In this document: positions 1 to 64,000 of the stretch, piece after piece
Layout: every line of letters begins with the position of its first letter
Position numbering within the stretch: the stretch's first letter is position 1
NCBI GenBank assembly: GCA_019359175.1
Contig: JAHHHU010000020.1
Location: forward strand, 19,137-83,136
Length of the DNA stretch: 64,000 nt
Reading direction: 5' to 3'
DNA from: Phormidium tanganyikae FI6-MK23
GTDB taxonomy: Bacteria > Cyanobacteriota > Cyanobacteriia > Leptolyngbyales > Leptolyngbyaceae
Program-made: the position numbers and the translations under genes
The notes under the pieces: generated by a model
Database searches by the model: none
Seen by the model: the letters and a program-made list of their open reading frames with translations, nothing else
Told to the model about the DNA's origin: nothing

Positions 1-321
1 ATGCAGGCAGCATTTGCGTCGGTTGGGATTCGGTTGCCAAGAGATGCCTATCAGCAAGAAGCATTTTTACAGCCTGTTGAGGAATTGATTCCGGGCGATT
101 TAGTGTTTTTTGGCACGCCTGAGAAAGCAACTCATGTAGGGCTTTATTTGGGTGACGATCGCTACATTCATAGTTCTGGAAAAGAGTTGGGGCGGAATGG
201 GATTGGAATTAATCAGCTTTCGGCAGAGGGCGATCGGGTGAGCCGAGATTACTTTGCGCTGTATCGGGGAGCAGGGAGAGCGATCTCCAGCTATATTTCC
301 CGGCAATACGATACAGACTAA
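1..321 (+). CDS. NlpC/P60 family peptidoglycan hydrolase, C-terminal part (5' end outside window)
   Basis: This is the C-terminal half of an NlpC/P60 (C40) cysteine peptidase, a family that cuts peptide links in peptidoglycan. The reading frame is open at the first base and the visible 106 residues start with QAAFASVGI, which in this family follows directly after the catalytic Cys motif (DCSGL). The catalytic Cys is therefore expected just upstream of the window. The GDLVFFG strand, the catalytic His in ATHVGLYLG (about residue 45) and the second polar position in YIHSSG (about 57) are present. The protein ends normally at a TAA stop. The missing N-terminus probably holds SH3-like domains, as in other cyanobacterial members, but that cannot be seen. 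The family assignment is firm; the specificity is not. Confidence 0.85.
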   Translation: MQAAFASVGIRLPRDAYQQEAFLQPVEELIPGDLVFFGTPEKATHVGLYLGDDRYIHSSGKELGRNGIGINQLSAEGDRVSRDYFALYRGAGRAISSYISRQYDTD

Positions 322-450
322 CGATTTTCCCTCAACAATATTATTTAATTCCATTGAAGAACAGGCAAAATTGAGCATAATGATTACGATCACTTCCGAG
401 TCTGGAAGCTAACCCGGTGCTATCAACTTCGAGTTTTTGAGAACAAGACA

Positions 451-860
451 ATGAGTGATATTGCGAAAGACGATGTACGCGACCGACTCGGTAATATTGA
501 TTGATAGAAACTGGAACTCGATCGCTACAGTTAGCGATTTGGGATATCGAAGGGCAAACCAAATTTAAGTCGATTTCATCCAGCTATCTTCAAGGTGCAA
601 AGGGTACAATTATTGTCGGTGATACGACTCAGCCAGAAACCCTCGAACAGCTTACAAACTATACACAGCAATTTTTATCGATTAACCCAGATAGTTACAT
701 TGCGATCGCGCTCAACAAAGCAGATCTAATTGATGCAGATATCTTAGAAACAGCTTTAGCGCGTTACAGTGAGGCACATACTATCTATCCAACTTCTGCC
801 AAAACAGGTGAGAATGTCGATCGATTATTTCAGGAACTCGCTTATCAATTGATTGTGTAA
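451..860 (+). pseudogene. Ras/Rab-like small GTPase, decayed (P-loop lost)
   Basis: The 3' part, read from about base 501, encodes a recognisable small-GTPase core. It has a G3-like WDIEGQ (normally WDxAGQ), G4 NKADL and G5 TSAKTGENVDRLF, followed by a normal C-terminus. No G1 P-loop (GxxxxGKT/S) can be read in any frame upstream. The bases before 501 read in another frame as KDDVRDRLGNID followed by a stop, which resembles the switch-I stretch before LIETGTRSLQLAIWD and so suggests a frameshift near base 497. Without the P-loop the product could not bind nucleotide normally. A short protein starting at TTG 501 is conceivable but has no clear ribosome binding site. The gene stands four bases before the hydrolase at 864. 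It is most likely a remnant; true loss and sequencing error cannot be separated here. Confidence 0.6.
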
Positions 861-863
861 AAA

Positions 864-2009
864 ATGATTGTTCAAATTCTGATTATTTTATTCAGCTTAG
901 TGAGTTTCTTTGTTTCACTTTGGGTTGTGGTTCCTGCGCCGATTTTTTCACTGTTGCCGCTGAGTGTTGGCGCACCGGAGATTAGTTATTGGCTGATTGT
1001 GACGAATACGATCGCGGCTTTGCTTGCTTTGTTTCGCCTCAAATTCTTGCCGATCTTGATCGGAATGCTATTTGCTCTCAGTTTAAGCTTGCTTCCTGCT
1101 GCACAATTTCCGGCAACAGCACAACGAGCAACAACTGCAATGAAATCGAGCTTGGGAGACATCCGCGTTTTACCAAGCTTTAGACCTGCACCCTTTGTCC
1201 TACTCGATGCGTTTCGAGGAATTCCTAATCCTGAAGTTCGCCACACTCTCAACATTCCCGTTGCAAATCCCGATAACGTGCCGCTCACAATGAATGTGTA
1301 TCGCCCAATGCAGGCGGGAACCAATCCAGCGATCGTCATGATCTATGGAGGAGCTTGGAGAACTGGAACTCCGAATGCAAATGAACAATTTAGTCAATAT
1401 ATCGCAGCACAAGGTTATACCGTTTTAGCGATCGACTATCGACACGCCCCGCAGTATAAGTTTCCAACTCAGATCGAAGATATCAAAACAGCAATGAAGT
1501 TCATCCAGCAACACGCGGATGAATATGAAGTAAATCTCGATCGTATGGCAATCATGGGACGATCCGCAGGAGGACATTTAGCAATGTTAACGGCCTATGC
1601 GATCGATGCTTTTCCCTTTCGAGCAGTGGTCAATTACTACAGTCCCGTTGAGCTAACTGAAGGATATAACAATCCGCCATTTCCCGATCCGATCAACAGT
1701 CGCGAAGTGTTGCGGGCTTTTCTCGGCGGAACTCCGGTAGAGCTTTCAGATCTGTATCGTCAAGCTTCGCCCTATCAAAAAGTACGATCGAATCTTCCGC
1801 CGACATTGCTAATCTACGGAAGTCGCGATCATATCGTGCAGTCTAAATTTGGTCGCAGTCTATCTGAGAAATTGGTTCAGAATAGTAATACTGCGGTATT
1901 CATTGAAATTCCTTGGGCAGAACACGCATTTGATGCGGTTTTTAATGGTGTTAGTAATCAGCTATCGCTTTACTATACCGAACGCTTTCTCGCATCAATG
2001 CTCAAGTGA
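864..2009 (+). CDS. membrane-anchored alpha/beta hydrolase (esterase/lipase type)
   Basis: A 381-residue protein. The first 85 or so residues are hydrophobic, with about three membrane segments, and are followed by an alpha/beta-hydrolase domain. The oxyanion motif reads YGGAW (about residue 160) instead of the usual HGGxW. The nucleophile elbow is GRSAGG with Ser near 234, the acid is probably Asp in YGSRDHIV (about 321), and the base is His in EHAFDA (about 354). This matches the carboxylesterase / hormone-sensitive-lipase-like group (BD-FAE-like). The substrate is unknown, probably a small ester, and the catalytic domain may sit at the outer face of a membrane. It starts four bases after the decayed GTPase and is followed by a hairpin repeat. 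The fold is clear, the role is not. Confidence 0.8.
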   Translation: MIVQILIILFSLVSFFVSLWVVVPAPIFSLLPLSVGAPEISYWLIVTNTIAALLALFRLKFLPILIGMLFALSLSLLPAAQFPATAQRATTAMKSSLGDIRVLPSFRPAPFVLLDAFRGIPNPEVRHTLNIPVANPDNVPLTMNVYRPMQAGTNPAIVMIYGGAWRTGTPNANEQFSQYIAAQGYTVLAIDYRHAPQYKFPTQIEDIKTAMKFIQQHADEYEVNLDRMAIMGRSAGGHLAMLTAYAIDAFPFRAVVNYYSPVELTEGYNNPPFPDPINSREVLRAFLGGTPVELSDLYRQASPYQKVRSNLPPTLLIYGSRDHIVQSKFGRSLSEKLVQNSNTAVFIEIPWAEHAFDAVFNGVSNQLSLYYTERFLASMLK

Positions 2010-2057
2010 TCACGGTTTTATAGCCTTTCAAAATGGTGGATTCAACCTGAATTTGAC

Positions 2058-2323
2058 AAGCTTTTTCGCTTCGGTATCCGTGGGTTCAGCCCCCTAAATC
2101 CCCCATTCTGGAGGACTTTGAGAGTTGGACGGAACTGACTTGAGAAACAAACTTGTAGCTATCAAATGACAGAAGTGTTGTCTCAGAAACTCATCCACGC
2201 AATCAAATTTGTCTCCATCAGTTCAAAATCCCCCAGAATGGGGGATTTAGGGGGCGCAAGCCGCTCTCAACGAAGCGACAAGCTTCATCGAACTGACATT
2301 ATCTAACGTCAAGTCCCTTATTG
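2058..2323. repeat. MITE-like hairpin repeat, copy A
   Basis: A perfect 23-bp inverted repeat has arms at 2089-2111 and 2233-2255, each carrying the GCCCCCTAAATCCCCC core. The arms are separated by 121 bases, and weaker inverted similarity extends outward (AAGCTT near 2058 and 2279, with CGCTTCG/CGAAGCG beside them). The flanks, including TCGAACTGACATTA near 2288, recur in the copy at 7248-7380. No reading frame or transposase is present. It fills the gap between the hydrolase and the convergent FAD oxidoreductase and its edge touches the 3' end of the latter. A non-autonomous element of a type common in cyanobacterial genomes is the likeliest identity. Confidence 0.75.
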
Positions 2324-3823
2324 AATGTGCTTCAACAACTCTAAGTGCTTGCTAATAGGCGCGATCGTATTTGCCACAATCATTCCACTTGCGGCAACCG
2401 CAGGCAATCCAATTCCCGGAAATGTCGAATCACCACAGCACAGCAAGCCTGAAATCGGAGTTATAGCACTGGGAAACAATCCATCCGTTGCGCGAATCGC
2501 TGCTCCATAAGTTCCACGGTATCGACGCAAAAAGCGTTCGTGTGTCAGCGGCGTTCCGACTAAAGATAGTTCTGTTCTCGATCGAACATCTGGTATCACT
2601 CGTTCTAAAGCTTTCCACATCACCTCAGCACGTTGTTGTTTCAGTTGCGGATAAGCTTCGCACTGCTCCCAAAGTTCATAAGGCTCATTTCCAGGGGTGT
2701 AAACGTGAATTGTATGCTTTCCTGCGGGTGCAAGGGACGGATCAAGCAGCGATGGAATTGAGATCAAAACCACATTTTGAGGTGCAGTGATGCCTAAGCT
2801 CCAATCGTTTACGACAATATGATGACAAGCAATCGAGTCTAAGCCTTGACCATCAATGCCTAAATGCAAGTGCATAAAGCTCTCACAAGTGGGAGTCGCT
2901 TGGCGCTTTGTGTGAAATCGTTTGGGGAAAGAATCAACGAGTTTAAGCGTGTCCCAGATCGAAGCATTTGAAACCACATAGCGCAATCGCAGTTCTTCGC
3001 CGTTTCGTAATCGAACTCCAATCGCCTTTTGATTCTCAACTAATACCTTCTCAACATGAGCATTGAGCCTCAGTTTGCCGCCTCGTTTCTCTAAGCCACG
3101 AACTAACGCATCTACGATCGCACCACTGCCACCCGCTGGATAATCTAGCTGTACATTCGGGCGATACCAATCTGCGAACATAAATGCAACTTCAGCAGCA
3201 TTCGTACTATCAGCGGGCAATCCTGACAATAGAAAGCACAACAAATCTAACCAATTGCGAATGAATGGATCAGTGATCACTTGATCCATCACGGGCGAAA
3301 ATGCTCCGGTGAGTTTGGAGAACCCGATCGCATTTTGTAGCATCGACGGTAGGAACTGTCCCACACTCAGGAGCGCACCAAAATCGTATCGCACCGCAGC
3401 GGGAGGAAGCGCGATCGCAGCTTTCGCCAAGGGTGCCATCACTTCCTGCAATCGTCGCCATTCTGCAACCGCTGTTTCTCCGCGTAGCTGCTGCAACACT
3501 TCACAAAACTGTGAGGCTCCCACTTGCGTATCGAACGTGCCTTCTGGCAGACAACAGCCCCAAGTATCGTAGTTGAGCCACTGGATGTCTTCGTCGATCG
3601 CGTCTAAAACTTGCCTCAGCGGATTGGGAGACGGACTGTAAGACATCCCCGAATACAGCGAAGGGCCAGAATCGAACTTAAACCCGTTGCGCTCAAATCC
3701 GTGGGCGGCTCCTCCAGCGATCGCATGACTTTCGCACACCACAACCTTAAAGCCATACTGTGCCAAAATTGCTGCGCAGCTCAATCCCCCAATTCCGCTC
3801 CCGATTACGATGACATCAATCAT
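2318..3823 (-). CDS. FAD-dependent oxidoreductase of the CrtI/CrtISO (phytoene desaturase-like) family
   Basis: A 501-residue flavoprotein. The N-terminal dinucleotide fold VIGSGIGGLSCA (residues 6-17) is followed by the acidic residue binding the FAD ribose in VVVCESH, and then AGGAAHGFERNGFKFDSG, typical of carotenoid desaturases and isomerases. The C-terminal FAD-binding stretch is visible as GLLCCGDSTFPGIGLPAVAASG. The length equals cyanobacterial CrtISO proteins (about 500 residues), but the region after FDSGPSLYSG differs from canonical CrtH, so a paralogue acting on another isoprenoid or retinoid is possible. The start ATG at 3823 puts the glycine motif at the normal distance. It is transcribed alone, convergent with the upstream hydrolase. 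The family is certain, the substrate is not. Confidence 0.8.
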   Translation of the reverse strand: MIDVIVIGSGIGGLSCAAILAQYGFKVVVCESHAIAGGAAHGFERNGFKFDSGPSLYSGMSYSPSPNPLRQVLDAIDEDIQWLNYDTWGCCLPEGTFDTQVGASQFCEVLQQLRGETAVAEWRRLQEVMAPLAKAAIALPPAAVRYDFGALLSVGQFLPSMLQNAIGFSKLTGAFSPVMDQVITDPFIRNWLDLLCFLLSGLPADSTNAAEVAFMFADWYRPNVQLDYPAGGSGAIVDALVRGLEKRGGKLRLNAHVEKVLVENQKAIGVRLRNGEELRLRYVVSNASIWDTLKLVDSFPKRFHTKRQATPTCESFMHLHLGIDGQGLDSIACHHIVVNDWSLGITAPQNVVLISIPSLLDPSLAPAGKHTIHVYTPGNEPYELWEQCEAYPQLKQQRAEVMWKALERVIPDVRSRTELSLVGTPLTHERFLRRYRGTYGAAIRATDGLFPSAITPISGLLCCGDSTFPGIGLPAVAASGMIVANTIAPISKHLELLKHIQ

Positions 3824-4398
3824 TTCAGAATCTGCATTTTCTAAGTAGCCAGATCTAAATACTAAACTCTAAATACTAAACAACAGTGGATACCAAATAA
3901 CTGTGGGTCGGGCATCTTGCCCGGTTGCTGTCAATCTCAAACTCTCTCTTACAAAATTGATCGTGCCGTTTCTCAAATCGCGTGTAGTATGCACAAGTAG
4001 GCGTGTCATTTCTTACATTGAGGAAGCTTCCGTAGCGATACTTAGTTGAGCGAATTACACCTGGAAAATTGCAATTTATAGTCAAAAAAATTACATCAAA
4101 TTGAGCAATTTAGAGTGATTTCTCCCTGAAATTCGCTCATTTTCAGTTGCTCAAACTTTCCAATAACAGGGATTTTAGAGATCTTTCAACTTTCTTGAAA
4201 CGAGTTGTTCATTCTTGTAAAAACCTGGGCAGTCTAAGTTCGTTACACCAGAGACGGATCTCGATCGATTCTCATTACAGTAGCAGGTTTCCTTGTTACT
4301 TTGCGTGTGATTACCCAAGCTTCTCCGAACCTCAGCAAGACTGCAATTCTCGATTGCAGAAACCTGTTACTCATTCACTCATAGCGGGCTAACAAACA
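3824..4398. other. 575-base intergenic region upstream of pilM
   Basis: No convincing gene lies here; the open frames are short, lack ribosome binding sites and match nothing I know. The segment must hold divergent promoters for the FAD oxidoreductase (minus) and the pilus operon (plus). The only visible structure is a small palindrome CGGGCATCTTGCCCG at about 3907-3921, a motif often seen dispersed in cyanobacterial genomes. I cannot assign promoter elements. Confidence 0.5.
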
Positions 4399-5487
4399 GT
4401 GGTTGACATCAAGAGTTTATTCTCAAAAAAATCAAGGGGGGTTGGCATTGAGTTAGCCGCCGATCGCCTGAATATTGCGGTACTTCGCAAACAAGGGCAA
4501 GGATTTCGGCTCGGCACTTATGCCACGGTTCCCGTTCCTGAAGGCGTATTTCACGAAGGGCAAATTACCGATCCGCCCGCGATGGCAGAGATTATTCAAT
4601 CTGCGTTAGCCGAACACAAAATTAAAGTGAAACAGGTGGCAACAGCGGTTCCGGGTGGACGCGATACGGTGACTCGGATCATTCCTGTTCCAGCCGAACT
4701 CGACGATCGAGAATTGCGCGAAATGGTTCTTAATCAAGAAGCGGGGCTGTATCTGCCGTTTCCACGCGAGGAAGCGGATGTCGATTACCAAAAGCTCGGT
4801 CTATTTGTGGATGAAGACGGAATCGAGAAAGTTCAGGTTCTGCTTGTTGCAACGCGCAAAGAAGTGACGGATACCTACTTGAATACGTTTCAGCAAGCGG
4901 GTTTGCAGGTCGATGTGCTGGAAGTTAGCAGTTTCTCGCTGATTCGGACGATTCGAGAGCAGTTGAGACAGTTTGCACCGCAAGAAGCAGTTGCGATCGT
5001 CGATATCGAGTTTGAAAGCACTGAAATTTCGATTACGGTCGATGGCGTTCCTCAGTTTTCGCGAACTGTGCCGATTGGGACGTACCAAATTCAGTCGGCA
5101 CTCTCTAGAGCAATGAATTTGCCCCCGTCGCGCAACATTGATTTACTGCAAGGAATGACCATCCCGACCGCAGATTCTAACCGTCCGGGCGGAAATCCGG
5201 GAGCGGCGGCAATGCTTCGGGTACTGGGCGAACTCGGTGACGAACTGCGGCGATCGGTTGATTTCTACCTGAATCAAGGTGAGAACTTGGAAGTTGCTCA
5301 ATTGATGCTAGCGGGGCCAGGAGCCGCGATCGGGCAGTTGGATGAATTTTTTACCCAGCGGCTGAGTCTGCCTTGTAGCTTGGTTGATCCGGTTTCTGCG
5401 CTGTCGCTTGGTGGGGATGAGATTCCATCGAATGTGCGCCCCGGTCTGGGTGTGGTACTCGGTTTAGGACTGCGGGAGGCGTGGTAA
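4399..5487 (+). CDS. pilM: type IV pilus assembly protein PilM
   Basis: A 362-residue actin-like ATPase of the inner-membrane alignment subcomplex of the type IV pilus. It starts at GTG 4399 (MVDIKSLFSK), and the N-terminal GVGIELAADRLNIAVL is the first phosphate-binding strand of the actin/FtsA fold. AVAIVDIEFESTEISI is the second phosphate loop, and the C-terminal part carries LMLAGPGAAIGQLDEFF. In the known complex PilM is cytoplasmic and binds the N-terminal tail of PilN. The next gene encodes PilN with no gap (stop at 5487, ATG at 5488), so the two are translationally coupled. It is the first gene of pilMNOQ, whose products support twitching motility, phototaxis and DNA uptake in cyanobacteria. 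Confidence 0.95.
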   Translation: MVDIKSLFSKKSRGVGIELAADRLNIAVLRKQGQGFRLGTYATVPVPEGVFHEGQITDPPAMAEIIQSALAEHKIKVKQVATAVPGGRDTVTRIIPVPAELDDRELREMVLNQEAGLYLPFPREEADVDYQKLGLFVDEDGIEKVQVLLVATRKEVTDTYLNTFQQAGLQVDVLEVSSFSLIRTIREQLRQFAPQEAVAIVDIEFESTEISITVDGVPQFSRTVPIGTYQIQSALSRAMNLPPSRNIDLLQGMTIPTADSNRPGGNPGAAAMLRVLGELGDELRRSVDFYLNQGENLEVAQLMLAGPGAAIGQLDEFFTQRLSLPCSLVDPVSALSLGGDEIPSNVRPGLGVVLGLGLREAW

Positions 5488-6354
5488 ATGTACAGTTTAG
5501 ATGTCAATTTTCTCAACGATCGATCCAACATTAAGCCCGATAAGCGGCACGGTGGTGGAGCAAAACCAACTCTTTCACCCGACGATCGCCGTCCGTTGTA
5601 TTTGGGGTTTGCGGCGCTGATCTTTTTCCCGGTGTTGGCAGGTGCACTCTGGGGCATTTTCACCCTGCGAAACGGGGATCTAGAGCGGCAGCAGGCAGAT
5701 CTCGATACTCAGCTTGGCAACTTAGAAGCTGAGAAAAAGAACTTATCAAGCATTCAAGCCGAGGCGAAACTGGCAACCGAAGAAGCTCAAGCGCTGGCGA
5801 CGGTATTTAACCAGATCAAGCCTTGGTCAGCGATGACGCAAGATATTCGAGATCGCTTGCCGTCGAGTGTTCAGCTTGCTTCGATTACGCAGCAGAAAGT
5901 CGATTTGGCGGCTCCTGCGGCGGGTGCGGCTCCAGCAGCGGGGGCGACTCCTCCCGTTTCAGGACGCATCGAAATTAAGGGAATTGCGAATTCGATGAAT
6001 GATGTCAACGATTTTATGTTGACGCTTCAGCAGTCGAACTTCTTGAGAGCCGACCAGACCAAAGTGATCAGCGCGGAGTTGGGTGAGGAGAAGACGCTAC
6101 AGCTACCGGAATTCCCGGGAACGAAGCGAGAAATGGGTGAGTTCAAAGCGCCTCGCCTGCCGAGAAAGGTTTCTTTCGCGATTTCAACGGCGATCAACGA
6201 CGTGCCTGCTTCTGAACTGATTCGAGAACTCGATCGTAAAGGGGCGGTGGGTCTGGTGACTCGGATCGAAGCTTTGAAAGAACGCGGTGTGATTTCGGAA
6301 TCGGCAGCGAAACCGAAAGCGCCCACTCAAACGGACGGAGCGAAAAAACCATGA
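5488..6354 (+). CDS. pilN: type IV pilus assembly protein PilN
   Basis: A bitopic inner-membrane protein of 288 residues. The N-terminal MYSLDVNFLNDR is the conserved tail that docks into PilM. One membrane helix follows at about residues 45-65 (YLGFAALIFFPVLAGALWGIF), then a coiled coil (LERQQADLDTQLGNLEAEKK) and a periplasmic ferredoxin-like domain. An Ala/Pro/Gly-rich linker at about residues 147-160 and a Lys/Pro-rich C-terminus are typical of cyanobacterial PilN and make it longer than the roughly 200-residue proteobacterial protein. It overlaps pilO by four bases (ATGA). Confidence 0.93.
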   Translation: MYSLDVNFLNDRSNIKPDKRHGGGAKPTLSPDDRRPLYLGFAALIFFPVLAGALWGIFTLRNGDLERQQADLDTQLGNLEAEKKNLSSIQAEAKLATEEAQALATVFNQIKPWSAMTQDIRDRLPSSVQLASITQQKVDLAAPAAGAAPAAGATPPVSGRIEIKGIANSMNDVNDFMLTLQQSNFLRADQTKVISAELGEEKTLQLPEFPGTKREMGEFKAPRLPRKVSFAISTAINDVPASELIRELDRKGAVGLVTRIEALKERGVISESAAKPKAPTQTDGAKKP

Positions 6355-7226
6355 CGGCTGATTTTATTCCTGATTCAGAGTTTGAGAATACCCCAAACTA
6401 TCCCACGGCGTTTGGGATCACCTTTACGCCTGCCATTAGTGGGGTGTTGTTGGGTCTTGCGGGGATTGCTGGAGCAGGCGCGATCGCAGCTTATCTGGTC
6501 ATGCCTGCATTAGAAGCGAATCAAGCTTTAGATGCGAAGGTGAAAGAGAAAACCGAGCAGCTTCAACAACAAGGCGCGATTCGCAAACAGATTCAAGATG
6601 CGAAGGATCAGTTAGCGCAAGCGAAACAGAAACGCGATCAGGTCTATGGATTGTTTGCAAATGAGAAAACGCTGAATACGTTGTTGTTTGATCTCAATCA
6701 ATTGATCGAACGAAACAACGCAGGGTTACTAGCTGCAAGAAATACGAAGCTTAATGCTTGTCCGGTTTATGTGCAGCGAGTGTTCGGAACGCAGCAGGGC
6801 GCACAGGAGTTTCAAGATCGCTTTGGTCAATTGGTGGCTGAGGCGAAGCTGAAGAAGTTCAAGCCTGACGAGAAGGGAGCCGCTGTGATCAGTGATGGTT
6901 CGCTCGGTGCGCCGATCAACAACAAGCTGAAGCGACAAACGATCGATATCGAGATTCGCGGCAACTTTAACCAAACGCAGTCGATTTTTAGAACGATCGA
7001 GCGTCTGCAACCGTTGCTTTTGGTGCGTAACTTAGACGTCAAAGTGATCGACAACAAAGTTTCTGAAGGCTTGTACGAGATTCAGCCGGATGGCACGATT
7101 CGCTATCTGACAAATTGCCAACCGGACAATCAGATCACGGCGACGTTTCAAATGGATGCGCTTTTGCCGTTGAGTGAAGTCGATCGTAAAGCGATTCAAG
7201 CTGTTCCGCCACCTGAGAAGAAATAG
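6351..7226 (+). CDS. pilO: type IV pilus assembly protein PilO
   Basis: This 291-residue protein pairs with PilN in the inner-membrane alignment complex. A short cytoplasmic tail is followed by one membrane helix at about residues 30-52 (SGVLLGLAGIAGAGAIAAYL), a coiled coil rich in Lys/Gln (KVKEKTEQLQQQGAIRKQIQ) and a periplasmic domain that includes the TIDIEIRGNFNQTQSIFRTI stretch characteristic of PilO. Its ATG overlaps the pilN stop by four bases. No pilP gene follows; the 175-base gap to pilQ holds a hairpin repeat instead. Absence of a separate pilP is normal in cyanobacteria. Confidence 0.93.
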   Translation: MTADFIPDSEFENTPNYPTAFGITFTPAISGVLLGLAGIAGAGAIAAYLVMPALEANQALDAKVKEKTEQLQQQGAIRKQIQDAKDQLAQAKQKRDQVYGLFANEKTLNTLLFDLNQLIERNNAGLLAARNTKLNACPVYVQRVFGTQQGAQEFQDRFGQLVAEAKLKKFKPDEKGAAVISDGSLGAPINNKLKRQTIDIEIRGNFNQTQSIFRTIERLQPLLLVRNLDVKVIDNKVSEGLYEIQPDGTIRYLTNCQPDNQITATFQMDALLPLSEVDRKAIQAVPPPEKK

Positions 7227-7247
7227 TGTAGCCGTAGTTCGATCGTT

Positions 7248-7380
7248 TTTTCGCTGCGTTGAGAGCGGATAGCTGCCCCCTAAATCCCCCATAAATGGGG
7301 GATTTAGGGGGCGACCCGGATTCATCATCGTAGCGAACCACTGTTGTCGAACTGACATTAACCCTGTAGTTCCTTATTCC
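7248..7380. repeat. MITE-like hairpin repeat, copy B, inside the pil operon
   Basis: A perfect 18-bp inverted repeat, GCCCCCTAAATCCCCCAT at 7275-7292 and its complement at 7295-7312, closes with a two-base loop. The left flank (CGCTGCGTTGAGAGCGG) matches the complement of the right flank of copy A, and the right flank (TCGAACTGACATTAA, then GTTCCTTATT) matches copy A directly. The element lies between pilO and pilQ. Its RNA would form a very stable stem just upstream of the pilQ ribosome binding site, so it may alter pilQ expression relative to pilMNO. Confidence 0.8.
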
Positions 7381-7400
7381 CCCTAAGAGGAGTGTTATCC

Positions 7401-9998
7401 GTGAAAGAGCTTCGAGCAATCAGTTTAATGACTGCCGCGACCCTTGCCCTGATCAGTCATCAGCCCGCATCTGCAAACCCGACTCAAGTGACCAATGTCA
7501 AAGTGAATCCGAATGGTTCGGGCTTTGATGTGGTGCTAGAAACGCAGGGCGGCAAAGCGCCTCAAGTCTTTAACGTCAATCGTGGCAATACTTGGAATGC
7601 GTATGTGTTCAATGCCCAGATCAGTCAACCGTTTCGTCAGAACAATCCGGCTCCAGGAATTTCGCAAATTTCGGTGATTCCGTCGGGTGCGAATGGGGTG
7701 CAGGTGACGGTTGTGGGAACGAGTGCAACCCCGATCGGGCAAATTGCTAGCCGCAATGCTCAAGGGGTAATCTTTAATGTGTCGGGTGCGGGTGGCGGAA
7801 GCTCTCCGAATGCGGCGACGAATGTTCCGCCTGTCCCGATTGCGGTTGCTCAGGCGACTCCTTCGGCTTCGTTGCCGATGTCTCCCGTGGCTCAGATGCC
7901 GAATTCGACTACGCCGATCGCGCCGTTTGTACCGAGCGCTCAAGTGCCGAATCAAGGACAGCCGACTGTTCCCGTTGCTCCGACTCCACCTTTAATGAGA
8001 AGAGCCGTTGCGCCTCCGGTGGGTGATCAAGCAGTTTCGCAGATTGATACCTCAGCAACAACGATCGACTTAGGCACAAACGAACGGATTCCGCGTTTGG
8101 TGTTGAGAGATGCGCCTGTGCGAGAAGTACTATCGCTCTTAGCTCGTGCAGCAAACTTGAACTTAGCCTATAGTGAGTCCGGTGCAAGTGGAGCCGCACC
8201 TGCCGCTGGACAGGCTGCTAAAGCGAATGGGCCAACCATTTCTTTAGATATTCAGAACGAATCAGTTCAAGATGTGTTCAACTATGTGCTGAGAGTTGCT
8301 TGTCTCCCCGTGGCGAGTAGCGCGGGCGGTGCAGGCGGCGCGGGTAGTGGTGCTTGTGCTTCTCTAGATGTGAATCGTGTTGGACGAACGATCTTTGTCG
8401 GTCCTCGCCTGCCTGACGATGCCCGCAACATCATTTCTCGAACCATCCGTCTGAATCAGGTTTCAGTTGCAGATGCTTCTGGTTTTTTGACGACTCAAGG
8501 GGCAGAAACACAGCGACCATTTGAGCAGATTGAAGTTCAGACGATCGGTGAAGGTGCGGCAGCTAGAACGATCGAAACAAGAACCCCCACGATTCTGTCA
8601 CTCAGAGCAACTGAAGGCACTGCACCCTTAATTTTGCGAGGATTATCGGTATCATCGAATGATAGGCTAAATTCAATCACACTTACAGGCGCACCTCGTA
8701 AAGTTGAGATTGCGACTCGCCTTTTGGGTCAATTGGATGCCCGTCGTCGGCAAGTTTCCATCAATGTCAAAATCGTTGACGTGAACCTGTTGAAGACAGA
8801 GGACTTCAACACCAGTTTCTCATTTGGCATCGGCAACAATTTCTTTAACGTCGATCGAGGCGCAGCCGTTTTCAACTTTGGGCAATACCGACCGCCAACA
8901 GCGGGAGAAACTGGAGGGAACCTAGCAGGTCGTCCGATCATTGACAATCCTTACCAGGGCGGTAATATCTTCCTTAATCCAAGCGGGAGTGTAAATTTTC
9001 CAGGCACTGCATCTGGAACAAGAACTATTCTGAACGATGGCGTAAACAATATTTTTAGACGCACAGAAACCCCTCCTCCCAACTCAATTGGAACAGGAAG
9101 CTTTCCATCTGCGACCCCTGGGGTTTCGTCGAATCCATTGCAACCTGGAATTACAGACTATACTCTCGCAACTCCAAGCGTTGAAACGACGACAATTACC
9201 GCAGGAACCCCAGGCACTCCAGCCACTCCAGATCGATTGATTCCAACTGGAAATGGCAATTTCACATTTGTTCCAGGTACTCCAGCTACTCCAGGCACAA
9301 GAGATACGGTTACATCAAACTTTGTGCAGGGCACAGCAGGCACGATTACTAGAAACCTGCCGAGTTTCTTTCAGTTTCCAACCCAGTTTCTAGCGCGGCT
9401 ACAATCGCAAGTCACAAGTGGCAATGCAAAGATTCTTGCTTCTCCGACTGTTGTTGTTCAGGATGGAGAGAAGTCCTCGGTTCGACTAACGCAGGAGGTG
9501 TTCAGCGGATTTAGAAGGAACACACAAGTGAATGGAACGCAAAGCACTGATGTCAGCGAACCAATCATCCGCGAAGCAGGACTAACCCTAAATCTTATAG
9601 TCGATCGCATTGATGACAATGGCTTTGTCACATTGCGAGTTAATCCGGTCATCTCTGCACCTTCTAATGCAGTGAACACACCTCAAGGGCCAATCACGCT
9701 GATTAGTGGACGAAGTGTAGAGTCTGGTGCAATTCGAGTGCGCGATGGACAAACGCTGATCCTATCTGGAATCATTCAAGAAACCGATCGCGCTTCCGTA
9801 ACGAAAGTACCAATCTTAGGTGATCTGCCATTGCTTGGAGCATTGTTTAGAAGCACCAACCGCAACAACACCCGCCAAGAAGTCGTTGTGATGATCACGC
9901 CGCAAATTATGGATGATGGCGATCAATCCAATTTCGGGTATGGCTATGTTCCGGGCAAAGAAACTCGCCAGTTCTTGCAACAGCAAGAGAATCGCTAA
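7401..9998 (+). CDS. pilQ: type IV pilus secretin PilQ
   Basis: The outer-membrane secretin through which the pilus passes. I place the start at GTG 7401 because AGAGGAG at 7386-7392 is correctly spaced for it; an in-frame GTG at 7392 overlaps that site. Residues 1-25 form a signal peptide ending in ASA. An N-terminal AMIN-type beta domain (VTNVKVNPNGSGFDVVLET) binds cell wall. A Pro/Ala-rich linker follows, then a secretin N-terminal region starting near PRLVLRDAPVREVLSLLARAA, and the C-terminal secretin domain (VPILGDLPLLGALFRS, VVVMITPQIMD). Between about residues 560 and 650 lies a Thr/Pro/Gly-rich insert with repeated GTPATP units, not part of the usual secretin core. At 865 residues it is long for PilQ but normal for cyanobacteria. 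Confidence 0.95.
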   Translation: MKELRAISLMTAATLALISHQPASANPTQVTNVKVNPNGSGFDVVLETQGGKAPQVFNVNRGNTWNAYVFNAQISQPFRQNNPAPGISQISVIPSGANGVQVTVVGTSATPIGQIASRNAQGVIFNVSGAGGGSSPNAATNVPPVPIAVAQATPSASLPMSPVAQMPNSTTPIAPFVPSAQVPNQGQPTVPVAPTPPLMRRAVAPPVGDQAVSQIDTSATTIDLGTNERIPRLVLRDAPVREVLSLLARAANLNLAYSESGASGAAPAAGQAAKANGPTISLDIQNESVQDVFNYVLRVACLPVASSAGGAGGAGSGACASLDVNRVGRTIFVGPRLPDDARNIISRTIRLNQVSVADASGFLTTQGAETQRPFEQIEVQTIGEGAAARTIETRTPTILSLRATEGTAPLILRGLSVSSNDRLNSITLTGAPRKVEIATRLLGQLDARRRQVSINVKIVDVNLLKTEDFNTSFSFGIGNNFFNVDRGAAVFNFGQYRPPTAGETGGNLAGRPIIDNPYQGGNIFLNPSGSVNFPGTASGTRTILNDGVNNIFRRTETPPPNSIGTGSFPSATPGVSSNPLQPGITDYTLATPSVETTTITAGTPGTPATPDRLIPTGNGNFTFVPGTPATPGTRDTVTSNFVQGTAGTITRNLPSFFQFPTQFLARLQSQVTSGNAKILASPTVVVQDGEKSSVRLTQEVFSGFRRNTQVNGTQSTDVSEPIIREAGLTLNLIVDRIDDNGFVTLRVNPVISAPSNAVNTPQGPITLISGRSVESGAIRVRDGQTLILSGIIQETDRASVTKVPILGDLPLLGALFRSTNRNNTRQEVVVMITPQIMDDGDQSNFGYGYVPGKETRQFLQQQENR

Positions 9999-10023
9999 CG
10001 CAAACACGCTCTAAATCCAAATT

Positions 10024-10054
10024 GCCAGAGTTCTTCTTGAATTCTGGCTTTTTT
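10024..10054 (+). terminator. intrinsic terminator after pilQ
   Basis: GCCAGA at 10024-10029 pairs with TCTGGC at 10043-10048, and inner bases GTTC/GAAT partly extend the stem. A run of T follows at 10049-10054. It lies 26 bases after the pilQ stop and closes the pilMNOQ operon. Confidence 0.85.
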
Positions 10055-10103
10055 ATTGCAAGGCTTCGGGATGAATCACGGCGATGTTAGACGCGATCGC
10101 GAA
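10053..10103 (-). pseudogene. remnant of a vapC 3' end
   Basis: Read on the minus strand, these bases encode FAIASNIAVIHPEALQ followed by TAA. That matches the last 16 codons of the vapC at 10409-10851 (FAIASNITVIHPQTLM and stop), with several silent and replacement differences. Upstream of the GCGATCGC octamer at 10093-10100 the similarity to vapC stops. Instead the bases resemble the upstream region of the vapB antitoxin gene near 11125-11145 (TAGATTC before GCGATCGC, with ATTTT further out). The piece therefore looks like a deletion scar of an older vapBC copy joined at the octamer. No protein is expected. Confidence 0.6.
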
Positions 10104-10151
10104 TCTAAGCGAAAATAGAGATGATACGATCGCGCTCAGATGGTAAACCTC

Positions 10152-10397
10152 ATGTCAGAAGTTCTTACCCTAGAAGAAATGAAGCATCGATACTACGGTG
10201 AATGGCTCATCGTTGCCTGCACCGAGCTCGACGACCAAATGAACCCAATTCGCGGAGAAGTCGTTGCTCATTCCCACGATCGCGACACGATTTACGACGC
10301 GATCGCAAACCATCGCCATCAATACGTCGCACAACAAAACCTGCCTCGTACACTAGCGATCGAATATGTTGGCAATATTTCTACAGCAATTCTGTGA
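10152..10397 (+). CDS. conserved hypothetical protein, 81 residues
   Basis: A small soluble protein starting MSEVLTLEEMKHRYYGEWLI. I prefer ATG 10152 to the in-frame ATG at 10140 because the MSEVLTLEEM start resembles small cyanobacterial proteins of this kind that I recall. It contains the motif RGEVVAHSHDRDTIYDAI and ends in AIEYVGNISTAIL. In other cyanobacteria similar proteins often lie near accessory, toxin-antitoxin or retropepsin-like genes, but no function is established. Its position is odd: the scar of one vapC tail lies directly upstream and the intact tail of another vapC begins 12 bases after its stop, on the opposite strand. No membrane segment or signal peptide is seen. Confidence 0.65.
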   Translation: MSEVLTLEEMKHRYYGEWLIVACTELDDQMNPIRGEVVAHSHDRDTIYDAIANHRHQYVAQQNLPRTLAIEYVGNISTAIL

Positions 10398-10408
10398 AAG
10401 ACAAAGCT

Positions 10409-10851
10409 TTACATCAAGGTTTGGGGATGAATTACGGTGATGTTAGACGCGATCGCAAAATCATTCGGATTCAGCGTCAGTAGATGATCAACACCGTGAG
10501 TCAGCATGATAGCAATGAGGCGAATATCATGAGATCGCTTTCCTTTGATGCTACTGATTGAGACTAACTCTAGCCAAGTTGGAAAAATTCCAAGCGGTCT
10601 TCGAGCAATGGAAATCGATCGAGCAATTGCTCTACGGAAGCTTTCGCTTGCTCTGTACTCCAACCAAAGCCATTCACTCTTGCAGGACAGGTTGCAACCA
10701 CCCAAAACTCGATCAGAACTTGTGAAGTAATGACACACTGATGACCTTGCGCCGTTAAGTTAAAGACTGCATCAGTGGCAAGGTCGTACTGAATATCAAA
10801 TGGATTAGACAATCGTAAAACGATATTTGTATCGAGTAGATATCGTGTCAT
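10409..10851 (-). pseudogene. vapC: VapC-type PIN-domain toxin, frameshifted
   Basis: A PIN-domain ribonuclease of the VapC toxin type, broken into two frames. The first frame (10851 down to about 10585) gives MTRYLLDTNIVLRLSNP with the first acidic residue, then SQVLIEFWVVATCP with the second, and stops shortly after EFFQLG. Reading continues in the next frame as IFPTWLELVSISSIKGKRSHDIRLIAIML and on to LLTLNPNDFAIASN, which supplies the third and fourth acidic sites. The shift falls at the five-A run at 10583-10587 (T5 on the coding strand); one added base would restore a protein of about 147 residues. The ATG overlaps the antitoxin stop by four bases (ATGA), a classic TA arrangement. The toxin is either inactive or the lesion is a homopolymer error. 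Confidence 0.8.
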
Positions 10852-11093
10852 TCGCCGTAAATACTTTCTCGATCCAATGCTTCATCTGGTAAACTGCCAC
10901 CTGTTTTGGGAAATTGTTGAGTCCATTCCCGAAAGTCTTTCAGCCATTCTTCTTGTGTGGCTGTCTCCCAAAATCGCTTAGGCTTCTGAGACTGCTCAGA
11001 TTGAACTTGAATCGCAGCGATAAAGCTTTCAACTTGCTTCAATTGGTCTTCGCTCAACTGTTCAATTTCTTGCTTTACTTTTTCTCTTAGCAT
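10848..11093 (-). CDS. vapB: VapB-type antitoxin partner of the frameshifted vapC
   Basis: An 81-residue acidic protein beginning MLREKVKQEIEQLSEDQLKQ and ending in LPDEALDRESIYGE. This architecture, a helical N-terminal part and an acidic disordered tail directly before a PIN toxin, fits antitoxins that neutralise VapC. I chose ATG 11093; the longer open frame to 11183 would run into the Uma2 gene and its extra residues look non-coding. No strong Shine-Dalgarno is visible. The stop overlaps the vapC start. With vapC frameshifted this gene may now be an orphan antitoxin. The antitoxin role rests on position and general character rather than on a recognisable DNA-binding fold. Confidence 0.7.
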   Translation of the reverse strand: MLREKVKQEIEQLSEDQLKQVESFIAAIQVQSEQSQKPKRFWETATQEEWLKDFREWTQQFPKTGGSLPDEALDRESIYGE

Positions 11094-11179
11094 CGCTTTG
11101 TAAAATTCTATTCTTTCATCATAAGCGATCGCGAATCTAGGTAAAATAATCCAATCGCACTTGCAATCATCGATCGCAC

Positions 11180-11758
11180 TCACTCAACCACTTCAGGACT
11201 AAGATTAATATCTTCATAAAGTAGGTCGATCGAGAACTTCAGATCCACACTTGTTAGATGAATCTCATCCCCTTGACTGTAGGATGTGAGTTCCCATTTC
11301 TTATTTTCATTGAGTCGGAAAACATCAACATTCACCGCATCAGAGCTAATCAAAACATACTCTTTCAGGCTTTCGAGCTTTCGATACTGAGCAAACTTAT
11401 TCCCACGATCGTAAGCCTCAGTCGTAGGCGAAAGCACCTCAGCAATCAAGCAAGGATATTGCACAAACTTCAACGCAGTACGATCTCGCTGATCACAAGA
11501 CACATTTACATCAGGATAGAAAAAAGGGCCATTTTCTGTAACTCCGACCTTTGCATCAGAATTAAGAACCTGACACCCACGACCCCGTAAGTGAGATTTT
11601 AGAAGCGATACAAAATTAACCGCGATAGCACTATGAGGAATCGTTCCGCCTGTCATCGCATAGACTTCGCCTTCCGCATATTCGTAGCGAATCTCTTGTC
11701 GTTCTTCCCATTCAAGATACTCTTGCGGGCTAAAAGAAAATTTAGAACTAGCAACCAT
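11180..11758 (-). CDS. Uma2 family (DUF820) restriction-endonuclease-like protein
   Basis: A 192-residue member of the Uma2 family, greatly expanded in cyanobacteria and sharing the PD-(D/E)XK nuclease fold. It shows the typical opening FSPQEYLEWEERQEIRYEY, the GEVYAMTGGTIPHSAI segment, the putative active-site strand with Asp in FFYPDVNVSC, and CLIAEVLSPTTEAYDRGNKF containing the Glu and the family's YDRG motif. The function of the family is unresolved; some members are linked to mobile or TA-rich regions, which fits the vapBC neighbour. It stands just upstream of vapB on the same strand. Confidence 0.85.
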   Translation of the reverse strand: MVASSKFSFSPQEYLEWEERQEIRYEYAEGEVYAMTGGTIPHSAIAVNFVSLLKSHLRGRGCQVLNSDAKVGVTENGPFFYPDVNVSCDQRDRTALKFVQYPCLIAEVLSPTTEAYDRGNKFAQYRKLESLKEYVLISSDAVNVDVFRLNENKKWELTSYSQGDEIHLTSVDLKFSIDLLYEDINLSPEVVE

Positions 11759-11840
11759 ACGATTTTTTAGAGAAGTTCGATGTTCTTACTCTAGCGGCTT
11801 TCACTTCTTGGTACGCTGAAGAAACAAAACACTTCTAATA

Positions 11841-12476
11841 ATGGGCTTACAAGTCAAAATCTGCGGCATTACCAAATTAGATCAAGCGATCGCAATTCAG
11901 CAATCTGGTGCAACTGCGATCGGCTTTATCTGTGTTCCCAAAACTCCCCGCTACATTGAAGCCACTAACATTCGAGCCATCACTGATCAGCTATCCATTG
12001 ATCGCGTCGGTGTGTTCCTCAATGCCTCGATCGACACCATCCAAGAAACCATTGCGATCGCCAATCTCAACGTTGTTCAACTCCACGGCAACGAATCGCC
12101 AGCATTTTGCCAAGAAGTCCGATCGCTCAATGTCAAGCTGATCAAAGCACTCCGAATCCGATCGCAAGCTGATCTCAAATGCTCGGTCGACTATCAATCC
12201 CAAGTCGATGTTCTCCTACTCGATGCGTATCATCCAGAACAAGCAGGCGGAACCGGATTAACGATCGATTGGACAATGCTCAAACAGTTTCGCCCTACCT
12301 GCGATTGGTGGCTAGCAGGCGGACTTACCCCAAACAACGTCACTAATGCACTGAGCTTAGTTACACCCGACGGCATTGACCTATCAAGCGGATTAGAAAA
12401 CGCCCCAGGCGATAAAAACCTGGAGCGTGTGCAAAGTCTATTCAATCAACTCAAGGACTACCAGAACGAAGGCTGA
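11841..12476 (+). CDS. trpF: phosphoribosylanthranilate isomerase
   Basis: This 211-residue TIM-barrel enzyme converts N-(5'-phosphoribosyl)anthranilate to CdRP in tryptophan synthesis. The signature VKICGIT is at residues 5-11, with the catalytic Cys. The catalytic Asp lies in [20 protein letters not shown], and the phosphate-binding end is [12 protein letters not shown] followed by GIDLSSGLE. The length is normal. It is not in a trp operon, which is usual for cyanobacteria. Its 3' end overlaps the convergent folE gene by 19 bases, so transcripts of the two genes are antisense to each other at their ends. Confidence 0.95.
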
Positions 12477-13135
12477 TGGCGAATCAAATTCAGATACTCC
12501 TCACGAGTCTTCTGATCATCTTGAAACACACCCACCATCGCACTCGTCACCGTCCAAGATCCAGGCTTCTGCACCCCACGCATCACCATACACATATGCG
12601 AAGCCTCCATCACCACTGCCACCCCACGCGGCTGAAGCACTTCCTGCAATGCCTCCGCCACCTGACGAGTCAATCGCTCCTGCACCTGTAACCGTCGCGA
12701 ATACATCTCCACAATTCGCGCCAGCTTACTCAAGCCCACGACCTTCTCGTTTGGAATATAGGCAACGTGCGCCCGACCCATAAACGGCAGCATATGATGC
12801 TCACACAAGCTAAAGAAATTGATGTCGCGCACCAACACCATCTCATTGTGCCCTTCATCAAAAATCGCCCCATTCACCAACTCTTCGAGCGACTGGTTAT
12901 ACCCGCTGGTTAAGAACCGCATCGAATCCGCTACCCGCTTCGGAGTCTTCAGCAAGCCTTCGCGTTCGGGATCTTCTCCCACCCCGACGAGCATTGTTCG
13001 CACCGCGTCCATCATCTGTTCGCGCGTTTCTTCACTCGGCGGATTAATCTTCGCTTCTTGACCGTTCTGCGTATTGCGATCGGGTCTTGATTCTAAATTT
13101 TTCGCGCTGAATCCATTCGGAGAGGCAATAGTCAT
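12458..13135 (-). CDS. folE: GTP cyclohydrolase I
   Basis: This enzyme turns GTP into 7,8-dihydroneopterin triphosphate, the first step of folate and tetrahydropterin synthesis. The 225-residue protein starts at ATG 13135 ([10 protein letters not shown]); the frame is open further upstream but runs into the SDR gene and looks non-coding. Visible are [13 protein letters not shown], the zinc-binding Cys and His in [35 protein letters not shown], and the second zinc-ligand Cys in [10 protein letters not shown]. It follows the SDR gene by 53 bases on the same strand and probably shares its transcript. The 3' end overlaps trpF. Confidence 0.95.
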
Positions 13136-13188
13136 GATTGTTGCAAAGTTAAGTGTGCAAAAAAAAGCGTCTAACCAGAAAACTCGAA

Positions 13189-13914
13189 TCAGAACGTCCC
13201 CGCATTTGGCATGAGAATCATCTCTTCTACCACCGCGCGATCGTTCATCGTCGCAGCCTGTAGGATCACGTCTGCCACAATGTCTGGGGTCAACATGGCG
13301 GCGCGATCGAAGTCTGCCTGCACCGTCTCGGTATCCCAAATGGGGGTATTAACCGACCCCGGTGAAAGGGTTACAACCCGAATTCCGTGCGCCCGTTCCT
13401 CAGCGGCGAGGGTTTTCGAGAGTGCTAGTATCCCAAACTTGCTGACGCAGTACGCGCCCCAGTCGGGAAAGGTTTGATGGGCGGCGATCGAGGCGATATT
13501 GATAATCGTGCCGCGCTTTTGAGTCCGCATTCCCGGCAAGATTGCTTGAATGCACTGAAAGACACTGGTGAGGTTGAGGTCAATCACGCGCTGCCAATCG
13601 CTTAGTGGCATTTCTGCCAGTCCACCCGTGTATCCCATGCCTGCGTTGTTGACAAGAATGTCGATCGTGCCAACCTGAGAAACGAGGGTTTCAATTTGCG
13701 CTCGCACTTGATCAACATTTGCTAAGTCAAAGGCGCAGGTCTGGACATCGACCCCGAACGATAGCGCTTCTTGAGCGACCGCATCTAATTTCGCTTGGGA
13801 ACGACTGACTAAGACCAGATCAATTCCCGCTTTGGCAAAAGCGATCGCTGTTGCCTGTCCAATTCCGCTGCTCGCCCCGGTAATCAGGGCACGTCGATCG
13901 ATGGAGGAAGTCAT
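13189..13914 (-). CDS. short-chain dehydrogenase/reductase upstream of folE
   Basis: A classical SDR of 241 residues, started at ATG 13914 ([13 protein letters not shown]); the open frame upstream adds 11 unlikely residues. The NADP-binding motif TGASSGIG, the NNAGMG strand, and the catalytic Ser, Tyr and Lys in [21 protein letters not shown] are all present, so an active oxidoreductase is expected. Similar cyanobacterial SDRs have been annotated as sepiapterin reductase. The adjacent folE makes a pterin substrate plausible, but sequence alone does not decide this. Confidence 0.85.
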
Positions 13915-14054
13915 GAATCCTCGATGAGAAAAACTCAGTAGGGGCAAAAAATCTGGTCTGAATCGCTAGTCCGTTCACGATTGAGCCTAGCGATCAAATC
14001 TGGAGCGGAGAACCAAAAAAGCTTGAGTAAGAAGATTTGGCAGGGAGTTGAAAA

Positions 14055-14162
14055 ATGAGCAGAGGGTTTAACAAATCGTTACGTTCGTTACTAATTATAT
14101 CCTGCTGCGACACGATTTTGGGGATTATGTCGATCTGCGCCGCAGTTTCTAGAGGGGTGTAG
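14055..14162 (+). CDS. possible 35-residue small protein between SDR and accA (weak)
   Basis: An open frame from ATG 14055 to TAG 14162 encodes [20 protein letters not shown] and a further hydrophobic stretch. GGAG lies 8 bases before the ATG. The basic start plus hydrophobic middle resembles a single-pass membrane peptide. It ends inside the 3' end of accA, read on the opposite strand. I know no family that matches, and it could be chance. Confidence 0.2.
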
Positions 14163-15144
14163 ACAGCCCGGCTTCAGTAAATACGCCGATGTTACGAAAC
14201 TTCTGGTAGCGTCGATCGCGTCTCTGCTGCGGAGTCAATTGATCCAATTCGCTCAAATTCCGCAATATTGCCGCTTTCAAAGTTTCCGCTGCTTCTAACG
14301 GATGGCTGTGCGCTCCGCCGATCGGTTCTGGCAACACTTCATCCGCAATCCCCAATTCTTTCAAATCGGGAGCGGTAATTTTTAATGCTTCTGCTGCCTG
14401 AGCCGCTTTGGTCGAATCTCGCCACAAAATCGTGGCGCAAGTTTCGGGAGGTGCAACGCTGTAGACCGCGTGTTCAAACATCAGCAATCGTTCCCCGACT
14501 CCGATCGCTAACGCGCCACCCGATCCGCCTTCTCCGATCACGCTGCAAATAATCGGCACTTCAAACGAAAACATTTCGCGCAAATTGTACGCGATCGCTT
14601 CTCCCTGTCCGAACTGTTCTGCTTCAAGTCCTGCCCAGGCCGCAGGCGTATCGATAAAGGTCAAAATCGGCATTCCAAAACGATCGGCGTGTTCCATCAG
14701 CCGAATCGCTTTCCGATACCCACTCGGTGATGCCTGCCCAAAGTTGCGCTGAATATTGTCTTTGGTGTTGCGTCCCTTCTGCTGACCCAACATCACCACG
14801 GGACGACCTTCAATTCGCCCCACACCCCCAACGATCGCTGGATCATCATGACCGCCACGATCGCCATGTAGCTCCATCCATTCATCACTGAGCGCCTGAA
14901 TATAATCGAGCGTGCTAGGGCGACGAGGATGACGCGCAACTTGAAGCCGCTGTCCGGGAGTCAACCCGCTAAAAATCTCTTTACGAAGCTCGATCGCGCG
15001 TTCTTCGAGTAGCGCAATCTGATCAGACAAATCGACTTCGTTTTCCTCTGCCAACTCCCGAACTTGAGTAATTCGGGCTTCGAGTTCAGCGAGGGGCTTT
15101 TCAAAATCGAGCAAAATTGGACGACGATCGACAGAATTCGGCAT
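14149..15144 (-). CDS. accA: acetyl-CoA carboxylase carboxyltransferase subunit alpha
   Basis: The alpha half of the carboxyltransferase that moves CO2 from biotin to acetyl-CoA, giving malonyl-CoA for fatty-acid synthesis. The 331-residue protein has the family landmarks: [48 protein letters not shown], the oxyanion-forming [14 protein letters not shown], and [15 protein letters not shown]. The usual ANPEGYRKA is ASPSGYRKA here. The partner accD is not in the window, as expected in cyanobacteria, where the acc genes are scattered. Confidence 0.96.
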
Positions 15145-15284
15145 GAAGCACCACTCCTAAGACTGAGGAGATGTGATTTTTTCCTTGGTCTTCTAGATTA
15201 GCGGATTGTCGTCATCAACCACTAGCAAAATTCAAAAACTACTGAATTGCGATCGGAATGTAGCAAAGGGAAATTAGATCATCA

Positions 15285-15318
15285 AGAAAAAACCTCTCAG
15301 ATTAGTTCTGAGAGGTTT
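15285..15318 (-). terminator. intrinsic terminator after rpoC2
   Basis: A perfect 10-bp stem, AACCTCTCAG at 15291-15300 with its complement at 15308-15317, has a seven-base loop. Read on the minus strand it is followed by a T run (A run at 15286-15292 on the plus strand). It lies about 20 bases after the rpoC2 stop and ends the rpoB-rpoC1-rpoC2 operon. Confidence 0.9.
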
Positions 15319-15338
15319 CAAATTATCGATGTCTGACC

Positions 15339-18300
15339 CTACAGATCGTCATCCATATCATCAGCAATCAAATCATCGTCATCATCAATAATCGGCGAGA
15401 ACACCGAATCAGAATCGCCATCATCACTACTGCCAAAGCTCTCAAAGCTGAAACTTGGACGCTCTTCCATTGTTTCTAAGCCATAAGAACGAGCAGTTCG
15501 ATCGTCAAGAACGACATCTGAGAAATCAGTATCCTCATCAAAGACCGTCGGATCGTAAACCGGATCAATGTCGGGGCTACCCATTTCTTCGTAAGCATTG
15601 AAGCCCGTTCCTGCCGGAATCAGACGACCAATAATCACGTTTTCTTTCAGACCGCGCAGCCAATCGGATTTGCCTTCGATCGCAGCTTCTGTCAGTACCC
15701 GTGTGGTTTCTTGGAAACTCGCGGCTGAGATGAAACTATCCGTGTTCAAGGATGCTTTCGTAATCCCAAGTAACACAGGTTCGTATTGAGCAGGCGCACC
15801 ACCCGTAATCGACATGGCATCATTCACCTGTTCAATCTGGTAGATTTCCACCAGCTCACCCGGTAGCATCGTCGTATCGCCACCATCTTCGACCCGCGCT
15901 TTCGAGGTCATCTGACGCACCACTACTTCGATGTGTTTGTCAGAAATATCAATCCCTTGAGACTGATACACCGATTGCACTTCGTTCACGAGGAACGTTT
16001 GCACCTCACGCAAGCTGAACAAGGACGCATCGTGCAGGCTACCTTCCTCAAGCTTTGCTTTGAACATGACTTCAAGCAGTTCGTGAGGATTCGCCGGACC
16101 ATCGGTGAGCCGTTCTCCGGCTGCGACTTCCTGACCATCTGAGATGATTACGTTTTGTCCAGGACCGATCGGGTATTCGGTGATTAAACCTTCTCGATCA
16201 ACGATCTTGACTTCGACCGAATCATCATCGTCATAAACGACTTGAGCCGTTCCCGCCCGACGAGCGAGAATACACCCTTCTTTCGGTTTCCGCGCTTCGA
16301 GCAGTTCCTCAATTCTCGGTAGACCTTGAATAATGTCTCCGGTCTTGGTGCGCTCGAAAATCAGCAGTACGAGATTGTCGCCCCGTTGTACCAAGTCGCC
16401 ATCATCCACGTGCAAGACCGCACCCGGAGAGACTCGATACGGACGAGCAATCCGCAACGTGACTTGATTGCCTTCGACGCTGAGAACCTGCCCTGATTCT
16501 TCAAGCGAAACCTTCGAGCCGATATCCGTCCCCGCAATCAGCAGTTCGCCTGCTTTGGCGGTCGGGTTGTTCGCTTCGAGCGTCACCGTATCCGCTTCAC
16601 GCACGACGAGAATGCGTCGGATCGATTCCGCTCCTTGGCGAATCCCTTGTACTTCACCCGCTTCTTTACACTGAATCTTCGTTCGAGCAATGACAGCTCC
16701 CGCCGTAATCTGATCGCCATCTTTGACCATGACTTCAGTTTGAGTTCTGCCCTGCGTCACGTCTGCCGAAATGTCTCGCCGAATCACCAATGCTTCGAGA
16801 ATCACAAGCTGTAAACGCAGGACTTCTGGATCGGTTTCGTCGGGAATCAGTTCGATGTCGGCGGCAAGTTGAGCATCTTGATCGACTTCGAGAACAAGCT
16901 GAGTCCGCAGCAGTTCCAGACCTTCGACCGATTTGACGCGCTCCCCATCCTTGTAAGGCAAACGCTGAACGGCTCTGAGTCGGATTGCCCGTCCAGAATC
17001 TTCTTTGGTCGAATCTTGGCTTGGTACAGACGGCTCATCCGGCACTGTGAACTCTGTTACCGGACGCAGCAGAATTGCTGGTCCTTCGGGTGTTTCAACA
17101 TATTCGGCGTACCGCAGTTCATCCGCGACGAGTCCCGGCATTACCTGTTGTCCAGGATTGACCAGTGTGGCTTCTCGCGTGATCACCTCATCCAAGCTAT
17201 CAATCATGTGAAGATCGCCCGGTTTGATCACGACTTCGCGCAGAATGTCGTTTTTCTGGGTGACTTCGATCACGCCGTTGCTTTGGCAGAAGATGTCTTT
17301 TACAACTTCCGTCCCTGCTTCAACGTACTGACCGTCTTCGACCATCAGCAGTGAGATGTCTTTGTTGACTTCGTGCGCTTCTTCAGGAACCCAAAGCAGC
17401 GTTCCGCCCTTGACCACTTCGTAACCGAGCTTAGCTTTGCCTTTTTTGCCCACTTCCACGCCAGAGTATTTGATAATACCTCCGGTCTGGGTGTGATAGC
17501 GATCGTCTCTCAGTTCCGCAACGACTTGCCCGTTTGTCACCTGGGTTCCAGGAGTCGCTTTGAGCAAGAAGTTTTGATTGCTGGTGGTTTCGAGAATGTA
17601 TTGGTCGCGCCCTTGGTGCGTTTCAGCCCGAACTCGCGCTTGATCCAACATCACCGAAGCGGTAATGATTTGAATCTCACGTCCGCCTTTGCTGTTTTCA
17701 GTGGGAATTTCGGAGATCCGAACGACACCACCGTTTTCGGTGACGAGTTTGGTTTCTGCGATCGTTCCACCCGCTTCAACTTGATCGCCGTTTTTAACGA
17801 TCGGTTCAGCCCCTGGCGGTAAGTTATACACTTCACCGGACAGCACCCACATCAAACCGCCTCTTTGTGCGGTGCGAGTGGTATTGCCTTGACGGTCTTT
17901 TTTCTCTTCAGGGACAACATCCGCGAATCGGACTTCTCCCGCGAGATCCGATGCCACGTCTTTCGACGCTTTTTCGGTTGTTTTCCGTCCCCGTCCAGTC
18001 AGCGGAACTTCTGCCAAAATCTGACCCGTTTTGACTTTCATTCCGTCTCTCACCATCAAGGTCGCACCTTGCGACACGGTGAAATCTTGCTGCTGTCCAG
18101 ATCCTTCGAGCGTGACTTTGATTTCTGAGCCAGCCGATTCGACAATCAACGCATCTTCGCCGTGACGAGTCCGGTAGGGACGAGTTTTCAGCCGCTTCGG
18201 AACGCGAGCCGTACCATCGAAATTGGCTTTTTCTTGTCGCGCCATTTCTCCGGTAAACACCCCACCTGTGTGGAATGTCCGCATCGTTAGCTGGGTTCCG

Positions 18301-19301
18301 GGTTCACCGATCGATTGCGCCGCGATAATTCCCACCGCTTCACCGATATCGACCATGTGTGCGTGCGCCAAGCTCCAGCCGTAGCAGTGCTGACAGACGG
18401 ATCGAGCCGATTCGCAGGTTAAAGGCGATCGCGCAACAACTTGTTCGACTTTCTTTTTACCAATGATCTGAGTGATGTCATTAGAAAACGCTTCGTTGCG
18501 CTTGATGATCACTTCTCCAGTTTCGGGATCAAGCACATCTTGAGCCGCAACGCGACCGAGGAGGCGATTTTTCAGCGGGATGAGAACGCGATCGCCGTCC
18601 ATCATTGGACGCACGGGAATGCCGCGCTCAGTTCCACAGTCGAGTTCACGAATGATCACGTCTTGCGACACATCGACCAATCGACGGGTTAAGTATCCAG
18701 AGTCAGCGGTTCTAAGCGCCGTGTCTACTAGCCCCTTACGCGCACCGTAAGACGAAATAATGTATTCGGTAACGGTTAAACCTTCCCGGAAGTTGGTTTT
18801 AATCGGCAAGTCAATGATTTCCCCTTGCGGGTTTGCCATCAAGCCGCGCATTCCCACTAACTGCCGAACCTGCGAGATGTTTCCCCGTGCGCCGGAGAAC
18901 GCCATCATATAGACCGAGTTCAGCGGGTTGTTGGCGCGGAAGTGCTTAACCACTTCGTCTTTGAGTTCTTCGCTGGTTCCGTTCCAAGTATCAATTACCT
19001 TTTGGAACCGTTCAACCTCAGTGATTTCGCCGCGAGTATATTTCTCCTCGGTATCGCGAATCATTTCGGTTGCAGCATCTAAGAGCTTCCGCTTCGTCGG
19101 TGGAATTTGGAGGTCATCGACGCTGATCGAGACTCCTGCGCGCGTCGCATATCGGAAGCCAAGATCTTTGATCAAGTCTGCCATTTGTGCAGTGCGGGCA
19201 GTGCCGTAATTGGTAAATGCCCACGCGATCAAGTTTGTGAGTTCTTTTTTATTGATAACCTGATTACGAAAAACTTGCTTTTCTGAGTTCTGCTCTGCCA
19301 T
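15339..19301 (-). CDS. rpoC2: DNA-directed RNA polymerase subunit beta' (C-terminal half, RpoC2)
   Basis: In cyanobacteria and plastids the beta' subunit is split; this gene encodes the downstream half. I start it at ATG 19301 ([15 protein letters not shown]), which matches the family; the frame continues upstream to TTG 19349. Early motifs include [19 protein letters not shown] and [18 protein letters not shown]. The second zinc site is [14 protein letters not shown] near residue 300, followed by [21 protein letters not shown] of the bridge-helix region. A large insertion of repeated beta-barrel modules typical of cyanobacteria occupies the middle. The protein ends in a strongly acidic tail of Asp-rich clusters. 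It lies 76 bases after rpoC1. Confidence 0.96.
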
Positions 19302-19377
19302 GCTGTGCCCCATTTGTGCCATGAGTTGTGTGTTAGGGGTTCGGGACAAGAGTGATTTCCCTTGCCCCTATGCCCTT

Positions 19378-21243
19378 CTAGCCCGCTAACGCATCAATCA
19401 CCGTCTTGTTGTAGATAATCCGCCCTGGTGTGGTTTTGATGTATTGAGAAATCAAACTGCCGTCTGTATCTTCTCGTCGCCGAGAGGATTCGTAGATTTT
19501 GGTGACGATGCCTTCTGTTTCTTGCTGTTCGATCAAGTCGCCCAAGCCGCCTTCGACTTCACCATCGAATCTCACCCAAACATAAGAGTGCAAATCGACT
19601 TGCTGCTGTTCGTATGCGGTGATTGCATCATCCAAACTAGAGAAGTAGCGTCCTTCGACTTGGCTTGCATCTGGATTGTCTGCGGTCAAGTAGTAGCAGC
19701 CCAAGACCATATCTTGGCTAGGCGTAATGATTGGGCGACCCGTTGCAGGCGAAAGAATGTTATTCGATGCCAGCATTAACAATCGCGCTTCTGCCTGAGC
19801 TTCGAGCGAGAGAGGGACGTGAACCGCCATTTGGTCTCCGTCAAAGTCAGCGTTAAACGCCGGACAGACGAGCGGATGCAGTTGAATCGCACGACCGTCT
19901 ACCAGAATCGGTTCAAACGCTTGAATCCCTAATCGGTGCAGCGTCGGAGCGCGGTTGAGGAATACAGGGTGTCCTTCGATCACCTCTTGGAGAACGTCCC
20001 AAACTTGCGGATCATTGCGCTGAATCAGTTTCTTCGCGGCTTTGATGTTGTTGACTAAGCCTTGACGAATCAGGCGATGGATCACGAACGGTTGGAAAAG
20101 CTCGATCGCCATTTCTCGCGGCAGTCCACACTGATGAATCTTCAGTTTCGGACCGACGACGATTACCGATCGTCCAGAGTAGTCAACCCGCTTACCCAGA
20201 AGGTTCTGACGGAATCGACCTTGTTTCCCTTCGATAATGTCAGAGAGCGATTTCAACGGGCGATTATTCGCACCAACCACCGTTCGACCGCGACGACCGT
20301 TATCGATCAGCGCATCGACCGCTTCTTGCAGCATCCGCTTTTCGTTCCGCACGATGATTTCCGGTGCGAGAATTTCTTGCAGACGCGCGAGACGGTTGTT
20401 GCGGTTGATCACGCGACGATACAAATCGTTCAAGTCAGAGGTCGCGAATCGTCCACCGTCGAGTTGCACCATCGGACGCAAATCTGGCGGAATCACAGGA
20501 ATCACATCCAAGACCATCCAATCGGGAAGCGAACCTGTTGCGATGAAGTTATCCAACACCCGCAGACGTTTGATCAACTTGGCGCGTTTTTGTCCTTTAG
20601 AAACCGCAATTTCTTCGCGCAGTCTCTCCGCTTCTTCGTCCAAATTGATGTCTTGTAAAAGCTGCTTCAACGCTTCCGCACCGATGCCCACTTCTACGCC
20701 TGTGAGTTGCGAATCTTCGCTATACAGTTCATCCTCGATTTCAATCCACTGATCTTCTGTTAACAATTGCTTGTAGGTCAGATTTTCAGCGTTTCCAGCA
20801 TTCAGAACCACATAAGCGTTGAAGTAAACAATCTGCTCCACATCGCGCAATGGCATATCGAGCAAAATCGCCATGTAGCTCGGAATCCCTTTGAGATACC
20901 AAACGTGAGCAACCGGAGCTGCGAGTTTGATATACCCCATGCGGTGACGACGAACGCGCGATTCGGTTACTTCAACTCCGCAACGTTCACACACAATTCC
21001 GCGATGGCGTACCCGCTTGTATTTCCCGCAGTGACATTCCCAATCCTTTGCAGGTCCAAAAATCCGCTCGCAAAACAAGCCATCCATTTCGGGCTTGAGT
21101 GTGCGGTAGTTAATCGTTTCTGGCTTGGTGACTTCTCCAACGACTTGCCCATTCGGTAAAGTCCGTTCTCCCCATTGGCGAATGCGCTCCGGAGATGCCA
21201 GACCGATTTTCACATAGTCAAACCGCTGTTCTAGCTTTGGCAT
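19378..21243 (-). CDS. rpoC1: DNA-directed RNA polymerase subunit gamma (beta' N-terminal half, RpoC1)
   Basis: This 621-residue protein is the N-terminal half of beta' and carries the catalytic aspartates in NADFDGDQ (residues 464-471). The first zinc site is [20 protein letters not shown]. The protein begins [20 protein letters not shown], as in other cyanobacteria, and ends [13 protein letters not shown], close to the family's usual end. A 10-bp intercistronic hairpin lies between rpoB and this gene. Confidence 0.97.
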
Positions 21244-21275
21244 CGTGTTGTCCTTGAGTGTAGAGAAAGAAGGGT

Positions 21276-21300
21276 GAGCGGTGAATCTACTTCACCGCTC
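21276..21300 (-). other. intercistronic hairpin between rpoB and rpoC1
   Basis: GAGCGGTGAA (21276-21285) and its exact complement (21291-21300) form a 10-bp stem with a five-base loop, starting nine bases after the rpoB stop. On the transcribed strand it is followed by ACCCTTCTTTC, not a T tract, so it is a poor terminator. It might act in partial attenuation, RNA processing or protection. Confidence 0.6.
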
Positions 21301-21309
21301 CGACTTTGG

Positions 21310-24300
21310 TTAGTCTTCGTCGTCTTCGAGTGATTCACGCGAGATCGATTCGTAGGTCGGTCGAGACGGAGCGCGACGGCTGTTGACATCTGCCATCAAG
21401 TCGACTTCCATATCGCGGCTGCTGCCGTCATCCTTGGTTTCGACTTTGTGAACAGCGACATCAAGACAGAGCGACTGCAACTCGCGCATCAACACCTTGA
21501 ACGATTCGGGTGTTCCCGGTCGTGGAATCGCTTTACCTTTGACGATCGCATTTAGCGCTTCGTTTCGTCCCTGCATATCGTCGGATTTCACGGTCAGCAA
21601 TTCCTGAAGTGTATAAGCGGCTCCAAATGCTTCGAGCGCCCACACTTCCATTTCTCCGAATCGCTGTCCGCCCTGCTGCGCTTTTCCACCCAGCGGTTGC
21701 TGTGTGACGAGCGAGTAAGGTCCGGTCGATCGTGCGTGGATTTTGTCGTCTACCAAGTGAACCAGTTTCAGCATATAAGCCTTACCGATCGTAATGGGTC
21801 GATCGAATGCCTCGCCTGTCCGTCCGTCGTAAACCTGGATTTTGCCTGGATCGTCTGGGTTGTACAGCCAGTAACCATCCGCAGTTGCTTTAATCCGCGA
21901 GTCCTGTGCTTCTTGGAGTTTGCCATGCACCGATTCGCGCGATTTTTCTTCCCCGTGCATTTCATCGAACGGCACGATCTTGAATCTCGCGTCTAAGCAT
22001 TGTGCTGCCCAGCCCAAGAGACATTCGTAAACCTGTCCGACGTTCATCCGGCTCGGTACACCCAGCGGATTCAAGACGATATCGATCGGAGTGCCATCGG
22101 GAAGGTAGGGCATATCTTCGATCGGTAAGATCCGCGAGATAATTCCTTTGTTTCCGTGTCGTCCCGCCATCTTGTCGCCGACTTGGATCTTCCGTTTCTG
22201 AGCGACATACACACGGACAACCATGTTTGCGCCCGGAGGAAGTTCGTCGCCTTGTTCGCGAGTAAATACCCGGACATCAACGATCCGACCTTTTTCCCCG
22301 TTTGGAACGCGCAGCGAGTTATCTCGCACGTCACGAGCCTTTTCGCCAAAGATCGCTCTCAAGAGTTTTTCTTCAGGTGGCTGATCCGATTCACCTTTCG
22401 GCGTAACCTTACCGACGAGAATATCGCCCGCTTCGACATACGCACCGATGCGAATGATGCCGTTTTCATCCAACTGACGCAGAGAATCTTCCCCAACGTT
22501 CGGGATTTCACGAGTAATTTCTTCAGGTCCTAACTTCGTCTGACGCGCTTCGATCTCGTATTTCTCAATGTGGATCGAGGTATAAACGTCGTCAAACACA
22601 AGCCGTTCGCTGATGAGAATTGCGTCCTCGTAGTTGTAGCCTTCCCACGGCATATAAGCCACGAGAATGTTTTGACCGAGTGCGAGTTCGCCGCGTTCCG
22701 TTGCAGAACCATCCGCGAGAATTTCACCTGCGACGACCTTATCGCCCACGAATACGATCGGGCGTTGGTTCAAACAGGTATCTTGGTTCGATCTCTGATA
22801 TTTCTGAACCTGATATTCGATCTCTTTATTCGTCTGCGCGTCTCGAACTTTGATCGAATTTGCATCGACATAGCTCACTTCACCATTACAACGGCTGACG
22901 ATCACCATCCCAGAGTCACGCGCCGCTTGTGCTTCCAATCCAGTTCCCACTAACGGGCGCTCTGGACGCAACAGCGGAACAGCTTGACGCTGCATATTCG
23001 ATCCCATCAGTGCGCGGTTCGCGTCATCGTGTTCGAGGAACGGAATCAGCGAAGTCGCAACCGAGATGATCTGTACCGGAGAAACTGCGACGTAATCGAC
23101 TTCTTCAGGCGTTGCGGTCGTGAAATCTTGGCGATAGCGAACTGCGATCGATTCCCCGATGATGTTGTTATCTTCATCGGTGTTAATATCACCCGCTGCT
23201 ACCCGCAAATCGTCTTCTTCGTCCGCAGTCATGTAGACAGCAGGGATGTCTTTCCGAACGCGACCGTTTTCCACCTTGTAATAAGGCGTTGCGATAAATC
23301 CATACGGATTCACCCGCGCGTGAGTTGCCAACGAACCGATCAAACCTGCGTTCGGACCTTCAGGAGTTTCGATCGGGCAAATTCGCCCATAGTGCGACGG
23401 GTGAATGTCGCGAACCGCGAAACCTGCACGTTCACGAGTCAAACCGCCCGGACCTAATGCACTGATCCGGCGTTTGTGCGTCAACTCAGCCAACGGATTC
23501 GTTTGATCCATGAACTGCGACAACTGCGATGAACCGAAGAACTCTTTGATCGCAGCGACCAACGGTTTCGGGTTCACGAGCGATGCAGGTGTGAGCGAAT
23601 CCGCATCAGAAACAGTCATCCGTTCCCGAATGATTCTTTCTAAACGGTTTAGACCGACGCGAACTTGGTTTTGGAGCAGTTCACCGACAGAACGAACGCG
23701 ACGATTTCCTAAGTGGTCAATATCGTCGATCATGCCGATATCGAACTCTAGGTTAATCAGATAGTCGATCGCCGAAAGAATATCCTGCGGTGTAAGAACG
23801 CGAGTCGTTTCGGGTACATTCAAGCGGAGTTTCTTGTTCAGCTTGTAGCGTCCCACTTTGCCCAAGTCGTAGCGTTTGGGATCAAAGAATCGAGATTCTA
23901 GAAGTTGTGCCCCACCTGAAACCGTCGGAGGTTCACCCGGACGCAATTTCCGGTAAAGCTCCATCAGCGCTTCTTCTTCGCCGTACTGACCTTCTTTCTC
24001 GATCGTCTTCTGGAAGTACTCCGGATGACGCAGCGAATCAAAGATCTCGTTATCAGTCAGACCCAATGCTTTAAGCAGCACTTGAGCCGAGAGTTTCCGA
24101 GTCTTATCGATCCGTACCCAAACGAGGTCGTTCTTGTCGGTTTCAAATTTCAGCCAAGCACCACGGTTCGGAATCAAACTCGCGTTGTAAGTCCGACGAC
24201 CGTTTTTATCGGTTTCTGATTTGTAATACACGCCAGGGCTACGGACGATCTGGTTGACGATCACCCGCTCTGCACCGTTGATGATGAACGTTCCGCGATC

Positions 24301-24630
24301 GGTCATCAGCGGCAAGTCACCGATAAACACTTCCTGTTCTTTGATTTCCCCAGTCTCTTTATTAATCAGGCGAGTCGGGACATACATTTGAACGGCGTAA
24401 GTGCTATCCCGGCGTTTTGCTTCATCGACGTCGTACTTCGGACGCTTCAGCTTGAAGTTTTTTCCGATGAAGTGAAGTTCTAACTTCCCGGTATAGTCAG
24501 TAATAGGCGAAAAACTATCGAGTTCTTCGATCAAGCCTTCTTCGAGGAACCAGCGGAAGCTTGCCCGCTGAATTTCAACCAAATCCGGCAATACGAAAGC
24601 GGGGGTGGTGTAGGTCTGCTGCTCAGTCAT
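21310..24630 (-). CDS. rpoB: DNA-directed RNA polymerase subunit beta
   Basis: The beta subunit, 1106 residues from ATG 24630 ([12 protein letters not shown]). AGAGGAG stands six bases before this ATG and settles the start over the longer open frame. Landmarks are SPGVYY in the N-terminal lobe, the rifampicin-region stretch [52 protein letters not shown], the catalytic-site region [19 protein letters not shown], and [20 protein letters not shown] near the C-terminus. The rifampicin-region residues look wild type. It is the first of three RNA polymerase genes on the transcript that begins at the promoter near 24673-24701. Confidence 0.97.
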
Positions 24631-24672
24631 GCGTCTCCTCTGAAGGGTCGCGCGCAATTTCGCGAATCCCAG

Positions 24673-24701
24673 ATTTTACGGTAATTGCAAAAATATGTCA
24701 A
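24673..24701 (-). promoter_or_regulatory. sigma70-type promoter of the rpoB operon
   Basis: On the minus strand a consensus -35 TTGACA (24701-24696) is followed by 17 bases and a -10 TAAAAT (24678-24673). The predicted start near 24666 would leave a leader of about 36 bases before the rpoB ATG, including its AGAGGAG site. The match to the vegetative consensus is strong. Confidence 0.8.
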
Positions 24702-25010
24702 TGCAAAAAGTTTGGGCTTCTCAAGAATCCCAAAATAACAAAATATTCAATTGGGGGAACGGAGTAGTAGCCAGTTGAGCCTCCAAGGTTTCCAATGAAG
24801 GTTGAAACGAAAAAGGTGAGCCACGGAGCCTTGATTCGTTGGCAAAACAAGTTTGCTCTGAAGGTCAACTCCTCAAAATTGAGATGTTGAAGGGGTCAAC
24901 AGGTCGGTCAAAATTTAGCCTAGTGATCTTTGCACTCTTCTCATTATGGCGCAAGTTTTTCGTTTTGTGTCTTGACGATCTCGCGAATTTGTGTGATCCG
25001 AGTTTTTATC
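24702..25010. other. intergenic region between tatD and the rpoB promoter
   Basis: About 310 bases without a supported gene. The only structure is an interrupted inverted repeat, TCAAC-TCCTCAA / TTGAGA-TGTTGA near 24870-24895. No good terminator for tatD is seen, so some rpoB transcription could come from the rpsT-tatD side. Confidence 0.45.
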
Positions 25011-25814
25011 TCAGACCTCTACAAGTTCGGGAACCGTCAAACCAAACAGTTGACAAGCATTTTGAGTCGTCTGTGTTGCCAGTTGCTCTAGCGGAATGTC
25101 GCGTAAAGCTGCCACCTGACGCGCGACATACTGAACGTAGGAAGGCTCGTTCCGCCGTTCGCCGCGCTTTGGAACTGGGGCAAGAAAAGGGCAATCGGTT
25201 TCGATTAAAATGCGATCGCTCGGAACGAGTTGAGCAGATTCATGAATTTGCTTCGCGTTCTTAAACGTCACCGTCCCGCTAAAGCTAATATAAAACCCCA
25301 AATCGAGAAACCATCGAGTTTCCTCTGGAGTACCGCCCCAGCAGTGCATCACACCTTTTACTGATCCTTGATCCTGCCAAAACTGTTTCAATACCTGCGC
25401 CATTGTTTCAGCCGCATCTCGACAGTGAATGATCACAGGCAAATCCAGTTGTTTCGCGATCGCTAACTGCGCCCGAAACGCTTCAATTTGCTGATCCCAA
25501 TTCTCTGCCTTGAAAAAGTCCAAGCCCATTTCTCCGATCGCCACAACTCGCCGATCCGATTGCGCGAGAGCCAGAATTTCCGAAACCGAATCCGCTGACC
25601 ACTTTTCCTTAACATCTAAAGGGTGGAGTCCCACCGCAAAGAAGAGTTCGGGAAAGCGATCGGCTAAATCTCGAATCTCATCAAACTCTGACGGTTCCAC
25701 GCAGGAATGAACGAGCCGAACCACGCCAGCTTCACGCCAGCGCAATGCAATCTCATCCAAGTCTGGCTTGAAGGCATCGAAATTGATATGGACATGAGTA
25801 TCGATCAGTTGCAT
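25011..25814 (-). CDS. tatD: TatD family metal-dependent hydrolase/DNase
   Basis: A 267-residue TIM-barrel hydrolase of the TatD/YcfH family, metal-dependent 3'-5' exonucleases or phosphoesterases acting in the cytoplasm. All metal ligands are visible: DTHVHINF near the N-terminus, Glu in [11 protein letters not shown], His in PVIIHCRDA, His in GVMHCWGG, and Asp in [11 protein letters not shown]. The gene lies three bases after rpsT and 380 bases before rpoB; this rpsT-tatD-rpoBC1C2 order is widely kept in cyanobacteria. Confidence 0.93.
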
Positions 25815-25817
25815 TCT

Positions 25818-26213
<396 letters not shown>

Positions 26214-26328
26214 TTAAGCTAGATAAAGAGACAAAGAAGCTCCCCATTTCGGGCGCTAGATCGTTAGAATCATTCAAACCCTGCATCATCTCGGACGGGT
26301 TCTTTTACGACTGACACTTCCTAACTCC

Positions 26329-27639
26329 ATGCTGCGAATTATCACTCAGTGGGCTGAGGCAACATCTGAACTGCGGCGCATTTGCGATCGCACTCATGAC
26401 GACCAAGTTGTACATAAAGAAGCGACAGTCCGGGAGGTACTGCAAGCTGTAAAACGCCAGGGCGATCGCGCCTTGCTCGCATACACACTAGAGTTTGACC
26501 AACAAGATTTAAAACCTGAAGAACTAAAAGTAAGTGCGCGTGAGCTTGAAGATGCGTACCATCAAGTTTCGGGTGAACTCCTTTCAGCGATTCGGTTAGC
26601 GCGTCAGCAGATTGAAGCCTTTCACCGTCAGCGCGTCCCTAAAAGCTGGGTGCATTTTGGCGATGATGAAATCGTGTTAGGAAAACGGTACACGCCTGTC
26701 GATCGAGCAGGTTTATACGTTCCGGGTGGAAAAGCCTGCTATCCGAGTACAGTTCTGATGAATGCGGTTCCCGCGATCGTGGCTCAAGTGCCGAGAATTG
26801 TCATGGTGACACCGCCCGGAAAAGACAAAGTGATTAATCCAGCAGTTCTGGTTGCGGCGCAAGAAGCAGGCTTAACGGAAATTTATCGGGTTGGGGGAGC
26901 GCAAGCGATCGGAGGATTGGCGTATGGAACCGAGACGATCCCGAAAGTTGATGTGATCACGGGTCCCGGCAATATTTATGTGACCTTAGCGAAAAAGCTC
27001 GTCTATGGAACGGTTGGAATCGATTCGCTGGCAGGACCTTCAGAAGTGTTGGTAATCGCCGATCACACGGCAAATCCGACTCATGTCGCTGCGGATATGC
27101 TTGCCCAAGCAGAACATGATGCGATGGCGGCGGCGATTTTGATTACCACGGATTCGGTCTTGGCGCGTAAGGTCGTCGATGAAGTGGAACAGCAGCTAGT
27201 CGATCATCCGCGTCGAATTTTGACGGAAAAGGCGATCGCGCATTACGGCATCGTGATTGTGGTCGATTCGCTTGAAGCTGCGGCAGAACTCTCGAACGAA
27301 TTTGCACCAGAGCATTTAGAACTCGAAGTCGCTGATCCGTGGGAATTGCTGCAAAATATTCGACACGCAGGCGCAATTTTCTTAGGCGATTCGACTCCAG
27401 AAGCGGTGGGCGATTATCTTGCGGGGCCGAATCACACGCTTCCGACTTCGGGATCGGCTCGATATGCGTCACCGCTTGGTGTTGAGACGTTCTTGAAGCA
27501 CTCTAGCCTGATTCAATATTCGCCGATCGCACTTCAAAAAGTCGCGAGTGCTGTGGATATTCTCGCCACTGCAGAAGGGCTACATTCTCACGCGAATTCT
27601 GTGCGAGTTCGGATGAACGATCTAGAAGGCGAAGAGTAA
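26329..27639 (+). CDS. hisD: histidinol dehydrogenase
   Basis: The last enzyme of histidine synthesis, oxidising L-histidinol to L-histidine in two NAD-dependent steps. The 436-residue protein has VDRAGLYVPGGKACYPSTVL, the NAD region YRVGGAQAIGGLAYGTETIP followed by VDVITGPGNIYVTLAK, AQAEHDAMAAAILIT with zinc ligands, and the C-terminal LAGPNHTLPTSGSAR with catalytic His. Nothing is missing. It stands alone, divergent from rpsT, as is common in cyanobacteria, where his genes are dispersed. Confidence 0.96.
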   Translation: MLRIITQWAEATSELRRICDRTHDDQVVHKEATVREVLQAVKRQGDRALLAYTLEFDQQDLKPEELKVSARELEDAYHQVSGELLSAIRLARQQIEAFHRQRVPKSWVHFGDDEIVLGKRYTPVDRAGLYVPGGKACYPSTVLMNAVPAIVAQVPRIVMVTPPGKDKVINPAVLVAAQEAGLTEIYRVGGAQAIGGLAYGTETIPKVDVITGPGNIYVTLAKKLVYGTVGIDSLAGPSEVLVIADHTANPTHVAADMLAQAEHDAMAAAILITTDSVLARKVVDEVEQQLVDHPRRILTEKAIAHYGIVIVVDSLEAAAELSNEFAPEHLELEVADPWELLQNIRHAGAIFLGDSTPEAVGDYLAGPNHTLPTSGSARYASPLGVETFLKHSSLIQYSPIALQKVASAVDILATAEGLHSHANSVRVRMNDLEGEE

Positions 27640-27705
27640 GTCTTTGCCAGCATTAAGAACCTTGATCTAAGCTGAGAGTAGCTCTTAGGTTTGGCAGGAA
27701 GAACA

Positions 27706-28362
27706 ATGTTTTCGCCTCGATTGTCTCCAGATGCCATTTTATTTAATGATCGTACAGATGCCGCTCAACAACTGGCTCAAATCGTTCTGAAGGAAGCGCA
27801 ATCGCTTGATGCTTCCTTCGTCGTTTATGCTTTGCCGCGTGGGGGAGTCGGGATTGGAGTCGCGATCGCCGAAGCTCTCGATTGTCCGCTCGATATTTTA
27901 GTCGCTAAAAAAATTACTCGGCTCCAAGATCCAGAACTCGCGATCGGAGCCGTGACTGCGGATGGGCACATTCTACGAGCGTCAAATTCAAGACTGCTCG
28001 ATTGGCAAGAAGCGGTAGAGCGTGCCCAGACCAAAGCAAAAGAACAACTTGAGCAATTTCACGATCGTCCAAACGTGACTGCTACAGGCAAAATTGCGCT
28101 ATTAGTCGATGACGGCATTGCAACGGGAATGACGATTTCAGTGGCAGCGAAAGCACTACGAGAACAGCAACCGCAAGAAATTTGGATTTGTGCGCCCGTT
28201 GCTCCTGCGGTCTTGGTCAAACGCTTGTATGATTATGGCGATCGCGTGTTGGTACTAGCGGCTCCGGAGCCTTTTCTAAGTGTCAGTCGATTTTATCGAT
28301 CGTTTCCGCAAGTCGAGATGGAAAGTGCGATCGCGGACTTGAAAAAAACCTTGCAAAACTGA
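27706..28362 (+). CDS. phosphoribosyltransferase family protein
   Basis: A 218-residue type I phosphoribosyltransferase fold. The PRPP-binding loop is ALLVDDGIATGMTISVA, and the N-terminal part has VYALPRGGVGIGVAIAEAL. I start it at ATG 27706, preceded by AGGAAGA, not at the upstream TTG 27691. Members of this group often stand beside hydrolases or stress genes; the base or sugar acceptor is unknown. It follows hisD by 66 bases in the same direction but is not obviously part of histidine synthesis. The next gene begins 13 bases later. Confidence 0.8.
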   Translation: MFSPRLSPDAILFNDRTDAAQQLAQIVLKEAQSLDASFVVYALPRGGVGIGVAIAEALDCPLDILVAKKITRLQDPELAIGAVTADGHILRASNSRLLDWQEAVERAQTKAKEQLEQFHDRPNVTATGKIALLVDDGIATGMTISVAAKALREQQPQEIWICAPVAPAVLVKRLYDYGDRVLVLAAPEPFLSVSRFYRSFPQVEMESAIADLKKTLQN

Positions 28363-28375
28363 TAAAGGTAGAGTG

Positions 28376-28702
28376 ATGACAGGTTTTTTGGCGCGGGGAA
28401 GAACTATGCGGCGGTGGCGGAGTTTTTGGCACACGATCGAGTTTATGAGCCAGGAGAATCCTCCTCAACTGATTGAAACGCTGATGTTGGCACTGTCAAT
28501 GGTGTTGTTTAGCGTGTGGATTGGGCAGGAGCAGTTGGCGTTTTTGCTGCTGGGGTTGGTGCTGACGGTAGGGGCTTGCGCGTCGATTTTGGTGCGTGAA
28601 GCGTTAATTCCGGCGATTCGTCCGCGTCCGACTCAGGTAATGGCAACGCTGCTGATGCTAGTGAGTCTTTACGGGTTTGCAGATTTGCTGTTCGTGCGTT
28701 GA
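28376..28702 (+). CDS. small integral membrane protein, unknown function
   Basis: About 108 residues with a basic N-terminus (ARGRTMRRWRSFWH) and two to three hydrophobic helices (LMLALSMVLFSVWIG, LAFLLLGLVLTVGACASILV, VMATLLMLVSLYGFADLLFV). ATG 28376 is preceded by AAAGGTAGAG; a GTG one codon earlier is possible. Spacing suggests cotranscription with the phosphoribosyltransferase. Its 3' end overlaps the convergent hpsP by 34 bases. I do not recognise a family. Confidence 0.6.
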   Translation: MTGFLARGRTMRRWRSFWHTIEFMSQENPPQLIETLMLALSMVLFSVWIGQEQLAFLLLGLVLTVGACASILVREALIPAIRPRPTQVMATLLMLVSLYGFADLLFVR

Positions 28703-29850
28703 ATTTCGCGATACGTAGTAATCATTTGTTGGGCGATCGCGTTCCAACTGTAGTGTTTCTGTGCATGAATTTGAGCGTTTTTGCCGCGTCGGAGTTGTTC
28801 GGCTCGATCGCAAATCGCTTCTTTCAAAGTTTGAGTTAATCTCTCGACATCGCACGTACAGATCCAACCGGATTGAGATCGCTCGATTTCTTGCCAAATG
28901 TGAACCTGATCCGAAATGACCACAGGCGTTCCAACGCTCATCGCTTCCGCGACTGCAATCCCGAAGTTTTCGTAGTACGAGGGCAGGACAAATAAATCAG
29001 CGGTTTTGAGTAAGGCAGTTTTCTCGCTTCCGGTGATGAATCCGACGATCGAGGTTTTGTCTTTGAGAGAAGAAGATTGGATGCGATCGCGAATTGCAGC
29101 TTCATAACTTGGATCTTGAGGGTTTCCACCTGCGAGAACGAAATGAAACTCTCGATCGAGAGTTTCCAAAGCAGGAAGAAGCAAATCTAAGCCTTTCTTG
29201 GGATCGATTCTCGACATAAAGAGGAGAATTGGTTTATCCGTCGGAATGCTAAGTTTCTCGCGGATTGAAATCGATTCAGAAGGCGGCAAACTGACACCGA
29301 GCGGGATTACCAAATCGCGAGTGACGGTGTTGAATCGCTCTGAAGTTTTAGCTTCTTGATCGCTGGTGAAATGAACGGCGGCGGCTCTCGACAGGTTTGG
29401 GCGTTCGAGTACAGCAGCATAAAGCCGTTTAAGATGACGTTTCTTTTGAAGATCAGCAGGATCGAGCGTTCCGAGTGGGCGAAGAATATAGGGGAGTTGA
29501 CGCGATCGAGCAATCGCAGCAGAACAGGAACTCACCGGGGAAAACAGCGCGTGAATGTGAGCGACATCGTAGTTTTGAGCGTTGTTCGATAGCCACTGGA
29601 GAAGGTCGATCGAGAATTTGTAGCGACGGAACGGAGAGCAGCGAAAGTAGAGAATTTTGTAGCCATTTTGTGCGATCGGAATTCCCAAAGGAACATCTAA
29701 AGGCGCTTGTCCAACATCACCATTTGAATCGGTTGTCGCGATCGTAACTTCGATTCCCGCTTCTGCTAATGCGCTCGATAGTCCTAATACCATTTGGCTC
29801 GGCCCGCCATAAACCAGTGAGATCGATGGCACGATTTGTAAGATTTTCAT
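28669..29850 (-). CDS. hpsP: glycosyltransferase family 4, hormogonium polysaccharide type (HpsP-like)
   Basis: A 393-residue GT-B enzyme. The N-terminus MKILQIVPSISLVYGGPSQM matches HpsP, one of the Nostoc hps glycosyltransferases needed for the polysaccharide that supports gliding of hormogonia. The C-terminal half has the GT4 signature FVLPSYYENFGIAVAEAMSV followed by GTPVVIS, and SRIDPKKGLDLLL for the sugar-nucleotide domain. It should act at the cytoplasmic side of the inner membrane. It is the last gene of the hps group, four bases after hpsO. It is intact, unlike parts of the genes upstream. The donor and acceptor sugars are unknown. Confidence 0.85.
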   Translation of the reverse strand: MKILQIVPSISLVYGGPSQMVLGLSSALAEAGIEVTIATTDSNGDVGQAPLDVPLGIPIAQNGYKILYFRCSPFRRYKFSIDLLQWLSNNAQNYDVAHIHALFSPVSSCSAAIARSRQLPYILRPLGTLDPADLQKKRHLKRLYAAVLERPNLSRAAAVHFTSDQEAKTSERFNTVTRDLVIPLGVSLPPSESISIREKLSIPTDKPILLFMSRIDPKKGLDLLLPALETLDREFHFVLAGGNPQDPSYEAAIRDRIQSSSLKDKTSIVGFITGSEKTALLKTADLFVLPSYYENFGIAVAEAMSVGTPVVISDQVHIWQEIERSQSGWICTCDVERLTQTLKEAICDRAEQLRRGKNAQIHAQKHYSWNAIAQQMITTYREIQRTNSKSANP

Positions 29851-29854
29851 TGTT

Positions 29855-31018
29855 TTAGAGCAATCGATAAAATTCCAAAAGTTCCTTTGCCAATGCTCGA
29901 TTCGTATATTTCGCGATCGCTCTTTGATACCCCCGCTGTCCTAATTCCTCAGCAAAACCGCGATCGTCGATTAATTGCTTGAGTCGATCGCTCAGTTCCT
30001 CAACATTCCCCTCTGGAAACACTAATCCCACTTCCCCAATCACATTCGGAATCTCGCCGGAATCTGATCCAATCACGGGAACCTGGCACGCCATCGCCTC
30101 GATTAACACATGACCGAATTGTTCTTTCCATCCAGCAGATGTGAGCGTTTTGAATTGATAGGTTGTTTCGGATGGCAAAACGAGCGTATTCATTAAATTG
30201 ATATAGCGATAAACATCAGCATGAGGAACGCTTTCTATCCAAATTAAACGATCGCTAAATCCAAATTGTTCGGCTTGTTCTTGAAGTTCTGCTTTGAGTT
30301 CGCCGCGTCCGAGTAGAAGAAGTTTCCAGTTACGATCGCGAATCTTCTCCAATGCTTTGATCAAGGTAAGAATTCCTTTCTCTGGCACAAATCGCCCGAC
30401 AAATCCTACGACAAAATCACCGAGTTGAATCCCAAGTTTTGCAGCAAGCTCTGGCTGAGATTGGGGACAAAAGAGCGAATCATCGACACCCAACTGAGGC
30501 ATGATGCTCATCTTTCCGGTGAATCCACGATCGCGCAAAATCTTCTCTCCGTCTTGGTTGCCCACGACGATTCCATCAGTATTTTTGAGGCTGTAAGCTT
30601 CAAGAAGCGAAATTGGAAATTTCAATTTGTAAGGCAAATTCCACCAAGTAAAGAAGAGATTCTTCGCTTTTAATCCAAGTAAATGATTTAGCGTAATCAA
30701 TTGAGCATATGCCAATGATTTTGAGCCTTGTTCTACTTGGATGATATTCGGACGAAACTCTTTTAGTAACGAGATTAGATCGGCTCCAAACGTGAGTAGC
30801 GCTTGATTGTTTTGGCTGAAGTTAGAAACGGGAACGACTCGAAACGAGCCTTCTTCGCGATATTGAGTCTCGATTGTATCTTTCATCACGCCGCCCGGTT
30901 TCCATCGCTTGGGAACCACGATCGTTACTTCGATTCCCGGTTCTAAGTTCACTAAGGCTCTAAGCTTTTCGCAGTTGAGATCAACAATATACGAATGGCT
31001 GGCAACGAGAATTCTCAT
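29855..31018 (-). CDS. hpsO: glycosyltransferase family 4, HpsO-like (intact copy)
   Basis: A full-length GT4 enzyme of 387 residues starting MRILVASHSYIVDLNCEKLR, the typical HpsO opening, with VVPKRWKPGG and IIQVEQGSKSLAYAQLIT. The C-terminal domain has VGFVGRFVPEKGILTLIKAL and the catalytic EQFGHVLIEAMACQVPVIGS. Its ATG overlaps the stop of a shortened hpsN copy (ATGA, 31015-31018). The first ~97 codons are duplicated at 33554-33837, where they are broken by a 5-base deletion. This copy appears functional. By analogy with Nostoc it serves exopolysaccharide synthesis for surface motility. Confidence 0.85.
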   Translation of the reverse strand: MRILVASHSYIVDLNCEKLRALVNLEPGIEVTIVVPKRWKPGGVMKDTIETQYREEGSFRVVPVSNFSQNNQALLTFGADLISLLKEFRPNIIQVEQGSKSLAYAQLITLNHLLGLKAKNLFFTWWNLPYKLKFPISLLEAYSLKNTDGIVVGNQDGEKILRDRGFTGKMSIMPQLGVDDSLFCPQSQPELAAKLGIQLGDFVVGFVGRFVPEKGILTLIKALEKIRDRNWKLLLLGRGELKAELQEQAEQFGFSDRLIWIESVPHADVYRYINLMNTLVLPSETTYQFKTLTSAGWKEQFGHVLIEAMACQVPVIGSDSGEIPNVIGEVGLVFPEGNVEELSDRLKQLIDDRGFAEELGQRGYQRAIAKYTNRALAKELLEFYRLL

Positions 31019-31723
31019 CGTTTCACCTCGTCTTGTTGCGTATTTGCCTTCAAACAGAAATCGGATTCTTCGCGGACTGCGCTGCCTCGAAACCGCTCAT
31101 CAAACCAGATGCCATATTTCTCAAACACCTCGCGGCGATAAGACATATTGCAGCCTCGCGCACTTAAAACCTGTTGCGGTTTCACAGTATGCACAAGGTT
31201 TAAGTGATACCAAGCAATCCCCGGATCGTGCGCTTCGGGTGGCAAGTCTTGAATTTCTAATCCTGATGCAAAATCGGCCAACTTCATTCGATCAAACACT
31301 CGACCTGCAACTGCTCCGACCTCGGATCGCTGATAGTTTTTCGCGTGTGCCGCCAAATATCCTGGCTCTAACTGCACATCGTCATCGATGAACAAAAGAA
31401 TTTCACCGCTTGATCGACGAACCGCATAGTTTCTCGCCCCCGGCAAACTCGCCCAGTCGAGCTTAAACCATTGAATCTTTCCAACCTGTGCCAAGTCTTC
31501 TAGAAACTGCTGAATATCCGGTTCATGCACAGGCGTTTGATCGACTACCAGGACTTCGTAGCTCGGATAGTCTTGCTTTAGAACATCGATGAGTGTCTCT
31601 CGGAGCGGTTCTTCTCGCCCATAGGTCGGAATGACCACAGAGATAAATGGCTGAGTCATGATGCCAGAGGAAACAACGCCGTTAGTGTTCCCAGAGACTC
31701 GGACTCTAAACCTTAGACAAAAG
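30730..31723. repeat. direct duplication, downstream copy (hpsN' and start of hpsO)
   Basis: This segment is nearly identical to 33554-34875, with the same orientation. The right edges end at GACAAAAG (31723 and 34875); the left edges are near GTTCTACTTG (30730 and 33554). Relative to the other copy, 340 bases of hpsN (33861-34200) are replaced here by seven bases (31042-31048), a net loss of 333. A 5-base stretch in hpsO is kept here but lost in the other copy. Confidence 0.9.
31015..31659 (-). pseudogene. hpsN copy with in-frame internal deletion
   Basis: This is a shortened copy of the hpsN at 33834-34811. From ATG 31659 it encodes MTQPFISVVIPTYGREEPLR and then runs identically through the GT2 catalytic part, including LLFIDDDVQLEPG, to EESDFCLK. 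There 111 residues net are missing before the shared last residues TQQDEVK. The lost part includes the distal catalytic segment and the membrane helix. The frame is kept, so a 214-residue protein could be made, and its stop still overlaps the hpsO ATG. It probably cannot transfer sugar but may serve translational coupling to hpsO. The longer open frame to 31803 overlaps the histidine kinase and is not used. Confidence 0.8.
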
Positions 31724-33283
31724 AGGAATTTCGATGAAAAACGCTGTTCCTTCAGTTTGGCTCGACGTAAAGTAGAGCTTGCCTTGATGGTATTCCGTGA
31801 CAATCTGATGACTAATTGACAGTCCTAAGCCTTTACCTTTACCAACCGGTTTTGTGGTGAAAAACGGATCAAACAGCTTGGATTGAATCTCTGGATCAAT
31901 GACATCCCCATTATTTGAAATCGTAATGCGTGCCCATCTTCTGTCAATCACCTCGGTCTGAATCTGAATCATTGGGGATTTAGGTTTTGCTTGTCCGATC
32001 GCTTCGATCGCATTCGACAAAACACTATAAAACACTTGATTCAATTGACCTGGGCAGCATTCAATCTCAGGTAAATCACCGTAGGTTTTTACTAACTGAA
32101 TCTCGATCGGATGCAGTACGCTCTTCAGGCGATGCTTTACTAGCAAAATCGTACTTTCAATTCCTGAGCGCAAGTCCACAGTTTTGCGTTCTGACTCATC
32201 TAAGCGCGAAAAAGTCCGTAGCCCGATTACCGTTTCTTCAATGCGCTCTGTTCCTAATAGCATCGATCGTAGTATTTTCTGTAAATCTTCTATGATGAAA
32301 GGAAAATCGATGCGATCAATTTCAGCTTGAATCATCGCGGGAGGAGTCGGCGTATTCTGCTGGTATAGCTCAATTAGACGTAACAAATCCTCGGCGTACT
32401 GTGCTACATACGTGAGATTTCCTTGAATAAAACTGTTTGGATTATTGATCTCATGCGCTACTCCCGCGACCAATTGCCCTAGGCTGGACAACTTCTCGGC
32501 TTGAATAAAGCATTGCGTCTGGTGTTCAATAAAACGCTGGGCTTGATGTAGTTTCTCCATCGCTTCAGTCAAGTCCTGATTTTTCTGATGTAGCGCAGAT
32601 TCGGCAACTTGTCGATCACGCAAATACAATCGCAAAATCTGAAGCACAATTAACCAGGTTGGCACTAGGAGTAAAATACTCATCACCATGATTATCAAAC
32701 ACCACTGGAGCGAGGTTTGATAATCCTTGGATTGCGCTTGAAGCTGTTGCTGAATGCTGAGATTTCTTTGAGCAACACCTGACGCGTAAATTTCTTTCTG
32801 AGTTTTGTAGGCTGGACTCGTCAAGAGCGTGAGCGCTTTTTGTGTCTGATTTTGCTCTACAAGCTGAAACGACTGTAATTCAAGCGCAATTAACGCTTGG
32901 TTAGCGGCATCAACCTGCTTTGCGTCCTGAGTCGAATAAATGTGAGGGGCAAGGTTGATGGATTCTTGAATCACCGCATCGAGTTCTGGGACAAATTTCT
33001 CATAGCGTTGCTGCCACGCTCGATCACCTGTTGCCGCGTTCATGAGAGCAGACATCGTGAGGACTTCATCAAGATGAGTGGCGCGATCGCTGAGATGCTG
33101 TAATTGCTGCTCTTGCTGACGCAGCCGATTGAAGTCCTGGTAAGTGCGCCAATTCATTCCAATCTGAGGGACAAATAGCAAGATCGTTAATGTGACTGCG
33201 ATAACGATCGTATGAGAGGGATGCTGAAGCAGTCTGGATCTCCAACGTTGCGGGAGCTGGTGTATGGGAAAATGCCTAATCAT
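31706..33283 (-). CDS. membrane sensor histidine kinase lying between the two hps copies
   Basis: A 525-residue sensor kinase. Residues about 26-45 form a first membrane helix, followed by a periplasmic helical sensor of some 150 residues resembling four-helix-bundle domains (QQLQHLSDRATHLDEVLTMS), a second helix (CLIIMVMSILLLVPTWLIVL), a coiled-coil linker and the kinase core. The H-box is GQLVAGVAHEINNPNSF with His near residue 277; the ATPase domain has the N-box (LSNAIEAIGQA) and G-boxes (GKGKGLGLSISHQ). All catalytic elements look intact. No response regulator is adjacent. Its last five codons and stop lie inside the duplicated hpsN upstream sequence, so the C-terminus is a junction product. 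It may be cotranscribed with hpsN'-hpsO-hpsP. Confidence 0.9.
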   Translation of the reverse strand: MIRHFPIHQLPQRWRSRLLQHPSHTIVIAVTLTILLFVPQIGMNWRTYQDFNRLRQQEQQLQHLSDRATHLDEVLTMSALMNAATGDRAWQQRYEKFVPELDAVIQESINLAPHIYSTQDAKQVDAANQALIALELQSFQLVEQNQTQKALTLLTSPAYKTQKEIYASGVAQRNLSIQQQLQAQSKDYQTSLQWCLIIMVMSILLLVPTWLIVLQILRLYLRDRQVAESALHQKNQDLTEAMEKLHQAQRFIEHQTQCFIQAEKLSSLGQLVAGVAHEINNPNSFIQGNLTYVAQYAEDLLRLIELYQQNTPTPPAMIQAEIDRIDFPFIIEDLQKILRSMLLGTERIEETVIGLRTFSRLDESERKTVDLRSGIESTILLVKHRLKSVLHPIEIQLVKTYGDLPEIECCPGQLNQVFYSVLSNAIEAIGQAKPKSPMIQIQTEVIDRRWARITISNNGDVIDPEIQSKLFDPFFTTKPVGKGKGLGLSISHQIVTEYHQGKLYFTSSQTEGTAFFIEIPLLSKV

Positions 33284-33402
33284 TCGATACGCAGTTGCTT
33301 TGAGAGTTTTTCAGCTTATTGGCTAGGTTTCCCAAAGCAGGTCTTTGGCTTTGTAGGAGGGAAGGAGGATGTGCAGGCTGAATTCTTAGGGCTAATCGAG
33401 AT

Positions 33403-33528
33403 AAGCAAACATTTTTGCTAGAAAAATCACGGCATTCGCTACAACAACCACGGCGTTCGTTATGACAAGCGGAATTTTTGCCACAACGATCGAGATTTTC
33501 GTCATCACAAACAGGATTTCATCGCTTT
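33403..33528. repeat. degenerate 21-bp tandem repeat, left array (about 6 units)
   Basis: Six consecutive 21-base units can be aligned, for example AAATCACGGCATTCGCTACAA and CAACCACGGCGTTCGTTATG(A), with a shared CGGNRTTCGYNA core. Read in frame the units suggest heptapeptides such as TTTAFVM, but the frame is not a gene with a start and ribosome binding site. The array lies between the kinase promoter side and the broken hpsO copy. A related array occurs at 34935-35144. Confidence 0.7.
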
Positions 33529-33553
33529 CGTTTCTTCTTCTTCGGATCTTCCA

Positions 33554-33837
33554 GTTCTACTTGAATGATATTCGGACGAAACTCTTTTAATAGCGAGATT
33601 AGATCGGCTCGTGAGTAGCCCTTGATTGTTTTGGCTGAAGTTAGAAACGGGAACGACTCGAAACGAGCCTTCTTCGCGATATTGAGTCTCGATCGTATCT
33701 TTCATCACGCCGCCCGGTTTCCATCGCTTGGGAACCACGATCGTTACTTCGATTCCTGGCTCTAAGTTCGCTAAGGCTCTAAGTTTTTCGCAGTTGAGAT
33801 CAACGATATACGAATGGCTGGCAACGAGAATTCTCAT
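33554..33837 (-). pseudogene. truncated and frameshifted hpsO copy
   Basis: This holds the first ~97 codons of hpsO, from ATG 33837 (MRILVASHSYIVDLNCEKLR) through VVPVSNFSQNNQGLL. Compared with the intact copy at 29855-31018 five bases (CAAAC) are missing near 33609, shifting the frame, and homology ends at 33554. The rest of the gene is absent. The start overlaps the stop of the full hpsN by four bases, just as in the intact arrangement. No functional product is expected. Confidence 0.9.
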
Positions 33838-34811
33838 AGTTTCACCTCGTCTTGTTGCGTGTAGATTTGTCCGTCGTTCCAGAGAGAGCGAATCACTGTT
33901 GCGATCGCACTCAAAAAGCCCAACGTATAAAACCCGAATCGCGTCACGATTTTGATCAGGGAACCGCTTTTATGACAAGGCGGACGACCCAGCACATGAC
34001 AATCAAACAATCGGAAAAAGAATCGCGCCGCCTGCGAAATTGTGAGATTGTTCAAGCCCATTAAAAAGTGATTGTGATAGAACGTCATCTGATATTTCAA
34101 CGATTTGGTGCTGATATCGTGACAGCCGCCCGTCTCTTCTCCCAAATGCACTAATGAAGCTTCTGGGTCATACCAAACAATCAATCCTGTCTTTCTCAGT
34201 TTCAAACAGAAATCGGATTCTTCGCGGACTGCACTGCCTCGAAACCGCTCATCAAACCAGATGCCATATTTCTCAAACACCTCGCGGCGATAAGACATAT
34301 TGCAGCCTCGCGCACTTAAAACCTGTTGCGGTTTCACAGTATGCACAAGGTTTAAGTGATACCAAGCAATCCCCGGATCGTGCGCTTCGGGTGGCAAGTC
34401 TTGAATTTCTAATCCTGATGCAAAATCGGCCAACTTCATTCGATCAAACACTCGACCTGCAACTGCTCCGACCTCGGATCGCTGATAGTTTTTCGCGTGT
34501 GCCGCCAAATATCCTGGCTCTAACTGCACATCGTCATCGATGAACAAAAGAATTTCACCGCTTGATCGACGAACCGCATAGTTTCTCGCCCCCGGCAAAC
34601 TCGCCCAGTCGAGCTTAAACCATTGAATCTTTCCAACCTGTGCCAAGTCTTCTAGAAACTGCTGAATATCCGGTTCATGCACAGGCGTTTGATCGACTAC
34701 CAGGACTTCGTAGCTCGGATAGTCTTGCTTTAGAACATCGATGAGTGTCTCTCGGAGCGGTTCTTCTCGCCCATAGGTCGGAATGACCACAGAGATAAAT
34801 GGCTGAGTCAT
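33834..34811 (-). CDS. hpsN: glycosyltransferase family 2, HpsN-like (full-length copy)
   Basis: A 325-residue GT-A enzyme. The N-terminus FISVVIPTYGREEPLRETL is typical of family 2, with the metal/nucleotide-binding LLFIDDDVQLEPGYL and later EESDFCLKLRKTGLIVWYD, which supplies the ED-type acceptor motif. A C-terminal hydrophobic region (YTLGFLSAIATVIRSLW) probably anchors it in the inner membrane. It corresponds to the Nostoc HpsN protein of hormogonium polysaccharide synthesis. In the parental order it would be followed by hpsO and hpsP; here it is followed by a broken hpsO, then the kinase, and then the second copy set. Confidence 0.87.
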   Translation of the reverse strand: MTQPFISVVIPTYGREEPLRETLIDVLKQDYPSYEVLVVDQTPVHEPDIQQFLEDLAQVGKIQWFKLDWASLPGARNYAVRRSSGEILLFIDDDVQLEPGYLAAHAKNYQRSEVGAVAGRVFDRMKLADFASGLEIQDLPPEAHDPGIAWYHLNLVHTVKPQQVLSARGCNMSYRREVFEKYGIWFDERFRGSAVREESDFCLKLRKTGLIVWYDPEASLVHLGEETGGCHDISTKSLKYQMTFYHNHFLMGLNNLTISQAARFFFRLFDCHVLGRPPCHKSGSLIKIVTRFGFYTLGFLSAIATVIRSLWNDGQIYTQQDEVKL

Positions 34812-34934
34812 GATGCCAGAGGAAACAACGCCGTTAGTGTTCCCAGAGACTCGGACTCTAAACCTTAGACAAAAGGGCTAATTCAAGATGATGCGATCGT
34901 GTTGTGAAGGGACGACGCTATCAATTCAAATAAG

Positions 34935-35144
34935 AAAGTGTTTTCACTGAGAAAATCAGGACGTTCGTAGTGAAGATTTCGACGTTCGCGGTATCGGTTG
35001 CGGTTTTCACGAAGAAAGTCGTAACAGTCGTGGTGAGGATTGCGACGTCCGTGGTGAATGGTGCGATCGTTGCCGTATCGAATCTAAGGTTCGCGGTAAC
35101 GGCGATGAAATTGGTAAGGACAAATTGCGATATTTCTGATGACA
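34935..35144. repeat. degenerate 21-bp tandem repeat, right array (about 10 units)
   Basis: Units of 21 bases run without gaps, for example TCAGGACGTTCGTAGTGAAG(A) and TTTCGACGTTCGCGGTATCG(G), with a consensus around CGACGTTCGTGGTGA. Both strands stay open through the array only because the unit length is a multiple of three; the resulting Thr/Val-rich heptad peptide (TTNVEIF-like) has no convincing start signal. The units share their core and orientation with the array at 33403-33528, so the two arrays bracket the upstream hps copy. They are classed as a noncoding minisatellite. Confidence 0.75.
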
Positions 35145-35175
35145 CTCAAAGTTTTCGCCGCGTTTAGTCACTCGT

Positions 35176-35238
35176 GACTGTCGGGATACTGTTGGCTAGG
35201 CTTCAATCGCCTCGATCGCAAACAGTATCCTGGCAGTC
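35176..35238. other. long imperfect hairpin downstream of the TPR-like gene
   Basis: Arms 35176-35193 and 35221-35238 pair at 16 of 18 positions, around GGATACTGTT/AACAGTATCC, with a 27-base loop that itself holds AGGC/GCCT complementarity. It lies 22 bases beyond the stop of the minus-strand gene at 35261-35872 and may be its terminator, although no T tract follows. Confidence 0.5.
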
Positions 35239-35260
35239 CGAGCAACGAGAGCGAAACGTC

Positions 35261-35872
35261 CTAACGATTCGTCGGTTGCTCCGCAGTTCGGGGATATTGA
35301 ACATCCACGAATCCGAGTTCAAGTAACTGCTGATACGCCTGTTTACCCAAATCGCGGGTCGGTTGCTGGCTTCGGATAATTTGCACCAGAAGCGGCACAG
35401 CTAGCTCAGATTGGTTCATTGCTCGATGCACCAAAGCTAGGCGATAGGTAGCTTGATCGCGCATTTCCGCTGTTTCTAAAGCTTTTTTGCGCTGGCTGTC
35501 TGCGACGCGGGTATCAATTCCAGAAAAACTGGTTGCCAAATCTTGGTAGAAGTTAGACAACTGATTGAACACTTGACGCGCATCTTGCAGTTTTTTCAGA
35601 GCTAACGGCATATTTTGCGCTTTTACGGCTTGATCAGCTTCATTCATCAGCCGCTGTCCACCCTGCAAACTCAATAAACCATCACCCTGAACTGCCGTTG
35701 GACGCACCACATTTGGATCGGTGGGATCGATCGGACGCGCTTGACCCGATCCAGGCGCGGGTTTGGGCGTTTGAGCCTGAACAGACGGTGTTGCGAACAT
35801 CACACCTGCAAGCATTGAGAGCGAAAGAATGCCAGAGATGGAAAGAGGTTGAATCGTTCTCAGATGAGCCAT
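35261..35872 (-). CDS. exported TPR-like protein, unknown function
   Basis: A 203-residue protein from ATG 35872 (MAHLRTIQPLSISGILSLSM) with a signal peptide ending near VQAQ. The start is chosen because it opens directly into this signal peptide; the longer frame to 36016 overlaps the gss-like gene. After a Pro-rich linker comes a helical region (RLMNEADQAVKAQNMPLALK, then YRLALVHRAMNQSELAVPLL) of tetratricopeptide character. It is probably periplasmic. It lies 117 bases after the gss-like gene in the same direction. I do not know a characterised homologue. Confidence 0.7.
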   Translation of the reverse strand: MAHLRTIQPLSISGILSLSMLAGVMFATPSVQAQTPKPAPGSGQARPIDPTDPNVVRPTAVQGDGLLSLQGGQRLMNEADQAVKAQNMPLALKKLQDARQVFNQLSNFYQDLATSFSGIDTRVADSQRKKALETAEMRDQATYRLALVHRAMNQSELAVPLLVQIIRSQQPTRDLGKQAYQQLLELGFVDVQYPRTAEQPTNR

Positions 35873-35988
35873 GAATAATTGCAGAATGCTATAGGACAAC
35901 TTGGAACCCTCGGATCTTATCATTGTGAGATCCATTTTCAGGTGAAGCCGATCGATTCGTTTTTGTTCCTCAGAAGTTAAACCGGAAG

Positions 35989-37242
35989 TTAAACCGAAAT
36001 GCCGATCGGACACCAATAAGAGTAATCATCGGTAATTTTGCCTTCTGAAACCCGAAGCCCAACTCCAGCGGGAACAAAGTGAGTTCCATCGTTAAACAGC
36101 CAAGTACTCCACAAAGCAGTCATCGATCGATGATCAATTTCAATCGTTGGAAACTCAAGCAATTCTTGATAGACATAATCTTGGTCGGTGTACCAAGGAT
36201 CTTGGTTAGAACTTTGAACGCCAACTTCTCCAGAAATCATCGAGAAACAGCCTTCTCCTTGTCGTCCTAAAACGGGTTTTGCAAAGTAAGTGTCACCCAT
36301 TTCATCGGAGGTTTGAGCCGTTTTTGGAAAGAAATCAAATACGGTTTCTGCAAGCTCTGGCGTGAAGAAATCTAAGCCTAAATCGGAAACTAAAGCAAAA
36401 ATGCTTTTCGGTTGGAGCGCGAAAGCAGATGCAAAATTAACGATCGCAATTCTTCGTTTCAAGATCAATTCTTCCAGGGCATCCCAAAGCTTTGCACTAT
36501 TGGAATCGCGATCGTGAATTGCCCATTCGAGCGGATACCACATAAATAAAATGTCGATCGCTTCTCCAGTTTTCTCACGGAACAAGTATTGATGATCTTT
36601 GATGCGGAGTTCATCGATCGGAAACACGCATCGGTTTTCAGCAACAAATTGATTTAACCAGCGCATCGTTCCCAGATCTTCTAAGTTGTTCAGCGTGGTT
36701 AATCCGATTTGGCATTGTTCGATCGGTTTTCTGATCCAATCTGCGGCGCGTTGAAGTTGCTGGCTCATCGAATAGCTGAGAACGGACTTCAGCCCAATTT
36801 CGGGTGGCTTCATACCAAAATGTTCTGCAACTTTGGCATTTCCTTCGATACATTCAAACCAGAAGCTCGGCGTTTGTACGTTCGCTTCGATCACTTTATA
36901 AACGCCTGTTGTTTCATTCCAGCACCAATCGAGCCGCATACAAAACGGTGCTAATCGATCGAACTTAATCACCCGAATCGTTTCTTCTGGAAACCCATAT
37001 TCGAGCAAAGTTTCGGCATCAAATTCGCGCACAACCGACCAAAGATACGTCAGCACTTTTCCGACTCGTTCCGCCGCTCGCTTTAAGTTCGCAATTTGGC
37101 TTTCTGTCGTCGGATGACAGTGATACAGCGCGTAGGGATTTGGAGTCGCTGAAGTTCCATTGACAGACGCGAGATTGTACCAAGGCATCTGAATCTGACG
37201 GAAAAAGCGATCTCGATCGACTCCTTCAAACGGATTATTCAT
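35989..37242 (-). CDS. glutathionylspermidine synthase-like ATP-grasp protein
   Basis: A 417-residue protein of the GSP_synth family, related to the amidase-free E. coli YgiC/YjfC proteins. It shows MRLDWCWNETTGVYKVIEAN with the Mg/ATP acidic residues, WYPLEWAIHD, and the ATP-binding FAKPVLGRQGEGCFSM near residue 330. YgiC-type enzymes ligate small peptides rather than making true glutathionylspermidine, so the product here is uncertain. It overlaps the upstream lipoprotein gene by four bases (ATGA), a pairing reminiscent of E. coli ygiB-ygiC. Confidence 0.85.
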   Translation of the reverse strand: MNNPFEGVDRDRFFRQIQMPWYNLASVNGTSATPNPYALYHCHPTTESQIANLKRAAERVGKVLTYLWSVVREFDAETLLEYGFPEETIRVIKFDRLAPFCMRLDWCWNETTGVYKVIEANVQTPSFWFECIEGNAKVAEHFGMKPPEIGLKSVLSYSMSQQLQRAADWIRKPIEQCQIGLTTLNNLEDLGTMRWLNQFVAENRCVFPIDELRIKDHQYLFREKTGEAIDILFMWYPLEWAIHDRDSNSAKLWDALEELILKRRIAIVNFASAFALQPKSIFALVSDLGLDFFTPELAETVFDFFPKTAQTSDEMGDTYFAKPVLGRQGEGCFSMISGEVGVQSSNQDPWYTDQDYVYQELLEFPTIEIDHRSMTALWSTWLFNDGTHFVPAGVGLRVSEGKITDDYSYWCPIGISV

Positions 37243-37514
37243 CCTCCCGCACGACCTCCGCCAAAACTGCCGAACCCGCTGCGACCCGACGATCGCCCTG
37301 AAACTCCGGTTCCTTCAGAACCACCCGATGATCGACCACCCGCTCCGTAATAGCCTGAACCGCCAGAACTTCCACCCGACGAACAATTTTGCGGAATTCG
37401 TCCTTGGGCATCCGGTTTGCACTGGGTTGAAGAAGACGTACACCCTGAGAGCGGCAGGAGTATCATGGTTGACACTGCCAGGCTAAAGAGCAATTGAAAA
37501 CGATTGAATTTCAT
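37239..37514 (-). CDS. small Gly/Ser-rich lipoprotein
   Basis: A 91-residue protein with a signal peptide and lipobox LSGC (Cys about residue 25). The mature part has a conserved-looking TQCKPDAQGRIPQNC stretch and then a low-complexity Ser/Gly-rich tail ending in GGGRAGG. It should be lipidated and exported. Translation is coupled to the gss-like gene by a four-base overlap. The small secreted Cys-containing partner may be a substrate or anchor in the same process; that is inference from pairing only. Confidence 0.7.
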   Translation of the reverse strand: MKFNRFQLLFSLAVSTMILLPLSGCTSSSTQCKPDAQGRIPQNCSSGGSSGGSGYYGAGGRSSGGSEGTGVSGRSSGRSGFGSFGGGRAGG

Positions 37515-37663
37515 AACTACCGTCCATTACTGACGGGCACATACTAAAGAGATACATCACCGTTTCAAGGTTCCCGCACGTTGGATGTTAAAAAGAATGA
37601 AGCACCATCCGAAACCGGGCAGAATGCAGTTGAAATCGAGTTAGGAAACGTTGGAGCATTGCC

Positions 37664-39757
37664 ATGACGAACCCCTCACAGTCCCAAGGAAACGCCAGCA
37701 TTCCCGATGAGAATCGCGGCAAAATTCTCCAGCGTGGCGGTGGAGAATTGCTAGTCGAAAAACTTGACGATCGCTTTGCGGTCAACGCGACTTCCAAACA
37801 AGAAGCTTGGGACATTGTAAACAAAGCTCCCGTACAAATTAACCCCGGTGCAGCACCGCCCCAACTCACAGAATTTATCGTCGATCCGGCTCAGAAAGAC
37901 CAAGTGCTGAATCAAGTCCGGGCAGATGAGCAAGTGAACTACGCAAGTCACGTTTACCAAATCAAAGACAATCCTGGATCAAAGCTCTATGTAACGAATC
38001 AAATTACGATTCAGTTTGATCCAACGCTGAAAGGTGAAGTGATCCAATCGATCGCGCAAGAATTCGCCCTAGAGCAAATTAAACAAGTCATAGGAATTCC
38101 CAACACCTTCGTTTTTCAACTCACCGCAAACTCAACTGAAAATCCGCTCAAAATCACAAATCGATTGATTACTCGATCGGAGATTCTCACCGCAGAACCC
38201 AATATCATTGTTCGACAGCAAGGATACTATCGCCCCAAAGATCCGCTCTACACGAAACAGTGGCATCTCAATCACACAGGCGGACAGGATTTAGTATCGG
38301 GATCGCACGTCTTCGCAGAGCAAGCTTGGGACATTACGAAAGGCAGTCGATCGATTGTCGTCGCGATCATGGATGATGCCGTTGATTTGAATCATCCCGA
38401 CTTTCAAGGATTGGGAAAAATCGTTGCGCCAAGAGACTTTAAGGGCAAAGACTTCGATCCCGATCCAGACGACGCAGGCGAAGATCATGGAACTTCTTGT
38501 GCGGGGGTGGCTGTTGCAGAAGAAAACGGATTCGGTGTAGTAGGAGCGGCTCCGGGCTGTGCATTGATGCCGATTCGGACGACTGGATTTTTGGATGACC
38601 AAACGATCGAAGATTTGTTTGGCTGGGCAGTCGATCGAGGAGCCTCGGTCATTTCGTGCAGTTGGGGGCCGAGTGCGGTCAACTATCCGCTTTCCTTGCG
38701 ACAACGAGCCGCAATCAACCGCGCAGCGACCCAAGGACGCGACGGAAAAGGATGCGTAATTCTATTCGCGGCGGGAAATGCGAACCGTCCAACCAATGGA
38801 GCCATCAACGAATCAGGATGGCGAAACAATGCGATCAGCGGCAATACCACTTGGCTAGGTGGCTTTACCGTTCACCCAGACGTGATCACCGTTTCCGCCT
38901 CGACCAGTTTGAACAAAAAATCAGCCTACAGCAATTGGGGAGCCGAAGTCGCTATCTGTGCGCCGAGCAACAATGCTCCTCCCGGCATGGGACTCCCAGG
39001 AATCGGCTACGTTGCGACACCGCCAGAAGTCCGAGTCGCACTCCGAGGACTGGGAATTGTGACCGCCGATCGACGGGGTAACGATGGCTATGATACGGGC
39101 GATTTTACTTACGGCTTTGGCGGCACATCGAGCGCTTGTCCTTTAGCAGCAGGCGTTGCGGCGTTAGTCTTATCGGCTAACCCAGATCTAACCGCCCAAG
39201 AAGTTCGGCAAATCCTCCAGCAAACCGCAGATAAAATCGTCGATCCTGATCCTGATCCACAGTTTGGATTTCGTAAAGGAACATACGATGCGAATGGCAG
39301 ATGTGATTGGTTTGGTTATGGGAAAGTGAATGCAGCAAAAGCAACTCAAGCTGCGATCGCGAGAAGAGTAACGCTATCAGTTGCTCGATCGATATCTGGA
39401 GAAAACAGCAATATGCTGATGATTCCCGACAATAATCCATCTGGCATTGTGAGCGAAATCCAAATCAACGATTCTGTAACGATCAAAGATATCCAAGTTA
39501 GCGTCAACATCACACACGACTTTCTCGGTGATATCGAAGTGAGTCTGATCTCACCTTCGGGACGAGTCACTTTACTGCAAGGTCGATCACTTGGACGACA
39601 AACGGCTTTGAATCGATCGTATTCTCTACAAACAACACCCACGCTAAGAAGAATGCTAGGACAATCCGCACAGGGACGCTGGCAACTGAAAGTAGTAGAC
39701 GCGATCGCGAATGACACCGGAATGATCAATAGCTGGAAATTAGCGATCGGGGTTTAA
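37664..39757 (+). CDS. subtilisin-like (S8) serine protease with C-terminal P-domain, PrcA-like
   Basis: A 697-residue protease. A roughly 195-residue N-terminal region rich in short strands precedes the S8 domain, whose triad is visible as Asp in VVAIMDDAVDLNHPDF, His in GEDHGTSCAGVAVA and Ser in FGGTSSACPLAAGVAAL. The C-terminal ~120 residues (IQINDSVTIKDIQVSVNITH, then LGDIEVSLISPSG) form a proprotein-convertase P/homoB domain. The organisation resembles the calcium-dependent protease of Anabaena (PrcA). There is no clear signal peptide at the N-terminus, so an intracellular site or unusual export is possible. It stands alone on the plus strand. Confidence 0.88.
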   Translation: MTNPSQSQGNASIPDENRGKILQRGGGELLVEKLDDRFAVNATSKQEAWDIVNKAPVQINPGAAPPQLTEFIVDPAQKDQVLNQVRADEQVNYASHVYQIKDNPGSKLYVTNQITIQFDPTLKGEVIQSIAQEFALEQIKQVIGIPNTFVFQLTANSTENPLKITNRLITRSEILTAEPNIIVRQQGYYRPKDPLYTKQWHLNHTGGQDLVSGSHVFAEQAWDITKGSRSIVVAIMDDAVDLNHPDFQGLGKIVAPRDFKGKDFDPDPDDAGEDHGTSCAGVAVAEENGFGVVGAAPGCALMPIRTTGFLDDQTIEDLFGWAVDRGASVISCSWGPSAVNYPLSLRQRAAINRAATQGRDGKGCVILFAAGNANRPTNGAINESGWRNNAISGNTTWLGGFTVHPDVITVSASTSLNKKSAYSNWGAEVAICAPSNNAPPGMGLPGIGYVATPPEVRVALRGLGIVTADRRGNDGYDTGDFTYGFGGTSSACPLAAGVAALVLSANPDLTAQEVRQILQQTADKIVDPDPDPQFGFRKGTYDANGRCDWFGYGKVNAAKATQAAIARRVTLSVARSISGENSNMLMIPDNNPSGIVSEIQINDSVTIKDIQVSVNITHDFLGDIEVSLISPSGRVTLLQGRSLGRQTALNRSYSLQTTPTLRRMLGQSAQGRWQLKVVDAIANDTGMINSWKLAIGV

Positions 39758-39790
39758 ATTAGAATTGAAATGTCATTCTAGGAGCGGAAT

Positions 39791-40060
39791 ATGCAAGGTT
39801 TAATGCCGCTTGACGGTGAAGAAATTGCGAGACGCGCTGAAAGCCTGTACATCGATCGCATTCGCCAAGCAGTAGAGCGAGAAGAAAACATCGGTAAGAT
39901 GGTCATCATTGACATTGAGACGGGCGAATATGCTGTTGATCAGACAGGCTTAGAAGCGGCGAAGCATTTGCGTGAAAAGAATCCAGATGGGCATTTCTTT
40001 GGAATCCGAATCGGATATAAAGTTGCAGCTTCGATCGGGGGCGTGATGGAGCGGGACTAA
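39791..40060 (+). CDS. conserved hypothetical protein, 89 residues
   Basis: A small soluble acidic protein preceded by AGGAGCGGA. It contains MVIIDIETGEYAVDQTGLEA and HFFGIRIGYKVAASIGG. This pattern is seen in small cyanobacterial proteins often found near toxin or nuclease genes and may be of antitoxin type, but no toxin gene adjoins it. The following S1-domain gene is 36 bases away and probably cotranscribed. Confidence 0.65.
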   Translation: MQGLMPLDGEEIARRAESLYIDRIRQAVEREENIGKMVIIDIETGEYAVDQTGLEAAKHLREKNPDGHFFGIRIGYKVAASIGGVMERD

Positions 40061-40096
40061 ATTGATATCCCAAAGTTCTAAAGCTGAAGCAACGCA

Positions 40097-40420
40097 ATGA
40101 GTGATCAATTTTGGAATCAGGTTAAATCAAAGTATCGGTTCGGCGAACTGGTTCGCGGCAAGGTTGAGCATCATGCCCCATTTGGGATTTTTGTAGATTT
40201 AGGTGATGAGGCTGTAAGAGGGATTGTTCAGATTACCGATTTTGTGGATAGTGGAGACATGACACCGGAGATGTATCTAGATATTGGTTCACCGATCGGG
40301 GCTGTGGTTGTGGGGTATACCGAAGACGATCGCAATCAAGTTTGGTTGAGTGTGAAACCGAGCGTGTTACAAAAAGCCTTGGTTCATCTCAAAGTTCCAG
40401 CATCGAGTGAACGATCGTGA
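40097..40420 (+). CDS. S1 RNA-binding domain protein
   Basis: A 107-residue protein made of little more than one S1 OB-fold domain: FGELVRGKVEHHAPFGIFVD, then GIVQITDF and a closing strand VWLSVKP. Such single-domain proteins bind single-stranded RNA; the cellular role is unknown. It stops five bases before the convergent glycosylase gene. Confidence 0.8.
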   Translation: MSDQFWNQVKSKYRFGELVRGKVEHHAPFGIFVDLGDEAVRGIVQITDFVDSGDMTPEMYLDIGSPIGAVVVGYTEDDRNQVWLSVKPSVLQKALVHLKVPASSERS

Positions 40421-40425
40421 TTTCT

Positions 40426-41037
40426 CTAAACAATCTCCAAGCTTCGCCATAAGTACCAACTTGCGATCGTAGAATACGGTTTCCAAGCTTGTCCGAGTTG
40501 TAGAACCGTTTTGCGATCGGGTAGTTCATCCAAGCCGTAAACGCGACGAATTCCCGATCGAATTCCTAAATCATCGACAGGCAAAACGTCCCAGCGATGC
40601 AGCCGAAAAATTAGCAACATCTGAACTGTCCAACGTCCAATCCCTTTAATTTTCGTTAGCGTTTGAATAATTGTTTCATCGTCTAGCGTTTCTAATTCCC
40701 CTAGCGTTGGTAAACCGATTAATATATTTTGCGCTAGGTCTTTCACGTAAATGATTTTCTGCCGTGACAATCCAACTCCGCGCAGCATTTCATCTGGCGT
40801 ATTCAAAATCGCTTCTGCAGTCATCCCTTTCTCGTAAAGTTGTAGAAAACGATGATAAATTGCAGTCGCAGATTTAGTCGAAAGCTGTTGATAGATAATC
40901 GATCGAGCAAGTGAATCCAACAGACCTCCTGGATGCTGAACTTGATCAAGCGTACAAACTCCAACTTGATCCATCACTGCACCGAGTTTGGGATCAGCAG
41001 CTTTTAGGGTTTGCGTTGCGATCGCATAATTATTCAT
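40426..41037 (-). CDS. DNA-3-methyladenine glycosylase II-like (AlkA-type HhH-GPD)
   Basis: A 203-residue base-excision glycosylase. The helix-hairpin-helix is LTKIKGIGRWTVQMLLIF and the catalytic Asp is in LPVDDLGIRSGIRRVYG, followed by the WKPYSTIASWYLW end. Start at ATG 41037 (MNNYAIATQTLK); the frame upstream lies within the neighbouring gene. It lacks the N-terminal domain of E. coli AlkA, as in many short bacterial forms. Role: removal of alkylated purines from DNA. The gene overlaps the upstream phosphodiester-glycosidase-like gene by eight bases, so the two are probably cotranscribed although functionally unrelated. Confidence 0.88.
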   Translation of the reverse strand: MNNYAIATQTLKAADPKLGAVMDQVGVCTLDQVQHPGGLLDSLARSIIYQQLSTKSATAIYHRFLQLYEKGMTAEAILNTPDEMLRGVGLSRQKIIYVKDLAQNILIGLPTLGELETLDDETIIQTLTKIKGIGRWTVQMLLIFRLHRWDVLPVDDLGIRSGIRRVYGLDELPDRKTVLQLGQAWKPYSTIASWYLWRSLEIV

Positions 41038-41935
41038 GCACAACAATAGCGGATTTGATGGCCCTGGAAACGGGTTGCCCCGCTTTGTCCACTTTGCCAT
41101 AGAACGTTTGATCTTGATAGACCAACACCGAAGACGAACCACCGTCGAGATTTAACGCTTGCTCTACTCCAAGCCGCTGCATAAAACTCACCATCGCTTG
41201 CACCGACATTCCAGAATTTTGGGGCGCATCTGGTTTTTGCGCTGCCATCACCAACACGACGGAACCATCGCTCGTAATTCCGATCGCACTTCTCGCATTG
41301 CGCTGATTCACTCCGATCGAGTCCCGCCCGACATTTGGATCGACAAAGCCTTCCTCGATCGCAGTAAATCTCGGTAAAAGCTGGGGCCCGCCCCCGATCG
41401 CATCGACCAACTTACAGCCCGATGGAATCGCTGCCGAACGAGGCGCGATCGCAGATTCAATCTTCTCGCCGCACTGATAAGTCCGAAATTCAGATCGGTC
41501 TAGAATCTTCGGCAAATAGGGTTGGAGATCCGGATTTTTTAGCAGTCGATCGTTCTTTTTCGGATTGCCCACAACTTTATTGTTTTGCGTAACATACGAA
41601 GTCGTTTTCTCGTTTTTGGGATCGAAAAACCCGCCATTGAGAACCGCGATCGCGTTCTGGGGTTTGCCAAATTGCTCAATCGTTTCAACCGAGGGAGAAA
41701 GCGCGATCGACACTTTAAATCGACTTTGCGGCGGAATCGTCACCGTATGCACATCGCTGCTTGGCAAAGAATATCGCTGGTACTTCGGCAAATCTGAGAC
41801 CGGAGAAGGAGAAGCGATCGCTTTTGGGGTAGATTCTGACGAAACTTTCGCCGTAGGAATCAAAGAATAGACCAACCACAACCCCAAGCCGCCACTCGCA
41901 AACAAGGCAAAACTTGCGATCCACAATCTTTTCAC
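41030..41935 (-). CDS. phosphodiester glycosidase (NAGPA/DUF2233) family exported protein
   Basis: A 301-residue protein with an N-terminal hydrophobic anchor (LWIASFALFASGGLGLWLVY) and a C-terminal domain of the NAGPA family. Motifs are AIAVLNGGFFDPKN, VDAIGGGPQLL, RSAIGITSDGSVVLVMA and the characteristic ALNLDGGSSSVLV. Related proteins cleave or bind sugar phosphodiester groups on cell-surface polymers. Periplasmic location is likely. It precedes the glycosylase gene by overlap. The cyanobacterial substrate is unknown. Confidence 0.85.
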   Translation of the reverse strand: MKRLWIASFALFASGGLGLWLVYSLIPTAKVSSESTPKAIASPSPVSDLPKYQRYSLPSSDVHTVTIPPQSRFKVSIALSPSVETIEQFGKPQNAIAVLNGGFFDPKNEKTTSYVTQNNKVVGNPKKNDRLLKNPDLQPYLPKILDRSEFRTYQCGEKIESAIAPRSAAIPSGCKLVDAIGGGPQLLPRFTAIEEGFVDPNVGRDSIGVNQRNARSAIGITSDGSVVLVMAAQKPDAPQNSGMSVQAMVSFMQRLGVEQALNLDGGSSSVLVYQDQTFYGKVDKAGQPVSRAIKSAIVVHE

Positions 41936-42487
41936 GATCGAACTCCTGATGATGGCGAGACTTCACAACAACTTCACAACAATTTGAGTTATACGACCTC
42001 GATCGCAGCGCAATTTAGGTCGTATTCTTCACCATCTCTTCATTAGAGCGCGAATTCCAGGAGACGGAATAGAAAAGCCAGGTCTATCTACAGAAACGAG
42101 ATTTTTGCCGTAATTATACGGGACCGATTCCCAGTTTTGCTGGATAGCTGTACAGAGTTTTATCTAGAGCCTCCGTGTTTCTGCTGTTTTATACTGAGAA
42201 TCAAGGTTCCGATCTCAGTATGTCAAACATTCTCAGCCGTAAGAACGGTTATTTCTCTGGAAAAAGCATAAGTTAACAGCAGAGAACAACCCTGATAAAG
42301 GCCGTGTTCACACTGATTATTTCGCGAAACTTCTATGTTGTTTTTGCAACATCAACGATTTTGTCCTGATTCCTCCGGAAGATTACCGTATCAGTAGTCG
42401 TGTGCATCTAAACAGCACAGAAACCACCTGCGCTTCTCTTTGAACCCCGCACTCTCCATAGAACAGAGTCCAACCCCCTGTGAGCTT
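41936..42487. promoter_or_regulatory. 550-base regulatory region upstream of the exporter gene
   Basis: No gene is supported here. The region drives the NAGPA-type gene (minus) and the polysaccharide exporter (plus). Two inverted repeats stand out: ATACTGAGA (42191-42199) with its complement at 42213-42221, a 13-base spacer between them, and ATGTTG/CAACAT at 42335-42340 and 42347-42352. Either could be an operator or a leader hairpin. I could not place a convincing promoter. Confidence 0.4.
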
Positions 42488-44620
42488 ATGAAGTTGAAGT
42501 TAACACCGACTCGTGTATCACTCCTCGCTTTGAGTGCTTTTGCAGCAGTCGTGGCTCAAGAGTTAGCCCGCTCTGATGCAAGAACTCCTACCGCGACATC
42601 GCCTGACAAGACCAACGCGAAAACCAATCGCATCCCTCCTTCCACATCCTTGCCGAATACGATCGCGCTTTCGCAACCCGAAAGCCTGTTTTCCTCTGCT
42701 ACAGTTCCCACGGTTCAAAATCCAGCCGGAATGATCAAGCCAGAGATGCCGACCGTCGCGACCAGCCAATCGATCGCTCCGCCGCCCCCTCCAAAAATTG
42801 CGGCATCACAACCTAACCTGCGCGTGGTCGATGTGAACCAATTGCCGATCGACGCGATCATCGAGCAAACGCTGAAACTTCCACCGCCACCCCCTACGAT
42901 CGCGGTCAGTCGCGCGACTGAAGCTACCCCGCCGAAAGTAGATGCAAAAGCTTCCACCGCATTCAAAGACGTGCAGGGACATCGTGCCCAAGCTAGCATC
43001 ACGGCACTGATGCAACAGGGAATCATGAAAGGCTACGGCGACGGGACATTCCGCCCGAATGCGCCGATCACAGAGGATCAGTTCAAGAGCATCACGAAAA
43101 AGGCAGCGAACCAATCCAGCACTCTTGCCAGTCTGCAACGTCCAAAAGATATTGTGACGCGGGCGGATGCGGCGACTTATATTCATCGACAGTTACTGAG
43201 AGCAGGCGAGATCGACAAATCGAAATCGATCGCCAGAACGTCCGCTCCGTTACCCACCTTAGTGAGCAGCAATCCGGCTCAACTGGTCAGCAGCACCGCT
43301 CAGAGCCGCCCATTGCCACCCGCCACTCCTCCAGCATTGGAAGCAACGTCATTCTCTAACCCCGAAGCGGATGCAGCAGATACCGACTCCTACACTTTGG
43401 GAGCAGGCGATCGCATCCGAGTCGATATTTTCAATGTGCCAGAGTACAGCAAAGATTATCAAGTATTGGTGAATGGCACTCTCAGTCTCTACCGTGTGGG
43501 AAGCCTCTCGGTTTCAGGACTAACGATTCGTCAGGCACAAAGCGCGATCGCGGCAAAATACGCGCGAGTCCTCAAAGAACCCGGTGTCGATGTCAGCTTG
43601 ACAACGGCACGCCCCTTAAACGTCGCGATCGCAGGTGAAGTCGGGAAGCCCGGAACCTATACGCTGACCTTTGGCGAAGGTGGAAAATTTCCCACCGTGA
43701 CAAAGCTGATTCGGGAAGCAGGCGGCATGAATCGATCGGCAGATGCGCGTCAAGTGATTGTGCGCCGCCCTCAGAGATCGGGAGCCGATCAGCAAATTCG
43801 CCTCAATATGTGGGAACTGTTCAGCACCGGGAACATTCGACAAGACCTGACCCTGCGCGATGGTGATTCGATTTTCATTCCCGCCGCGAGTTCCGTTAAT
43901 CTCGCGGAAGCGACCCAGATGACTGATGCGAACTTCAGCGTTAGTGCCACTCAACCCGTCAGTATCGCGGTCGTCGGTGAAGTTGCTCGCCCCGGGCCTT
44001 ACACGCTCAAAGAGCAAACTCCCACCCTTTCTGGTGCAATTCGAGAAGCAGGCGGAATCAAACAGCTTGCCAATCTCAAAGAAGTGAAAGTCCGTCGCAA
44101 CACCCGCAACGGGACTGCTCAAACGATCAGCGTCGATTTGTGGCAACTGCTCAAATCCGGCGATCTCAATCAAGATCTCGTCTTACAGCAAGGCGATCGC
44201 ATCGAGATCCCAACCGCTCTAGCGCTCAATCCGGCTGAAGCAAGACAACTCGGAGATGCCAGCTTTGCGCCTTCTTCGGTCAAGATTACGATCGTGGGCG
44301 AAGTCACGAAACCCGGTCAAGTCGAGGTTCCGATGAATACCCCACTGAATCAAGCTCTCCTTTCAGCAGGTGGATTCACGCGCCAAGCAAATCGTCGTCG
44401 AGTGGAATTGGTTCGACTCAATCCCAATGGCTCTGTCACCCGTCGTGATGTAACGATCGATCTGTCGCGGAGCGTTGATGAGCAAGGCAATCCACTCCTG
44501 CAAAATGGCGATGTTCTCGTCGTTGATCGTAACGGACTCGCGAAAACAGGCGACACGCTCAATAACGTCTTAGGCCCCGTCCTTCAGGTTCTGCCTTTCC
44601 GATTCCTATTCGGATTGTAA
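42488..44620 (+). CDS. SLH-domain polysaccharide export protein (Wza-like, SLBB domains)
   Basis: A 710-residue outer-membrane exporter. ATG 42488 opens a signal-like sequence (MKLKLTPTRVSLLALSAFAA); the upstream TTG frame is not used. After a Pro-rich linker comes one S-layer homology module (FKDVQGHRAQASITALMQQG, then MKGYGDGTFRPNAPITEDQF) that would bind the cell wall, then the polysaccharide-export domain (YTLGAGDRIRVDIFNVPEYS) and three SLBB repeats, each with an IAGEVGKPGTYTL-like turn. It pairs with the Wzc-type gene 95 bases downstream, so the two make an export channel and its regulator for exopolysaccharide. Confidence 0.92.
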   Translation: MKLKLTPTRVSLLALSAFAAVVAQELARSDARTPTATSPDKTNAKTNRIPPSTSLPNTIALSQPESLFSSATVPTVQNPAGMIKPEMPTVATSQSIAPPPPPKIAASQPNLRVVDVNQLPIDAIIEQTLKLPPPPPTIAVSRATEATPPKVDAKASTAFKDVQGHRAQASITALMQQGIMKGYGDGTFRPNAPITEDQFKSITKKAANQSSTLASLQRPKDIVTRADAATYIHRQLLRAGEIDKSKSIARTSAPLPTLVSSNPAQLVSSTAQSRPLPPATPPALEATSFSNPEADAADTDSYTLGAGDRIRVDIFNVPEYSKDYQVLVNGTLSLYRVGSLSVSGLTIRQAQSAIAAKYARVLKEPGVDVSLTTARPLNVAIAGEVGKPGTYTLTFGEGGKFPTVTKLIREAGGMNRSADARQVIVRRPQRSGADQQIRLNMWELFSTGNIRQDLTLRDGDSIFIPAASSVNLAEATQMTDANFSVSATQPVSIAVVGEVARPGPYTLKEQTPTLSGAIREAGGIKQLANLKEVKVRRNTRNGTAQTISVDLWQLLKSGDLNQDLVLQQGDRIEIPTALALNPAEARQLGDASFAPSSVKITIVGEVTKPGQVEVPMNTPLNQALLSAGGFTRQANRRRVELVRLNPNGSVTRRDVTIDLSRSVDEQGNPLLQNGDVLVVDRNGLAKTGDTLNNVLGPVLQVLPFRFLFGL

Positions 44621-44715
44621 GGTTTGCTGCTTAGATCTTCTGTCACCTGTGAAGCCGTTGTTCTTCTAGCACTTTCTCGGCTCTTTTTGCTCTCGATTCT
44701 TCTTTAGGTGCTTCC

Positions 44716-46872
44716 ATGGAAAACCAGATCAAATCTCCGCTCTCCGCTCCCGAAAAAAACGGCAAAGTTCCCCATCCTTTAGAGTATGTGTTGGCAAGTG
44801 ACACCCACGACACCGAAGAAGATTCGGGGAAATTCTTTGCAGCCCTGCGACGGAGAGCGGCACTGATTGGTGGGGTGACAGCCGCAACAACCGCAGCGGC
44901 ATGGGCAATCAGTTGGACTCAAGCCCCCACTTACGAAAGCGGATTCCAGCTTTTGATTGAACCTGTGAGCGTCCAAAACCAGCAGGGTCGAGATCCCCTC
45001 AACACACCAGGAACTTCTTCCAGCACAAACCAAGATAGCTTTAGCTACGAAACTCAAATCGCGGTACTGCAAAGCGCAAAGCTGCTTCAGCCGATCGTGG
45101 ATCAGATCAAGCAGCGCTATCCGGATATTGTGAGTGAAGACTTTACTCAGAAGCTAAAGATCGAACGTCCAGACGAGACAAAGCTAATTGTTGTCAGCTA
45201 CCAACACTCTGATCCCGATCGAGTAAAGTATGTCCTCGATAAGTTTGCAGAAGGCTACTTGAGATACAGCCAGAAAGAGCGAGAAAGCAACCTGAGCTAT
45301 GGGATTGCTTTTGTCGATCGACAAATTGGCGAAACGCGACGACGAGTAGATACGCTACAGCGGCAAATTCAAGCCTTTCGACAACAAAACAATTTTATTG
45401 CACCTGACTCGCTTGCTGGACAAGTGAACAGCCAGGTTCAAGCCATCAACGGGCAGAAGCTCGAAGCCGATAAAGAAATCGCTCAGATCCAGCGGCAGTA
45501 CGGCAGCCTGCAAGCGAGTGATGGAGCAAGAGCCGCTCTCGCCGCAGATAGTGCTTATCAAAATATTTTAAATAAACTGCGTGAACTTGAGGCGAAGATT
45601 GCCACCGAATCGACCCGATTTGAGCAAGGGACGGCTGAGATCCGGGTGTTGCAGCAGCAGCGAGACAGTTTAGTCCCCGTATTGCGGCAAGAAGCACAGC
45701 GGGTTTTGGGCAATCAACTCGCGAAGTTAGGCACTGATCTCTCGGTGCTAGAAACGCGGCGACAAGTGCTAAATCGGGCAGATAGTTACTGGAATGGAGA
45801 AGTACAGCGATTGCCCGTCTTGACGCGGATTTATACTGACCTCGATCGAGAACGCAATGTCGCGACGGATAGCTTAACGCGCCTACTCAGTACGCGGGAA
45901 AATCTCCAGGTGCAAGCGGCTCAGAAAGACATTCCGTGGCAGTTGATTACACCGCCGATCCGTCCAGATCAGCCTAAAAATTCACCCGAACGCAACATTA
46001 TTCTCGGTGGGCTGGCAGGATTGTTGTTAGGCACAGCGATCGCGCTTCTAGCTGATCGCTCTGATCGCAAAATTCGCCGGATTTCGGACATCAAGAAGAT
46101 CTCTAAGCTCCCGATCTTGGGCATGATTCCCCACGATGCGAGTGCATTACGCCAAAGTACAATGCCTCAGATGTTGAGAAATCTACAGCTCGATGGGAAC
46201 CCAGCCGATTTCACTCAGGAAAATGCTTTTACTGAAGCATTCCGATCGCTCTATACCAATCTGATTTTGCTGAACACGGATCACCCGATACGATCGCTGG
46301 TCGTAAGTTCTGCTACACCCGGAGATGGCAAAACAACGGTTGCACTACATCTCGCCCAAGCAGCAGCGGCAATGGGACAGCGGGTGTTGCTCGTCGATGC
46401 CGATCTGCGGAATCCACAAATCCCAGAGCGATTGGATATCTCCAGTGATCGAGGATTAACCGAACTAGTCGCACAGAGTTTGAATCCTCAAGATGTGATT
46501 CAACGGCTCGAAGCAATGGTCACGGTAGGCGGTGGCGATGAACCGACGCTTGGACGCACGAACCTTTCGATCTTGACAGGCGGAAAAATGCCGCTTGATC
46601 CGACTCGGCTGTTGTCGTCTCAAAAGATGCAGCGACTCAATGACTATTTCAAAGCCATGTATGATTTGGTCATTTTCGATTCGCCTTCACTGTTGAGCTA
46701 TGCCGATAGCAGTTTACTTGCGACTCACACAAACGGAATGCTGGTCGTTGCGGGTGTGGGTAAAACCGATCAAGCCGACTTGAGACAGATGTTAGACACC
46801 CTACAAACAGCGCGGGTTCCGGTGTTGGGAGTCGTTGCCGCTCGTAGTGGGACAGATACGTCCGACGATTAG
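44716..46872 (+). CDS. polysaccharide copolymerase with BY-kinase-like ATPase domain (Wzc type)
   Basis: A 718-residue inner-membrane protein. An N-terminal Wzz domain with a first helix near residue 50 (ALIGGVTAATTAAAWAIS) is followed by a long periplasmic coiled coil and a second helix near residue 440 (IILGGLAGLLLGTAIALLAD). The cytoplasmic ATPase has Walker A ATPGDGKTT (about residue 536), Walker A' VLLVDADLRNP and Walker B LVIFDSPSLL. Bacterial BY-kinases usually end in a Tyr cluster, but this tail (AARSGTDTSDD) has none, so autophosphorylation there is impossible. It works with the upstream exporter to set polymer length and export. Confidence 0.92.
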   Translation: MENQIKSPLSAPEKNGKVPHPLEYVLASDTHDTEEDSGKFFAALRRRAALIGGVTAATTAAAWAISWTQAPTYESGFQLLIEPVSVQNQQGRDPLNTPGTSSSTNQDSFSYETQIAVLQSAKLLQPIVDQIKQRYPDIVSEDFTQKLKIERPDETKLIVVSYQHSDPDRVKYVLDKFAEGYLRYSQKERESNLSYGIAFVDRQIGETRRRVDTLQRQIQAFRQQNNFIAPDSLAGQVNSQVQAINGQKLEADKEIAQIQRQYGSLQASDGARAALAADSAYQNILNKLRELEAKIATESTRFEQGTAEIRVLQQQRDSLVPVLRQEAQRVLGNQLAKLGTDLSVLETRRQVLNRADSYWNGEVQRLPVLTRIYTDLDRERNVATDSLTRLLSTRENLQVQAAQKDIPWQLITPPIRPDQPKNSPERNIILGGLAGLLLGTAIALLADRSDRKIRRISDIKKISKLPILGMIPHDASALRQSTMPQMLRNLQLDGNPADFTQENAFTEAFRSLYTNLILLNTDHPIRSLVVSSATPGDGKTTVALHLAQAAAAMGQRVLLVDADLRNPQIPERLDISSDRGLTELVAQSLNPQDVIQRLEAMVTVGGGDEPTLGRTNLSILTGGKMPLDPTRLLSSQKMQRLNDYFKAMYDLVIFDSPSLLSYADSSLLATHTNGMLVVAGVGKTDQADLRQMLDTLQTARVPVLGVVAARSGTDTSDD

Positions 46873-47104
46873 AAGCGGTTGATCACTCAGCCTCATCTGC
46901 AATCAGACTTAAGCTAGATGTTTTTTCGAAATCTATACTCAGACTTAGGGGAAATTCGGCAGAGATTTCTCTTGCGATGGATAGAAATCGAGTTTGGCAT
47001 TCCTTAGAATAAACTTATCGAAAAGTTAAGCCTCGTAAGGGCTAATATTCGATCGTACTAGGGCATTAAAACTACTACTTTAAGTTTGATAAGGAAATCG
47101 GGAT

Positions 47105-48583
47105 ATGTCTGAACCGAATGGCGTGATGATGCAGTACTTTCATTGGTACTTGCCGAGCGATGGAACATTTTGGAGTGAGCTTGCAGAAAAGTCCGAAGAG
47201 CTTGCAAAAGCAGGAATCACGTCGCTCTGGCTGCCTCCCGCCTATAAAGGAGTCGGAGGTGGCTACGAGGTCGGCTATGGGGTCTACGACTTATACGACT
47301 TGGGCGAATTTGATCAAAAAGGCACTGTTCGGACAAAGTACGGTACAAAAGACGAGTACTTAAAAGCAATTAAAGCGGCTCACGCAGCGGGGATTCACCT
47401 CTATGCTGATGCTGTGTTCAATCACCGCATGGGAGCAGACCAAGAGGAAGTGGTGGAAGCGACTCCTTTTAGTCAAGACGATCGATCGGAAGTGATTGGA
47501 GAATACAAGCCCGTCAAAGCTTGGACGCATTTCACTTTTCCTGGTCGCGCTGGCAAGTATTCCGACATGGAATGGCACTGGTGGCACTTTGACGCGATCG
47601 ACTACAACGAGTATGAGAAACAAAAGCAAGCGGTCTATCTGCTCAAAGGCAAAGAGTTTGATGAAAATGTAGACCTTGAGAAAGGTAATTTTGACTATCT
47701 GATGGGTTGCGACCTCGATATCAATCATCCTGAAGTGCGCGAAGAACTAAAGCGCTGGGGCGAATGGTATATCGATACAACCGGAGTCGATGGTTTCCGC
47801 TTTGATGCAGTGAAGCACGTTGCGGCTCCATTCTTCCAAGAATGGTTAGAGCACGTCCGCCACTATAGTCAGCGTGATTTGTTTGCGGTGGGTGAGTACT
47901 GGTCTTATGAAGTGGAGGCGCTGCACTACTTTATCGAGGTGACGCAAGGAAAAGTCGCGCTGTTTGATGCGCCGTTGCACTATAACTTCCATGCGGCAAG
48001 TCAAGCAGGCGATAGCTATGATATGCGCCAAATCTTTGATAATACCTTGGTGCAGCAGCAACCTTCTTTAGCTGTAACGCTCGTTGATAACCATGACTCT
48101 CAGCCCTTGCAGTCGTTGGAATCTCCGGTCGAATCTTGGTTTAAGCCACTCGCTTATGCGTTGATTCTCCTGCGGTGTGAGGGATATCCTTGCTTGTTCT
48201 ATCCCGATTACTACGGGGCTTGCTATCGCGATTATGGCGGCGACGGCAATGAGCATGAAATCTGGCTCGATTGTCATCGCTGGTTGATTGATAAGTTCTT
48301 GTATGCGCGGCGTGACTATGCTTACGGCGATCAATACAACTACTTTGATCATCCGAATCTTGTAGGCTGGACGCGCTTAGGAAATGAGGAGCATCCTGGT
48401 GGAATGGCAGTGGTGCTGAGTAACGGGGAAGGTGGCAGTAAATGGATGGAAGTGGGACAATGCGATCGCACTTACATCGACATTACCGAACACATCAAAG
48501 AACCTGTGACAATAAACGAACATGGTTGGGGCGAATTCCGCTGTAATGGTGGTTCAGTCTCGGTTTGGGTTCCTCAAGACTAA
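47105..48583 (+). CDS. cytoplasmic alpha-amylase (GH13)
   Basis: A 492-residue alpha-amylase without signal peptide, of the bacterial cytoplasmic GH13_5 type. The conserved regions are DAVFNHRMG, GFRFDAVKH with the nucleophile Asp near 233, FAVGEYWS with the acid Glu near 263, and VDNHDSQP with the third Asp near 330. It should cut internal alpha-1,4 links of glycogen or maltodextrins. The start ATG has GGAAATCGGG upstream. The gene ends at a strong bidirectional terminator. Confidence 0.95.
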   Translation: MSEPNGVMMQYFHWYLPSDGTFWSELAEKSEELAKAGITSLWLPPAYKGVGGGYEVGYGVYDLYDLGEFDQKGTVRTKYGTKDEYLKAIKAAHAAGIHLYADAVFNHRMGADQEEVVEATPFSQDDRSEVIGEYKPVKAWTHFTFPGRAGKYSDMEWHWWHFDAIDYNEYEKQKQAVYLLKGKEFDENVDLEKGNFDYLMGCDLDINHPEVREELKRWGEWYIDTTGVDGFRFDAVKHVAAPFFQEWLEHVRHYSQRDLFAVGEYWSYEVEALHYFIEVTQGKVALFDAPLHYNFHAASQAGDSYDMRQIFDNTLVQQQPSLAVTLVDNHDSQPLQSLESPVESWFKPLAYALILLRCEGYPCLFYPDYYGACYRDYGGDGNEHEIWLDCHRWLIDKFLYARRDYAYGDQYNYFDHPNLVGWTRLGNEEHPGGMAVVLSNGEGGSKWMEVGQCDRTYIDITEHIKEPVTINEHGWGEFRCNGGSVSVWVPQD

Positions 48584-48592
48584 TTCGTTCTT

Positions 48593-48635
48593 AAACAGAA
48601 AGCTCCGATCGTTGTGAGATCGGAGCTTTCTGTTT
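48593..48635. terminator. bidirectional terminator between amylase and porin
   Basis: An 18-bp perfect stem (48593-48610 with 48618-48635) has a seven-base loop GTTGTGA. The outer base pairs are A/T-rich (AAACAGAA/TTCTGTTT), so the stem gives a T-rich 3' side in both directions. It serves the convergent amylase and porin genes. Confidence 0.93.
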
Positions 48636-48649
48636 AGGCAAGATCAGAA

Positions 48650-50539
48650 CTAGAAGCTAAACTGTGTCCGAATGTTGCCGACATAAACCGTCGGATTGCT
48701 ATCGAAGTTGTTTGCATTGAAAATCGCGTAGAACGTGGGCACGATCGCGATATTAGAAGTCAGCGGATAGAAGTAAGAAGCCTCAAGCTCATACTGCGTT
48801 CCACCGTCTCCAGCACCAGATGCGAAGAATCGGCGACCGCGCGTGATATCCATCGGCATCACAAACGCCACCGTTGCCTGTGCGCCTTTCTTACCCAAAT
48901 CCGGGAATGCAGCACCGACTTGGAATGATTGCGTATCGACTCTGCCGTTGACCGGATTCAATCGCGTGGTTGCAAAGCTGTAGCGACCAAACAACCCAAT
49001 TCCAGGCGTAACCAACCAATCGAAATTCACACCAAACATACTGGCGTAAGCATATTTCAGTCCGCCATCGCCCACAAATCCAGTGGTGGGATCAAGGACT
49101 GAAGAGCCAGGCGTTCCAGCATCCAAGTAGCCATAGGGAATCGGTTCCCCGATCGCGCCACCGACCTGTCCAAAGTAAGCCTGGATGCGTGAGTAGTTAT
49201 ACTGCAAGCGCAGATTAAACTTGTCGCTTGGTGAGAAGGTCAGTTCTGCCGAAGCAGTATTCGTTCCACCAAACAATCCAAAAGCGGGGTTGCTAGAGGT
49301 GTTGTACAGCGAGGAGGGCAGAAACTCGGTGTTCTCGCCCAAATAGCCTAAGGCTAGGCGAAACTGGCGGCTCAGCTGCACTTCCACAACGGCTCCTGAA
49401 CCTCGATCAATGCTATTTGACTGAGTGCTGTTTGAGGTATCAAAGCTCGCACCCGAAGCAAAGATGTTCAGGAAGCGGTTGCCGTCAAAGTGGCGGTACC
49501 AGTTGATACGTGGGCCGACGGTGACTTTGATAGCATCGTTGAGCGGGAAGCTGTAGAACAAGTCGCGGATCACAATATCGCTTTGACCATTCACGGTTCC
49601 GCCTGTTTGATCCAGAAAGGGTACACCGCTGGCGTTGAAGAATCCAGCCGAGGCATACTGGTTGTAGGGCGAAATACCGTTACCAGCGGCTAATTGCGTC
49701 ACCAAGCTATCTTTTCCGGTGAACGAGGTACTCAAGGTCAGCCAGGTCAGGAAGCTAGCGGTGATTTGGGGATCGGCTGCGATCGAGGAAATCGGCGTTC
49801 CCGCTGCGGTTCTTGCTCCGGAGAATCGAGCATCCGCTGGCGCAGCCGGAACGCCTTCATACAGCACACCACGGCTTGCACCTGCACCCGTAACGTTAAA
49901 GTAGGCGTTTCCAAATAGCTTTGTGGTGGTCGAGAACTGCTGTTTTTCTAAAGTCGTGGTGCGGGCTTCGAGGGCATCGACGCGACCGCGAATCGTTGCG
50001 AGTTCGGTGGCGAATTGTTCTTGCAGTTTTTGCAGCGTGGCGAGATCTTCTTTTTTTACCAGATCAGCCGTGGCAGCCGCGATCAGTTCGTTAATGCGAT
50101 CGAGACAGGCGTTTAAGCCCGCCGCAAATTCGTACCGAGTCAGTGCCCGATTGCCGCGATAGGTCTTATCTGGATAGCCTGCGATACAGCCGTAGCGCTC
50201 GACCAAGGATTGCAGGGCTTGGAACGCCCAATCGGTCGGTCTGACATCGCTAAATTGTGAAACCGAAGTGACTTGCTCCATTCCGGTTAGGGGTTCAACC
50301 GCATTCAGTGAAGCGACACTATTGACGCGGTCACGTTCGCGTGTGCCATAGGCATCGAAGTTCGGAGTCGCGTCTTTAAGTTCAGATTTGGCTTTAAGGG
50401 GTTCGACGGGAGCCGCGATCGAGGGAACTGCTTTTAATTCTGGAGCTTGCAGTTTTTCCGAAGCTTGTGCAGACTGCATCCAAAAGAGAACCGCTGGAGC
50501 CGTTAACCACAGCTTCCAGTAGCGAGAAGGATTCAACAT
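48650..50539 (-). CDS. iron-uptake type outer-membrane porin (SLH + OprB)
   Basis: A 629-residue cyanobacterial outer-membrane porin. A signal peptide ends at QASE. The SLH module at about residues 95-155 (FSDVRPTDWAFQALQSLVER and ALTRYEFAAGLNACLDRINE) binds the cell-wall polymer. A coiled coil (LQKLQEQFATELATIRGRVD) links it to a C-terminal OprB-like beta-barrel that ends in the outer-membrane signal NIRTQFSF with terminal Phe. The family (Slr1841-like, 'iron uptake porin') admits inorganic ions such as iron. The gene is transcribed alone from the region around 50540-50640. Confidence 0.93.
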   Translation of the reverse strand: MLNPSRYWKLWLTAPAVLFWMQSAQASEKLQAPELKAVPSIAAPVEPLKAKSELKDATPNFDAYGTRERDRVNSVASLNAVEPLTGMEQVTSVSQFSDVRPTDWAFQALQSLVERYGCIAGYPDKTYRGNRALTRYEFAAGLNACLDRINELIAAATADLVKKEDLATLQKLQEQFATELATIRGRVDALEARTTTLEKQQFSTTTKLFGNAYFNVTGAGASRGVLYEGVPAAPADARFSGARTAAGTPISSIAADPQITASFLTWLTLSTSFTGKDSLVTQLAAGNGISPYNQYASAGFFNASGVPFLDQTGGTVNGQSDIVIRDLFYSFPLNDAIKVTVGPRINWYRHFDGNRFLNIFASGASFDTSNSTQSNSIDRGSGAVVEVQLSRQFRLALGYLGENTEFLPSSLYNTSSNPAFGLFGGTNTASAELTFSPSDKFNLRLQYNYSRIQAYFGQVGGAIGEPIPYGYLDAGTPGSSVLDPTTGFVGDGGLKYAYASMFGVNFDWLVTPGIGLFGRYSFATTRLNPVNGRVDTQSFQVGAAFPDLGKKGAQATVAFVMPMDITRGRRFFASGAGDGGTQYELEASYFYPLTSNIAIVPTFYAIFNANNFDSNPTVYVGNIRTQFSF

Positions 50540-50639
50540 TTTTTCTCACACCATAGAGAATTTAATCAATGGTGTATCGTATCAGACATTGATTCGCCAA
50601 TATGTAACTTGCGAGACTGACATCTACAAAAAGGCTGAT

Positions 50640-51599
50640 TTATTGAGATCGCTTCATTCGTTCAATTTCTCGCTGCAATTCTTCGATCTGCCGTTTCAAG
50701 TAATCCGCTTCTTCATTCTGCGTTTCCACGTTGACGGCTCCTTCTGCTCCAACCCGTACATAATTGCCTTGGCGAATGGTTTGAAATTCAGCCGAAGCCG
50801 CCCACTCTTGCAGAAATCGGATGCGCTCGATCGTAAACGGATGCGATAGAAACACCCCGCTCGAAACATCGTTGTATAGCGAAAACTTGTAAAGCTGATT
50901 CAGTTGATCATTATCTAAAGCCTGATAGCGATCGCTCTGTTTAATCAGTTCATCTAAGTTCATTTCATGAGCATATTTCTGTGATCCTCCTGCGAGTCGC
51001 ATCATGCCGTTTAAGGTGGGATTGAGTTCGTCCATTACGAGCAATGAAGCGCGATCGGCGGAGAGTTCTGCTTTGCGCGACCATTCATGGAATGCCAACA
51101 TGAGTCCGGTGCTGATGAAATTGCTCAGACCGAAGGTGAAATCAGCTAAACCAGCGATCGCGAAATTCGCCCACATTGCCATTTGGGTCAGGGTTGTATG
51201 TCCGCATTTGAGATGACCTAGCTCATGAGCAAGCACCGATCGAAGTTCTGCTTCGGTGAGTAAATCTAACAAAGCAGTGTTTAGCACCACACAAGGTTTC
51301 TCTTGTCCGAGTGCAAACGCATTCACAGAAGGAGCCTGCGACACAAACAATGCAGGTTCAGAAACAATGTCTAAGCTCTGCAAACATTCCCGAAAGATTT
51401 GATAAACACTAGAAAACTGTCGCACACCAACTTGGATCGAATTGCCCATGAGATAAATGTAGCGCGGACGTTCATAGACAAATTCCACAAACTTTCTAGC
51501 AACGAGATCAAATCCGGGCACACTCCGCAAGGCTTGTTCGGCTTGTCGATCGAGCGGATGACGAAAGGCTTCACTCGAAATTCCGGGATAGTTTGGCAT
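50640..51599 (-). CDS. M48 family metallopeptidase
   Basis: A 319-residue zinc peptidase started at ATG 51599 (MPNYPGISSEAFRHP); the longer frame overlaps DUF6737. The zinc motif HELGH is in LRSVLAHELGHLKCGHTTL (about residue 123), with the third ligand expected in AELSADRASLL. Hydrophobic stretches around residues 145-180 suggest partial membrane association. The C-terminus is a coiled coil (YLKRQIEELQREIERMK). Such HtpX/Ste24-like enzymes take part in membrane-protein quality control. Last gene of the trmD-DUF1517-DUF6737 operon. Confidence 0.9.
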   Translation of the reverse strand: MPNYPGISSEAFRHPLDRQAEQALRSVPGFDLVARKFVEFVYERPRYIYLMGNSIQVGVRQFSSVYQIFRECLQSLDIVSEPALFVSQAPSVNAFALGQEKPCVVLNTALLDLLTEAELRSVLAHELGHLKCGHTTLTQMAMWANFAIAGLADFTFGLSNFISTGLMLAFHEWSRKAELSADRASLLVMDELNPTLNGMMRLAGGSQKYAHEMNLDELIKQSDRYQALDNDQLNQLYKFSLYNDVSSGVFLSHPFTIERIRFLQEWAASAEFQTIRQGNYVRVGAEGAVNVETQNEEADYLKRQIEELQREIERMKRSQ

Positions 51600-51619
51600 T
51601 GCTATGTTGCTCTTGGAGT

Positions 51620-51844
51620 TTAATCGATCGTAGTGTTCTCTAAGCTTTTCGATACTGCTTTTGGATAAATCAATAGAAAAAAGATCATCCAAGTTAGAAC
51701 CGGAATGGCAACTAGAACTGTGATCCAAATCGTTTTCAATACTAACCAGCTTCCGCTAATCAATCCCATACCTGTAAGCAAAATCGACCAAGGCTGACAC
51801 CACCAAGGTTTATAGTCCCAAACGTTTGTAGATGGCTCATTCAT
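51620..51844 (-). CDS. DUF6737 small membrane protein
   Basis: A 74-residue protein with the family opening VWDYKPWWCQPWSILLTGMG and two hydrophobic helices (LLTGMGLISGSWLVL and WITVLVAIPVLTWMIFFLLI). The family is confined, to my knowledge, to cyanobacteria and plastid-bearing lines and has no known role. It lies 3 bases after DUF1517 and 20 before the M48 peptidase, which hints at a shared membrane process. Confidence 0.75.
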   Translation of the reverse strand: MNEPSTNVWDYKPWWCQPWSILLTGMGLISGSWLVLKTIWITVLVAIPVLTWMIFFLLIYPKAVSKSLENTTID

Positions 51845-51847
51845 AGA

Positions 51848-52825
51848 TTAAATTTGCAGCATTTCAGTGTATTCCATCAGCATTTCATCGTAAGTCAAAC
51901 TATCGCCTTCAGCTTGCGGTGTCCATTGCAATTCAAATCGCATCAGATACTCAGGATTGAGGCTAGAAAGTTGATTTAGAACTTCTTTGAGTGCTTCAGT
52001 GGTTCGGATCTCAGAGAAAAACGGTTTGTCGTCTGCGGTTCCAACAATCAAAGTTACAACAATGTAAGAGGCTGGATCTTTGTCAGGATCAAGCTCGTAC
52101 TCTCTTTCCACGAGCTTACCGCCCGCATTCGTCAGCGTTTCTGTTGTGTACTTGCTGCGTTCTGCGATCGACAATTGATTAAATGCTTTTTCAGCTTGTT
52201 CGCGCGTTTTCACCGTTTCAGAACTCGCTTGCACATGGCTCCAGTTCTCTGGCATTCTCAACAGTGCTAGTACTGCCTCTTGTAGTTCAGCATGGAGTCC
52301 CTCGATCGAGTCCGTCTCTGCTTCTTGAACAATTGCATCTAACTGGGGCTGGATCGCGCGACCTTCTGCTAACAACCCGACCTGAACTTTCGTCACCGTC
52401 ACGACATCGTTATCGAGTTCGCCCCGTCCCTTTTTCTTACCTATCTTGAGGAAATACCAAACGAGAAACCCCGTACCCCCAATCAGCAACAATGCCACAA
52501 CCAGCAACACAATACTACTGCCGCTAGAATAGCTACTGCCGTAGCCGCCGCCGTAATAGCCACCCCCGTAGTAACCACCGCCCGATCGAGGAGTCACTGA
52601 GCCGCCCGAATCTGAGCCACTATTGCGATTAGAACTCCCCGACGATCGAGAACTTCCTGAAGGACGACTAAACGAGCCGCCGCCGCTCCGTCCGCCGCTG
52701 CGGGCTGCATATGCCGCCGAATCGATCAACATCTCCGATCTCAACGGCATTGGAACTTGAATCGAGTTCAAAAGTGCAGAACTCGCGATCGTTGCACAGA
52801 CTAAACGAAATTTGTTGGATAGCAT
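51848..52825 (-). CDS. DUF1517 membrane protein
   Basis: A 325-residue protein of the DUF1517 family. An N-terminal secretion-type segment is followed by a Gly/Ser/Arg-rich region (GGRSGGGSFSRPSGSSRSSG) with Gly-Tyr repeats, one membrane helix (IVLLVVALLLIGGTGFLVWY) and a cytoplasmic domain ending in LTYDEMLMEYTEMLQI. Homologues occur in cyanobacteria and plant plastids; the function is unknown. Its ATG shares one base with the trmD stop (TAATG), implying translational coupling. Confidence 0.85.
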   Translation of the reverse strand: MLSNKFRLVCATIASSALLNSIQVPMPLRSEMLIDSAAYAARSGGRSGGGSFSRPSGSSRSSGSSNRNSGSDSGGSVTPRSGGGYYGGGYYGGGYGSSYSSGSSIVLLVVALLLIGGTGFLVWYFLKIGKKKGRGELDNDVVTVTKVQVGLLAEGRAIQPQLDAIVQEAETDSIEGLHAELQEAVLALLRMPENWSHVQASSETVKTREQAEKAFNQLSIAERSKYTTETLTNAGGKLVEREYELDPDKDPASYIVVTLIVGTADDKPFFSEIRTTEALKEVLNQLSSLNPEYLMRFELQWTPQAEGDSLTYDEMLMEYTEMLQI

Positions 52826-53547
52826 TATTCAGGATTGACCTCTTCTTGTCTATTTTGCCCGATTTCTTCTAGCCAGCATTGGTACAAATCCGGACGACGG
52901 ATGCGAGTGCGCTCAATTTGTTGTTGAGTGCGCCAGCGATCGATAGCGGCATGATTGCCCGATCGCAAAACGGCTGGAACCTCTAATCCTCTAAACACAG
53001 ACGGACGAGTATATTGCGGATAATCGAGCAATCCCGCTTCAAAACTTTCAAATTTCAGTGAGTCTTCTTTACCGATCGCACCTGGCAACAGCCGAATCGT
53101 GCCATTCAACAGCGCTAAAGCCGGAATTTCTCCACAGGTCAAAACAAAATCACCCAGCGACACTTCGCGCGTCACCAAATTCATCACCCGCTCGTCAATG
53201 CCTTCGTAATGTCCACAAATGATAACAATTTGATCAAACTTCGTGGAAAATTCTTTCAGCATCGATTGTTGCATCGATTCACCTTGCGGCGTAACAAAGA
53301 TAACCTCACGCCTCGGTAAGATCGGCAAAGACTCGACTGCTGCAAAAATCGGCTCCGGCTTGATCAACATCCCAACGCCGCCGCCATAAGGCTCGTCATC
53401 GACTCGATGATGTTTATCGATCGCAAAATCGCGCGGATTGGTTAAGTGAACTTCGGCGATTTGTTTCGCCAACGCTTTCCCCAGCAGTCCAGAATGCAGC
53501 GGCGACTCGAAAAAATCTGGAAATAACGTGACAATATCGAAGCGCAT
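52825..53547 (-). CDS. trmD: tRNA (guanine37-N1)-methyltransferase
   Basis: A 240-residue SPOUT-knot enzyme that puts m1G at position 37 of tRNAs reading CCN/CUN/CGG codons, preventing frameshifts. It begins MRFDIVTLFPDFFESPLHSG; AdoMet-binding knot parts are IIICGHYEGIDERV and GDFVLTCGEIPALALLNGTI, followed by RLLPGAIG. It is the first gene of a four-gene minus-strand operon. Confidence 0.96.
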   Translation of the reverse strand: MRFDIVTLFPDFFESPLHSGLLGKALAKQIAEVHLTNPRDFAIDKHHRVDDEPYGGGVGMLIKPEPIFAAVESLPILPRREVIFVTPQGESMQQSMLKEFSTKFDQIVIICGHYEGIDERVMNLVTREVSLGDFVLTCGEIPALALLNGTIRLLPGAIGKEDSLKFESFEAGLLDYPQYTRPSVFRGLEVPAVLRSGNHAAIDRWRTQQQIERTRIRRPDLYQCWLEEIGQNRQEEVNPE

Positions 53548-53705
53548 ATTTACAAAACGACGTTAATAGAGAATTAATAATTTGGCATGATTGAAAGTCA
53601 TACGACGATCGCTGATTTTTCATTCATGATGCCAACCCAACTCGATACGATCCTAAACTGAATTTCCATTCCCATTCACCCTTCATCCTTTATTCCTTAT
53701 CCTTC

Positions 53706-54584
53706 ATGCTAGAGTCAGTCTTGCAATCGTTGAAACCGCAGATGCCTCAGTCCCTCAATACCGCCATTATGGTGATCGGCGGTGCAGAAGATAAACTCCA
53801 CGGTCGAGAAATTCTCCGTGACTTCTTTTGGCGCTCAGGCGGAAGTGATGCCCGAATCGCCATTATTCCATCCGCCTCGCGTGAACCCGTGGTGATCGGC
53901 AATCGCTACGAAACTATTTTCACGGAGATGGGCGCACAAGAGATCAAGGTGCTGAATATTGACGATCGCGCTCAAGGCGATCTGCCAGAGCTGCAAGAGT
54001 ATGTAAGTGAGTGTACAGCGGTATTTTTGACGGGGGGCGACCAGCTTCGGCTGTGTGGCTTGCTCTCGGATACGCCTGTGATGGATATTGTGCGATCGCG
54101 GGCCCAAGCAGGACAAATTACGCTTGCCGGAACGAGCGCAGGGGCGGCGGTGATGGGATATCACATGATCGCAGGCGGCGGCAGCGGTGAATCTCCCAAT
54201 CATTCTCTCGTCGATATGACGTTGGGATTGGGGATTATTCCAGAAGTTCTAGTCGATCAGCACTTTCATAACCGGAATCGGATGGCGCGGTTGATGAGCG
54301 CGATCGTGGCGCATCCCACCTTATTAGGAATTGGAATCGATGAGGATACCTGTGCGCTGTTTGAAGGCGATGGCATTCTTCAAGTGTTGGGGAAGGGTGC
54401 AGTCACGATTATCGATCCGGGCGAAATGACCTATACGAATCAGGCAGAAATCGAACAAACTACTCCGCTGTGTATGGGAAATTTGCGGCTTCACGTTCTC
54501 AGTGCAGGTTGTCGATTTGACTTGCGCCAGCGATCGATGGTGATCCGAAATTACCGAAAGCAGTCTTCATGGGATCGTGCGTAG
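53706..54584 (+). CDS. cphB: cyanophycinase
   Basis: A 292-residue S51-type serine peptidase that splits cyanophycin into beta-Asp-Arg dipeptides. The nucleophile Ser is in AGTSAGAAVMGYHMI (about residue 144), preceded by FLTGGDQLRLCG, and the family motif VDQHFHNRNRMARL is intact. An ATG at 53706 is taken; another Met 13 codons later is possible and closer to some relatives. It lies upstream of cphA in the same direction with a 250-base gap, the usual cyanobacterial cphBA order for making and using this nitrogen store. Confidence 0.95.
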   Translation: MLESVLQSLKPQMPQSLNTAIMVIGGAEDKLHGREILRDFFWRSGGSDARIAIIPSASREPVVIGNRYETIFTEMGAQEIKVLNIDDRAQGDLPELQEYVSECTAVFLTGGDQLRLCGLLSDTPVMDIVRSRAQAGQITLAGTSAGAAVMGYHMIAGGGSGESPNHSLVDMTLGLGIIPEVLVDQHFHNRNRMARLMSAIVAHPTLLGIGIDEDTCALFEGDGILQVLGKGAVTIIDPGEMTYTNQAEIEQTTPLCMGNLRLHVLSAGCRFDLRQRSMVIRNYRKQSSWDRA

Positions 54585-54834
54585 ACGGATTTATTTGAAT
54601 TTGATCGATCGACAATTCTGGTATCTTGCCCAGTAGACGCAGTTACGTTCTGTTACAGTCGATGTTCAGATTTACGACCTTTAGGGGCAACAGTTCTTTA
54701 CACAAACTGTTTATCATGAACAAACGATTGCTCAGATTGCGCCTGAAACTAGGAAATTGCTCTTGCGGGTGATTTCTCGATCTTATTTCGTGACAGTTAT
54801 CAAACGCCAGCCTGTATCCCCGAATTAAAGTTAT

Positions 54835-57540
54835 ATGAAGATACTGAAAGTTCAGACGTTACGTGGGCCCAATTACTGGAGCATTCGTCGCCACAAAGTC
54901 GTTTTAATGCGCCTAGATTTGGAAGACCTCGCTGAGACACCTTCTGATTTGATTCCTGGATTTTATGAAGGGCTGGTCGAGTTACTGCCCTCTCTGGTGG
55001 AGCATTTTTGCTCTCCAGGCTGCCGGGGTGGTTTCTTAGCGCGTGTCCGAGAAGGCACGATGATGGGACATATCATCGAACACGTCGCTCTAGAGCTTCA
55101 AGAACTCACCGGAATGCCTGTCGGTTTTGGGCGGACTCGCGAAACGGCAGAACCGGGAATCTATCAAGTCGCGATCGAATATATTCACGAACGCGCTGGA
55201 CGCTATGCCGCTAGAGCCGCTGTGAGAATTTGCCAAACATTAGTCGAAAATGGGCACTACCCGAAAGACGAACTGGAGCAAGACCTCAAAGATTTGCGCG
55301 ACATCGCTCTGGAATGTGGATTAGGACCCAGTACTGAAACTTTAGTTAAAGAAGCCGAATCGCGTAACATTCCTTGGATGGAGTTGGGAGCGCGATCGAT
55401 GATTCAACTTGGCTTCGGGGTGCATCAGAAGCGTATTCAAGCCACATTGAGCAATTACACCGGAATCTTAGGAGTCGAACTCGCATCGGACAAAGAAGGC
55501 ACGAAACAAATGCTGCGATCGGCAGGTGTGCCAGTCCCGCGCGGAACGGTTGTGAACTATTTGGACGAGTTAGAAGATGCGATCGTTGAAGTCGGTGGTT
55601 ATCCGATCGTGATTAAACCGCTAAACGGTAATCACGGGCGCGGCATTACGATCAACATTACCAGTTGGACACAAGCGGCAGCGGGCTACGATGCGGCGAA
55701 AGAAGTTTCTCGATCGGTGATTGTGGAACGCTTTTATCAAGGACGCGATCACCGCGTTTTAGTGGTAAACGGAAAAGTCGTTGCAGTTGCGGAACGAATT
55801 CCGGCTAGTGTGGTGGGTAATGGTCGATCGACGATTCAAGAATTGATCGATGAAACAAATCGCGATCCGCGTCGGGGGACAGGGCACGATAATGTACTGA
55901 CCAAAATCGAAGTCGATCGCACCTCTTGGGAGCTATTAGAGCAAAAAGGATACGACTTAGAAACCGTTCTGCCGCAAGATGAAATTTGCTATCTTAGAGC
56001 GACTGCGAACCTGAGTACAGGAGGTGTCGCTATCGATCGAACGGATGATATTCACCCTGAAAATCTTTGGTTAGCAGAGCGCGTTGTGAAGATTATCGGC
56101 TTAGATATTGCTGGAATTGATGTTGTAACAGACGATATCTCGAAGCCACTGCGCGAAGTTGACGGCGTGATTGTTGAAGTGAATGCGGCTCCAGGATTTC
56201 GGATGCACGTTTCACCGAGCGAAGGTATTCCGCGCAATGTAGCAGAACCTGTGATCGATATGTTGTTTCCTCAGCATACCAATGGTCGCGTTCCGATCAT
56301 CGCAATTACTGGAACCAACGGCAAAACTACAACGACACGATTGATTGCTCATCTATTCAAGCAAACGAATCAAGTCGTAGGCTACACCACAACAGATGGA
56401 ACCTACATCGGTGATTATTTAGTTGAACCGGGAGACAATACTGGGCCGCAAAGCGCGCAGTTAATTCTGCAAGATCCGACTGTTGAAGTTGCAGTGCTTG
56501 AAAGTGCGAGAGGTGGAATTCTACGATCGGGATTAGCTTTCAATGCCTGCGATGTTGGGGTTGTTCTCAATGTTGCAGCCGATCATTTAGGGCTAGGGGA
56601 TATTAACTCGATCGAGGAAATGGCGCGAGTAAAAAGCGTTGTTGCCGAAGCTGCATTACCGAAAGGCTATGTTGTTTTGAATGCTGATGATCCGTTAGTG
56701 TCTGCAATGGCAAGCCGAGTGACCGCTCAAATTGCTTATTTCTCGATGAATCCAGAGAACGAACTCATTCGATCGCATACTCATCGGGGCGGACTCGCAG
56801 CCGTTTACGAAAATGGCTATCTTTCCATTCTTAAAGGTGATTGGACACTACGAATCGAGCAAGCAATTCATGTGCCATTAACCTTGGGCGGACGTGCGCC
56901 GTTTATGATTGCGAATGCACTCGCTGCAAGTTTGACTGCCTTCGCTCAAGGAGTGCGGATCGAAGACATTCGCGCGGCGCTGATGACCTTCCAAGCTTCG
57001 ACCAAACAAACACCGGGACGAATGAATCTATTCAATCTCGGACAGTTCCACGTCTTAATCGACTACGCACACAACCCGCATAGCTATCAAGCACTAGGCG
57101 GATTTGTGCAGAACTGGACAGAAGGCGATCGCATTGGTGTAATCGGCGCGCCTGGAGATCGACGCGACGAAGACTTTGTGCTGTTGGGCAAACTCTCGGC
57201 GGGATTGTTCGATCGCATCATCATCAAAGAAGACGACGACAATCGCGGACGCGATCGCGGAAACACAGCAGAATTCATCGCACAAGGGATTCAGGAAACC
57301 AAACCCGATGCTCGGTACGAAACGATTCTCGATGAAGTTACCGCAATTCAAACCGCGATCGATAGTGCGACTCCAGGTAGTTTAGTGGTGATTTTGCCAG
57401 AAAGTGTGACGAGAGCGATCGGGTTAATCGAAGCGCGGAATGCGGTACAAGTGATGACACCCGTAACCCACTCGAATCACATAAACCCTGCGCGATCGCA
57501 GTTTCTTTCTTCATCACGAGAAGCGATTCCAACTCCATAA
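54835..57540 (+). CDS. cphA: cyanophycin synthetase
   Basis: A 901-residue bifunctional ligase that builds cyanophycin, the poly-Asp backbone with Arg side chains. An N-terminal domain (MKILKVQTLRGPNYWSIRRH) precedes the ATP-grasp domain (VPVPRGTVV, YPIVIKPLNGNHGRGITINI, IVEVNAAPGFRMH) that adds Asp. The Mur-ligase-like domain begins at about residue 493 with ITGTNGKTTTTRLIAHLFK and adds Arg. Length and motifs are standard for CphA1. The last ~25 residues are variable. A 250-base leader separates it from cphB and probably carries its own promoter. Confidence 0.97.
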   Translation: MKILKVQTLRGPNYWSIRRHKVVLMRLDLEDLAETPSDLIPGFYEGLVELLPSLVEHFCSPGCRGGFLARVREGTMMGHIIEHVALELQELTGMPVGFGRTRETAEPGIYQVAIEYIHERAGRYAARAAVRICQTLVENGHYPKDELEQDLKDLRDIALECGLGPSTETLVKEAESRNIPWMELGARSMIQLGFGVHQKRIQATLSNYTGILGVELASDKEGTKQMLRSAGVPVPRGTVVNYLDELEDAIVEVGGYPIVIKPLNGNHGRGITINITSWTQAAAGYDAAKEVSRSVIVERFYQGRDHRVLVVNGKVVAVAERIPASVVGNGRSTIQELIDETNRDPRRGTGHDNVLTKIEVDRTSWELLEQKGYDLETVLPQDEICYLRATANLSTGGVAIDRTDDIHPENLWLAERVVKIIGLDIAGIDVVTDDISKPLREVDGVIVEVNAAPGFRMHVSPSEGIPRNVAEPVIDMLFPQHTNGRVPIIAITGTNGKTTTTRLIAHLFKQTNQVVGYTTTDGTYIGDYLVEPGDNTGPQSAQLILQDPTVEVAVLESARGGILRSGLAFNACDVGVVLNVAADHLGLGDINSIEEMARVKSVVAEAALPKGYVVLNADDPLVSAMASRVTAQIAYFSMNPENELIRSHTHRGGLAAVYENGYLSILKGDWTLRIEQAIHVPLTLGGRAPFMIANALAASLTAFAQGVRIEDIRAALMTFQASTKQTPGRMNLFNLGQFHVLIDYAHNPHSYQALGGFVQNWTEGDRIGVIGAPGDRRDEDFVLLGKLSAGLFDRIIIKEDDDNRGRDRGNTAEFIAQGIQETKPDARYETILDEVTAIQTAIDSATPGSLVVILPESVTRAIGLIEARNAVQVMTPVTHSNHINPARSQFLSSSREAIPTP

Positions 57541-57551
57541 GCTGAATTTCG

Positions 57552-57587
57552 GAGATTGCAGCGAGAGTTTATCCTTGCTGCAATCTC
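57552..57587 (+). terminator. hairpin after cphA, probable terminator
   Basis: GAGATTGCAGC (57552-57562) and its complement (57577-57587) form an 11-bp perfect stem with a 14-base loop, beginning 12 bases after the cphA stop. The following ATTCGTGC is not a T tract, so termination may be incomplete. Confidence 0.55.
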
Positions 57588-57823
57588 ATTCGTGCACGCT
57601 AACGTGAATCAAAACAGAACTGATTTGCGAACGCGATGTATAAATCCAACAACATATTCTGCACGTATACGGAAACAGATTGTTAAATAAAACTTTTATT
57701 TATTTAGCGAAGACAAAGACGACGATATACTACCTTCCTAGATAGAAAAACTCGATCGACGACTTCTTCAAATTGATCGAGCATATCTACAATCAAAGCT
57801 TTGAAGCTCTAGGAGAATTGAGC

Positions 57824-58093
57824 ATGAATATTATTGCTTGGGCTTTACTTGGAATTGTGGCGGGTGCGATCGCTAAGTTGATCTATCCCGGACGGCAGGG
57901 AGGCGGAATTTTTAGCACGATGATCTTAGGAATCATTGGTTCATTTTTAGGTGGAAGCCTGTTCACTCTTCTGACTAAGGGAACAATCAGTCTCACTGCA
58001 ACTGGATTTAGTTTTCCGGGTCTGCTTGTTGCCGTACTCGGTGCAATGATCGCGATCTTCTTGTGGGGACTGGTCACGCGCAGCGCTGCATAA
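57824..58093 (+). CDS. GlsB/YeaQ/YmgE family small membrane protein
   Basis: An 89-residue protein from ATG 57824, preceded by AGGAG. It has three hydrophobic segments with Gly-zipper character: IIAWALLGIVAGAIAKLIYP, STMILGIIGSFLGGSLFTL and LLVAVLGAMIAIFLWGLV. The family is linked to general stress in other bacteria. It stands alone between cphA and an unknown gene. Confidence 0.85.
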   Translation: MNIIAWALLGIVAGAIAKLIYPGRQGGGIFSTMILGIIGSFLGGSLFTLLTKGTISLTATGFSFPGLLVAVLGAMIAIFLWGLVTRSAA

Positions 58094-58253
58094 CTTCAAT
58101 CATCGACTTCTTATATGTGTGCGGGATTGCCGAACGGTTACTGTCATTAGAGAGAGTAGCTTTAGGTGATCCCTTCTTTTTAGTAGAGGTCAAACGACGA
58201 TCGCTGCTCGTATTCTGATAGTCATCGAGACGCAGAATTTAGAGTAAACAGCT

Positions 58254-58517
58254 ATGACATACCTAGGACAGCACGTCGAAATAACAGAACAAGATGCAGG
58301 CTGGATTGGTGTTTGGTGGCACGAAGGCGGCATGATTCAATTAGGCTTTTTCTCAAGTGCGCCAGATGCTTGGCAAGCAGTGACAGAATTGATTCAACGC
58401 GATCTAGCAGTCCGCTGTTTGCTGAGTGTGATTGATGAATGGCGCGATCGCGAACACATTGATGATGTTGAGTATGCTTTGGGTGTCAATTCACTCGTTG
58501 AGTTCGTCTTAGCTTAA
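58254..58517 (+). CDS. hypothetical protein, 87 residues
   Basis: A small acidic soluble protein, Trp-rich near the N-terminus (GWIGVWWHEGGMIQLGFF), with a helical second half (AWQAVTELIQRDLAVRCLLS). I recognise no family. Its TAA stop shares a TTAA tetranucleotide with the stop of the convergent sirB1 (58514-58517). Confidence 0.55.
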   Translation: MTYLGQHVEITEQDAGWIGVWWHEGGMIQLGFFSSAPDAWQAVTELIQRDLAVRCLLSVIDEWRDREHIDDVEYALGVNSLVEFVLA

Positions 58518-59338
58518 CTGCCTTCAATTCGATCGAGCAATTGCTCAATCACATCCCGATCGTTAGCATTTGGAATGCTGTCAAGATAGCCTTCTAGATC
58601 CTGTCGAGCTTCTATCCAGCGATGCGTTTGAAAATAAATAATGCCGCGATCGCGGAGTTCAAACGGCGCATCCGGAAACAAAATCAGAATTCTTTCAATC
58701 ATGGCAAGGCACTTTTCGATCTTGCCCTGATTCAAATAAATGCCTTTCAAATTCGTGAGCATCCGCGCCAGAAACTGCCTCGGCGTGACAGCTTCAAGAA
58801 ATTTAGGGCGCATTTCAACGGGTTGCCCTGCCAACAGATTTAGCCGCTCTTGGCAATCTTGAGGAAACAAAATTTCCCCATCGTGAAACGCATCGACAAA
58901 GATATCCATTTCTTCATTTACAGCAGGACGAATCAGGAAATGTCCTGGCATTCCGATTCCCACCATTGGAAAATCGATCCGTTTTGCGATCGCTAGATAC
59001 AGCAATGCCAACGAAATTGGAATTCCAGTTTTACGGTCGATCACATCATTCAAGAAACTATTACAAGGATCGTAGTAATCCTCAGAATTGCCAGAGAAAC
59101 CTAAATCTTTGTACAAATATTGATTAATCGTTTGCACAATTCGCAGGGGATAAGGTTCTTCAGGAAGCCTTGTTTGAATCTCCGCCGCGATTTTGCCGAT
59201 CGTATTCAAATATTTATCAATTTCTAATTCTGGATATTCTTCTTGTGCAATATAAAGAGCTGCTTTTTCAAGGTCAATCCTTTCGTCATCTTGACGAACT
59301 TCTTGATAAAAACGTTGTCGAGCCAGCGAGAATTCCAT
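58514..59338 (-). CDS. SirB1 family protein (transglutaminase-like plus TPR)
   Basis: A 274-residue protein. The N-terminal domain contains GFSGNSEDYYDPCNSFLNDV, IDRKTGIPISLALLYLAIAK and GIGMPGHFLI, the landmarks of the SirB1/transglutaminase-like family, including Cys and His of a possible catalytic centre. The C-terminal third is a tetratricopeptide region (KCLAMIERILILFPDAPFEL). The function is unknown. It is last in a tight minus-strand operon, 3 bases after cruP. Confidence 0.85.
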   Translation of the reverse strand: MEFSLARQRFYQEVRQDDERIDLEKAALYIAQEEYPELEIDKYLNTIGKIAAEIQTRLPEEPYPLRIVQTINQYLYKDLGFSGNSEDYYDPCNSFLNDVIDRKTGIPISLALLYLAIAKRIDFPMVGIGMPGHFLIRPAVNEEMDIFVDAFHDGEILFPQDCQERLNLLAGQPVEMRPKFLEAVTPRQFLARMLTNLKGIYLNQGKIEKCLAMIERILILFPDAPFELRDRGIIYFQTHRWIEARQDLEGYLDSIPNANDRDVIEQLLDRIEGS

Positions 59339-59341
59339 CAG

Positions 59342-60886
59342 TTAATGTCCTACGTAATCATTTCCAGAGCCATATTGCCAGGCATCCAAACGTCGATTCC
59401 AAACATACTGCTGATCTGATGGCAGTGTTGCAATCCAAGGCGTTAGTTTCTGAGCGATCGAATAGAGAGCCGTGTAACTTGCCAGATTAAAATAGTGCAG
59501 CATCCAATCTAGCAGAGCTGGGATTCCAACGTGGGGAATTATTTTCAACACGAGCGCTGGATGCAGAATTCCTGTCTTCAAAAGAGTTTGGGAAAGCGGA
59601 ATAAACTGAACGACATCTTGTAAAAACGGTTTCAAAACTTGCTCACCCGATCGCTGCATTTCTCCAAATACTGTCACCAGCAATTGATTGATCTGATCGG
59701 GATCGATTTTCTGATTGATTCCAACACTCATCGATCGCTGAAACAACCAAGTGACCGACAAATTCGGCTGATAGGGTTGCAGCAAAGAGAGAGCAGAATG
59801 ATCGAGCATTTCACATCGTAGCGCTTGATCGATGCCATTAGTCAAGCGCTTTAAATGTCGCACCATCGCCCCAAATCCACCAAAACTTAAAGGCGATTGA
59901 CTGCCGCTACTATCTCCAATCGGTAAAACTCGATTCCATTTCAACACTAAAGGACTTTGACGATAGCAGGGAAAGAAACCGAACAATGCTCGCACAAATT
60001 CAAGTCGATCGAGTTCAACATTCTGATACTCAGGAAGAAGTTTCAAATAGTCATCGAAAAGCGTTTCCAACGAAAAGCGATCGCGATTTGCATCCAAATA
60101 AGTAAATAGATAAGTTGTTCTTCCATCCCTCGCTGGAAAGGCTTCCCAGAAATACTGACACTGTTTCTGAGTCGGTGTAAAAGATGCGATCAAATCTCCT
60201 GTTTGATTTTGATCAAATCCCTTCGCACAAGTTCCAACAACTAAGCAAACTCCATCCGGTTTTTTTCCTTGTCTTGCTTGTCGAACCACAGGCGAAGAAT
60301 GCCCCATTGCATCCAGCATTAAACGCGCATTAGTCGATCGATTAACACTCACGCCGTTTGGATGAATTTCTAAACTTTCAAACGCTGTATTTTCAACTAA
60401 CTTTCCGCCGTTTTTGAGAAAAGATTGTTTGAGAGTCTCTAACAAATAAACTGGATCAACACCCATGTTTAGAACGTCTTTGACAAAAATATTAGAATCT
60501 TCAGAAAAGCTCACTCGAACTGGATTAAATTGGGTTGCGATCGCAGCTTCTAACTCGATTTCACTCAGCAAACCCAACTCTACAAAAACATTCAATTCCT
60601 GACGAGAAATATTCCATTCTTGATCTCGTCCCTTTAAGATTCCGCGCTCGATCAGCGTTACCCGCCAACCTTTTTGAACCAACGCCGCACCCAGCAAAAT
60701 TCCCAACGTCCCGCCGCAAATCACCACATCCCAATCAACCGAATCGAGCGGATCATCACAAACCTGCACCACATTCGGAACCGCGATCGCATCTTCTCGC
60801 AATGCTTTCCATAGTGCATCGACTCGACGTAACCCTTCGAGCGGCTTTCCTGGAATATTGGCTAGGACTTCCTCAGTGATTGACAT
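59342..60886 (-). CDS. cruP: CruP-type lycopene cyclase paralogue
   Basis: A 514-residue FAD-dependent protein of the CruA/CruP family. The FAD fold starts unusually far in, at VVICGGTLGILLGAAL (about residue 56), after a leader with PNVVQVCDDPLDSVDWD, as in CruP. LIERGILKGRDQEWNISRQE and VDPVYLLETLKQSF are also typical. The end of the FAD domain is LPIGDSSGSQSPLSFGGFG. CruP is reported to protect against oxidised carotenoids rather than to be the main cyclase. It sits between a KAS-type gene (14 bases) and sirB1 (3 bases). Confidence 0.82.
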   Translation of the reverse strand: MSITEEVLANIPGKPLEGLRRVDALWKALREDAIAVPNVVQVCDDPLDSVDWDVVICGGTLGILLGAALVQKGWRVTLIERGILKGRDQEWNISRQELNVFVELGLLSEIELEAAIATQFNPVRVSFSEDSNIFVKDVLNMGVDPVYLLETLKQSFLKNGGKLVENTAFESLEIHPNGVSVNRSTNARLMLDAMGHSSPVVRQARQGKKPDGVCLVVGTCAKGFDQNQTGDLIASFTPTQKQCQYFWEAFPARDGRTTYLFTYLDANRDRFSLETLFDDYLKLLPEYQNVELDRLEFVRALFGFFPCYRQSPLVLKWNRVLPIGDSSGSQSPLSFGGFGAMVRHLKRLTNGIDQALRCEMLDHSALSLLQPYQPNLSVTWLFQRSMSVGINQKIDPDQINQLLVTVFGEMQRSGEQVLKPFLQDVVQFIPLSQTLLKTGILHPALVLKIIPHVGIPALLDWMLHYFNLASYTALYSIAQKLTPWIATLPSDQQYVWNRRLDAWQYGSGNDYVGH

Positions 60887-60900
60887 CTGTTCATCCTAAT

Positions 60901-62013
60901 TTATCGACTGAACGCTACGATCGCGTTTTGCCCACCAAACCCAAAACTGAAGCACAAAACATTCTCAAGTTTTGCAGTTTGTGCCGAGGTCGCGATCGCT
61001 AACTCAAATTCGCTATTTCTCATTCCCACATTTGGCGGCACAATCTGGTGTCTCAACGCCATCAAACAAAACGCCGCCCCCAACGCACCCGATCCGCCCA
61101 ACGTATGCCCCGTCGCTCCTTTCGTTGAACTCACCCAAACCGAATCAGAAAAACACTGCTGAATTAGATGCGCTTCATTGCGATCGTTCAATTGCGTCGC
61201 CGTTCCATGTGCGTGAATGTAGCCGATCTCCTCTACTGTGAGAGAACTTCGCTCAAGACACCGATTCACCGCAGCGATCGCGGCTCGACTCCCCGGCTCT
61301 GGCGCACTCACATGATATCCATCCGCCGTCAGCCCAAATCCTCGAACCTGACCATAAATCTCAGCATTTCGCGATCGCGCTAGTTCCGCCGATTCCAGCA
61401 CAAACACCGCGCCACCTTCGCCTAAAACCAATCCTTGTCGATCGACATCAAACGGAAACGCTCCCTCTTTCGCCAATGCTCCCATCCGCTCAAATCCAAT
61501 CAGCGTCAACGGCGTAATCGGCGCTTCGATCGCGCCACAAATTACTCGATCGCACTGTCCACTCTGAATCAATTCTGCCCCTCGCGCGATCGCCCAAAGT
61601 CCCGTCGCACACGCCGCCATCGGAGCCAATACGATTCCTTGAGATTGAATCAATTGAGCAGATGCGATCGCGCTTCCATTCGGCAACGTATTCAACCAAT
61701 TTGAAATCTCACCTTTCCCCGCTGCCATCTGTTCCCACTGCGCCTGATTCCCGCGACTCGACCCAACCACAACACCGCAATCCACCAAAGGTGTCTCTAA
61801 TTCCGCATCCTTCACGGCATCTGAGACAACTCGCTGCGTCAAATTCAAAATCTCAGCGGGATACTTTCCGATTAGCGCGATCGGTTTCGGCTCCAAATCT
61901 GAAAAAGGCTGGTAGAACTGAATGCCTGAGCCTTCTTCTAACAACCTTTCCCAAGTTTGCGTCAGATTTCCCAACGCTGAAATCAACCCAATTCCAGTAA
62001 CAACAACATTCAT
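60901..62013 (-). CDS. beta-ketoacyl-ACP synthase II-like protein (short FabF paralogue)
   Basis: A 370-residue thiolase-fold condensing enzyme beginning MNVVVTGIGLISALGNLTQT. The catalytic Cys lies in APMAACATGLWAIARGAELI (about residue 135), and the two His are in YIHAHGTATQLNDRNE and GATGHTLGGSGALGAAF, so all active-site residues are there. It is about 45 residues shorter than typical FabF and may serve a special acyl chain. It adjoins the cyclophilin gene with no gap and cruP by 14 bases. Confidence 0.87.
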   Translation of the reverse strand: MNVVVTGIGLISALGNLTQTWERLLEEGSGIQFYQPFSDLEPKPIALIGKYPAEILNLTQRVVSDAVKDAELETPLVDCGVVVGSSRGNQAQWEQMAAGKGEISNWLNTLPNGSAIASAQLIQSQGIVLAPMAACATGLWAIARGAELIQSGQCDRVICGAIEAPITPLTLIGFERMGALAKEGAFPFDVDRQGLVLGEGGAVFVLESAELARSRNAEIYGQVRGFGLTADGYHVSAPEPGSRAAIAAVNRCLERSSLTVEEIGYIHAHGTATQLNDRNEAHLIQQCFSDSVWVSSTKGATGHTLGGSGALGAAFCLMALRHQIVPPNVGMRNSEFELAIATSAQTAKLENVLCFSFGFGGQNAIVAFSR

Positions 62014-62820
62014 TTACGGAGAAGTTGTCGGGCTAGGAGAAGGGCTTGCAGTTGGACTTGATGCGCTCGTTTTCAGATTTTCCAATCCTTGAGTCACTTT
62101 TGCCGACTCAATGCGATCGCCCTGCTGAATCTTATCCACCGTTTCCATTCCCTGAGTCACATAGCCAAACACTGCATAGTTTCCATCTAGGAATTGCAGA
62201 TCCGCTAAAGCCACGTAAAACTGAGAAGAAGCTGAATCCGGAGACTGCGATCGCGCCATTGCTACCGCACCGCGAGTATGTCTCAGTTTCGGCGGCACAT
62301 CGATCCCAGCTTCACCAAAAGTTCGGCTATAAATTGGCTCCTTGGCATTCCGAGGCGTGATTTCCAGCGGAATATCACGCGGCTGCTGCGTCGTTGGATC
62401 AATAAATCCACCTGTCCCTAAGCGATCGAGCGGCACATTTGGATTCTTACTCTGAGGATCGCCGCCCTGCACCACAAACGGCTGCGGCTCCCTCACCACG
62501 CGATGAAACACCAATCCGTCATACACCTTCCGATTCACCAAATCGACAAAATTTCCTGCCGTAATCGGGGCGCTTGTGCCATCCAATTCCATCGTGATCG
62601 GTGAACCCTTAACGGTCATCACAACCGTCGCCTTCCCTTCCAATCTCGGCAATCCAACTGCTTGGGGAGAAGGAGTAGCGATCGCCGTCGGAGAAGGGCT
62701 ACTTGAAGTAGGCGATCCAGTGGGTGCAGCGGATGTTCCTTGCTGTCCATTGCATCCGACCAGCGCAAACATCGAGACGATCAATAGGCTCACAAGGCAA
62801 TTCTGGAGTTTTGTCTGCAT
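62014..62820 (-). CDS. cyclophilin-type peptidyl-prolyl isomerase lipoprotein
   Basis: A 268-residue exported isomerase from ATG 62820 (MQTKLQNCLVSLLIVSMFAL). The lipobox is LVGC. A Ser/Pro/Thr-rich linker precedes the cyclophilin domain: ITMELDGTSAPITAGNFVDL, YDGLVFHRVV, FVVQGGDPQSKN, ARSQSPDSASSQFYVALAD and YAVFGYVTQGMETVD. It should assist folding of secreted proteins. It is first in a four-gene operon, separated from ycf4 by a terminator. Confidence 0.9.
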   Translation of the reverse strand: MQTKLQNCLVSLLIVSMFALVGCNGQQGTSAAPTGSPTSSSPSPTAIATPSPQAVGLPRLEGKATVVMTVKGSPITMELDGTSAPITAGNFVDLVNRKVYDGLVFHRVVREPQPFVVQGGDPQSKNPNVPLDRLGTGGFIDPTTQQPRDIPLEITPRNAKEPIYSRTFGEAGIDVPPKLRHTRGAVAMARSQSPDSASSQFYVALADLQFLDGNYAVFGYVTQGMETVDKIQQGDRIESAKVTQGLENLKTSASSPTASPSPSPTTSP

Positions 62821-62883
62821 TTCTAGATACCTATTCCAACAAACCATCTAATATCTTACGCACATTCGCCAAGATGAATCGAT

Positions 62884-62917
62884 AAAAAAAGGCTTGTAGA
62901 ATCTCGCTCTACAAACC
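62884..62917 (-). terminator. intrinsic terminator after ycf4
   Basis: Arms 62891-62900 and 62908-62917 pair at nine of ten positions (GGCTTGTAGA against TCTACAAACC), with a seven-base loop. Read on the minus strand a run of seven T follows. It ends the ycf4 transcript 24 bases after the stop. Confidence 0.88.
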
Positions 62918-62940
62918 CTCTTCTGTACTGAAACTAAACC

Positions 62941-63507
62941 TTACAACCCTTCAAGCGGTACACTTAGGAATCGAGCCAACCCTGCCGCCTCATTTTCCAA
63001 TTCTGCCAGTGTCATCGGCTGCCCTACGCGCGTCAAGGGAATATCGCGCATTCCTTTCACTCGGAGATATAGCGATCGACGCGGATTCACGCCTTCTCTC
63101 AGCGTCACCTTCACTGCTTGCACATCTGCGGTTTTCAAATCGACTTCTACCCGTCGATTTTTCCCTGGAAATCCCCAGCGAAAAATCTTTACTTCTCCAG
63201 TTTCTTTGTTGAATTCGTTATAGCCGCCACCCAAATCCCAAGCAACGGTCAACCACAAATAGCTTGCCAACAGCAGCCCCGCCAAGCCATAAAAGCCCAT
63301 CACTAATCCCTGTGGGACAAACACAAGCGTAGTCGGGTCAGAAAACGGCAGTAAATTTACCTTGGTATAGCTCGAAATTGAAGCGAGAAAAAATCCGGCG
63401 GCTCCGATCGAAACCACCGTCGCCCACCAATAGTTGCTGAACCGTCGCGCCCCCAAGACCGACTGCCGCAAAACAAGATTTTCTGAAGAAGTGGTTTGTG
63501 CCGTCAT
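62941..63507 (-). CDS. ycf4: photosystem I assembly protein Ycf4
   Basis: A 188-residue thylakoid membrane protein that helps assemble photosystem I. Visible are LGARRFSNYWWATVVSIGAA with the first helix, SSYTKVNLLPFSDPTTLVFV, PQGLVMGFYGLAGLLLASYL with the second helix, the WDLGGGYNEFNKETGEVKIF strand and RRSLYLRVKGMRDIPLTRVG. It is divergent from psbD across 366 bases. A long perfect palindrome lies in its 5' untranslated region. Confidence 0.95.
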   Translation of the reverse strand: MTAQTTSSENLVLRQSVLGARRFSNYWWATVVSIGAAGFFLASISSYTKVNLLPFSDPTTLVFVPQGLVMGFYGLAGLLLASYLWLTVAWDLGGGYNEFNKETGEVKIFRWGFPGKNRRVEVDLKTADVQAVKVTLREGVNPRRSLYLRVKGMRDIPLTRVGQPMTLAELENEAAGLARFLSVPLEGL

Positions 63508-63547
63508 GACGCTTGTACTACCTAAGAAATTTCAAAAATTTTCTTTT

Positions 63548-63585
63548 TGTAGAACGCTCTGAACCGTACCCCAGAGCGTTCTACA
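63548..63585. other. 14-bp perfect palindromic hairpin upstream of ycf4
   Basis: TGTAGAACGCTCTG (63548-63561) and its exact complement (63572-63585) have a ten-base loop. It starts 41 bases before the ycf4 ATG and 288 before psbD. No T tract follows on the minus strand; on the plus strand weak ATCTTAAAA follows. It may be a leader hairpin of ycf4, a regulator site or a barrier between divergent genes. Confidence 0.65.
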
Positions 63586-63873
63586 ATCTTAAAAACAACT
63601 CTACTCAGTATACTCCCTACAACGCTTTGATAAGCGCGAGTAAACATAAGTATAGTTACTTATTGACAGTTGAAGTCTCTCAGGAAGTTGGAAAAAACTG
63701 TAAATGCTGAAACTGCCGACTTGATAGGCGATCAGAGGAAAGTTCAAAAAAAGTTAGCTGAGATTTCACGTATCAGTTTGTAAATTTTCTAATATCTCCT
63801 ATTATGTATAGACATATAAACTCGTTCACTCTAGACAGCCAGCAATTTTAGTAAAGCTAGAGGATTTTGATTC
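63586..63873 (+). promoter_or_regulatory. upstream region of psbD
   Basis: A 288-base AT-rich leader without a gene. A possible promoter is TTGTAA at 63778-63783, 17 bases of spacer, then ATTATG/TATGTA from about 63801. A TTGACA at 63663 has no good partner -10. AGAGGA near 63859-63864 is the likely ribosome binding site of psbD. The light-regulated psbD promoters of other cyanobacteria are also long, but no specific element was identified here. Confidence 0.35.
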
Positions 63874-64000
63874 ATGACCATCGCAGTAGGTCGCGCGCCA
63901 GCGCAGAGAGGCGTATTCGATGCCCTCGACGACTGGCTCAAACGTGACAGATTCGTCTTCGTCGGCTGGTCTGGCATCCTGCTCTTCCCTTGTGCTTTCA
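63874..64000 (+). CDS. psbD: photosystem II D2 protein, N-terminal fragment (runs off window)
   Basis: ATG 63874 opens [20 protein letters not shown], then [19 protein letters not shown] and on to the window end: the conserved start of D2, which with D1 binds the reaction-centre chlorophylls and quinones of photosystem II. Only 42 codons are inside. psbC usually follows and overlaps it. Confidence 0.95.

Follow-up and report, generated by a model that had tools for sequence, protein, structure and literature searches.

We analysed a stretch of 64,000 nt (the window) from Phormidium tanganyikae FI6-MK23 (assembly GCA_019359175.1, contig JAHHHU010000020.1, positions 19,137 to 83,136). Below, G000 stands for this genome, G001-G007 for its congeners and G011 for an outgroup. 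On the minus strand and in the direction of transcription, the locus consists of a 251-aa gene, an intergenic stretch, a leader with a J-Box, hpsN, an hpsO fragment, an hpsL remnant, an array with a 21-nt period, a sensor histidine kinase gene, a second leader with a J-Box, a shortened hpsN, hpsO and hpsP (Table 1). Two direct repeats, copy A and copy B, have the kinase gene between them.

Table 1. Features of the hps locus, with positions in the window
Feature	Position	Strand	Evidence or remark
hpsP, intact, 393 aa	28669..29850	-	NF038295 668.9 bits, cut-off 550
hpsO, intact, 387 aa, copy A	29855..31018	-	NF038298 715 bits, cut-off 575
Repeat copy A (start of hpsO, hpsN with the deletion, leader, final 18 nt of kinase gene)	30730..31723	-	
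Shortened hpsN, 214 aa, copy A	31015..31659	-	In-frame net deletion of 333 nt
J-Box GGGAACACT, copy A	31684..31692	-	Predicted SigJ extended -10
Sensor histidine kinase, 525 aa, 1578-nt gene	31706..33283	-	PF02518
Degenerate array, 21-nt period	33379..33542	.	Lag-21 self-match 0.57
hpsL 3'-end remnant, abuts copy B	33516..33553	-	Aligned with the hpsL ends of congeners
Repeat copy B	33554..34875	-	
hpsO fragment (first 284 nt), copy B, 5-nt deletion, frame lost	33554..33837	-	NF038298 136.6 bits
hpsN, intact, 325 aa, copy B	33834..34811	-	NF038299 605.7 bits, cut-off 425
J-Box GGGAACACT, copy B	34836..34844	-	Predicted SigJ extended -10
251-aa gene	35261..36016	-	No family above cut-off; far side of the synteny break

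The duplicated piece takes in hpsN with its leader and the first part of hpsO, and measures 1.3 kb in copy B and 1.0 kb in copy A. In copy A its right edge falls inside the kinase gene, so that 31706-31723, the final 18 nt of that gene, are repeat sequence. The initial annotation had delimited these direct repeats, and alignment returned exactly the same edges. It had also called the copies nearly identical, which holds well for the hpsN side (1 mismatch in 675 nt) and less well for the hpsO side, where we counted 11 mismatches in 307 nt (~4%) and a 5-nt gap. The complementary damage that it recognized is supported, hpsN, hpsO and hpsP each being present once in intact form; each intact gene scores over its NCBIfam cut-off (Table 1). 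The names of the genes, however, had been exchanged: a full hpsN with a broken hpsO was placed upstream and the reverse downstream, whereas NCBIfam puts the intact HpsN at 33.8-34.8 kb and the intact HpsO in the copy at 30.7-31.7 kb. The damaged counterparts fall below the same cut-offs, the shortened HpsN (ORF 31015-31803) with 372.7 against 425 bits and the copy B hpsO fragment (ORF 33505-33837) with 136.6 against 575 bits.

Copy A hpsN is 645 nt long against 978 nt in copy B, and its lesion causes no frameshift. The shortened protein has kept the GT2 core, with PF00535 matched over nearly the whole model, and has lost much of the C-terminal third; the stop of its gene overlaps the start of hpsO (31015-31018). 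Among the best 120 of 1262 protein-search matches, this shortened form was seen on a single contig of 83,136 bases, the length of the contig that holds the window, and in no other genome. In comparisons with congeners, dN/dS was 0.025-0.049 for copy B hpsN (seven congeners, the copy of G002 being partial), 0.05-0.08 for copy A hpsO (six congeners), and below 0.1 for these two genes as well as for hpsP and the kinase gene. These values point to past constraint on the HpsN, HpsO, HpsP and kinase proteins; they do not date the present arrangement, and most of the dS estimates lie above 1, in saturation.

The longest run of identity between the two copies is 642 nt (31082-31723), far beyond chance. 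Divergence between the copies is uneven, the hpsN and hpsO sides differing significantly (Fisher p = 2e-5). On the hpsO side the copies are 18-21% divergent from congeners, against ~4% from each other, and the duplication thus probably postdates the splits of the sampled species. Copy A hpsO carries three changes that are absent from all eight other genomes compared; the 5-nt deletion belongs to copy B. A single duplication followed by even divergence does not fit this uneven pattern, which a later conversion of the leader and the 5' part of hpsN would explain. The near-identity of the copies starts at the place of the copy A deletion, so that conversion and deletion may have been one event.

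The same observations bear on the possibility that the shortened HpsN still works as a variant glycosyltransferase, held under selection in a locus that makes a changed polysaccharide. The deletion is in frame, the PF00535 match is nearly complete and the gene hardly departs from the intact copy over its 5' part, as this idea would have it. That identity, however, is equally well explained by recent conversion, the protein stays under the HpsN cut-off, and it did not recur among the matches described above. We regard such a variant as very improbable.

The initial annotation had seen a sensor histidine kinase between the repeats and in the same orientation; the protein matches PF02518 (HATPase_c) with 73.2 bits (cut-off 26.4). 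A VAHEINNP stretch is visible in it and in its G002 orthologue, with no match to the HisKA model, and the score against T2SS_HK (NF038348), 201.4 bits, is below the cut-off of 450. Full-length orthologues were found in 3 of the 57 relatives searched, all of them congeners (78% identity in G002, 70% in G007 and 69% in G005). The other matches listed have at most 58% identity; three of them cover most of the length (43-47%) and the remainder mainly the kinase domain. A contig scan with the kinase as query gave four loci, one of them full-length, and no second orthologue was found in this genome.

In G002, G005 and G007 the order is hpsL-kinase-hpsN on one strand, with the kinase gene ~50 bp before hpsN (the G002 contig ends inside hpsN). 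G004 has a decayed kinase gene with an internal deletion upstream of hpsN, and no kinase match was seen in the stretches examined around hpsN in G001, G003 and G006. On the trees of HpsN, HpsO and HpsP the kinase bearers do not form one clade; the groupings are G005 with G007, G002 with G003 and G006, and the remnant-bearing G004 with G001, several nodes being weak (34-82%) and the placement of G000 weakly supported. This spread over the genus tree suggests that the kinase has long stood beside hpsN and that copy B is the newcomer, and an ancestral kinase followed by losses is the simplest reading of these gene orders. The kinase had at first been taken by default for the newcomer, an assumption that we dropped because its orthologues adjoin hpsN in congeners. 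For the same reason the claim that the event placed the kinase within the hps genes did not survive comparison with G002, G005 and G007 and with the remnant in G004. The comparison of relatives supports a duplication peculiar to this genome and found the kinase beside hpsN already in three congeners. We also considered the kinase tail before hpsN in kinase-less genomes as a scar of loss; this idea is weakened by a similar leader in the outgroup G011, which gave no kinase match in the stretch examined. We read the hpsN leader instead as putative conserved promoter DNA that is overlapped by the kinase gene.

The surroundings of the locus have been rearranged as well. Within the stretches examined, six of the seven congeners, all but G001, have hpsL upstream of hpsN (or of the kinase gene), whereas the window holds just a remnant of an hpsL end. 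The intact hpsL of this genome is on another contig, C50 (locus L107, 9409-11001; NF038300 795.1 bits, cut-off 640), where it is directly followed by an alpha/beta hydrolase gene and further genes. In G005, G006 and G007 this hydrolase gene and the further genes follow the 251-aa gene, which here precedes copy B. Evidence for the ancestral order of this second locus thus comes from three of the six loci examined; adjacency of the 251-aa and hydrolase genes was not seen in the stretches examined of G001 and G004, and G003 gave no match to the 251-aa gene. The gene orders on the two contigs point to a reciprocal exchange that parted hpsL from hpsN, hpsO and hpsP and whose joint holds copy B. The two loci are oppositely oriented, as an inversion needs, in G001 and G003, two of the three relatives with both matches on contig C1; in the third, G006, their orientation does not fit an inversion. 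The family scan names the hpsL product HpsL and not a wzy/O-antigen-ligase-like protein (Pfam gave nothing over cut-off), and the 251-aa gene, also labelled TPR, has only sub-threshold TPR matches.

The independent visibility of this exchange on C50 also speaks to the trustworthiness of the structure, which is known from one assembly, in 77 contigs. An assembler could have joined the wrong exits of the 642-nt identical stretch, which exceeds a usual short read, or merged two strains, and the fragmentation of the assembly and the singularity of the shortened HpsN among the matches listed would agree with that. The two copies, however, are told apart by 12 substitutions and by gaps, their four outer joints all differ, and the contamination given for the assembly is 0.58%. 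Together with the matching exchange on C50, this makes an artefact improbable in our view.

The piece may have been doubled by tandem duplication, the likelier route, or by the integration of an allele. The initial annotation had proposed a recent tandem duplication or a Campbell-type integration. A duplication specific to this lineage is supported by the divergence values given above. Foreign DNA with integration functions or a vector, which a Campbell-type event should have left between the repeats, was not seen: no ORF of at least 80 aa lies wholly between the repeats except the kinase gene and one opposite-strand ORF that overlaps it, and the kinase is native in congeners. Of the marks of a tandem duplication, the direct orientation and a novel joint between the truncated hpsO and the hpsL end are present; copy B, for its part, has a non-native outer flank. 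A tandem duplication running from the hpsL end to hpsO would be expected to yield a second kinase copy, and only the one was found. A simple duplication likewise leaves the DNA upstream of copy B unexplained, about 85 nt of which recur before hpsN in G004 (score 66; E = 2.5e-8); the best of 300 shuffles scored 26, and none of the six other congeners went above 33.

Comparison of the hpsL remnant beside the kinase with the end of the genome's own hpsL gave 8 differences in 36 positions, so that the remnant is not a recent copy of that gene. This weakens the remnant as a proof of recent tandem duplication, and similar hpsL ends lie near hpsN in G003 and G006. The G004-like upstream DNA, these differences and the single kinase leave room for a rival history, in which a fragment of a close relative, hpsL end-kinase-hpsN-hpsO, entered a kinase-less hps locus through a single homologous crossover together with a single illegitimate joint within hpsO (Campbell-type), so that the two alleles came to lie side by side. 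The uneven divergence of the copies agrees with it, and kinase-less loci do exist in the genus (G001, G003 and G006). As an old neighbour of hpsN, however, the kinase needs no import, and no integration gene was seen between the repeats; the hpsO part of copy B is not close to that of G004. The latter led us to reject an import of the copy B genes from G004; the upstream DNA, which resembles that genome, may be an import. Integration of a kinase-bearing allele is, to our judgement, possible but rather unlikely.

We then compared the leaders with known transcription signals. For Nostoc punctiforme, an excerpt of PMC6495340 gives the SigJ extended -10 motif (J-Box) as GGGaAtacT; the motif is also treated in excerpts of PMC12188702 and PMC7204071. 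The sequence GGGAACACT, present in both leaders, fits it, including the conserved GGG, A and T, much as in the N. punctiforme SigJ promoters of that excerpt, with the difference that here the J-Box is a predicted one. A J-Box was found 33-36 nt before hpsN in all eight genus genomes examined and also in G011; the other 13 of the 22 genomes with a readable upstream region lack a strict J-Box within 250 nt of hpsN. In the window, strict J-Boxes occur in only two places, copies A and B, a number at chance level (1.42 expected; 45 of 100 shuffles reach two). The J-Box promoter of hpsN is thus a prediction backed by the conserved position and not by the count.

A strict J-Box precedes hpsO in 1 of 24 genomes and hpsP in 0 of 18. 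A loose J-Box-like site was seen before pilB, at one identical place, in five of seven genus loci (the eighth, that of G002, is a partial match and was left out), and before hpsE, where one of 10 loci has such a site within 100 nt and 3 of 10 have it at about -300. Predicted sigma-70 promoters (7 found vs 8.0 in shuffles) and terminators (4 vs 7.0) showed no excess. The kinase gene lies 550 nt past the stop of copy B hpsN, with no terminator-like site found between the two, and read-through from the predicted copy B promoter is therefore likely.

Taken together, we think it somewhat probable that the operon hpsN-hpsO-hpsP has been split by a duplicated piece into two units, each with a predicted SigJ (J-Box) promoter. 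The piece would have been duplicated in this lineage, most likely in tandem, and a chromosomal rearrangement, likely an inversion that also removed hpsL, would have left copy B at a new junction. Recent gene conversion may then have made the hpsN leaders and 5' parts nearly identical, perhaps in the very event that deleted part of copy A hpsN. HpsN would now come from copy B, and HpsO and HpsP from copy A, each off its own J-Box. The shortened hpsN may persist as a lead-in whose translation keeps that of hpsO coupled to it. The kinase gene, formerly upstream of the hpsN promoter, could now be read from the copy B promoter too, and probably lies downstream of one of the two SigJ units. The new regulatory link suggested by the initial annotation is thereby turned around: it is not a kinase that was put into an hps operon but a copy of the predicted hps promoter that now stands upstream of the kinase, so that the link, if any, is reversed.

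The arrangement can be compared with those of other cyanobacteria. According to an excerpt of PMC10581220, the N. punctiforme genes carry neighbouring tags (Npun_R0640 for hpsL, R0638-R0636 for hpsN-hpsP), and in Leptolyngbya boryana hpsN, hpsO and hpsP are near-consecutive (LBDG_09280, 09290 and 09320) with a distant hpsL tag (LBDG_04020), much as hpsL is displaced here. The genes, as far as this excerpt goes, are the same in both; here, however, a kinase and broken copies part hpsN from hpsO-hpsP. The congener order (in G005 and G007, and in G002 to its contig end) is hpsL - kinase - J-Box - hpsN - hpsO - hpsP, likewise with the kinase directly before a J-Box and hpsN on the same strand. The congeners differ in having a single hpsN and hpsO, an adjacent hpsL and the kinase upstream of the hps promoter, whereas here it lies between two predicted hps promoters. 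In duplication-degeneration-complementation two copies lose different parts and together keep the full set. The present case departs from it in that a piece of an operon was copied with its promoter, transcription units were probably split and later conversion is likely.

As an example of operon remodelling, the locus is instructive, though in our view of a rather ordinary sort. It offers a snapshot of how an operon may be split without loss of a gene or of its predicted control, the promoter region being copied with the first gene and the copies decaying differently. The kinase inside the hpsL-hpsN cluster appears as an old feature of the genus that is seemingly being lost in several lineages, so that its part in motility slime can be put to the test. 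Through the J-Box conserved in front of hpsN, the SigJ motif is predicted to reach this genus too.

The 642-nt cores could also make the locus a metastable motility switch, in which RecA recombination would loop out the kinase and the sole intact hpsN. We consider this doubtful. If it were so, the looped-out form would keep the J-Box, the shortened hpsN, hpsO and hpsP and give slime-less, sessile variants, and the kinase would have come, along with the sole intact hpsN, under the control of a SigJ promoter.

An Rfam scan of 28600-35400 gave nothing at gathering scores. The degenerate array beside the hpsL remnant is the sole stretch of the window above the lag-21 threshold of 0.52, and a weak 21-nt period was also observed in the intergenic DNA between the 251-aa gene and the copy B leader.

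The conserved leader that precedes hpsN, which carries the predicted SigJ −10 motif, overlaps the last codons and the stop of the sensor histidine kinase gene, so that the C-terminus of the kinase and the promoter region have this DNA in common. The kinase gene of the congener G004 lacks its middle, and what is left matches residues 9–68 and 425–524 only; this gene is in the process of decay.

Upstream of copy B, the direct repeat with the intact hpsN, a stretch of about 85 nt matches DNA upstream of hpsN in G004, although the hps genes of the two genomes are far apart. Upstream of the kinase in the window lies a degenerate array with a 21-nt period, and degenerate arrays of this period are also found upstream of hpsN in three congeners.

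The hps locus of another congener, G001, likewise has no hpsL. In G001 a 150-aa gene, which we take to be HNH-like from our own reading, reaches up to the hpsN leader; perhaps this locus was broken at the same position in a separate event.

Coordinates of the features in the window and in relatives
Feature	Genome	Location
Leader–kinase overlap	window	31706-31723
21-nt-period array	window	33379-33542
21-nt-period array	G003	L069 9210-9422
21-nt-period array	G004	L070 9372-9677
21-nt-period array	G006	L073 9545-9744
DNA upstream of copy B	window	34880-35145
Match to it	G004	C332:14344-14425 (L134)
Kinase remnants	G004	L070 10012-10471
hps locus without hpsL, 150-aa gene	G001	L071 10155-10607
Interrupted GSP_synth-like gene	G003	L106 6312-8422
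hpsO match	G014	C431 (L034, L036)

Elsewhere, about 860 bp interrupt a GSP_synth-like gene in the congener G003, and the hpsO match of the further relative G014 consists of two overlapping pieces, one with an internal TAG.
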